Of a stretch of DNA of 36,550 nt, positions 1 through 36,550 are shown one piece after another. The stretch comes from a virus. The notes under the pieces are model-generated. The model had not been told where the DNA came from, searched no databases, and saw nothing but the letters and a program-made list of their open reading frames with translations. The DNA lies in the IMG/VR virus record IMGVR_UViG_3300010354_000245, positions 1 through 36,550 of that record. One strand, 5' to 3'. Position numbers and translations under genes: made by a program. Numbering within the stretch: position 1 is the first letter of the stretch; each line of letters opens with the position of its first letter.

Positions 1-532
1 CGAAAGCGAATTCGTCCAAGAAGAGGATATTGAACGACATGCCTCGGACAGCACTTGCAGATGTAGAAGCAGCCAGAATCTTTGATCCATTTTCTAATTC
101 TAAGGAACCTTTATTCCATGATATGATACCTTGCTGCATCCATTTCGGTAGATTCTCATATGCAGTTTGTAACCTATCTAGGAGTTCTCTTGCAGTTGCC
201 GCTTTGTTTGCTAGGATACCAATATTTACGTTATCATTGAATACCGCATAGTGTAACAAAAATGATACCACAGTTGTAGACTTACCTGTCTGACGTGGCA
301 TCTTACAGATATTAAATCTGTTTTCATGAAATCGTTTTACAAGTTTTTCTTGAAATGGATACATCTGGAAAGGTTGTAATCCATGATCAAGAGTAACAAT
401 TTGCACATAATTTTTGGCAAAATAAACGGGATCGTCTTTACACTTAACAAATTCTAAAATTTGTTCTTGTGTAAATTCAATTGGAGTATTTGCTTTTTTT
501 AAAAGCGGATTACCAAGATATACATCACTCAT
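1..532 (-). CDS. 17: Terminase large subunit gp17, N-terminal part (cut by window edge)
   Basis: This is the start of the DNA-packaging motor ATPase/nuclease, which pumps DNA into proheads and cuts concatemers. The first 177 residues are present and the gene runs off the left edge. Visible are a Walker A motif RQTGKST at about residues 80-86 and a Walker B stretch ILFLDEFAF at 169-177, the ATPase core signature of T4 gp17. Walker A lies about 80 residues closer to the N-terminus than in T4 gp17, so the T4 N-terminal extension is missing. The ATG at 532 follows a TAGGTG Shine-Dalgarno-like sequence and lies 17 bases after the stop of the 626-aa gene. The C-terminal nuclease domain lies outside the window. 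The identification is close to certain. Confidence 0.95.
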   Translation of the reverse strand, partial: MSDVYLGNPLLKKANTPIEFTQEQILEFVKCKDDPVYFAKNYVQIVTLDHGLQPFQMYPFQEKLVKRFHENRFNICKMPRQTGKSTTVVSFLLHYAVFNDNVNIGILANKAATARELLDRLQTAYENLPKWMQQGIISWNKGSLELENGSKILAASTSASAVRGMSFNILFLDEFAF

Positions 533-549
533 AATAAAACACCTACTTA

Positions 550-2430
550 TTAGTTACAATTCCAGCGTCGAAGTGCTCTGTTAATTCTTGAATCTGGATC
601 TCTTGCAGTTTCGGCAGAAGTCAACCTTTCTTTCATTCCTTTCATACGACGACAGAATGCAAGACGACGTTTTGCTCTTTTACCTTTTGGTTCTTTCTCT
701 GTTACCGCAGTTTGAAGTTTTGAACCTGGATTTTCTCTACGATAAGCATTAACAGCTGCTTGACTTAATCCATCAGTTCTATCTTGACGATTAACTTTTT
801 GCCAATCCTCATCAATCTCAACTTCTTCTCCCATAGGTTTTACATAGTTTTTATTTGCTCCTGGTTTTGCAGCACTTCCACCTTGAGGTCCTGCTTGAAT
901 TAGGGGTTGTCCTGGAGTAAACTCTGAAACCGAATGATGAACTACTCTGCCACCTGGATAAACTTTTTGAATTTCATTGTTTACTTCCTGGCGAGTTGGA
1001 AGATTTGTTTGTGGGAAAAACATTCTAATTGCATAATACTTTCCTCTCCAAGACAAAGTAATGGCAAGTATGTTACCTGTCTGTGCTTGGAGACGTGTTG
1101 CCTCATCAATTTCAATTTCTTCAGACACGGATTTCCATCCACCGCCTTTTGATTTATACCATTTTGCAGCCCATCCATTTGCATATGCACTTGGATAAAC
1201 ATCAAACTTTTGTTTAGCGAGTGATTTTGCTTTTGACCAAAGTGCTGGGTTTGTTGGTTTGTTTTCTTCTTCAATCTGAGATTTAAATCCCTTAATTGGA
1301 TCTGGTTTGATTAAATCAATTACTTCTGCAAAAGTATTACCATCTGCATCTTCAATAGTCACGTTTTCTACTTTTACGCATGAACCTTTTTCAAATTCTG
1401 AAGTTCCTTTTTTTCTCTTATATCCAGTCCAACATTTTTCAACTACAATCTCACCTTTAATTTTATCAACTATTTTTTGCTCTTCCATTTCTCCACTATC
1501 GATATAATCTGCTGCTGTGTCGATATAGTCTGCTGCTTTAGTAATCTTTGATTGCACCCATGCTTCTAGGCTACCTTCACCCTTACCAACTTTCTTCTGA
1601 ATTCTTTGTGCTGCGCTCATAAGAGTTTGGAGTTCGGAGCGAACCATTGAATACTCATGATCTCTTACAGAAACTTTATCCCATGCTTTACCGCCGTAAG
1701 AACATTCGGATCTTGTCTCTCTTTTATCACATAGAGGACAATATCTTTCTTCTTCATGTTCTTCTTTAATTTTATTAGAAACCATAATTGGTTTTTCTCC
1801 TTTTCCACTACGATTCGCCACTGGATCTTCCTTCCTCTTTCTCCTTACGGCAGCCGCAATTTTGTTTGCACCCCCCTGAGAACGTAATTGTGCTGCCTTC
1901 TTGTTTGATAGGCATTTCGGTTTTGGTTCCCCTGGTTCTCTGGCACATGGTCCTATTGCCTCTCCTTTTGTATTGTATCTTTTCCAATTACCATCAGGAT
2001 GTTCTTTATCAAACCAGTTACTCAAATCCTCTTTTAATTTTGTTGGTTGTGAAAATAAATCCCAATATTTCGTTCCATAAGAACACTCTTCTCTAGATTC
2101 ATTTCTTTTACACTTGGGGCAATATCTAACACCTTCTGGATTTATTGGGTAATCCCAATCATATGAAAGAGAAGAAGCCAAATTTTCTTTTACATCTTTG
2201 AACTTTTTATGTTCTTTTTTAGCAGATGCTTCCATCTTTTTCAAACGAGTGTAATAATCTGGAATTTCATCTAGATGTTGGAGTGCAATATCCATCGCAA
2301 GTTCATGATCTTTAGTATGTTCATGCTCAATGGGTTCACCCATATCAAGTTGCTTTTGAATAAAAGACACGTCAAGACGATGCTTTCTAGCAATCTGCTC
2401 AACTGTTTTATGTGTCTTTAACTTAGGCAT
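550..2430 (-). CDS. Multidomain cyanophage protein (DUF5661-like, Cys-rich repeats, DUF6321-like), inserted between genes 16 and 17
   Basis: A 626-aa protein of unknown function, probably virion-associated. Domains in order: a DUF5661-like segment at 32-67 (EHEHTKDHELAMDIALQHLD, then PDYYTRLKKME); a Cys-rich unit at 102-126 (RYCPKC...ECSYG); a Lys/Arg-rich stretch at 140-220; a second copy of the Cys unit at 229-254 (RYCPLC...ECSYG); a CWTGYKRK...CVKVE unit at 333-355; a segment with NPALWSKAKSLAKQKFDVYP at 394-413 followed by GWAAKWYK; and a C-terminal DUF6321-like domain at 541-626 (DWQKVNRQD, KLQTAVTEK, DPDSRINRALRRWNC). EIEIDE and EVEIDE linkers separate the last blocks. I chose the ATG at 2430 because it overlaps the preceding TGA (ATGA); an in-frame GTG lies one codon upstream. 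The Pfam names are from memory and the function is unknown. Confidence 0.85.
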   Translation of the reverse strand: MPKLKTHKTVEQIARKHRLDVSFIQKQLDMGEPIEHEHTKDHELAMDIALQHLDEIPDYYTRLKKMEASAKKEHKKFKDVKENLASSLSYDWDYPINPEGVRYCPKCKRNESREECSYGTKYWDLFSQPTKLKEDLSNWFDKEHPDGNWKRYNTKGEAIGPCAREPGEPKPKCLSNKKAAQLRSQGGANKIAAAVRRKRKEDPVANRSGKGEKPIMVSNKIKEEHEEERYCPLCDKRETRSECSYGGKAWDKVSVRDHEYSMVRSELQTLMSAAQRIQKKVGKGEGSLEAWVQSKITKAADYIDTAADYIDSGEMEEQKIVDKIKGEIVVEKCWTGYKRKKGTSEFEKGSCVKVENVTIEDADGNTFAEVIDLIKPDPIKGFKSQIEEENKPTNPALWSKAKSLAKQKFDVYPSAYANGWAAKWYKSKGGGWKSVSEEIEIDEATRLQAQTGNILAITLSWRGKYYAIRMFFPQTNLPTRQEVNNEIQKVYPGGRVVHHSVSEFTPGQPLIQAGPQGGSAAKPGANKNYVKPMGEEVEIDEDWQKVNRQDRTDGLSQAAVNAYRRENPGSKLQTAVTEKEPKGKRAKRRLAFCRRMKGMKERLTSAETARDPDSRINRALRRWNCN

Positions 2431-2585
2431 CACTTAACTGGATTTGATTTAGTTTCCTCACCTTTTGCTCTTTTTCTTCTTCCCGCACAATGAGCGCGTT
2501 GAGAAAACCCTTTGGGGTTAGAACAATCAATACTCTTTTTATATTTATTAGTCCAGTCTTCTTGAAACTGTTTAAACGTTTTCAT
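2430..2585 (-). CDS. Small Cys-containing basic protein (51 aa)
   Basis: A 51-aa ORF in the gap between the terminase small subunit and the 626-aa gene. Its start overlaps the last 14 bases of the gene 16 ORF and its TGA overlaps the next ATG (ATGA), as expected for translational coupling. The N-terminal part, MKTFKQFQEDW, is followed by SIDCSNPKGFSQRAHCAGRR and a Lys-rich tail ending KSNPVK. From memory, the IDCSNPKGFSQ...HC motif recurs in cyanophage virion-type proteins, often together with the DUF6321-like module found in the next gene. It may therefore be a detached module of the same protein class. Function unknown. Confidence 0.75.
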   Translation of the reverse strand: MKTFKQFQEDWTNKYKKSIDCSNPKGFSQRAHCAGRRKRAKGEETKSNPVK

Positions 2586-3015
2586 CAGTGCCTTGAGATT
2601 GTTGTTTTAATAATTTAGCTAATTCGGCAGTTGACCCAACAAAAAGAGCGTTGGTGACGTTAGTAGGACCTTTTGCTTGTTTTTCCTCTTCAACGTCTTT
2701 CAATTTCTTTTGCAAATCCATTAACTTGTCAGTAGCATCTGCAACATTTTTGATTAATTGCCCAGCAACTTCATAAGCTCTGGGCATTTCACTTTCTTGT
2801 GCTAATTCTAAAATACCATTAATAGCTTCTTGTCCTTTTTCAATTAAGGCATATAAATTACCCCTTGTATACTCATAGTCTTTTTTAATATCATTATTAT
2901 TTTGGTTTACTCCCTCAGTAATCTTTTCAATAGAATTTTTGTCATTATCTTCACAAGAAACTATTTCAGTTTCTACATTGAAAGCATTTTCGAGTCCATC
3001 AAATTTTTTTGTCAT
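2572..3015 (-). CDS. 16: Terminase small subunit gp16
   Basis: A 147-aa protein (T4 gp16 is about 164 aa) that recognises or loads DNA and regulates the large terminase subunit. The central part, roughly residues 45-110, is rich in Ala, Glu, Lys and Leu and predicted helical (NLYALIEKGQEAINGILELA, then AYEVAGQLIKNVADATDKLM), matching the coiled-coil oligomerisation core of T4-type small terminases. The C-terminal part (NALFVGSTAELAKLLKQ) is also typical of cyanophage gp16. It lies just downstream of gene 15, as in T4. Unlike T4, it is separated from gene 17 by two ORFs. No strong Shine-Dalgarno sequence is seen before the ATG. Confidence 0.88.
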   Translation of the reverse strand: MTKKFDGLENAFNVETEIVSCEDNDKNSIEKITEGVNQNNNDIKKDYEYTRGNLYALIEKGQEAINGILELAQESEMPRAYEVAGQLIKNVADATDKLMDLQKKLKDVEEEKQAKGPTNVTNALFVGSTAELAKLLKQQSQGTDENV

Positions 3016-3023
3016 TATTATTT

Positions 3024-4025
3024 TTATACAGAAGTTCCACTAAATCCAAAATCATCACCATCTTCAATAAGTAGATTATCTGCAGTAGTTATTGATTTTA
3101 CAGGAGCACCAGCCAAGTGGGAAGTAATTGTTGTGTCATCTTTTCCTCTTTCCACGGTAATCTGTGTTCCACTTACCAATAATACCTTAACCTCTTCACC
3201 TTCAATGTCTAAGTAATCACCTTTAGAAATGGAAGAAGCATCATTAACTTTGAGTAAGGTTTGTTCGGTTGTTATATCACTAGAAAGATTCGTAAGAATA
3301 GTACCAGTATAGTTTTTGATTGCTCTCGGTTGTGCAGAGTAAACAATTTCTCTTGTTGGGGAATTTGTAGTATCTCCAGTAATATAACTGACGGTTGTTT
3401 TTTTGATAATATCTTTTGTTGCAGAAGATACTGGTCCGAACAGATATGTCTTTACTGTAAATCTTAAGGTATAAATTAAAACTCTTCTTGTTGTAAAATT
3501 TCCTTCATAGTCATCTTGCATAGTAATACTATCCAAAACAACTGGAACATCACGCTTCTCGTTGATAGAATCTATCAACTTTATTGTCATATTGTAGGAT
3601 GGTTGAAAATATGGTATTATTTGCTCTACAATTTGAAGAGCATCATCATTTAACTTTGACATGATGCTCAGTTCAAATGACATATTATAAGGAACTGGTA
3701 AATATGCCTTTTTGATTTCTGAACCGTCAGAAACAGACTTGGATGTGAATGTTTGAGTTGTTGTTGCTTTACGAGATGAATCGTAGGTTAGACCGACAAA
3801 TTCAAATGACATTCTTGGTAATGTCATAGCAATCGACTTATTTAAATCTGGTGATTGCTCTATTCTCGCAAGAAATTTTTGTGTTGGTCCATATGCCAAT
3901 GGAACTTTTACAATGTTGGTTGTATTTCCGTTAGAATCTGTGTGATGAATTGAGATATCATTAAAAAGAGATCCAAAAGCTATGACAGTTTTTCTTAAAA
4001 TTTCGTGGTAAAAATATTCAAACAT
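3024..4025 (-). CDS. 15: Tail sheath stabiliser / tail completion protein gp15
   Basis: A 333-aa protein (T4 gp15 is 272 aa) forming the terminator ring at the head-proximal end of the tail, where it stabilises the sheath and accepts the head. The N-terminus (MFEYFYHEILRKTVIAFGSL, then IVKVPLAYGPTQKFLARI) parallels T4 gp15, which starts MFGYFY and has RVPITYASKEHF. The central part (PYNMSFELSIMSKLNDDALQ, FQPSYNMTIKL, LRFTVKTYLFGPV) is the conserved core. The extra C-terminal 60-70 residues (DITTEQTLLKVNDASSISKG and following) resemble the small beta modules seen in other virion proteins of this window. A clear AAGGAAC Shine-Dalgarno sequence and a CATAAATA octamer lie upstream. Confidence 0.92.
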   Translation of the reverse strand: MFEYFYHEILRKTVIAFGSLFNDISIHHTDSNGNTTNIVKVPLAYGPTQKFLARIEQSPDLNKSIAMTLPRMSFEFVGLTYDSSRKATTTQTFTSKSVSDGSEIKKAYLPVPYNMSFELSIMSKLNDDALQIVEQIIPYFQPSYNMTIKLIDSINEKRDVPVVLDSITMQDDYEGNFTTRRVLIYTLRFTVKTYLFGPVSSATKDIIKKTTVSYITGDTTNSPTREIVYSAQPRAIKNYTGTILTNLSSDITTEQTLLKVNDASSISKGDYLDIEGEEVKVLLVSGTQITVERGKDDTTITSHLAGAPVKSITTADNLLIEDGDDFGFSGTSV

Positions 4026-4068
4026 TTTTAGTTCCTTATAATATTAAAAGATACAACATAATAAATGT

Positions 4069-4076
4069 TATTTATG
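4069..4076 (-). promoter_or_regulatory. Late-promoter-like octamer before gene 15
   Basis: Minus strand CATAAATA overlapping the stop codon of gene 14 (CCATAA), about 45 bases upstream of the gene 15 ATG. It resembles T4 late TATAAATA. Confidence 0.55.
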
Positions 4077-5496
4077 GCATACCAAATGGGTTTTGTTCGC
4101 TGAAATCAATAATTTCATCTGCTTCGGATTCAATATCAGTATTATCCGCATATCCATCATCAGTAACATTTTTGTCAACTAGTCTTACCTTATAACTTGC
4201 GCTAGAAGCTGCCCCAACAATATTTTCTCCAACTACAAAAGTACCATCAATATTACCTACATCTAATTGATTTGATGGTGAATTCCATCTAACTACTTTT
4301 GCTGTTGCTCCACTAATACTTCCAGTTACGGTTTCATTGAAGATAAATGTACCAATACCAGAACTTCCTGGTGAAGAAATTGTAATAGTTGGTGGTTGTG
4401 TATATCCCAGTCCTGCATTTGAAATTCTAATTGCGGTAATTGTTCCAGCAGCACTTACAATCGCTGTTGCAGCTGCAGAAACGGTTGCAATTCCAGTAAA
4501 CGTTATGATTGGAGATGTTGAATATCCAGAACCGCCAGATGTCAATGTTACAATTCCAATAATTCCATCTCCGATAGTAGCGGTAGCAGCAGCACCACTT
4601 CCACCACCACCAATAAATCTTATTCCAGGGGCAGTAGTATATCCATATCCAGGGTTAATTATAGCTACAGATTGAACTGATTTGGATTGTGGATTAATGT
4701 TGTCGTTACAGACAACTATTCCACCAATCATTGTTGCGGTTGCTACTCCAGTTTGTCCTCCAGCGGGAGCAGACGATACTCCAACTGTAGGAACGGAAGT
4801 ATATCCTCCTCCACGGTTATTAACAGTGATAAGTCGTATACCACCATTTACAATAGAAGCAATTGCAGATGCAGTAACACCAGCACCTACTAAAGTGAGA
4901 GTCTGAGTTGGTACAATGATGGACGAATTTCCATCATCTGTTACTCCATCTACAGTATTCCCAACTAAAACATCATCAATTTCTTCAATGCCAGTATTAA
5001 TTTCTTCATCTTCATATCTAAACAATTCACAGCGAAGTTCGTATGTGTATGTGTTTAAAAGTTGATAAAATGGAGTTTCATGTTCGACATATTTTATTTC
5101 AAACAATCTATCTCCCAGTGGAAAATAAACTAAATCACCTTCTTTTGGTCTTGTTGATAATTTAACGTTGGGAACGTCCTTTATTAAAGGTGAAATATAA
5201 GTTTTGAAACGTTCTCTAGATATGGTGATTGTTAATTCGTTTGTTGCTTGAATACCAAATTTAGATAGAATAGTTGGATTGTCTCCATATCCATCATAAC
5301 TATTCACATATGCTTCAATTGGATATGCATTTCTAAACTCAGATTCAATTACTTCTTTAATTACCTTTTTTTCTGTTATGTATGATCTTGGAATATAATG
5401 AACCTCAACACCGTACATTCTGATTTGTTCATTAATCAGATCCTGAACTAAACCTTGTTCTGTTTTTGAACCTTGAAGAAAAAATGGATTTAACAT
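4072..5496 (-). CDS. 14: Neck / head-completion protein gp14 with C-terminal Gly-rich repeat extension
   Basis: A 474-aa neck protein; T4 gp14 is 256 aa. Residues 1-165 hold the recognisable gp14 core (INEQIRMYGVEVHYIPRSYI, AYVNSYDGYGDNPTILSKFG, PKEGDLVYFPLGDRLFEIKY). An insertion follows that is absent from T4: four Gly-rich repeats centred near residues 229, 284, 323 and 363 (RGGGYTSVPTV, PGYGYTTAPGI, GGSGYSTSPII, AGLGYTQPPTI). Then comes a GATAKVVRWN...VVGENIVGAASSAS module at 396-435 and an acidic tail. I chose the ATG at 5496, one base after the gene 13 stop; an in-frame TTG at 5505 would add three residues and overlap gene 13. gp14 forms the neck with gp13. Confidence 0.92.
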   Translation of the reverse strand: MLNPFFLQGSKTEQGLVQDLINEQIRMYGVEVHYIPRSYITEKKVIKEVIESEFRNAYPIEAYVNSYDGYGDNPTILSKFGIQATNELTITISRERFKTYISPLIKDVPNVKLSTRPKEGDLVYFPLGDRLFEIKYVEHETPFYQLLNTYTYELRCELFRYEDEEINTGIEEIDDVLVGNTVDGVTDDGNSSIIVPTQTLTLVGAGVTASAIASIVNGGIRLITVNNRGGGYTSVPTVGVSSAPAGGQTGVATATMIGGIVVCNDNINPQSKSVQSVAIINPGYGYTTAPGIRFIGGGGSGAAATATIGDGIIGIVTLTSGGSGYSTSPIITFTGIATVSAAATAIVSAAGTITAIRISNAGLGYTQPPTITISSPGSSGIGTFIFNETVTGSISGATAKVVRWNSPSNQLDVGNIDGTFVVGENIVGAASSASYKVRLVDKNVTDDGYADNTDIESEADEIIDFSEQNPFGMP

Positions 5497-5497
5497 A

Positions 5498-6346
5498 CTA
5501 TCCAATCATGTCGAATGGTGGTAATTCGTATGTGGACGACATTCTTTCCATTAAGAGATCAATTTCTTTCTGGGCGTCGTCATACATTTGTCTTCCATTT
5601 AGTTCAACTCCACCTGGAAGTTTTACGCCAGTGAATTTCATCATATTCTGCCCCCATTGTCTTTTTATAAGGGATGTCAGGTATGGTTTTATAAACGAAT
5701 CATTCCACACTCTAGAATAGTCATTTGGATCTAATACAGCGTAGCAATCAATAACAATATACTGACCAACTCTTACGGAAGACCAATCAATATCTAAGTA
5801 CAATCTATCTTGTCTTTTATTAAATCTAATTTGTTTTTGAGTGTTGAGTAAAAAGTCCAAATCTTCTAGATATGTCTTAACCATTGCATATGAAAGAAGT
5901 TCAGTCGTTCCCCAATAATAAATATCGTTTAAAAATAACTGATATTTTACACTAAACATATTGTTCGTAATAGTATTAGCACTATCAAATCTGAATATTT
6001 TATTGACTCCTATGACTGAGGGTGGAATTTGTAAATAATTACTATTTTCCGTGAATGTGAATGTAGTTTGTGATCCAACAATAGACGTTGTAGTAGTAGT
6101 CGTGGCTATTCCAACTGGGGAGTTATTTTCATCTCTTCCTCTCCCTCTATCAATATCATCTTGAGTTATTTGATATTTGAAAAAAGTTGGATATACTCCA
6201 TCAAAATGTCTTTCTTGGAAAAACTGTACAGCATCATCAACTAAGTCATCTATTTGCTCATCGGCAACATTAATTTCCAAAACTGGCGCACCCAGCTTTC
6301 TCTTACAGTAATCTATTAGTTCTTGCCTTGTAGATGGTTGCGCCAT
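5498..6346 (-). CDS. 13: Neck / head-completion protein gp13
   Basis: A 282-aa protein (T4 gp13 is 309 aa) that joins the portal after packaging and binds gp14 to close the head and connect the tail. Recognisable segments are TRQELIDYCKRKLGAPVLEI, NVADEQIDDLVDDAVQFFQE, the central YQLFLNDIYYWG, and DYSRVWNDSFIKPYLTSLIK near the C-terminus. The ATG at 6346 is preceded by GGAGAGA, a good Shine-Dalgarno sequence. A late-promoter-like AATAAATA overlaps the stop of the upstream small gene. Gene 14 starts one base after its TAG stop, so the two are probably co-translated. Confidence 0.93.
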   Translation of the reverse strand: MAQPSTRQELIDYCKRKLGAPVLEINVADEQIDDLVDDAVQFFQERHFDGVYPTFFKYQITQDDIDRGRGRDENNSPVGIATTTTTTSIVGSQTTFTFTENSNYLQIPPSVIGVNKIFRFDSANTITNNMFSVKYQLFLNDIYYWGTTELLSYAMVKTYLEDLDFLLNTQKQIRFNKRQDRLYLDIDWSSVRVGQYIVIDCYAVLDPNDYSRVWNDSFIKPYLTSLIKRQWGQNMMKFTGVKLPGGVELNGRQMYDDAQKEIDLLMERMSSTYELPPFDMIG

Positions 6347-6364
6347 TTTTCTTGTCTCTCCAAA

Positions 6365-6372
6365 TATTTATT
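6365..6372 (-). promoter_or_regulatory. Late-promoter-like octamer before gene 13
   Basis: Minus strand AATAAATA overlapping the stop of the 58-aa gene, about 19 bases before the gene 13 ATG. The leader would be very short but would still include the GGAGA ribosome site. Confidence 0.42.
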
Positions 6373-6547
6373 AAAGGTTAGATGCCATGTTGGCAATAAC
6401 CTCTTGTTGTTTCATATAAAGTTTCATATATGCTTTACTAATTTTTCTAAGGTCTTCAATATCTTCTATGGAGTCAATTTCCATACATGCTTTAACATAT
6501 TCAAAATTTTTTGTTAGATTCTCTAACTGAATTTGATCAGGATCCAT
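6371..6547 (-). CDS. Small acidic helical protein (58 aa), unknown function
   Basis: A 58-aa ORF starting at the ATG that overlaps the end of the preceding 74-aa gene; that gene's TGA is inside this gene, giving 11 bases of overlap. The protein (MDPDQIQLENLTKNFEYVKA at the start, KAYMKLYMKQQEVIANM near the end) is predicted all-helical and acidic. From memory it belongs to a small protein conserved beside gene 13 in cyanophages. A longer reading in the same frame starts 11 codons upstream but overlaps the neighbour more deeply and has no better ribosome site. Possibly a neck or baseplate accessory factor; the function is not known. Confidence 0.75.
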   Translation of the reverse strand: MDPDQIQLENLTKNFEYVKACMEIDSIEDIEDLRKISKAYMKLYMKQQEVIANMASNL

Positions 6548-6761
6548 CTGCCAATCTCCTAAGTAAAAATTTAATTTCATCTAAATCATTCTTCATATTA
6601 ACAATATCATCCTCAAGTTTCTGTATCTTTAGACTATCTTTTCTTTTTTCTTCCCTGCGTGAAATATACTCTTCATATTCAACTTTGTTTTTATTGATAA
6701 TTGAATTTGTATTGGTATCTCTCACTAGATTGTCATGCCCACTTACAGATAAAAATTCCAT
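6537..6761 (-). CDS. Small coiled-coil protein (74 aa), unknown function
   Basis: A 74-aa ORF directly after the DUF4815-type gene, with a 9-base gap. Residues 25-70 (KVEYEEYISRREEKRKDSLK, then IQKLEDDIVNMKNDLDEIKF) show heptad-like spacing of Ile, Leu and Met with charged residues, so a coiled coil is likely. It ends FLLRRLADGS. It lies among structural genes and overlaps the next small gene, so it is probably expressed late with the virion genes and may help fibres or the neck to assemble. No enzyme motif is visible. Confidence 0.75.
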   Translation of the reverse strand: MEFLSVSGHDNLVRDTNTNSIINKNKVEYEEYISRREEKRKDSLKIQKLEDDIVNMKNDLDEIKFLLRRLADGS

Positions 6762-6770
6762 ATGATTAAA

Positions 6771-9700
6771 TTACGCTAAAGCAATTACTCTCAATTCTTT
6801 AACTCTTGGGACATAAACTTGATTAGTTGATGTTAATAGTAACTTAATTCTGTATGATCTAAATGCAGGTAATTTGTCGATAGTAAATGAATATTCCTTA
6901 AAGTCTAATCTGCTAGAATCAAATTCAGTAGAATTTGATTTGGTTATGAATTTATCTGAAGATCCATTGCTATTTGCAGCATCTATCACTTGACCATACG
7001 CATCTAAGTTTGAATAACCTGGGAAGGGAACAAAAATAGGATCAAAATTATTCTTTTCACTTATAGCATAGAAGGCTCTTATATCAGAATAGGAGTTAAC
7101 ATAACCACTTAGGAGAACTTTAATAGATGTTGCTGGATTTTCCAAATTAATTTCTTTGGAAATATATTGTGTGGAGGTGGGATCGGAGTTAATTAGATTA
7201 ACTCTAGAATCTGTTGCATAATTTTGAATGACATTATTTACCCTATTCGATGTAAATATTGCACTAATTCTCTGTGAGTCAATTACTGGGGTTAGTTTTG
7301 AATTCGTAGTTCCTAAAGTAAGTCTCATTCCAAAAGATTTATCACCAGGGAGGGATAGACTTGTTAATTGGGAAGTTTCATTAATACGAGACGCAATCAG
7401 TCTTGGGGTGGAGAGGTAGTTGGGAGCATTAATAGTTACTGCTTCATATCCATTGTTGGCATATGGAGATTCATTTCCACTAATACTCTGAGCAGTGGTC
7501 GTTCTGATTTCTGCTGATAGTGAAGTTCCTTGTACTGTTAGATTTTGGACGTTAGGTGTTATAATTTCAAATGGTATATTTTGAGTTGCTCTTACATCAT
7601 ATCCACCAGAAGATTTTGTGGTATTTGCATAGAGAGCTGGCCAACCACCCGCACCACTTCTATCTTCCATATAGTTGCCATCTGTCATATCAATTTTAAT
7701 ATTGTATGAATCAAATGTAATTGGTTCTGAGACTGAAACATCATTTAAATTATGTGTTGTATTAATGCGATGTAAAGAAATTCCGTTTAATTCGTATTTG
7801 TAGACTGGAGTTCCTACAGGATAATCTTTTGGATTTGTGCCTCTTACAATATCTCCACCAATCAAACCAGTTGATGTTGAAGTATATGAAATTACTTCAC
7901 CACCAATGAGTAAATAACCAACGTTAGTTGTACCAATGCCAACATTCTCAAATGTGGTAAATGATGTTGAACTGTCTACAGAAATCTCTGATGTTGATGT
8001 TGCGCTGAGTGCTGTAGTTAGTTTAGTTGGTTTAATATCCGATTGAACATTTGAAATCACCACATAGTTATCATTAAAGTACATTCCATGGTTTTTGTGA
8101 TTTACTTTCACATGAACACCATCATAATTGGAAACCGTAGCAATATTATTAACTAATACTCCAGTTCCGTTAAGGTAAGTTGTTACGCCTAAATTGTTTG
8201 TATATTGTAATGTTTTTCCAGAACCAACAACAAAGTCTCCTTGAACATTATCAATGATTAATTGATTTACATTTTGTATGGATGAAAGTGAGAATCTTGC
8301 ATTAGAACCTACATTTACAGAACCAATACTGGTTATTCCCAACACATCTCCAACTTGATAACCAGAACCACCTGAAGTAATCGTTGCCGCTGCAGCAACT
8401 CCATTATTGATGGTAATTGATGCAACTGCTCCACTACCATTACCAGTGATACTTGTCAAATTAACTCCAGTGAAAACTAGACTTGATGCTGATGGCGTAT
8501 ATCCAATACCAGCATTGATAACTCTTAGAGTTCCTGTTGCAATACCAGCACTTCCAGCATAGTTTCCTGTTGCATTAGTTCCAGCTTGAGAGATTGTATT
8601 TCCAAGAGTTAGACCAGAATCATTTAAAGTTGAGGCAAGAGAGACTCTAACTTTCTTGGAATTAAATTCCAATGGATTTGGCAACAATTTAGCAATCTGA
8701 TTATTTCCTTGAGATAACTGTGGATTGTATACTTCAACTGTCCCATCGTTGATAAAATCAGCCCTATACAGGGTAAATTTAAGGTCTTCCCACTGACTTG
8801 CTTCCCAAGTTGATGCATTCTGGGATTTAAATAGTGATCCGAGATATGGTTGATTAGAAATATATGTTTGTGTGAGAATGTCGTTCTCACCAATTCTAGA
8901 AATATAAACACTATATTTTGTGGAGTTAGATGCTAAGCATATAGCATATTCTTTTCCACCCTCAAGGTAAACTGGGGACTTAAAAGTTATTGATGTTGGA
9001 ACGGATCCATCTGCAGATGTATTAATTTCATCTGGAGCAACAACAATTTCGGAAAATGGAAGTATATTTTGAGTTGGGAATCCATTTTGCATGGTTCTCA
9101 ACTGGAAAGTCATTGGAATATCCATGTCATCTTTAGACTTAAAGAAGACATCACACCTAGTAACAAAAATTCCAGACTCATCATCCACTAGGAATGATTG
9201 TGCTAAAGGATCATACCACCCAACAATAGCCTGTCTTGAAGTTTGAGAAATAACTCTGGTATTTACTACTTGTGACCCAGTTGTCCTGGAAATAGCTCTT
9301 TCTTCGAAATTTTGTTTGTTTTCAATTCGAGCATTTCTAACTGAAATGATGTTTTCTTGAACTGTTTCTAAAGTTCCAGATGCAGTAAATCCTTCCTCCG
9401 CAATGGTAGATGCGGCATTTTGATCATTATTTTCATTATTGACTAAAGTGAATACCTTAGTCCCAGTCTCAAATCTTGGATGAATGGCAATATTTGGATT
9501 TGGTATGTAAAAACTTCCAATTAAAGTTGATGATATATCTGATATTAATGATACGTTTGTAATTGTTGCTCTTGCCCCACTGGTCTGACCAACTAAAGTC
9601 ATTCCAGATTCGACCCATCCAGAAAATTCTCCCTGTGGTGCATTACATAAAGAGAATATATCAATGTTTAATATTGATGATGTTACCGAATAACTAGCAG

Positions 9701-12700
9701 GTAAAACTTGCCCAGTGTAGGGATTTTGTGGGAATGTTGATGTTGGTAAGTTGTATGGACCTTCTTTATGATTTGTTTGAGCAACTCTAAAAGTTATTCT
9801 TGGCGATCTTGCATTTACATCTGGATTTAATCCAACGTTATTAACAGTTCCAATTACAGTTTCTCCAACATTGAAAACACCAGAGATCATTGAAATCTGT
9901 AATAGTTTTGGAACACAATATTTTGTTACATTGATTCCATCAAAAAATCCATAAATCTTGGTCAGTGGTTTTAACTTTTTAGAAACAAATTGTATGTTTC
10001 TAGATCTCATATAAGAAATGAGATTTCTGTTTATAACCTTATCACCTACAGATGTTCTATCAAATTGCTGTGTAATAGAAACTCTTGTTCCAGTTCTAGT
10101 TTCTGTTCCAAAGTCTCTAACTTCACGGATGGTATCTTCATAAGTTGTATCGGTGAGAGTTCCCCAACGAGCAATACTTCTATTGCCAGGACCATTTTGC
10201 CATCCAGTAGTTTCACTTCTTCTTCTGGAAGTTTCTGTTATATCTTGTCCAGTCCAGTTTTGAACCCAAGAACCCCATACAGTAGGTCCAAAACCCGTTT
10301 GTGGGTCTACATTTAAAGTTCTAGATGCGTTGGCTAATGTTTCGGTATAATTGCCCTCAGTTTCAATAATCTTTGCTTCTACTCTAACCGTATCTACCCA
10401 GGTGTCTGAAGCTGGAGTTAATTCAATGGTTCCTTGCCAGAAACTAATTAGGAATGGAGTTACGCTTTCGGAACGAGTTGCAAATGGTTGTTTCAACCAT
10501 TCAATCTCGGAATAATCCAGAGTGACAATATCACCAGTTTTTCTTACATTAAATCCTTCAATGGCATTGAAAGATAAATCTTCCTGAGGATCAACATTTT
10601 CAACAGGTCCGAATGTTAAATCAACTGAAGTTGTATAATGAGATGGTCTTAATTCCTTATTAGTAAAATCAATACTATTTTTTATCAGAACCGATCCTTC
10701 CTGTGGCAAGAAGGAGGTGAAATTATCAACAAAGAATCCAGATTTAAATCTATTAAGGCCATCGTTATCTGGTACAAATAGATTTGCAGTATTGGTTTCG
10801 AGTAAAGATAGTGAGGTGTAATACTCAAGATTTTTGATTCTATTTTCAAGTTGTCTGATATCAGACATAGTATAGCGTTTGTTTTCTAGGAATTTTATAG
10901 AAGCGTCGGAAGTAGCATAAAGATAGGGTGGTAAAGATACTGTAGCGATTTCTAAACAATCATCTACCGAAATTGGTTTTTCTGGATTTTCTGCGGGAGT
11001 TCCATATTTGATTTGGAATTTTCCATCTTTACTTAAATAAATTCTATCGATTCTTCCAAGATAGAATGAAAACTTTCCAATAATATCTTCATCGGAGGAT
11101 AGAATACTTGCTGCAGAATTTCCAGAAGAATTAAATGTTCTTCCATAAAATTCTAAAGGAGATCTTGATCCTGCCGTAACTGTGTAGTTAGAAACTCTTG
11201 GGCGTATATCAATAATGTCTGTTACTGGGGTTCCATTTATTTGTTTGATATCTTGAACATAATCAAATGTTTTATATGATTCAACTGTAGTAATGTCTCC
11301 AGTATCAGAAGAATCATAAAATCCACTTGAAAAATATACTCTTAATTTTTTAGATGGTTCTTGAATACCTGCCTTTCTTGCTATAGTCCCGTAGTCATAA
11401 AAAGTTCCTTTTTGTCCAGTTAAGAACGTGTAATTAAATGATACATCAAAACTTGTAGAATCTAAAGAAGTTATAACTGCTTGAATTTTTGATTCATCAA
11501 AAGTTACAGTTTCACCTTCTTTGAAGATATTTTGATTTTTGTAAATAAATGCAATTTGAGTAGATGTTGATTTTTCTGCTACTATTGCTATAGCTCCACT
11601 GTTAGAACCAACTATTTTTTCACCAATCAGTAAATCTGATGTTGTTCCAGTTTGACCACTAATCGACGATAAAACCATCGTAGGTGCTGATGGATCGCTG
11701 GTTGTTGAAGATTCAAATATTCCATGAATTTCTATAATATCTGGAAAATTTAGAGAAATAGTCTCATCTTGAACTCTTGTACCGTATGGATATGTTCCAT
11801 ATGCTAATCCATCATTGAAAGTTGTTCCACCAATTCCAGATCCTTGGTACTTAGATTTGTTAATTATTACATTATTAACTCTATTCTTGATTTTTGCTTT
11901 TGCAACTGGTTTTGTTTTAGTAAGTGTTGTTAGTAAAGTTGCTCCAGTGTCATCTGTACCCAAATTATAAATTTGAAGTTGCGAACCACCATTGATGTAA
12001 GCAAATTTATCTGATGTTAATACTTCTGTTGTTCCATCGGATCTAATAAGAGCATATCTTTCCTCATCAAAAGGAAGAAATGTTTCATTTGTTCCAGCAG
12101 ATACTACCCCACTTAATTGATTTCCAGAAATATTAACTGTAAATGATTTTCTAATTGTAATATCAGTATTAGATAAGTCAAATGAAGATATATTATTCTT
12201 TGGTAACTTTGTATATAAAGTATTATCGCTAGATGCATCTAGAGATGTCGATAATACTGTTAGATCAGTTACACTCAACAAGGAGGATGGTAAAGCGCCA
12301 GAATAAACGCCAGTAACAGTTGTTACCCCAGTTATCGTAAAATTGGTGGATGCTACACTTACAACTTTAGCCACTACTGGAATAGTTAATGATGTATCTG
12401 TAAATCTTATAAGATTATTTGGACGTAGAGTTGGGGGTATAACTAAAGATGTAACTGTGCTAATCCCAGTTAGAGTAGAAACACCTGTAATTGAAGCATT
12501 ACCAATTACTAGTTGTGGTGTTTGAACAGTATCGGCAGTAAAAGTTGATCCAGAACCAACCACACCATAAACAGATTTTATGTCTGATATCCCGTATGAG
12601 GTTACTGCAACGGAAACAAGAGAAGAATCGATTCCATCAAAACTAAAAGATTCATTCTGAACAAAAGTTCCTTTGACATCATAGAGACTTAATCCTGTGT

Positions 12701-14225
12701 TCGAAGAAACCGCATCTTTTAAAAATGCAGTAGCACCACTATTGTTTCCTTTAATAAATGTTGGAACTGGTAAAGTTACTGGTTCGTTTAATGTAATTTC
12801 GGTTGTAGTCTGAATATCATATAAAGAAACTTTCCATTCGTTCAAATTTGAATTTGAAGTATTATATGCACCAGATTCCAAACTAAAATCATACACTCTC
12901 GCAACACCAATTTCTGTACCTGGTGCCGTTGTGCTACTACTACCAACTCTTTCACTTCTGAGACTTAAGACATATGTATTTCCTATACCAACTGTAGGAG
13001 TTCCATATACTCGATTTAGTCTAAAAGTTGGTCCAGTATTGTAAACGATTGATTGATTTTCTAGAGTTTGTGTTGTCCTTGGTTTTTCTACATCTAAAAA
13101 TGTTGGAGATATAGTTTCAACTTGGTATCCTCTTACGGATGCTTTTCCAGGAGAAATTTGATAAACTGCTAGTGAATCTGAGGGTGTAGATCCACCATAG
13201 GTAAACTGACCATCATTGAATAAACCACGATTCGCTATTCCATCATTCAAAGATTCTTTTACCGAAACTTCAAAAGGTTTGATTAAATAGTCACCAGATT
13301 CTTCATAAGTTCTTCTGGCTAACTCATCTGCAATTAAATTATATTCTGTTGTTGTCTTTTTATTTTTTAAAACACCATCAACTACAGTTGCAAGTTCTAC
13401 GAAATTTTTATCATTGAAATCAGTTAGACTCTTTTTAAATAGAGAAACTGAAATTTCGAATCTATCTGCCCCTGGAGCAGCGTAGTTATTATAACCTTGA
13501 GAATTATCATTTAGAGATTCATCTAAATCTGCGGTTACAACCTCTTCGTTTATGAATAGTCCTATTCTATAATTTGGCTTACTTGTATATTGATCTAAAA
13601 TCAACGTCTCAGTATTTACCTTTACAAATGTTCCGCGTATAAAATATACACCTTCTGTAATGTTAAATGAAGATCCAGTCGCAGCACAGTTATTTGCCAG
13701 AGTTATTGCAAATGGATTTCCTGCAGAAATAACTGAATTTCCTAAGAGACCAGAAACTAAATCTTGAGTGCAAACAAGGGATTCACCATCTAAAAATTGT
13801 TGAGAAGAATTATTTTGAGTATTGGAATTTAAATAGTTTATGTAGAGGGTTAAATTTCCTCTTTCTGAGTCTTGTGGTAGTAAAATTTTATCTACAACTG
13901 CAGATACGCCAGAAACCTTCCCAGTAATTTTCTTTCCTACAAGTTGATCTGCATATGCAGCAACAGGAACTCCTTGATAACTGTTGTTTAATTGAACAGC
14001 ATAATAAATGGCATTATATCCAGTATTTCCAGGAATAACTTTTGCACCTTCCTTAAAAAAGTGCTGTCCAAATCTTTCAATTTGATTTTGTAAGATGGAC
14101 TGTAGTGTTGTTAGTTCTCTAGACTGAACTGGGTATCCTGGTTTAAATAGTACTTTATGAAAATTTTTACTTTCATTAAAGTCATCAAAATATGGAAATA
14201 CGTTGAGATTAGTTTCCTGTGGCAT
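6771..14225 (-). CDS. Giant DUF4815-type virion structural protein (2484 aa)
   Basis: A 2484-aa virion protein in the genomic slot of T4 genes 9 to 12 and wac, between 8 and 13. The first 120 residues carry the hallmark of DUF4815 (MPQETNLNVFPYFDDFNESK, PGYPVQSRELTTLQSILQNQ, FFKEGAKVIPGNTGYN). Around residues 970-1180 is the usual core (RKAGIQEPSKKLRVYFSSGF, then IDIRPRVSNYTV and the short helix RQLENRIKNLEYYTSLSLLE). Around 1680-1830 is a lectin-like beta region (DDESGIFVTRCDVFFKSKDD, GGKEYAICLASNS). Two Gly-rich repeats (AGIGYTPSASS, GGSGYQVGDVL) occur near residues 1900-1965. It probably forms outer baseplate or fibre-attachment structure. Exact equivalence to a T4 protein is not claimed. 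Confidence 0.88.
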   Translation of the reverse strand: MPQETNLNVFPYFDDFNESKNFHKVLFKPGYPVQSRELTTLQSILQNQIERFGQHFFKEGAKVIPGNTGYNAIYYAVQLNNSYQGVPVAAYADQLVGKKITGKVSGVSAVVDKILLPQDSERGNLTLYINYLNSNTQNNSSQQFLDGESLVCTQDLVSGLLGNSVISAGNPFAITLANNCAATGSSFNITEGVYFIRGTFVKVNTETLILDQYTSKPNYRIGLFINEEVVTADLDESLNDNSQGYNNYAAPGADRFEISVSLFKKSLTDFNDKNFVELATVVDGVLKNKKTTTEYNLIADELARRTYEESGDYLIKPFEVSVKESLNDGIANRGLFNDGQFTYGGSTPSDSLAVYQISPGKASVRGYQVETISPTFLDVEKPRTTQTLENQSIVYNTGPTFRLNRVYGTPTVGIGNTYVLSLRSERVGSSSTTAPGTEIGVARVYDFSLESGAYNTSNSNLNEWKVSLYDIQTTTEITLNEPVTLPVPTFIKGNNSGATAFLKDAVSSNTGLSLYDVKGTFVQNESFSFDGIDSSLVSVAVTSYGISDIKSVYGVVGSGSTFTADTVQTPQLVIGNASITGVSTLTGISTVTSLVIPPTLRPNNLIRFTDTSLTIPVVAKVVSVASTNFTITGVTTVTGVYSGALPSSLLSVTDLTVLSTSLDASSDNTLYTKLPKNNISSFDLSNTDITIRKSFTVNISGNQLSGVVSAGTNETFLPFDEERYALIRSDGTTEVLTSDKFAYINGGSQLQIYNLGTDDTGATLLTTLTKTKPVAKAKIKNRVNNVIINKSKYQGSGIGGTTFNDGLAYGTYPYGTRVQDETISLNFPDIIEIHGIFESSTTSDPSAPTMVLSSISGQTGTTSDLLIGEKIVGSNSGAIAIVAEKSTSTQIAFIYKNQNIFKEGETVTFDESKIQAVITSLDSTSFDVSFNYTFLTGQKGTFYDYGTIARKAGIQEPSKKLRVYFSSGFYDSSDTGDITTVESYKTFDYVQDIKQINGTPVTDIIDIRPRVSNYTVTAGSRSPLEFYGRTFNSSGNSAASILSSDEDIIGKFSFYLGRIDRIYLSKDGKFQIKYGTPAENPEKPISVDDCLEIATVSLPPYLYATSDASIKFLENKRYTMSDIRQLENRIKNLEYYTSLSLLETNTANLFVPDNDGLNRFKSGFFVDNFTSFLPQEGSVLIKNSIDFTNKELRPSHYTTSVDLTFGPVENVDPQEDLSFNAIEGFNVRKTGDIVTLDYSEIEWLKQPFATRSESVTPFLISFWQGTIELTPASDTWVDTVRVEAKIIETEGNYTETLANASRTLNVDPQTGFGPTVWGSWVQNWTGQDITETSRRRSETTGWQNGPGNRSIARWGTLTDTTYEDTIREVRDFGTETRTGTRVSITQQFDRTSVGDKVINRNLISYMRSRNIQFVSKKLKPLTKIYGFFDGINVTKYCVPKLLQISMISGVFNVGETVIGTVNNVGLNPDVNARSPRITFRVAQTNHKEGPYNLPTSTFPQNPYTGQVLPASYSVTSSILNIDIFSLCNAPQGEFSGWVESGMTLVGQTSGARATITNVSLISDISSTLIGSFYIPNPNIAIHPRFETGTKVFTLVNNENNDQNAASTIAEEGFTASGTLETVQENIISVRNARIENKQNFEERAISRTTGSQVVNTRVISQTSRQAIVGWYDPLAQSFLVDDESGIFVTRCDVFFKSKDDMDIPMTFQLRTMQNGFPTQNILPFSEIVVAPDEINTSADGSVPTSITFKSPVYLEGGKEYAICLASNSTKYSVYISRIGENDILTQTYISNQPYLGSLFKSQNASTWEASQWEDLKFTLYRADFINDGTVEVYNPQLSQGNNQIAKLLPNPLEFNSKKVRVSLASTLNDSGLTLGNTISQAGTNATGNYAGSAGIATGTLRVINAGIGYTPSASSLVFTGVNLTSITGNGSGAVASITINNGVAAAATITSGGSGYQVGDVLGITSIGSVNVGSNARFSLSSIQNVNQLIIDNVQGDFVVGSGKTLQYTNNLGVTTYLNGTGVLVNNIATVSNYDGVHVKVNHKNHGMYFNDNYVVISNVQSDIKPTKLTTALSATSTSEISVDSSTSFTTFENVGIGTTNVGYLLIGGEVISYTSTSTGLIGGDIVRGTNPKDYPVGTPVYKYELNGISLHRINTTHNLNDVSVSEPITFDSYNIKIDMTDGNYMEDRSGAGGWPALYANTTKSSGGYDVRATQNIPFEIITPNVQNLTVQGTSLSAEIRTTTAQSISGNESPYANNGYEAVTINAPNYLSTPRLIASRINETSQLTSLSLPGDKSFGMRLTLGTTNSKLTPVIDSQRISAIFTSNRVNNVIQNYATDSRVNLINSDPTSTQYISKEINLENPATSIKVLLSGYVNSYSDIRAFYAISEKNNFDPIFVPFPGYSNLDAYGQVIDAANSNGSSDKFITKSNSTEFDSSRLDFKEYSFTIDKLPAFRSYRIKLLLTSTNQVYVPRVKELRVIALA

Positions 14226-14231
14226 AATTCT

Positions 14232-15785
14232 TTAAAACTGCAAAACAATCTTGATATCTTCTTTTTGATTTGATGACCTTGTAATCGCTGGTCTGTTGTC
14301 AACATAAAGTATATTTCCAGAATATTTTTTAACTTCTGGACTTGCAAGACCATTCGAAAATGACTGACCAAGACTATACGTTCTATTATTTATTACGGTA
14401 GTTATACCCGTAAATGTTGTTTGGATACTTAAATTAGAACCAGATGTTGGAACAATCGTAGTTGTTCCACCAACTCCAGGAGTGCTAGTAAATTCTGTCA
14501 AATCATATCCGTACTTTGGATTTGTTTGATACGTTCCAACAGTGTTAAATCCAGCAAGTGTTCTATCTTGCCAATACTTTAGTACTCCAGTCACACTATC
14601 ATAATTAATTACTCTTCCTACTGCTGTTGTTCCAGACGATACCGTTTGAGTTACAACAGAATTGGGTGTAAATGTTGCAGAACTATATCCAATACCAGAT
14701 AATTTGAGAGCATAAACAGCACTTGCTTTATCTGATGTTAGAATTTGGTTTGAAGTAAAAGATAATGGATTTTCTACAATTCCTATTCTTGCAATTTTGT
14801 TTCCAGTAATAAAATCTGGATTAGATTCATCATTTTCAAGACGAGAATAAATTAAAACATTATAAGCACCCAACTCCTTGTAAATGTCTGAACCATGTCC
14901 ACCTTTGGGTGAGATGATAACGTCAAAAGTTGGTCTTGTTGTTCCTGTTGGAACATTTCCACCAACTAAATCTACATTTCCATAAGTGTATCCAGAACCT
15001 TGACTTGATATAGTTACTGATTCAACTTCAACATCGGCATTGATGGTAATTGTACACTCAGCACCAACACCATCACCTTTAATGGGGACTCCAGTATAAA
15101 CGGTGTTGGCAACGCCAACACTAATGCCTCTGTTTGTAATTACAACTGTTTTGATTGACCCATCAACCGCATTATTACGAACTGCTGCATTATCAGAACT
15201 CGTTTCCCAATCCGAGGGAACAGGCATAAAATCGGTTGATTCAAATTTTACAATATCAGATGGTTTAATAGTATACAAATATTTCCAAACATATCCATCT
15301 CCAGAAGTTCCTGCTGCTCTTGGTTCTAAGTCTACAAAAGTAGGCTCATCAATAGATGGTTTTCCGTTTGGAGTTTCTGGAGTTGTTCCGTTTTGTAAGC
15401 AAATATAAACTCTATAATCAGAATTCATTACAAAATACGTCGCAGAATATAAGTTAGTTGATCCACTAACTTTTGCCACATTAGAACGACTATAATCGTG
15501 CCGATACATGTCATAAGTAGTTCCAGAAGTCCATGTTCTTTTTGGAACCACATGTCGAACATCACTTGAGTTAATTTTCTTTAAAGCAATTGTAGTATCC
15601 CAATATGAATTTTCTTCATCATAATTATCTTTTGGTGAAGGTGGATTTTCATCCCAATCTGTTTGAATTTCTGAAGAATTGGATAGACCTACAAAAGCAT
15701 AATAAGAATTTGCTGAAGTTGTTACTCCAGCAATAAAGTTTTTTGCATTTAATATTCTAATTTGATCAGTTATAATCGCTGACAT
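14232..15785 (-). CDS. 8: Baseplate wedge protein gp8
   Basis: A 517-aa baseplate wedge protein (T4 gp8 is 334 aa). Family segments seen: NSYYAFVGLSNSSEIQTDWD and following, RHVVPKRTWTSGTTYDMYRH, the turn SGDGYVWKYLYTIKPSDIVK (T4 has PGDGYVWEYLFEI), and the C-terminus SGNILYVDNRPAITRSSNQK ending IKIVLQF, which matches T4 SGEMIYMENRPPI...INILFTF. The extra length lies in the middle (about residues 210-440) and includes a Gly-rich repeat (SSQGSGYTYGNVDLVGG) and beta modules like those in other virion proteins here. A double AATAAATA late-promoter-like element precedes it, overlapping the end of the fibre gene. Confidence 0.92.
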   Translation of the reverse strand: MSAIITDQIRILNAKNFIAGVTTSANSYYAFVGLSNSSEIQTDWDENPPSPKDNYDEENSYWDTTIALKKINSSDVRHVVPKRTWTSGTTYDMYRHDYSRSNVAKVSGSTNLYSATYFVMNSDYRVYICLQNGTTPETPNGKPSIDEPTFVDLEPRAAGTSGDGYVWKYLYTIKPSDIVKFESTDFMPVPSDWETSSDNAAVRNNAVDGSIKTVVITNRGISVGVANTVYTGVPIKGDGVGAECTITINADVEVESVTISSQGSGYTYGNVDLVGGNVPTGTTRPTFDVIISPKGGHGSDIYKELGAYNVLIYSRLENDESNPDFITGNKIARIGIVENPLSFTSNQILTSDKASAVYALKLSGIGYSSATFTPNSVVTQTVSSGTTAVGRVINYDSVTGVLKYWQDRTLAGFNTVGTYQTNPKYGYDLTEFTSTPGVGGTTTIVPTSGSNLSIQTTFTGITTVINNRTYSLGQSFSNGLASPEVKKYSGNILYVDNRPAITRSSNQKEDIKIVLQF

Positions 15786-15798
15786 TTTACGGAGTTTT

Positions 15799-15810
15799 TA
15801 TTTATTTATT
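15799..15810 (-). promoter_or_regulatory. Double late-promoter-like element before gene 8
   Basis: Minus strand AATAAATAAATA, two overlapping octamers, in the 27-base gap between the fibre gene and gene 8. Confidence 0.55.
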
Positions 15811-15812
15811 AG

Positions 15813-17807
15813 TTAAACGGAAACGGTCTTTAGTGTGCCATCGTTTTCAACAAAGAGTTGATACTTTGTTCCATTTGGTGAAGTCAGAATAACGCCTTGC
15901 GATGTATCAATACCGACTTTGACGCTTCCAGATACTTCAAGTTTTTGTGTTGGATTTGTGGTTCCTATTCCAACATTACCACTAGAATTAGCATAAAGTC
16001 TGATATTTCCTTGACCATCAGAAAGAACAACATTATTATTTGAAGTTCTGATATCCAATTCATTAGAATTTCCATCATAACTTCCAAGAATTACATTGTA
16101 ATCACCAGTTGTAATATATCTTCCTGCCGACCATCCAATAAGAGTGTTGTATACAGTTGTTGTGGAATCTTGTCCAGCAAAGGCTCCAACTCCAGTATTG
16201 CCAACGTAAGAACTACCAGTAATATTGTTTCCAACAGAATTTAAGGTATAATAACCAAGAGCAACGGTTTCTCCTGCTGCTCCAGGTTTAGTAAATGAAT
16301 AATCACCAATCGCAACATTACCTCCACCAGTAAATGTTGAAGCAGGATGCTGAGTAATGACTACGTTATCTGTATAGTATGGTGCGGTTCCATTTGTGGA
16401 ATTTCCTTTAATTATTAATCCATTAATGTCTCCATATCCATGAACTTTTAGTGAATTAGAAACTCGACCAAGAGAACTATCATTGCCAAGAGTTAAATTG
16501 TAACCACTAACTGGATTTGTGGTGCCTATTCCAACTAATCCAGCAGTAGTTGTAATGATTGTCCCACCAGTTCCTACATTAATAGATGATGCACTTATAT
16601 TTCCAGTGTTTGCAGTAAATGTAATAGCAGAACCAACTTTTGTGGTTCCAACATCACCATTGTTTAATTGAACATTACTGCTACCAAAGAAAATGGCACC
16701 ACTATTAATATTTACAGATCTAGTAGATTCAGAATATAAATCCAAATCACCACTTGAATTTCCACTAACTCTTGCAAAGTTTGAACCAGAACCCAAGAAT
16801 CTAATACCATCATAAGATTGATTTCCAAGTTCTGTAGTGCAAGTAGCATTTTTAAAAGTTGCAATACCAGTAAATGTAGAAACTCCAGAAACGTTTAATT
16901 GACCGATAGAAGCCCCAGTACCAACAGAAATATTAGGAACGATAAGTATATTATCATCCGTTCTATATGTTAAATCAACATCAGCACGTAGATACTGTCC
17001 AGTTGTTCTATTTTCAACAAAAGTTGGATAATAAATTGTAGTCAGTCCATTGGTATCTGTGATGTCGATGGTTTCTGCTGTACTTCCACCAGATACTATA
17101 GGAGACCCACCAACATAAAGGGCAGTAGCACTAATAATTCCAGTTTGTCCGTCAATTGTGACTCCAGACCCAACTGTAATTGTATTGGATGAACCATCTA
17201 GTACGATTGAGGAAGTCCCTATAGTAAGAATTCCTGTAACTCTCGCATCTCCGTTAACCCATAAAGAAGTTCCAGATGCTCCTACAGGACCTACTTCCAA
17301 ATTAAATCTTGGATTTATTGTGCCTATTCCAGTTTTGCCATCACCATCAATAATTAACCAAACTTCTCCACCAAACTCAGGTCCAAAACCTCTACCAATT
17401 TTAAATTTAGAATCAGTATCGGATGCACCATCAACCCAAATACCTAATTCACCATCCGTATTAAAAATATCTGCTCTTTTGCTTGCCTGAACTCCATAAT
17501 AAATTCCAAAATGATCTTGACCACTTCCGTCAACTTTTTTTCCAAGAGAAAATCTTACACTTGATTGATTTACAATTGCTAAAGTAGATAAACCAGGATC
17601 AGTAGTTCCAATACCAACTGCAGTTAGAGTGTTAATTCCCACATCAGTTTTTTGCCATAATGGGGCGGATAGTGTATCAGTACTACCAGCACCCAAAAAC
17701 GTATAAATTTCATCAAAGTTACTGTTTATTTTTACTGCTCCAGCAAAAAGAGTATCACCATCACCCGCATTGGGCGCAGAACCAGTATTTATTCCTAACT
17801 TTGCCAT
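15813..17807 (-). CDS. Fibre-like virion protein with T4 gp10-type N-terminus (664 aa)
   Basis: A probable trimeric fibre or baseplate pin. The N-terminal 40 residues (KLGINTGSAPNAGDGDTLFA, then GAVKINSNFDEIYTFLG) match the start of T4 gp10, which has NIGNVVDDGTGDYLRKGGIK and INENFDELY. This suggests the same attachment domain to the baseplate. The rest is repetitive: four VGIGTTNP-like units (GIGTTDP, GIGTINP, GIGTTNP twice) and, at about residues 495-590, YadA-head-like repeats (NVAIGDYSF, ETVALGYYTLNS, NTGVGAFAGQDS, NTLIGWSAGRY). It ends LFVENDGTLKTVSV. No S74 peptidase/chaperone domain is seen. It lies between the gp7-like gene and gene 8, a place where T4 has no fibre gene. A host-range role is inferred. 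Confidence 0.85.
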   Translation of the reverse strand: MAKLGINTGSAPNAGDGDTLFAGAVKINSNFDEIYTFLGAGSTDTLSAPLWQKTDVGINTLTAVGIGTTDPGLSTLAIVNQSSVRFSLGKKVDGSGQDHFGIYYGVQASKRADIFNTDGELGIWVDGASDTDSKFKIGRGFGPEFGGEVWLIIDGDGKTGIGTINPRFNLEVGPVGASGTSLWVNGDARVTGILTIGTSSIVLDGSSNTITVGSGVTIDGQTGIISATALYVGGSPIVSGGSTAETIDITDTNGLTTIYYPTFVENRTTGQYLRADVDLTYRTDDNILIVPNISVGTGASIGQLNVSGVSTFTGIATFKNATCTTELGNQSYDGIRFLGSGSNFARVSGNSSGDLDLYSESTRSVNINSGAIFFGSSNVQLNNGDVGTTKVGSAITFTANTGNISASSINVGTGGTIITTTAGLVGIGTTNPVSGYNLTLGNDSSLGRVSNSLKVHGYGDINGLIIKGNSTNGTAPYYTDNVVITQHPASTFTGGGNVAIGDYSFTKPGAAGETVALGYYTLNSVGNNITGSSYVGNTGVGAFAGQDSTTTVYNTLIGWSAGRYITTGDYNVILGSYDGNSNELDIRTSNNNVVLSDGQGNIRLYANSSGNVGIGTTNPTQKLEVSGSVKVGIDTSQGVILTSPNGTKYQLFVENDGTLKTVSV

Positions 17808-17824
17808 TTTAGATGTTTTTTATG

Positions 17825-17832
17825 TATTTATG
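17825..17832 (-). promoter_or_regulatory. Late-promoter-like octamer before the fibre gene
   Basis: Minus strand CATAAATA in the 33-base gap between the giant gp7-like gene and the gp10-like fibre gene, about 18 bases before the ATG. Confidence 0.5.
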
Positions 17833-17840
17833 GAAAACTA

Positions 17841-20800
17841 TCAAACATCGTAACCAGCATAACGCAATGGTGATGTTCTAATAACATAAGACGAGGTATT
17901 AATTCCAGATCCTCCATTTTGATTATATGAATTAAATTCATTTAATTCGCTTCTACTACTTAATTGAATTTTACCCCAACTATAATTTCCGAAATAATTT
18001 GATGTAGTAACAATACCAAGGTATCCAGATCCCCCACTGATGGCGTCAAGAGTATATAATGTAGAATCAAACTCAATGGAAGTTGAACTAAAGTCAAGTG
18101 TTCCAATTCCACTTATTCTGGCATAAACTCTTCTAACTTGAGTAGTACCAATACCAATTACGGAAGATTGTGTTATGAAAGTGGTATCAACTTGGTAAAT
18201 ATTATCAACAAATCTAGTTCCTATTCCAATAGTACTATTTCCAGTATCTAGAGAAGTTATAGAAGTTATAGCAGAACCAACATTGGAGTTGTAAACAATA
18301 AAATAGTCTCCTGTAGAAATTCCACTCAGAGTTGTTGCGGTTCCAACGATCGAAGAATTTCTTAGGAAGGAATCTTGTGGAATATAAAAATCAAAAATCA
18401 TTTTGTCTACTACAGACGCAGATGTGGTTCCAAATCCAACTATAATTCCAGAATCGCCACCGTAAGAACTTACTGGATTAATTTCTTCAACAAACGTTGG
18501 TGGTGCAATTAGAATAACAGGAGGATTTGTTGAAGCATATCCAACACCACCCGAAGTTATATCAATTGTAGAAATGCTACCAGATATGATTGTAGCGGTA
18601 GCGGTTGCTCTTTGTGTTGTTCCAAGACCCACAGGAGCCTCAAAAATAACATCAGGAGAAGATACATAACCACTTCCAGAATCTAAAATACTGATAGAAG
18701 AAACTGTTCCTGCAACTGAAACTGTGCAAGTCGCTATAGCAGCATTTCTACTGTCTTGAGAAATAATATTTACGCTATTTTGGAAAGAGAAACTTGTTTG
18801 ACTTTCATTTTGGGGATTGAAGAATGGTCTTGTATTATCAACATATAAAACAGTATCTCCAACTCCAACTGACTTAATTAAGTATGCAGATGGGTGAATT
18901 TGTGGTTCATATAGAATTCTGTCTTTTCCGACTTCTTGTTCATCAATTATTTTATCAACAGTTTGCTTGCAGAATGTAACTGGTCTCAGCAATGTTGAAT
19001 CATTTACGTTTCCTGGTCCAAAATAAGGATTTGTTGATACAACATCGATTGCATCAATTCTGTCAACAACCCTTACGGATTCTTGAAGTGTTGATGATTG
19101 TCCGATAGATGAATCATATCCTATTGTTAATTCATCACCAATCTTAATTGTTTCAATAATATCTCTAAATGCAACATCAATATCTCCACTACCCTTATAA
19201 AACACGATTCTTGATCTATCACCAGATTTAGGCGCCTCAGTAAATCTAATTACACTACCACCATTAAAGATATATGCCTGCCCAGGAACTTGTAAAACAT
19301 CATTAATGAAGACAAGTAAGGTATCTTGTACAGTGATATTTGAACCTCTGGTGGAACGAATAGAAACTGGATTATTTGCCTTACTTAATGGAAAGACAAC
19401 TTTTTCACCATCAAAAAGACTATCCAAAGTGTCAAGAACTTCCAGTTCCCCAATTGACCATCCAGAGAACTTATCTGAAATAGTCTTTATAACATTGATT
19501 TGGAACTCAGAGAAATTGACTGATGATGTGGTAGGAATTCCAGTTGCTCCTCCGATTGGTATTGTGAGAACATCATTCTGACCATAAGCATATCCAAAAG
19601 ATTTGAATGTAAAATCAATCACACTGGATCCTTGACCAACAATGATATCAACCGTTGCTTCAGTTCCAACTCCAGCAGTATATTGAGAACTATAGATTAG
19701 GGGAATGTTGGAATATGAGGTTGGTGCATCAAAAACAAGGTAAGGTGGATTTGAAGATGTATGCCCAGTAGAAACCTTTGTAACTGAAACACTTGTGGAT
19801 ATATGACCACCAATAACAGTAGCAAAACCAATGTGAGTTATTGATGGAATAGTTGATGATGTGCTTGCAATGCCAACCTTAACAATTCCCATCGTGGGAT
19901 TGTTAATTTGAATTAAAGCTTTAGACCCAGATGGAATTTGATATGGAACTGTGCTTCCAATTCCAATGTTTAGTGATGTGGAAGCAGCAGATATAATTGA
20001 AGTTTGTGTAATGTAAGTTCCAATTCCAATAGTACAATTTGATCCAGTATTTAAAAGACCAAGAACGTTTAGAACACTATCTTCATTTTCAACAAAAATG
20101 GTTGTTGAACCAGCAGATATAGTTGATGAAATATTTGCAAGGACTTGATATGATGAAGGAGCTCTATATCCTGAACCAGTATTTCCTACGCTAACTGTAG
20201 ATATTGTTCCTGCAACCGAAACGATTGCCGTTCCACCAGCGGATACGAGTGGTTGATAACCAAATCCACTAGTAGATCCTACAGAAACTATAATTCCACC
20301 TAAAGGAAGACTTGTTGCATTTGCATCTTCACCAATACCAGTTCCAGAACCAGTAAAGATAGCGGATGTTATTCCAGCATTTTCTGTTAGATAGTAATCA
20401 AATGAAGCACCTGGGCCCTGGAATATATCATTAATTACGATTATAGCGTTTTCTGTAGAAATTCCAGTAACATTTGTTCCATTTGAAGTTAATGCGAAGG
20501 AGTCATCAATACCATTAAATTGATTTGAAATATTATCAAAAACATAATTTTTATAGTATGCTTCGTCAGATGTATTAGTAATTCCAGATCTTAAGAATGT
20601 TCTTCCGTGGAAAGATGAACCAGTTGTTATTCCAGTCCAATCCCTTTCGCTAGGAGGATTAGTTGTACTACCAATAGGAACATTTCCGTATGGTGCAGTA
20701 ATGAAATTAATACTATTATCAACAATATTGTACTCACCAGTTATCTTTGTTACAAGATCTCCAGAAGAGTGTGTGGAAATTCCAGTTCCAAGCCAAGGTC

Positions 20801-23800
20801 TCACAACTCTTATCGAATTAGTTGCGCCAACACCAATAGATTCAATTCTCATAATTTCGTCACTTATCTTAATTAAGTCTCCACCAAAGAAAGAAGATAT
20901 TCCAGTAAAGAATAATTCATTATCAGTAATGGTAACATTTTGAGATAGGGTTGATGTTACTGCGCTAGCAACAATAGGAGATTGAATTACATTATCAATA
21001 GTGACTAAAACTTTGGCATTTTGATTAACTGCCGTGATTATATGTGTACTTCCAATACCAACACTAGTGAAGTTCAGAACATTTGGAACTGATAGTAGCG
21101 CGTCTTGAGCATTTCTCGCTAATCTTATTCTATCTTCACTAATTTTTACAACATAAGCTTCTGAAGGTAATTTACTAGTTGTTCCAATACCAACTCCAAA
21201 ATAAGTCGATGCAATTCCAATTGATTGGGTTGAACCCGCACCAATTCCTCCAAATTTTACTTTTTCTCCAGTAACAAAGAAGTGATTGGGAAGTTTTATA
21301 GTATTTTCTGTTACATCTACTACATCTGCATCTGATCCATCAAAAGGTCTTTGGAATATTGGATAAGTTTTATGTGTTAATTCAAACTGACGTTTAACAT
21401 CAATTTCGGTTCCAAAATAAGGTGCATAGTCCGTGAACAAACTAGCATCATCAAATCCAATGAAAGTAGTATTGAATGTGGAATCTTCAAATCTTAAGGC
21501 ATTCATATAAGTTTTAACTTGAACTTCTCTATTTGCTGGTGGTGTAAAGAGAAGTTGAGTTATTGTTCCACTTCGTTGCGATCCAAAAGTTCCTATAGAA
21601 CCACCAGTATCAATTGTAGCAAACTCAACAGTATAAGTCTCTGTATCATCATCTAATACTAGAATTTCTCCAACTTGATATCTAGAGCTAGTAATATCGG
21701 ACACTTGAACAATAAAATATGAAGAATCATAATCATCAGAATACTGTGCAATAACATTTGCCGTTGGTGTTGTAGTTGCTGCTATAGAGGTTGTTCTTGC
21801 CTCAATCTCAGCATGTCTCATTGACACGGTTCCAATGCCAGAGAAAGTGGTATTGGCAATTGCAACTCTGGACGTTGTTACTGTTGCTGCAACTCCAGGA
21901 TTGGGAATGAAATCAATTTTAATATTTCCTCCCTGAATATATGGATAATATGTTCCTAGTCCAGAAGAACTATACGATGACGTGGATGTTTGAAGTTGTC
22001 CATAATCAATTAAATCTACTGAAGAACCGTCACTGAGGACAGTCAATTCATTAAATTCATATTCATTATTAGTTGTGGTGAGTTGTGTCAATAGTTTTAA
22101 TGAAGTATAAGTATTTCCAACACTTACAATAGTTGTTGTAGTGCCAGCAGAAACATTAACACTTTCAGTCGCAAAATCTACAATTCCACCAAAACTTGTG
22201 TTTGCAAATCCAGTAAGACCATCTTTAATATTATGACAAAGAACAGTTACGTCATAATTGTTGACAGAGTATCTTGTTGGATAGAAGAGTAATAAACCAT
22301 CAGTTCCATCTAAACCAAAATCAAATGATCCTAAATCATAACTATTTTCTAGTCTTCCATATTGATTAATATAAAAATTATTTCCATCATGAACTGATGT
22401 TAAAATTAAGAATTGTCGCTGTTGTCTAAAAGTTTTATCAATTACATATGTGTAGAATTTTTGAGCTCTTGTTGAATCCAATGCAAATCTAGATACTTCA
22501 CTGAAAGCAGTTGGTCTTGGATTACTATTAAATTCTGAACTTATATCATCAATCGATAATACCCTATTACCTGTTGACTCATAATAATCAGTGAGAATTT
22601 TATTTGAAAATACAATTTCATCAGAAAAAATGAATCCACCAACTTCCAAGAAGTTTTCTTTAACCAAATCAAAATCATAAAAACAATTTAAACTTGCAAA
22701 TCCACTTAAGTCATTAATTATTGTTACTGATGACTCTTCATTTCCTACACTAACCTTGAGAGTTTTATTTGAATTTGTAGAAAGTTTTGATTCTACCTGC
22801 AAATCACTAAATTTTTTGAATCCAGATGTGTGGTTAAGTGAACTTACTGCATCATTCCATTCATCATAAGGAACTCTAGATTTGATAGAATATGAGAAGT
22901 TTTGATAGTAGAAACTATCTTGAATTTTTTGTAAATTATCATTTAAAAATCCAGCATCAGACTGCCATCCCTTATTAACAGTTGAATATGAATTCAGATT
23001 AAAGTATGATTTTGGAGACTCAATTTCTAAAATATTTGCTTTTGCACTTGAGGTTAATCCTTTTAATACTTCACCCTGCACAAAATCTTGCTTAGATGCA
23101 ATTCTTAGTAATGAATTATTCTTATCCCAAGACTCAACAATACCAGTTGCTGAATTCGAAACAACAGTCTCTCCCTCATAAAACTCACCTTTCTTGGTTA
23201 CAATATCAAAAATGGGGAAATATTTTTGAGGAATTATTCTTCCAGATGAAGATGTTGCCTTAAAGACGCCAGCAGATTCTCCAGTATTTAAGAAATTACT
23301 TAAATTGTAAGATACTGTTGCACCAATTCCACCAATATTAGGATCTACGTTATTAATAGTAAATAGTTGATAATTGTAGTTTTCGGAATTAAATCCCTTT
23401 ATAGTGGAAGCGGTAGAAACTAGATTTATATTTTCAACTAAAACTTTATCACCAACAGCAAACGGAAAACTACTTACACTATTAAACTCAGTAGCTAAAG
23501 TTACAGTTACATTTCCACTATTTTCATCATATTTAATTGAAGATATTCCAACTCCGTTTGGATTTTGAGTTGGAATAATTGTTGGGATGGAATCAGTAAG
23601 GGCAAATGTATTTTTAACTATTCTTATAGTTTTCAAATCTGAAGAATATTGCAATTCAACGTCAGATACGACATTATTAGTTTGTCCATCAATAACTACT
23701 AGTTTTGGTGCAACATTATATCCCCTTCCAAAGGAAGATATTCCAATACTTTCGAAAGATGCTAATGAAGTGAGTTTTATAACTTGAGGTAATGCGGCAG

Positions 23801-26800
23801 AAGGACGTAGAGTATAATCCGAAGGTAAATCAAATCCAACATCTTTAATTGTATATGTTTTAATTTTTCCAATATCATCACTCAGAATATCAAATGTTGC
23901 ATTTTCACCATTATCAGTTTCAATTGAACTAATGGAAGGGAGGGTATAATAATTTTTTCCTTTCTGTGTCAATTTGACATCAGAAATTGCTCCCTGAGTA
24001 TTTTCAGAAGAGGTTGTATAAACAATACTAGATATTCCAGAAACATAGGAAGAAGATTCTGGGGTAGACTTAAGTAAATATGTAAAAGATGTGCTGGAAG
24101 TTGCTACTACACTATGCTCTCCATTATATCCACTTTCTTTAACTATAATTTCGTTATTATTCTCAACTAAATCATCAATGTTTATTTCTGATTTTTCTGC
24201 TGGAATATCATTTTCAAAGAGGGGAACCAGAGTGTAGTAAAGTTTTTCTGGTAGGTTTGAATTAACAGTTAAAGTAAGATTTGCTCCTGTTGTAATTCCA
24301 ACTGTACCTGTTCTTTGAATATTAAATACATTTGTACTACCAGACGTTTCAAAATTTTGTGTAAAGTTTGTATCTTTATAAAATTCTAATTTAAATGCTG
24401 GATATGGTGTGGAAGATTTAATATATGAAAGAGATGAATCAGATAGATCAAACGTAATTTGAGAATTTTTATATACTGATATTGGTGGATTTATTGGAGA
24501 AATAGTTCCATTTGCTGCTGTAATAATATCTACAACTTCAGCATTTAGTTGTTGAGATTGATAATACGTCCTAGTTAGTTTGAAACTATTGTTATCAACA
24601 GGTAAAACATAATAGATGCTATTATCAGTTAGACCAATACCAGGAGTGGAGGATGTGTGTAAAACCTTCTGTCCCTTTTCAAATCCATGATCTAGTATTG
24701 TAATTGTATTTGAACTAGTATCAACATCAGACAAAGTAAATGCTTGGGGATTTACTAATAGTTTTCTATTATAATCATTGTATTTGATTGTAAACGTTGA
24801 TGCAGTTCCAGGGTTAACTGAAATGTTAACTACATCATTATTCAGGAGACCATGTGTTTGAGATGTGGAAACAGTTACTATATTCTTAGTTACATTTCCA
24901 GTAAGGACATTATAGTTTGTTGCAAAACTGTGATATTCTCCTGTTCCAACTCCAACAAAATATAGAATAGATTGAGTCGAGCTAACAATACCAACAAAGT
25001 TTCCAGTTGATCCCAATCCAACTCTTACTGTCGCAATGCCAATTAAATCATCAGTTATTTTAGCTACGTATACTGTAGAAGCATTTGAAAGTGTATATGT
25101 TGAAATTCCATTGTTGGATACAACAAGGGAACTTCCATTGTTAGTGTAGTATGTTAAAGAATCGCCTGTTACTAAATTGTGATTTGGTAACAATATGGAG
25201 CGAGTTGGAATAAACTGCTGTGTATCACCTACACCTGGATTTGAAAAATTAAGAGTTGCTCCAATACCAATACCAGACAGAGTTCCAATACCAACAGACT
25301 CAATTGGATTGAAGTATATCTCTTTATTTTGTTTAAATGAATATGTTGTCTTTAATCCAGTATTTACTGATAATTTTCTAGAACGCTCATACAAAACTGT
25401 AGTTGCAGAATGAGCTGCAGATACGGTATTATTAACTTCTCTGAGAACTCTTAAACGAGAAGAAACAGTGTCAATATTTAATACTTTTACTTGTTCAGAC
25501 CCAATCAAGTAAATATCATTTTCTCTGATTCTATTTTGAGAAATATTTCCTGCAACTGAAAAATAGGTTACTATGCCAGTTGTGGAAACTGATCCAATCC
25601 CAGACTTCAGGGATAGTGTATTTGTTGTTACTCCGACGAGATATTGTCCTTCTAAGCGTGTAGATGTTGTATTCAATCCACTAATAGTTACAATATCACT
25701 ATTAGAGAATTGGTGTGGAGAACTTGAAACTAAGTTAAAGAAACCAAGACTTTGGTCTGGCTCAATTCGTACATTAAGAACTGAAGATGTGGCTAGACTG
25801 ACACTAGAAACTCCAACACCTTTTATTTTAGATACTAAGGCTTTAGCAGAAAATCCACCAAGTGTAGTTTCATTAAATGAAATAATATCATTGACTTTAT
25901 ATCCAGAACCACCATAATTAACCTGCAATTCTTTAACTGAACCAGGATAAGCGAATTTAACCTCAGACTTTTGATTTAAATTATTTGGTAAATTTATATA
26001 ATTGTATTGTTCTAAGTTATATGGATTTGTATTTCTTATCCAATCAGTTTCATTTAAATTCAAATTATCTTGATTGGAATATTTTTGGAAGTTAAATGAA
26101 TTTGGTATACATTCAAACGAATTTCCTATTAAGTATGGAAACTCTGGGCGCTTATATCCGATGAATGGTCCAAATGAATCTACAAATGTTTGTAATGTTG
26201 CGAAGTAAGCATAAGTTCCATTTGGATATTCTGGTGTTATGCAGAATCTTCCATTATTTTCATCGAGGACCGTTGGATCGGAAACTTTTTTATATGTAAA
26301 GTCCTCTATAAAAAATCCTTCTGGGAAGTACGAGGTTGGAGGTCTATTAGAATCTAATTCTAATACGTATCCAGACTTCATCTGAGATACTACGCCACCT
26401 TGATTTGTTATGTATCCATAAGGACCATAAATTGGATTTCCATCATATGCCCATCCTATAATGGGAGAGTGATCAGTTGAATTGACTTCAACATTATTGA
26501 TTTTTTTCAGATCAGTTATTCCGTATAAGGTTTCTCCAATTTGATTTACTGCAAATAAATTTTCTCTTAGTTTTCTTGGTGCATATAGGTGTGTATATTG
26601 TAATTCAAAGTCCTCATTTAAAGCTGCTGCAAGAATTCCATCGTCTGGAGTGAATCTATTAAAATATCTAACAAAATTGTTTACCCTCCAGTTTTGAATT
26701 TTTGGTGAAAATAGTGCTTGTTTTCCAGAAGAACTGACCAAAATAGATGTGGTTTCTTGAGTGTATCCAAATCCACTTTCTATTACTTTAATTTCTACTA

Positions 26801-29800
26801 CTTCCCCATTATCAATAATTGGTGTTAAAATAGCACCAGTCCCAATACCAATAATTTCTATATTTGGTGGAGAGTTATATCTACTTCCAGGATTATTAAC
26901 AACTACTTCTTTAATTCTTCCACCAGCAATAATAGGTGTTAGTTGACAATCATTTCCACTCAGTAACGTTACTTCTGGATTTCTCAAATAATTGATAATA
27001 TTATCACATCCATAAGAACTTCCATTATCAGTTAACTGTATCGATGATATAGTTCCTCTAAAAATAGGTTGTACTTGAGCTTCAAAAGTTTGTGAACCTA
27101 TGGATGATATACCAATTCTTCCTACAACCTGAACATTAATTTCTGGATAATTAAATGAGTGTGTGCCAACACCTACAGAAGTTAAATCAACATATTGATT
27201 TGTCTGATAGTAAAAATCTTCTACAGTAGAACCAGTCCCTACATTTGATAATCTAAATTTATTATTATCAATTTTAGATACAAAATAATAGGATGTTGTA
27301 GATAATCCACCAATTACCGTTCCAGTCGTAGAATATACAATTTTTTCACCAGATTGATATCCGTGATTTTCAATCTCAATATAATCAGAAGAAGTGCTTA
27401 TTCCAGTAGAAGTTCTTACTACTCTTTTTTTATTCTCATATCCAGTTCCAGTGCTTTGTACTTGAATATTTCCAATTACTAATTTTTTGTTAACTGTCTG
27501 GAAAATATGATTTCCTTCACCATATCCAGTTAACCCAATAGTATTAATGCCTGAAATTGCGTCAGATTCAGTTCTATGTAAAGAAATGCTATTTGTTGTT
27601 TTTGTGGAGACGTAATAATCCGAATTTGTAACTAATCCAACGATTCCTCTTTGTCCATTTGTAACGTAAATAACTTTCTCAGCATTTCTAAACTTGTGAT
27701 AAGTTGAGAATCCTATTGTATCAGATGTTAAATTGACTAATTGAGCTGCTGGACTTGAGCTAAAAGATACTTCATGATTAATCAACTTCATGTTAGCTTT
27801 TGCTATTGCCCCAAACCCATTTCCACCAGTGATTTTTATCACAGGTTCTTCAACATAATTAAATCCAGGATCAATAATTCTTATTTCTGAAAGAGAACCA
27901 GAAACAGAACAATGACCAGTGGCACCCACTCCAATACTATCAGCAACGCTAACCAATGGTGGATTGATAACATCATATCCACTACCACCAGAAGATACAT
28001 TTATACTTTCAAGTCTACCATAGTAAACTCTATCTGATGATTTGTAATTTAATATTTCTACGCCATTAATCAATATTCCAGTTTTACTGTAATCGGAGGT
28101 CGGATATAAACCTCCATCATTAATAGGTTCTGCGATTTCTCTTAGAAGTTTTTGATTTTTTAAAGATTTATTATAGAACTTGTAAAATTTGATAGTATTG
28201 TTTACTACATCAGTAGAAGATAAGAGAGTAATAAAAATATTATTATTAAGATCCGATCTACTTTTTGCTAATTTTATATTATTTGAATCAACTCTCTTTA
28301 TAAAATATATTCCTTCATCACAAATAAAACTTGCAATTGTTACTTCTGTTTTCTTGTTTCCTTCATCATCTGTAGAAACTGTGGTTAATTTTTCTGGTGT
28401 ATAATAGACAGAATCTCCAGTATAAAAACCATGGTCAACCCCAGAGGTTATGGCAAAAGTATCTCCTACAAAAGAACCCCCAAAAGTTACCGAATAATTA
28501 TGTGGATCGATTGATAGATTTGCATAATAAGGTAATGATGATGATGCTACTAGTATTTTATTTTTCTTTTTATTTTTATATAAATTTTGAATATTAGTAG
28601 AAACGTTTCCAACATCAGAGTATTTTGATGACGTAAATTTTAACAGATTTCTTTGGATATAGAGAACCAAGGTTGTGTCTATACTTCCTTGATTTTTAAT
28701 AGTAAACTCATTTTCATTAGATACTGAACCGATGGTACTTTGTACTTTTGTACCATTTCTTAAAATTACTAAAATACTATCATTATTTTTGAGTATATTT
28801 TTTTCTTTTGTTTTTACTCTGTATGTCCAATTTGAACTATTAACAAGAGTTATAGATTCTACTCTATATCTTGGGCAAGTATTGTATATCCATTTTTTAT
28901 CGAAAGAATCATCACTATCGATTCCTAAAGTCTTAATTAAGATATCATCTCCTTTTTCATAATTTTTTGTATCATCAACAATATCAAGTTCTTGTAAAAC
29001 AGATCTTATTCTGAATGTGATGGTATCTTCTTGATTGAAGGATTTTCCATACGCAAATGTATCCAGACCTATTTCTGTTCCATCTGTAATTGTATGCAGA
29101 ATGGATGAACATCCAAAAAATTGGGTTAAACTTTTACTAGTATAAGAAACTGAACCAGTAGTTTGATCTTGATATGTTACGTATAGTGTACCAGAATTTG
29201 GGAATCCTACAGTTGAATCTACATCAAGAGTAGTTGATGATGCCGATACATCTCCGATTAACTTTGTTTTGGGGTGAACTTTAAAGTCACCACTAAGAGC
29301 ACCTCTAACATTAATATCTCTATTGTATCCAGAGTCGATGCTAAGTCTATAGTACTCTCTACCAGTTTCAGATACTATTTTTTCTACCTGAGTAACTGGG
29401 CAACTTGCTTTTGGAATATCCCCATACTTATCTTGAAAAATGGTAGAGTTAATGAGTTGAAGAGGATCTCCCTCTAGAGGTTCTACAACTAAATCTTTTG
29501 TAATTCTGTAATCTGCATCAGATGGTCTAAAGAGATATTCTTTTGGGTGAATAATTTTTGCAGTTTCTCCATACAAGGCAAGGAAAAGAATATGGAAAGA
29601 TTCATCAGTTCCCTTACTCTTGTAGAAGTCTTTTACTTGTTTGATGAAGATATTTTGATTTAAATTATCAGATAAAGATCTATTTTCAAATCCAGGTAAA
29701 AATTGATATTTTGTTTTCTTTAAAAACTCAGTTAAAAACAGCGAACTTAAGTTGACAACAGTAGATCCTTTTTTGTGATAGTCTGCTGTTGAGGTTGAAA

Positions 29801-30224
29801 AAACTAATTGCTCTGGATCATTTTCAGAAACATAATTAGAAATACCACTAAATCCCCTAACACATCCAGTAAAAGAATTTGAAGTTTTGCCAGTGTAAGT
29901 AATAATTTCATCATTGATTTTAATCAAACCATAAGAATCTGGAAATCCAGACATTATGCTCTGATTATCAGCAACATCGATAAAAATTTCGTCATCTGGA
30001 TAATTAGCATCTTCCAGAAGAATGGCAGAAGAAACCTGATTGGTTATCGAGTCTAATTTAATGTAAGAATCAATATTCTGTATTAAGTCTACGGGAGCTC
30101 CCTGAAATTCCTGAGAACGATAATACTGTGATAAAAACTCTTCTACAAGAGGAAATTCTTCCCTAACATATTGGGGAAGTTGATTCTTTACAATGTTGCT
30201 GAATAAAACTCTTTTTTCTGACAT
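17841..30224 (-). CDS. Giant gp7-like baseplate wedge protein (4127 aa) with embedded YHYH-like domain
   Basis: The largest gene, filling a third of the window. Residues of about 1-300 resemble the C-terminal third of T4 gp7: VREEFPLVEEFLSQYYRS, then KQVKDFYKSKGTDESFHILF and LALYGETAKI, against T4 FFESRSYDFYSTKGIEASYK. With gene 6 before and gene 8 after, this supports a gp7-equivalent wedge protein, about four times the T4 length. The remainder is beta-rich repeats: Gly-rich GSGY units, at least eight NHGF..G..V.Y units, and GE.V...S.A units. Around 1245-1365 lies a YHYH-like domain (HSPIIGWAYDGNPIYGPYGY, then NGRFCITPEYPNGTYAYFAT, FPYLIG). The C-terminus is ISYVIRTSPLRYAGYDV-like. The frame is open throughout with no sign of a frameshift. 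Equivalence to gp7 is moderately certain; the role of the repeats is unknown. Confidence 0.85.
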   Translation of the reverse strand: MSEKRVLFSNIVKNQLPQYVREEFPLVEEFLSQYYRSQEFQGAPVDLIQNIDSYIKLDSITNQVSSAILLEDANYPDDEIFIDVADNQSIMSGFPDSYGLIKINDEIITYTGKTSNSFTGCVRGFSGISNYVSENDPEQLVFSTSTADYHKKGSTVVNLSSLFLTEFLKKTKYQFLPGFENRSLSDNLNQNIFIKQVKDFYKSKGTDESFHILFLALYGETAKIIHPKEYLFRPSDADYRITKDLVVEPLEGDPLQLINSTIFQDKYGDIPKASCPVTQVEKIVSETGREYYRLSIDSGYNRDINVRGALSGDFKVHPKTKLIGDVSASSTTLDVDSTVGFPNSGTLYVTYQDQTTGSVSYTSKSLTQFFGCSSILHTITDGTEIGLDTFAYGKSFNQEDTITFRIRSVLQELDIVDDTKNYEKGDDILIKTLGIDSDDSFDKKWIYNTCPRYRVESITLVNSSNWTYRVKTKEKNILKNNDSILVILRNGTKVQSTIGSVSNENEFTIKNQGSIDTTLVLYIQRNLLKFTSSKYSDVGNVSTNIQNLYKNKKKNKILVASSSLPYYANLSIDPHNYSVTFGGSFVGDTFAITSGVDHGFYTGDSVYYTPEKLTTVSTDDEGNKKTEVTIASFICDEGIYFIKRVDSNNIKLAKSRSDLNNNIFITLLSSTDVVNNTIKFYKFYNKSLKNQKLLREIAEPINDGGLYPTSDYSKTGILINGVEILNYKSSDRVYYGRLESINVSSGGSGYDVINPPLVSVADSIGVGATGHCSVSGSLSEIRIIDPGFNYVEEPVIKITGGNGFGAIAKANMKLINHEVSFSSSPAAQLVNLTSDTIGFSTYHKFRNAEKVIYVTNGQRGIVGLVTNSDYYVSTKTTNSISLHRTESDAISGINTIGLTGYGEGNHIFQTVNKKLVIGNIQVQSTGTGYENKKRVVRTSTGISTSSDYIEIENHGYQSGEKIVYSTTGTVIGGLSTTSYYFVSKIDNNKFRLSNVGTGSTVEDFYYQTNQYVDLTSVGVGTHSFNYPEINVQVVGRIGISSIGSQTFEAQVQPIFRGTISSIQLTDNGSSYGCDNIINYLRNPEVTLLSGNDCQLTPIIAGGRIKEVVVNNPGSRYNSPPNIEIIGIGTGAILTPIIDNGEVVEIKVIESGFGYTQETTSILVSSSGKQALFSPKIQNWRVNNFVRYFNRFTPDDGILAAALNEDFELQYTHLYAPRKLRENLFAVNQIGETLYGITDLKKINNVEVNSTDHSPIIGWAYDGNPIYGPYGYITNQGGVVSQMKSGYVLELDSNRPPTSYFPEGFFIEDFTYKKVSDPTVLDENNGRFCITPEYPNGTYAYFATLQTFVDSFGPFIGYKRPEFPYLIGNSFECIPNSFNFQKYSNQDNLNLNETDWIRNTNPYNLEQYNYINLPNNLNQKSEVKFAYPGSVKELQVNYGGSGYKVNDIISFNETTLGGFSAKALVSKIKGVGVSSVSLATSSVLNVRIEPDQSLGFFNLVSSSPHQFSNSDIVTISGLNTTSTRLEGQYLVGVTTNTLSLKSGIGSVSTTGIVTYFSVAGNISQNRIRENDIYLIGSEQVKVLNIDTVSSRLRVLREVNNTVSAAHSATTVLYERSRKLSVNTGLKTTYSFKQNKEIYFNPIESVGIGTLSGIGIGATLNFSNPGVGDTQQFIPTRSILLPNHNLVTGDSLTYYTNNGSSLVVSNNGISTYTLSNASTVYVAKITDDLIGIATVRVGLGSTGNFVGIVSSTQSILYFVGVGTGEYHSFATNYNVLTGNVTKNIVTVSTSQTHGLLNNDVVNISVNPGTASTFTIKYNDYNRKLLVNPQAFTLSDVDTSSNTITILDHGFEKGQKVLHTSSTPGIGLTDNSIYYVLPVDNNSFKLTRTYYQSQQLNAEVVDIITAANGTISPINPPISVYKNSQITFDLSDSSLSYIKSSTPYPAFKLEFYKDTNFTQNFETSGSTNVFNIQRTGTVGITTGANLTLTVNSNLPEKLYYTLVPLFENDIPAEKSEINIDDLVENNNEIIVKESGYNGEHSVVATSSTSFTYLLKSTPESSSYVSGISSIVYTTSSENTQGAISDVKLTQKGKNYYTLPSISSIETDNGENATFDILSDDIGKIKTYTIKDVGFDLPSDYTLRPSAALPQVIKLTSLASFESIGISSFGRGYNVAPKLVVIDGQTNNVVSDVELQYSSDLKTIRIVKNTFALTDSIPTIIPTQNPNGVGISSIKYDENSGNVTVTLATEFNSVSSFPFAVGDKVLVENINLVSTASTIKGFNSENYNYQLFTINNVDPNIGGIGATVSYNLSNFLNTGESAGVFKATSSSGRIIPQKYFPIFDIVTKKGEFYEGETVVSNSATGIVESWDKNNSLLRIASKQDFVQGEVLKGLTSSAKANILEIESPKSYFNLNSYSTVNKGWQSDAGFLNDNLQKIQDSFYYQNFSYSIKSRVPYDEWNDAVSSLNHTSGFKKFSDLQVESKLSTNSNKTLKVSVGNEESSVTIINDLSGFASLNCFYDFDLVKENFLEVGGFIFSDEIVFSNKILTDYYESTGNRVLSIDDISSEFNSNPRPTAFSEVSRFALDSTRAQKFYTYVIDKTFRQQRQFLILTSVHDGNNFYINQYGRLENSYDLGSFDFGLDGTDGLLLFYPTRYSVNNYDVTVLCHNIKDGLTGFANTSFGGIVDFATESVNVSAGTTTTIVSVGNTYTSLKLLTQLTTTNNEYEFNELTVLSDGSSVDLIDYGQLQTSTSSYSSSGLGTYYPYIQGGNIKIDFIPNPGVAATVTTSRVAIANTTFSGIGTVSMRHAEIEARTTSIAATTTPTANVIAQYSDDYDSSYFIVQVSDITSSRYQVGEILVLDDDTETYTVEFATIDTGGSIGTFGSQRSGTITQLLFTPPANREVQVKTYMNALRFEDSTFNTTFIGFDDASLFTDYAPYFGTEIDVKRQFELTHKTYPIFQRPFDGSDADVVDVTENTIKLPNHFFVTGEKVKFGGIGAGSTQSIGIASTYFGVGIGTTSKLPSEAYVVKISEDRIRLARNAQDALLSVPNVLNFTSVGIGSTHIITAVNQNAKVLVTIDNVIQSPIVASAVTSTLSQNVTITDNELFFTGISSFFGGDLIKISDEIMRIESIGVGATNSIRVVRPWLGTGISTHSSGDLVTKITGEYNIVDNSINFITAPYGNVPIGSTTNPPSERDWTGITTGSSFHGRTFLRSGITNTSDEAYYKNYVFDNISNQFNGIDDSFALTSNGTNVTGISTENAIIVINDIFQGPGASFDYYLTENAGITSAIFTGSGTGIGEDANATSLPLGGIIVSVGSTSGFGYQPLVSAGGTAIVSVAGTISTVSVGNTGSGYRAPSSYQVLANISSTISAGSTTIFVENEDSVLNVLGLLNTGSNCTIGIGTYITQTSIISAASTSLNIGIGSTVPYQIPSGSKALIQINNPTMGIVKVGIASTSSTIPSITHIGFATVIGGHISTSVSVTKVSTGHTSSNPPYLVFDAPTSYSNIPLIYSSQYTAGVGTEATVDIIVGQGSSVIDFTFKSFGYAYGQNDVLTIPIGGATGIPTTSSVNFSEFQINVIKTISDKFSGWSIGELEVLDTLDSLFDGEKVVFPLSKANNPVSIRSTRGSNITVQDTLLVFINDVLQVPGQAYIFNGGSVIRFTEAPKSGDRSRIVFYKGSGDIDVAFRDIIETIKIGDELTIGYDSSIGQSSTLQESVRVVDRIDAIDVVSTNPYFGPGNVNDSTLLRPVTFCKQTVDKIIDEQEVGKDRILYEPQIHPSAYLIKSVGVGDTVLYVDNTRPFFNPQNESQTSFSFQNSVNIISQDSRNAAIATCTVSVAGTVSSISILDSGSGYVSSPDVIFEAPVGLGTTQRATATATIISGSISTIDITSGGVGYASTNPPVILIAPPTFVEEINPVSSYGGDSGIIVGFGTTSASVVDKMIFDFYIPQDSFLRNSSIVGTATTLSGISTGDYFIVYNSNVGSAITSITSLDTGNSTIGIGTRFVDNIYQVDTTFITQSSVIGIGTTQVRRVYARISGIGTLDFSSTSIEFDSTLYTLDAISGGSGYLGIVTTSNYFGNYSWGKIQLSSRSELNEFNSYNQNGGSGINTSSYVIRTSPLRYAGYDV

Positions 30225-30228
30225 ATTT

Positions 30229-32160
30229 TTATGATCTTACTAAATTCCCGTCGCTGTAACTTGGTGATACAATATAATTAGATGCTGAAGGATCGAGTCC
30301 TGAGGCAATCTCATCAACAACAGTATCAAAAATACTATTATTAATATCTAGTTTCAAATATAAATCCTGTACTCCAATAACATCATTTGATTGTGGAGAC
30401 ACTGATATCTCAATTATTTGTTGTCCATCTTTTTTCTTGGAAGTTGAAATAATACTAATTGGATTAATTGTCAAAGTTCCACTGTCATAGTAAATTGTTC
30501 CCACATTTCTTTTTATAATGGTTGGTGATGTAGATAAAACATTTGGAACAGTGAAAAGAAATAGTGATCCAGTGGTTCTATTTGAATTGGGAACATCTGA
30601 AAGATAAACATCTTCTTGAACGTTTTCAACTCTAAATGCACTTGTTTTAATGTTATATCCACTCATATTTCCAATATGAAACTGATTTCCAAACGAAATA
30701 CTATACTCTGCAAGTGCAGATGGTTCAATACGAAGATCTCTCCTCATTTGAACTGTTGTAATATTCGATGTAATTGATTCGTGACTATCATCAACAACTT
30801 TTAGGAATTTACTATATTTAAATCTTGCTCCATATCTATTTAATTCGGAAGATTCTGAATACTTCTGGGCATTATTTTGAACTTGACTTGAAATGAACTG
30901 TGAGGAGGGTGCTAAGTTTGAGTTATAATATACTTTTGTATTTGTTTCTACATACAAATATTTTAAATCTAAAATTTCTGGTACGATTCCTGCAACTGCA
31001 TACTTCTTTAACTTCATCTTAATATTTTGTTTTAAGATGTTAGACAGAAAATCACCAGACCTAGGTTTAATTGATATGAAAACTTTTCCGTATTGGGGTG
31101 GTTTTAACTCCTCACCACCAAACACAGAAATCGATTCTGTTTCTGGATAAATTTTTGCGGGTATAAGAGTCTCATAATCATTTGCGGTTAATGCTCTGTT
31201 CTGCGAAGCATAAATTCTCGGAGCAAACTTTTTAATAGAATCTAGAGACTCAATATTTTCTCCCCCTGAGGATGGCGATGAAGTTATCGGTAATGAGATT
31301 CCACTTGTTACCGTATAATCTACGCCATTACGGGTGTATGTAATTCTTCCAGCAAAAGCAAATTGACTTACGCCATTTCCAGCATCGCCATTGGAGGTAA
31401 CATAAGAAACATCAATAAAGTTTCCGTCTGTTAATGGTTTTCCAAATACACCATCACCAAAAATTAATTCATATCTCTCACCAGATATTTCTTGAATGAA
31501 GAAAATTCTAGATGTTGAATCAATAGAGAATAAACTATCCTGTAAAATATATTTTGATGATATTGTAGATGATTCACTTGGTCTTACAGTTACTCGGATT
31601 AAATTAGTATCAATGCCCGAGTTTGGAAGAATGAATTTTTGATTTTTGTTATTGCTATTATATGTAAAACTACTGTTAAGTAAAAATCCCTCATAAATTT
31701 CAATGTCTTGAAATGTAGCAACATTGTTTATGACTGGAACTGTAATATCTTCTGGGATGGAGAAGACGAAGGATTGCGTACCAAAGGCGCTTGTGGTCGT
31801 CGCTACGGTGCCTTTGTGAAGAGTTAGGGTTACTGGTGCGGGATTGGTTAAATTAGTTGTATCTACAAAAAAAGTAATTAACGCCTTTGCAGACTTTCTT
31901 GATCTTGGTACGTACCCAATGTTTCTTGCTAATGAAACTACGTTTTCTCTGAGAGTTGCACTATCAATGAAAACCTCATTCGCAACCATGTTTGCGTTGT
32001 ATGAGGTGATATAAGTGTTATATGCTAAGACATCAAGAATCGTTGAAAGATTAGATCCTTCAAAATCATAATCAGTAAATTGAGAGTTAGATCTCAAATA
32101 ATCAACAAGAGTAACTTTGATTTGGTTAAAATCTAGATTGGAAAAATTTATTAATGCCAT
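30229..32160 (-). CDS. 6: Baseplate wedge protein gp6
   Basis: A 643-aa protein (T4 gp6 is 660 aa), homologous to the P2 gpJ class. It forms the inner ring of the baseplate and links wedges. Recognised by the N-terminal part: FSNLDFNQIKVTLVDYLRSN, then DYDFEGSNLSTILDVLAYNT, FIDSATLRENVVSLARNIGY and VPRSRKSAKA, which follow T4 gp6 (SATFRSSVVSLARNIGYIPRSRRSA). The middle carries IQEISGERYELIFGDGVFGK, a typical J-like turn. The start follows directly on the stop of gene 25 with no gap, and the gp7-like gene follows 4 bases after its own stop. The operon order 25-6-7 is as expected for this group. Confidence 0.95.
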   Translation of the reverse strand: MALINFSNLDFNQIKVTLVDYLRSNSQFTDYDFEGSNLSTILDVLAYNTYITSYNANMVANEVFIDSATLRENVVSLARNIGYVPRSRKSAKALITFFVDTTNLTNPAPVTLTLHKGTVATTTSAFGTQSFVFSIPEDITVPVINNVATFQDIEIYEGFLLNSSFTYNSNNKNQKFILPNSGIDTNLIRVTVRPSESSTISSKYILQDSLFSIDSTSRIFFIQEISGERYELIFGDGVFGKPLTDGNFIDVSYVTSNGDAGNGVSQFAFAGRITYTRNGVDYTVTSGISLPITSSPSSGGENIESLDSIKKFAPRIYASQNRALTANDYETLIPAKIYPETESISVFGGEELKPPQYGKVFISIKPRSGDFLSNILKQNIKMKLKKYAVAGIVPEILDLKYLYVETNTKVYYNSNLAPSSQFISSQVQNNAQKYSESSELNRYGARFKYSKFLKVVDDSHESITSNITTVQMRRDLRIEPSALAEYSISFGNQFHIGNMSGYNIKTSAFRVENVQEDVYLSDVPNSNRTTGSLFLFTVPNVLSTSPTIIKRNVGTIYYDSGTLTINPISIISTSKKKDGQQIIEISVSPQSNDVIGVQDLYLKLDINNSIFDTVVDEIASGLDPSASNYIVSPSYSDGNLVRS

Positions 32161-32562
32161 TTACCTTGTAGGTTGTAACACGAATTGTAACTGTTGCGCT
32201 GGAACATCGGCACCAACAACTCTATAATTAATAATTACGTCAAAAGATCCATTATCATAATCAGGATAAACTCCAACATCAAGAAGACTCACTCTTGGTT
32301 CATAATTAGAAATTGATGAGATAATTTCATCTTTAATAATAGATGAAGAAATCTCATCAACGTTTTCAAATAACGAACGACTGACTCTAGATCCAAAATC
32401 CTGATTGAAAAACTTTTCTCCAGGATAGGTAAAAACAATATTACGAATCGAGCGATTTATAGCACCTTCATTTTTCAATGCAATAAGATCAGCATTCAGA
32501 GGGTTAGTCTGAAAAGACATGCTAATATCTTTAAATCCTTGACTAACTCTCTCTAGAGGCAT
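32161..32562 (-). CDS. 25: Baseplate wedge protein gp25
   Basis: A 133-aa protein (T4 gp25 is 132 aa), the lysozyme-fold-like core wedge protein that touches the sheath and initiates contraction. Diagnostic segments are DISMSFQTNPLNADLIALKN, EGAINRSIRNIVFTYPGEKF, NQDFGSRVSRSLFENVDE and SNYEPRVSLLDVGVYPDYDN; the EPR motif is the family signature. The length matches the family exactly. Its stop abuts the ATG of gene 6. An AATAAATA octamer overlapping the stop of the preceding small gene lies about 20 bases upstream and probably starts the late baseplate transcript. Confidence 0.95.
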   Translation of the reverse strand: MPLERVSQGFKDISMSFQTNPLNADLIALKNEGAINRSIRNIVFTYPGEKFFNQDFGSRVSRSLFENVDEISSSIIKDEIISSISNYEPRVSLLDVGVYPDYDNGSFDVIINYRVVGADVPAQQLQFVLQPTR

Positions 32563-32582
32563 GAAATATGATAATTCTATCT

Positions 32583-32590
32583 TATTTATT
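32583..32590 (-). promoter_or_regulatory. Late-promoter-like octamer before gene 25
   Basis: Minus strand AATAAATA overlapping the stop of the 84-aa gene, about 21 bases before the gene 25 ATG. It is placed to start the 25-6-7 baseplate transcript. Confidence 0.55.
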
Positions 32591-32843
32591 ACCCTTTTAT
32601 CGATCCATAAGTGGGTTCAGTGCCATAATTCCAGTCGTCATAGTCCTCATCATTGCGAATTTTTTGATGAATTTCGTTTTGATGGAAAAAATCGTGTTTT
32701 TTGGGCGTTATGTCATCATTTGCAATCTCACGAAGCATCTTTTGCTTCTCAATTTTATCTTCCCAACCGTATTCTGACGCTAAAAATTGAGTTCCCCACT
32801 GATTTTTCATGAAATTTTCATCTTTATCGACTTGTTTGGTCAT
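32589..32843 (-). CDS. Small charged hypothetical protein (84 aa)
   Basis: An 84-aa, highly charged protein (NQWGTQFLASEYGWEDKIEK near the N-terminus, KKHDFFHQNEIHQKIRNDED toward the C-terminus), mostly helical by eye, with no recognised domain. The start is supported by an AGGAGC Shine-Dalgarno sequence seven bases upstream, which lies at the 3' arm of a small hairpin. It is the last gene before the baseplate operon, and its stop overlaps the late-promoter-like element of gene 25. I considered T4 gp33 because of its small size, but the sequence does not support it. Function unknown. Confidence 0.75.
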   Translation of the reverse strand: MTKQVDKDENFMKNQWGTQFLASEYGWEDKIEKQKMLREIANDDITPKKHDFFHQNEIHQKIRNDEDYDDWNYGTEPTYGSIKG

Positions 32844-32851
32844 TTTTGCTC

Positions 32852-32868
32852 CTGATTTGTTAAATCAG
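32852..32868 (-). promoter_or_regulatory. Hairpin that includes the ribosome site of the 84-aa gene
   Basis: A perfect 7-bp inverted repeat (CTGATTT, 3-base loop, AAATCAG). On the minus strand the 3' arm runs straight into the GGAGC ribosome site of the 84-aa gene. There is no U-run on the minus strand, so it is not an intrinsic terminator in that direction. It could modulate initiation or mRNA processing; this is inference from the layout. Confidence 0.4.
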
Positions 32869-32874
32869 AACTTT

Positions 32875-33093
32875 TTACGGGGTTTCTATCCCGAAATTTG
32901 AGATATTTTGTCGATTAAAAGTGTAATTTTTCTGAATTCTGATGTCTCTGTTGTTAAATACCCAACATTCTCCTGTACTATCTAGGAACACAACCCATTC
33001 TAAATCGTGTTCTTGTGAACGATCAATCATAAAAAATGCCCAACCCTTACCTTTGGGGGTAAGAACTGGGATTTGAGGGTTAAGTTGTAGCAT
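32875..33093 (-). CDS. Small hypothetical protein (72 aa)
   Basis: A 72-aa protein with alternating beta-type pattern (NPQIPVLTPKGKGWAFFMID, then EHDLEWVVFLDSTGECWVFN and NRDIRIQKNYTFNR). The sequence is familiar as a conserved small ORF of cyanophages, with the WVVFLD.TGECW core, but I know of no function. It could be a small beta-barrel (SH3- or OB-like) by pattern. Its start overlaps the last 14 bases of the SET-domain gene, so translation is probably coupled to it. Confidence 0.8.
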   Translation of the reverse strand: MLQLNPQIPVLTPKGKGWAFFMIDRSQEHDLEWVVFLDSTGECWVFNNRDIRIQKNYTFNRQNISNFGIETP

Positions 33094-33451
33094 TTTTGAT
33101 ACTTAATGCATCTTCTTCAAAGGGAAAAGTCAACTCTTCACCTCTTTCTATGTCTCTTAGAGCAAATATTTCATCACTCGTGCCGCCGACATTAGCATTT
33201 TCACTCCAATTGATAAAACGATCATGATCAAATGGGAATCTATGCAGGTTAGTAACGGGATCTAACCACCCATAGTGAAGAATATACTCTTGTGCCTTCT
33301 GTGGTAATTCAGAAAATTGTTCTGGTGTCCATTCCCGATCAAGTCCAGGAGTAAACTCCCAGACTTTAGTTCCTTTAGGAATGAATTCAGATGCAAATAT
33401 TCCGAATCCATGAATAGAACTTTTTTCGAGATAGGACTTAACCAATAACAT
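33080..33451 (-). CDS. SET-domain protein (probable protein-lysine methyltransferase)
   Basis: A 123-aa protein consisting only of a SET domain, the same size class as the Chlorella virus vSET enzyme. Segments in order: KSSIHGFGIFASEFIPKGTK at about 10-29 (SAM-binding HGxGIFA motif), a variable middle, RFINWSENANVGG at 78-90 (the place of the canonical RFxNHS.xPN motif), and LRDIERGEELTFPFEED at 98-114 (the place of GEELTxDY). The canonical NHS reads NWS, and the usual catalytic Tyr of the DY segment is Phe, so activity is uncertain. I chose the ATG at 33451 because it overlaps the upstream TGA; an in-frame TTG lies one codon earlier. SET enzymes use S-adenosylmethionine; the substrate here is unknown. 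Confidence 0.88.
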   Translation of the reverse strand: MLLVKSYLEKSSIHGFGIFASEFIPKGTKVWEFTPGLDREWTPEQFSELPQKAQEYILHYGWLDPVTNLHRFPFDHDRFINWSENANVGGTSDEIFALRDIERGEELTFPFEEDALSIKNATT

Positions 33452-33594
33452 CAACCCTTACCTTGTCCGCGATATCTTTTCTTACGTCCATTACGAGACG
33501 TTGCGCTGAGTAATGTACGAGCTGAGCGTCCTTGTCGTGTTTTCTTAGGTGCTCCAGGTTCAAAAATAACCTTACTGCTTCCACCTTTAGCCAT
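33451..33594 (-). CDS. Small very basic protein (47 aa)
   Basis: A 47-aa, strongly basic protein: MAKGGSSKVIFEPGAPKKTR at the start, then QGRSARTLLSATSRNGRKKR and YRGQGKG. It has about 14 Arg/Lys and only one Glu. It is preceded by a strong GGAGG Shine-Dalgarno sequence inside the previous gene, and its TGA overlaps the ATG of the SET gene. The charge suggests nucleic-acid binding or association with the ribosome or nucleoid, which is inference. Its position directly before a lysine methyltransferase-like gene makes it a possible substrate. The family is familiar in cyanophages but unnamed. Confidence 0.75.
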   Translation of the reverse strand: MAKGGSSKVIFEPGAPKKTRQGRSARTLLSATSRNGRKKRYRGQGKG

Positions 33595-33747
33595 TTAAAT
33601 TTCCTCCAATTCTATAAATTCTGGTTCGATAAGTTCTCCCGAGAAAAACGATTCTGAGAGATCTTGGAGAACCTCAGTACAGTCTTCAGCACTGAGGTTC
33701 ATATAAATTTTTCGTCCTTTATATAAGATATTAAAAGACTTTTTCAT
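33595..33747 (-). CDS. Small acidic protein (50 aa)
   Basis: A 50-aa ORF filling the gap between the glycosyltransferase-like gene and the basic 47-aa gene. It starts at an ATG overlapping the TGA of the glycosyltransferase (TGATG) and ends directly before the next ATG. The sequence begins MKKSFNILYKGRKIYMNLSA, continues EDCTEVLQDLSESFF, and has the acidic tail IEPEFIELEEI. No domain is recognised. Gap-free packing with overlaps at its start and a ribosome site near its end supports it as a real gene. Confidence 0.72.
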   Translation of the reverse strand: MKKSFNILYKGRKIYMNLSAEDCTEVLQDLSESFFSGELIEPEFIELEEI

Positions 33748-34514
33748 CAGATAATTCGAGTTTTTTCATGCCCAACTCGAATCCGAGGATCGCACCAAAT
33801 CTCAAAGCCTTTCTCTTTAGCATCCAAACAGAAACTTACATCCTCTCCACACATATCCTGAACTGCTCCAGATTCGAAGACTTGCATCTTAGGAGCAAAC
33901 CAAGGATACTCAAGAGACTCAAAGACTCCTTTCTTAATCAGAACCCAACCAAATCCAGTGTAGTCAACTGTAAAGAGTTTTTTACGTTTTTGAATTGACT
34001 CAGTGGTCTCGTGATTCATCACACCACCGTTATTGCGGAAATCATCTTCATCTAGCCAGTGTGCGACAGATAACGTGACACCATCTTCGGTACAGTACCA
34101 TCCTGAGACAATTTCTCTCTCAGGTCCTTCAGCAGGAAGAGCCCCATCACACAACTGCCAGAATTTGTTTGTATCAAATACAATATCATTATCAATCCAG
34201 AGTTGATAATCATACTCCAGTTTACCATCCCAGGGAATCTGATTTGGACCACGCAATACATTCGCACCAAGACACTTACAACGTGCAAAGTTTACCATTG
34301 AAGAGTAATCTTGAGAGATTTGAATACTCACACCACTTTGTACCAAATCAAAACACATCTGTACAAAGTTCTTTAGGAATGTATATGAACATCCTCTTCC
34401 AGGCAAACAGAATACAACAGACTTGCCTTTCATTCGTTCTTTAATTGCAGGATAGTCCCATTCCTCTTTCAATTTAGGAGCTGTCGCTGCTTTTACAGTA
34501 AATCCTTTTGCCAT
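33747..34514 (-). CDS. GT-A-like glycosyltransferase
   Basis: A 255-aa protein with the layout of a GT-A nucleotide-sugar transferase. A beta-strand start (KSVVFCLPGRGCSYTFLKNF at 31-50) leads to YDYQLWIDNDIVFD (101-114), whose DND is the DxD-type metal/nucleotide-sugar site. GFGWVLIKK (187-195) is an acceptor-loop-like segment, and CGEDVSFC (222-229) with DPRIRVGHEK (242-251) matches the EDxxF plus terminal HxK arrangement of this fold. It likely glycosylates a virion protein, DNA or host surface component, but the target cannot be read from sequence. A good sigma70-like promoter lies directly upstream, and four small genes follow with overlaps. Confidence 0.82.
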   Translation of the reverse strand: MAKGFTVKAATAPKLKEEWDYPAIKERMKGKSVVFCLPGRGCSYTFLKNFVQMCFDLVQSGVSIQISQDYSSMVNFARCKCLGANVLRGPNQIPWDGKLEYDYQLWIDNDIVFDTNKFWQLCDGALPAEGPEREIVSGWYCTEDGVTLSVAHWLDEDDFRNNGGVMNHETTESIQKRKKLFTVDYTGFGWVLIKKGVFESLEYPWFAPKMQVFESGAVQDMCGEDVSFCLDAKEKGFEIWCDPRIRVGHEKTRII

Positions 34515-34538
34515 AAGTTTAAATAACCTTCATGTCAA

Positions 34539-34567
34539 ATTTTAACAGTTTATATAGGTGTTGTCAA
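34539..34567 (-). promoter_or_regulatory. Sigma70-type promoter before the glycosyltransferase operon
   Basis: Minus strand TTGACA (34567-34562), 17-bp spacer, TAAAAT (34544-34539). The -35 box is perfect and the -10 has one mismatch to TATAAT. It lies 25 bases upstream of the ATG at 34514 and overlaps the end of the 63-aa gene. It points to early or middle expression by host RNA polymerase for the glycosyltransferase/SET cluster, unlike the octamer-type sites of the structural genes. Confidence 0.72.
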
Positions 34568-34755
34568 TATGAAGAAATCGTATTTACCTCTTTGTTAACA
34601 AGTAATTCTTCGTATGACAAGTCTTCAATTTTATAGTCAGTTTTCATAATGCCAACCATGTTGTTTAGAGTATTCCACGTCGTTTGGAATTCCTCTTCTT
34701 TAACTGAATGAAATAAACATCTATCTTTTGCATAGATGTGATAGATTTTTTCCAT
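34564..34755 (-). CDS. Small hypothetical cyanophage protein (63 aa)
   Basis: A 63-aa protein starting at the ATG at 34755: MEKIYHIYAKDRCLFHSVKE, then EFQTTWNTLNNMVGIMKTDY and EDLSYEELLVNKEV. The sequence is familiar as a small conserved cyanophage ORF, and the IYHIYAKDRCL and DLSYEEL ends are the recognisable parts. The frame stays open 35 codons further upstream, but that part crosses a homopolymer-rich noncoding stretch and a hairpin, so I reject the longer start. There is no clear Shine-Dalgarno sequence: the start is preceded by a C-run and T/A tracts, which is unusual. Function unknown. Confidence 0.78.
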   Translation of the reverse strand: MEKIYHIYAKDRCLFHSVKEEEFQTTWNTLNNMVGIMKTDYKIEDLSYEELLVNKEVNTISSY

Positions 34756-34791
34756 GGGGGGCAAAAAATTTTTGGGGAATTTTTTTTTTAT

Positions 34792-34810
34792 AAAAAGTGA
34801 TTCTATCACT
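34792..34810 (-). terminator. Possible second intrinsic terminator
   Basis: On the minus strand AGTGAT-AGA-ATCACT forms a 6-bp stem, followed by TTTT and then A. It lies about 30 bases downstream of a stronger terminator and just before the 63-aa gene. The stem is AT-rich, so strength is doubtful; it could equally be part of the leader of the 63-aa gene. Confidence 0.4.
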
Positions 34811-34831
34811 GCATTATATATCAGAGAAACA

Positions 34832-34857
34832 TAATAAAAAAGGGTTATGAAAACCCT
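34832..34857 (-). terminator. Rho-independent terminator
   Basis: On the minus strand AGGGTT, a 5-base loop and AACCCT (34857-34841) form a stem followed by a run of Ts (34840-34836). This ends transcription coming from the tiny-ORF cluster and from the promoter at 35017-35045. Confidence 0.72.
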
Positions 34858-35010
34858 CAACTACTTCAGAATTTTTTTTATAAGAATGATATTGAGCTCG
34901 CGTTTTGTCACCTCTGTAGGTTAGGGTAGTTAGGCATTTTTATAACGGGGGCGGGACACGCCGCCGCGAAGGCATCACAAATCAACGGCATAACACTGCC
35001 AATTCACGAC
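34832..35010 (-). ncRNA. Candidate small RNA of about 175 nt
   Basis: This stretch lies between a strong minus-strand promoter (35017-35045) and a minus-strand intrinsic terminator (34832-34857). The only ORFs in it are tiny: 27 codons, 9 codons nested in the same frame, and 16 codons from a GTG with no well-placed ribosome site. It contains a GC-rich patch unlike the rest of the window, with a possible GGCGG...CCGCC stem near 34955-34975. I infer a noncoding or leader-type RNA. A very short peptide (MTKRELNIILIKKILK, ending at the terminator) cannot be excluded. Confidence 0.45.
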
Positions 35011-35016
35011 ACTATC

Positions 35017-35045
35017 ATCATAACATAAGTGCCCCTCAGTGTCAA
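35017..35045 (-). promoter_or_regulatory. Sigma70-type promoter for the candidate small RNA
   Basis: Minus strand TTGACA (35045-35040), 17-bp spacer, TATGAT (35022-35017). The -35 is perfect, and the -10 has one mismatch to the consensus. It lies about 26 bases after the stop of the 41-aa gene, so it is not that gene's promoter. It overlaps a perfect hairpin. Confidence 0.68.
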
Positions 35046-35056
35046 CCAAGGGGCAC
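35029..35056 (-). repeat. Perfect inverted repeat (8-bp arms) overlapping the promoter
   Basis: GTGCCCCT, 12-base loop, AGGGGCAC. The loop holds the TTGACA of the promoter at 35017-35045. In transcripts from upstream it would form a hairpin 15 nt after the stop of the 41-aa gene, followed by TTATGTTATG rather than a true U-run, so termination is uncertain. It may protect the 3' end of the upstream mRNA or affect promoter access. Confidence 0.6.
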
Positions 35057-35070
35057 ACAGTAGACTACAT

Positions 35071-35196
35071 TCAGAACTCGATACTTTCCTCCTGAGTGTT
35101 ACTCTCAGCATCAGCAGCGAGACTATCAAGAATCTGCAGAATCTCCGCGCCAGTGTTACCTTGAGCGAGCAGAGAGATGAGAACTTGCTTGGACAT
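35071..35196 (-). CDS. Tiny cyanophage protein (41 aa)
   Basis: A 41-aa ORF: MSKQVLISLLAQGNTGAEIL then QILDSLAADAESNTQEESIEF. Helical N-terminal half, acidic tail. From memory, the motif SLL.QGNTG.EIL.ILD recurs as a tiny protein across marine cyanophages, which is why I call this a gene despite its size. No Shine-Dalgarno sequence is visible before the ATG; the leader (TTTTTCTTCTTCATT) is pyrimidine-rich. Function unknown. Confidence 0.7.
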   Translation of the reverse strand: MSKQVLISLLAQGNTGAEILQILDSLAADAESNTQEESIEF

Positions 35197-35275
35197 AATG
35201 AAGAAGAAAAATGTTAGAAACTGTGTGTTGAATGAGTGTCTTTATAGGGGCGCATCTCATTCCCCTAATTGATGC

Positions 35276-35425
35276 TTACTGTGCGACCAGGAGAGGGTTG
35301 CTGTAGTGATAGAATTGCAGCACCTCAGCATAACGTACTGTTTGCTTTGGTTGCTGATACTGAGCGGGACGATTGATGGCGTCTCGACATTGCTTCTCAA
35401 TCTCAGCAATGCTATAACGGGACAT
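35276..35425 (-). CDS. Tiny hypothetical protein (49 aa)
   Basis: A 49-aa ORF: MSRYSIAEIEKQCRDAINRP, then AQYQQPKQTVRYAEVLQFYH and YSNPLLVAQ. An in-frame ATG five codons upstream (35440) is an alternative start; neither has a Shine-Dalgarno sequence. The composition is protein-like and it lies in the same strand and spacing pattern as its neighbours, between two other tiny genes. No recognised domain. Confidence 0.6.
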   Translation of the reverse strand: MSRYSIAEIEKQCRDAINRPAQYQQPKQTVRYAEVLQFYHYSNPLLVAQ

Positions 35426-35482
35426 CGGAATGTAACGCATGAGAGTGATAACGAAGGTGTTGAGAGAGAGTGTTACTTAAGA

Positions 35483-35737
35483 CTAGAAATCGAACACGTC
35501 TGAGTTAAGTTGAATCACGTTAACTTTTGGATCAGCGAACTTCACACCGTCCTTAGTTTCACGCACTCCATAATCCTCATAGAGACGATTTACAAGGGTT
35601 TCATAATCACCACACTCATCAGCAAGGTGATACAAACCCTCATCATTGTTAATCCACAGAGCAACATTCCAGGTCTCGTAATTCTCCCAACCGTTATAGG
35701 AAATGTCGAGAGCATTGCGTTGGAAAGTGGCGGTCAT
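35483..35737 (-). CDS. NGWxNYETWNVALWI family small protein (84 aa)
   Basis: An 84-aa protein with SYNGWENYETWNVALWINND at about residues 13-32, the signature of a small family widespread in cyanophages and other phages (I believe DUF7249; the number is not verified). The rest (LADECGDYETLVNRLYEDYG, then KFADPKVNVIQLNSDVFDF) looks helical, then beta. It belongs to the tiny-ORF cluster downstream of the promoter at 36023-36051. Molecular function unknown. Confidence 0.85.
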   Translation of the reverse strand: MTATFQRNALDISYNGWENYETWNVALWINNDEGLYHLADECGDYETLVNRLYEDYGVRETKDGVKFADPKVNVIQLNSDVFDF

Positions 35738-35818
35738 CGTGTCGTGGTTGTGCTTACACTACTAAGACACTTTCGACGATCCTTATGTGTTACTCAGCAC
35801 ACTGTCAGTATACCTAAC

Positions 35819-35992
35819 TCACCAACGGTCAGGTGTATTTAAGTCCTCAACGTATGCTTCACACTTTTCTGCAGGTTCCAGTTTGAATAACTTTTCCCAG
35901 TCAATCTGATGTGGGTCGAAGTCACCGAAAACTGACAAATCCAGAGTGATTCTATAACGCTGCTTCTGCGCTTGTTGATAAGCAACTGACAT
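35819..35992 (-). CDS. Small hypothetical cyanophage protein (57 aa)
   Basis: A 57-aa ORF: MSVAYQQAQKQRYRITLDLS, then VFGDFDPHQIDWEKLFKLEP and AEKCEAYVEDLNTPDRW. The start has a CGGAGCG ribosome site about 9 bases upstream and lies about 30 bases from a good promoter. The YRITLDL...DFDP..IDW.KLF...YVEDL.TPDRW pattern is familiar as a small cyanophage protein. A longer ORF in another frame (35839-36051) covers the same DNA, but its translation looks non-protein-like and I reject it. Function unknown. Confidence 0.78.
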   Translation of the reverse strand: MSVAYQQAQKQRYRITLDLSVFGDFDPHQIDWEKLFKLEPAEKCEAYVEDLNTPDRW

Positions 35993-36022
35993 AAGTACGC
36001 TCCGATTAGTGTAACTGTAGAC

Positions 36023-36051
36023 AGTATAAAATGCCCTTGGATTTGTGTCAA
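36023..36051 (-). promoter_or_regulatory. Sigma70-type promoter of the tiny-ORF cluster
   Basis: Minus strand TTGACA (36051-36046), 17-bp spacer, TATACT (36028-36023). It lies about 30 bases upstream of the ATG at 35992, with the CGGAGCG ribosome site in between. It probably drives the 57-, 84-, 49- and 41-aa genes as an early unit. Confidence 0.75.
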
Positions 36052-36062
36052 GGTCTTGGGAG

Positions 36063-36070
36063 TATTTATG
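36063..36070 (-). promoter_or_regulatory. Late-promoter-like octamer CATAAATA
   Basis: Minus strand CATAAATA, 12 bases upstream of the -35 box of the 36023-36051 promoter. It has the same octamer as those before structural genes. If used, the tiny-ORF cluster would have both an early and a late start. By itself this is a weak signal in AT-rich DNA. Confidence 0.35.
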
Positions 36071-36146
36071 AGCAGGACTTATAGTTTCTGAGTGAAGTGT
36101 GGGGATTTTCTGATACTTGGGGGCGTGGAGTTTTATGTCGGGGTGC

Positions 36147-36175
36147 TTGACATTTTTGCGAGGTCGTGATACAAT
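36147..36175 (+). promoter_or_regulatory. Plus-strand sigma70-type promoter
   Basis: TTGACA (36147-36152), 17-bp spacer, TACAAT (36170-36175). The -35 is perfect and the -10 has one mismatch. It is the only strong plus-strand signal in a window whose genes are otherwise all on minus, and no plus-strand gene follows it. Confidence 0.7.
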
Positions 36176-36194
36176 GCACGCTTAGATCACAAGG

Positions 36195-36296
36195 TCCTGA
36201 CACATTTATAAGCACATAAGTATCGACACTCAGAGACATTTATAAGCACATAAATGCAACCCCTCAGAGACACTTATCAGACACAATCATCAGGTC
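36195..36296. repeat. Three tandem units of 34 bp
   Basis: An 18-base identical core, ACATTTATAAGCACATAA, occurs at 36202-36219 and 36236-36253, exactly 34 bases apart. A third, decayed unit starts at 36263: CTCAGAGACA repeats the flank at 36229, again 34 bases on, and continues CTTATCAGACA. On the minus strand the cores read TTATGTGCTTATAAATGT and contain TATAAATG, one base from the T4 late consensus TATAAATA. Confidence 0.75.
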
Positions 36297-36302
36297 TTAT
36301 TC

Positions 36303-36322
36303 TCAATTAAACACCTAATTGA
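36303..36322. repeat. Stem-loop 1 (7-bp arms)
   Basis: TCAATTA, 6-base loop, TAATTGA: a perfect inverted repeat, immediately followed by stem-loop 2. AT-rich, so weak in RNA on its own. Confidence 0.6.
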
Positions 36323-36349
36323 TTCTCAATAAACTATACTTATTGAGAA
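36323..36349. repeat. Stem-loop 2 (10-bp perfect arms)
   Basis: TTCTCAATAA, 7-base loop, TTATTGAGAA: a perfect 10-bp inverted repeat. The left arm shares TTCTCAAT with the region before stem-loop 1, so alternative pairings are possible. It is not followed by a U-run on plus, so it is not a terminator; it could be a protein-binding palindrome or an RNA structure. Confidence 0.7.
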
Positions 36350-36405
36350 CGATTTAACAAACACAAATACATTTTTTAATACATTTTTAATTAAAAAACA
36401 ATAAA

Positions 36406-36429
36406 AAAAGAGGGTTTTTGCCCTCTTTT
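36406..36429. terminator. Bidirectional Rho-independent terminator
   Basis: AAAAGAGGG, 6-base loop, CCCTCTTTT. On the minus strand it lies six bases after the stop of the partial right-edge gene and is followed by further Ts. On the plus strand the stem ends in TTTT, which would end the candidate plus-strand RNA. Confidence 0.85.
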
Positions 36430-36434
36430 CGCTA

Positions 36435-36550
36435 TTATTCAGTTGTGATACATTCAGCAGGAGATCCACAAGAGCGATAGAAGTCTACCATACGATTTGC
36501 TTCTTCAAGTGTAGCAAATGTTTGAGTTCTCCACTGTTGCTGATAGGGAG
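36435..36550 (-). CDS. C-terminal end of a small hypothetical protein (cut by window edge)
   Basis: The last 37 or so residues of a minus-strand gene entering from the right edge: PYQQQWRTQTFATLEEANRM, then VDFYRSCGSPAECITTE and TAA. The WRTQTF.TLEEANRMVDFYRSCG.PAE pattern is familiar as a small cyanophage ORF, with no function known to me. A clear intrinsic terminator follows, so it is the last gene of the operon to the right. Confidence 0.7.
   Translation of the reverse strand, partial: PYQQQWRTQTFATLEEANRMVDFYRSCGSPAECITTE

Follow-up and report, generated by a model that had tools for sequence, protein, structure and literature searches.

A probable transcription-associated, iteron-type replication origin cassette in T4-like cyanophages

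What does a promoter do on the plus strand of a virus whose genes lie on the minus strand? The 36,550-nt stretch analysed here (the window) comes from IMG/VR and is part of the genome of a T4-like cyanophage (Kyanoviridae), and among the open reading frames tested we found no plus-strand gene to contradict the preliminary description, according to which every gene is on minus. Near one end of the window, a plus-strand unit combines a promoter, tandem repeats, stem-loops and a terminator. It had been proposed to be a structured RNA serving as a sponge or decoy, or else a control or replication site. The question is of wider concern, as T4-like cyanophages are abundant in the ocean and their replication start is apparently unmapped; PMC2984593 mentions one theta origin, predicted for Syn9. 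From the analysis below, we consider that the element is probably the cassette from which T4-like cyanophages start replication, a transcription-associated origin of the iteron type.

Anatomy and neighbourhood of the element

The unit opens with a sigma70-type promoter on the plus strand (TTGACA-17-TACAAT, 36147-36175) that matches the consensus at 11 of 12 positions with a 17-bp spacer and is kept across about 90 cyanophage loci. It is convincing because of this conservation only, as the number of sites with at least 11/12 matches in the window (four) is about that expected from base-shuffled sequence (3.4). Where the transcript is expected to begin there is a conserved plus-strand leader, GCTTAGATCACAAGG (36180-36194), of which AGATCAC is nearly invariant among relatives. 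The leader is followed by two iteron-like 34-bp repeats on plus with the core ACATTTATAAGCACATAA (36199-36266; copies at 36199-36232 and 36233-36266, 76% alike). Three repeats had been described; the first two are clear, and the third (36267-36295, plus) is degenerate, so that the array amounts to 2.4 copies. It is nevertheless the top tandem repeat of the window, with a score of 101 against 46 for the runner-up. A three-site module (36300-36349) comes next, with TTCTCAA at 36300 and 36323 and TTGAGAA at 36343, giving spacings of 23 and 20 bp. The adjoining AT-rich block (36352-36411), a candidate DNA unwinding element, has 11.7% GC, the lowest of any 60 bp in the window, and a conserved core, TTTTTTAATACATTTTTAATT. 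The unit closes with an intrinsic terminator (36406-36430) that was recognised previously and is predicted here on both strands (36406-36429); being bidirectional, it would also end the minus-strand gene finishing at 36435.

A coding role was rejected. The longest plus frame inside the unit has 18 amino acids, in agreement with the earlier reading, and there is no conserved plus-strand frame among relatives. No tRNA was detected, and searches of Rfam gave no match within the element and only chance-level matches elsewhere. We also rejected tandem minus-strand late promoters within the repeats (TATAAATG), because the late motif of this phage is ATAAATA, which lies a short way upstream of several large genes on minus, as well as at 36069.

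On the other side of the plus promoter, a promoter search found a divergent early-type promoter on minus (TTGACA-17-TATACT, 36023-36051). The late-promoter motif ATAAATA (36063-36069, minus), of a type known for cyanophages (PMC2984593), faces the minus-strand genes. A small divergent gene of the family phrog_12516 (35819-35992, minus) adjoins the element in several relatives and may be considered a candidate for a role in replication. It was rejected as an obligatory partner, as P-TIM68 and S-B05 have the gene with no cassette within 900 bp. In virus AG-345-O18, the 900 bp beside this gene hold a full cassette with four exact DnaA boxes, as had been predicted. The window also encodes gp25 (32161-32562, minus) and gp6 (30229-32160, minus). 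The distance from the element to gp25 is 3.6 kb and is similar in S-SM2 and Bellamy. Near gp25, this cyanophage encodes a SET-domain protein (PF00856, E 1.7e-11; 33080-33454, minus).

A conserved cassette and its variable slot

Relatives of the element were collected from IMG/VR contigs and named phage genomes by exact-pattern and BLAST searches. The cassette was found in many IMG/VR contigs and in S-SRM01, DSL-LC03, S-SM2, Bellamy, SynMITS9220M01, S-SCSM1 and S-SCSM2R; the promoter and repeat part is without annotation in the records of all seven named phages. The promoter-and-leader part is represented by GCnnAGATCACAAG, and the alignment has a constant order of promoter, leader (AGATCACAAG), repeats, a variable slot, the AT-rich block (TATATTTTTTAATACATTTTTAATTGATTTT) and often a terminator, of which a terminator-like hairpin is present in 46 of 74 elements. 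The -10 element is weak (TAGACT) in many relatives. The repeats recur with periods of mostly 32-34 or 20-23 bp, and some relatives have exact triplicate 33-bp repeats. In four other relatives the arrays are longer and the period is shorter (about 21 bp in one), and TTTATAAG cores occur in some. In S-SRM01 the AT block shares the lowest GC value of any 60 bp in the genome, and of the nine sequences compared, four more have it within the lowest 0.2% of 60-bp GC; the block is less pronounced in DSL-LC03, S-RSM4 and S-H9-1. The AT block and the site module are apparently in reversed order in S-PM2 and S-RSM4.

We searched phage genomes with R1, a model built from the sequence of promoter and leader only. 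R1 found a single site in most of the genomes searched (most of the Kyanoviridae checked), so that a single copy is near-universal; S-SM2 had a second, weak match, and S-SM1 had two weak matches side by side. The cassette lies at 58.1 kb in S-SM2 and at 52.6 kb in Syn9. The model reached Syn9, S-PM2, Syn19, S-SSM7, S-ShM2 and S-SM1, none of which was used in building it, and gave no match in T4 or in the Prochlorococcus phages P-SSM2 and P-SSM4.

In many relatives the slot holds TTTTCCACA, which serves as DnaA box in most cyanobacteria (PMC4674748). Among 79 full elements, picked on their promoter/leader, AT block or repeat without regard to boxes, 33 have at least one exact box in the slot and 23 at least two. 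With 61 boxes in 16 kb of elements against nine in the remaining 590 kb of the contigs concerned, the motif is 247-fold enriched, compared with 3-fold for the reversed-motif control, a value that is descriptive only since the elements are related to one another. Thirteen complete genomes contain 49 boxes, of which 23 are no more than 300 bp from the R1 site, where 0.16 would be expected; a few R1 training sequences hold a box in their last columns, and the boxes of the genomes newly found with R1 are outside its matches. Syn9, S-PM2, Syn19, S-ShM2 and S-SM1, all outside R1 training, are among the genomes with boxes near the site, and in DSL-LC03 seven of ten boxes are at the element. Most box spacings are 20-22 or 42 bp; inverted partner boxes lie at 13-14 bp. 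A DnaA C-terminal DNA-binding domain was encoded in none of the 11 phage genomes tested, and control genomes were positive. We infer that the initiator in many relatives is the DnaA of the host. As a separate matter of annotation, the RefSeq record of S-PM2 lists eight tRNA features at 17.4-19.3 kb, two of which overlap the DnaA-box cluster; ARAGORN found none in 6 kb there.

The window itself has no exact TTTTCCACA, and its slot is occupied by the TTCTCAA/TTGAGAA sites; for this reason we do not class it as a DnaA-box origin. The palindrome formed by such sites, TTGATTCTCAAT-N-TTATTGAGAA, occurs in more than 100 viral contigs versus seven contigs in a collection of genomes from 84,980 species. 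In 102 distinct copies the arms are 8-10 bp apart, and a third site usually lies upstream at 23-24 bp. DSL-LC03 has both kinds of module. The DnaA boxes (20-22 bp), the TTGAGAA sites (23 and about 20-21 bp) and the repeats are all spaced near whole helical turns, and both kinds of module look like arrays of proteins phased on DNA. The module of the window may consist of sites for a putative initiator, perhaps encoded by the phage. Several contigs have a second TTGAGAA cluster about 640-730 bp from the cassette in the opposite orientation, flanked by GTGCCAGTT/AACTGGCAC and located after a small gene that by eye resembles phrog_12516. The TTGATTCTCAAT palindrome is also present more than once in one Acaryochloris metagenome-assembled genome, as part of a repeated sequence whose flanks look like those of transposable elements.

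DNA sites, RNA product or other roles

If the product of the unit were a noncoding RNA acting as a sponge, decoy or regulator, its repeats would be the binding sites for a protein or RNA, with the hairpins lending stability to the molecule. The promoter, the terminator, the conserved 5' leader and the lack of an open reading frame are all compatible with such a product, and the stem-loops described earlier are borne out by the predicted transcript of the window, which folds far better than shuffled sequences (z = -6.98) with TTCTCAATAA/TTATTGAGAA as its main hairpin. However, the arms of this hairpin are two copies of one site, and when ten sequences with the window-type hairpin were checked for compensatory mutation, none of the ten pairs was changed on both sides. 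Pairing was broken in 9 of 100 cells of the hairpin alignment, and most changes break pairs. Folding of 74 elements gave a mean z of only -1.7, with many values near 0, as inverted sites would give. Of the repeats and hairpins that relatives might have kept, the phased repeats recur, and the stem-loops differ in both presence and sequence. The incomplete occurrence of the terminator-like hairpin and the missing Rfam match also argue against an RNA product, as do the DnaA-box arrays that occupy the same slot in relatives. The conserved features look like DNA sites, and the unit may well be transcribed, in the window possibly into a stable RNA; we regard the RNA as an unlikely purpose of the element, and the proposal of a structured sponge or decoy is not upheld.

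Other roles for DNA sites have to be weighed against a replication origin. In bacteria, DnaA also acts as a transcription factor, and DnaA boxes can be transcription-control sites, which counts against the origin reading. The element might be a control region in which host DnaA, or another factor here, times divergent promoters; the early (36051) and late (36069) minus promoters do point away from the plus promoter. This is improbable, as the boxes are located 3' of the plus promoter, beside the AT block and in phased arrays, an origin-like arrangement. A packaging (pac) site or terminase start site is less probable still. It could account for the read depth of S-PM2, which rises 2-3-fold just downstream of 15.3 kb and was interpreted by the authors as packaging with terminal redundancy (PMC4503421). 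The S-PM2 cassette at 19.2 kb is near this rise, which an origin would produce equally well and which is only suggestive as a sign of one; DnaA boxes, a sigma70 promoter and an AT block would be unexpected at a pac site. The element also has a promoter and a stem-loop amid small variable genes by gp25, reminiscent of the promoter/stem-loop (PeSL) recombination cassettes that are known from T4-like phages, as cited in PMC4503421. We give this explanation hardly any credence, because many copies per genome would be expected of PeSLs, whereas R1 found about one, and because promoter and terminator stand at opposite ends with DnaA boxes in relatives.

The origin reading and known systems

Of the two roles left by the earlier proposal of a control or replication site, replication is supported by the DnaA-box arrays that relatives carry between the repeats and the AT block. 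In a replication origin of this type, host RNA polymerase would start at the conserved promoter and transcribe the phased repeats and the initiator module into the AT-rich block. An initiator protein on helically phased sites, together with transcription and possibly a persisting RNA-DNA hybrid, could open the AT block, where the phage replisome would load. The initiator would be host DnaA in many relatives and, here, some protein bound to the TTGAGAA sites. Binding, melting, use of the transcript and origin activity are what we infer from the sequence comparison. Of the features of an oriC-like origin, a box cluster is absent from the window and present in the elements of relatives, and an AT-rich unwinding element adjoins the site module. 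Because the window has no DnaA boxes of its own, the case for this phage is made from the homology of its cassette and from a site module of equivalent layout. GC skew, both at third positions and overall, was noisy in seven complete genomes, in which nearly all genes are on one strand, and had no clear switch at the element. The missing R1 matches in P-SSM2, P-SSM4 and T4 and the weak -10 of many relatives also count against an origin.

We think it nearly as likely as not that T4-like cyanophages have one shared origin cassette, in which promoter, leader and unwinding block are constant and the initiator module is exchangeable, some lineages hijacking DnaA and others, including this one, using a virus-specific three-site TTGAGAA array with a putative undescribed initiator; initiator specificity would then be swapped like a cartridge. 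Naming a cassette with host DnaA boxes makes the replication start directly testable, and such a cassette would link phage replication to the replication control of the host, a connection absent from the T4 origin model. The TTGAGAA module, for its part, would be a lead to a new initiator.

The closest comparison within T4-like phages is with oriF and oriG. In T4 oriF, a promoter is combined with an unwinding element with an R-loop (PMC3016281), and the cassette, also from T4-like phages, likewise has a promoter directed into DNA prone to unwinding. The cassette promoter, however, is of the host sigma70 type (TTGACA/TACAAT) and not a MotA middle promoter; cyanomyoviruses are without motA (PMC2984593). 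The cassette further differs in its phased repeats and in having DnaA boxes or else TTGAGAA sites, and an R-loop is putative here. The evenly spaced direct repeats recall T4 oriE, which has iterons of unknown role (PMC3016281), but the unit is 33-34 bp in the cassette versus 12 bp in oriE. Relatives' cassettes carry a DnaA-type module, and T4 has no match to the cassette. Plasmid replicons of the P1 type also use DnaA and combine iterons, DnaA boxes and an AT block, as the cassette does in relatives; they differ in that no Rep protein was identified next to the cassette, phrog_12516 being a neighbour only. Cyanobacterial host origins, compared from the literature only, resemble the relatives' cassettes in having exact TTTTCCACA arrays by AT-rich DNA. 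Unlike oriC, the cassette is located on a phage genome, away from dnaN, and its promoter and leader are constant while the box module is replaceable.
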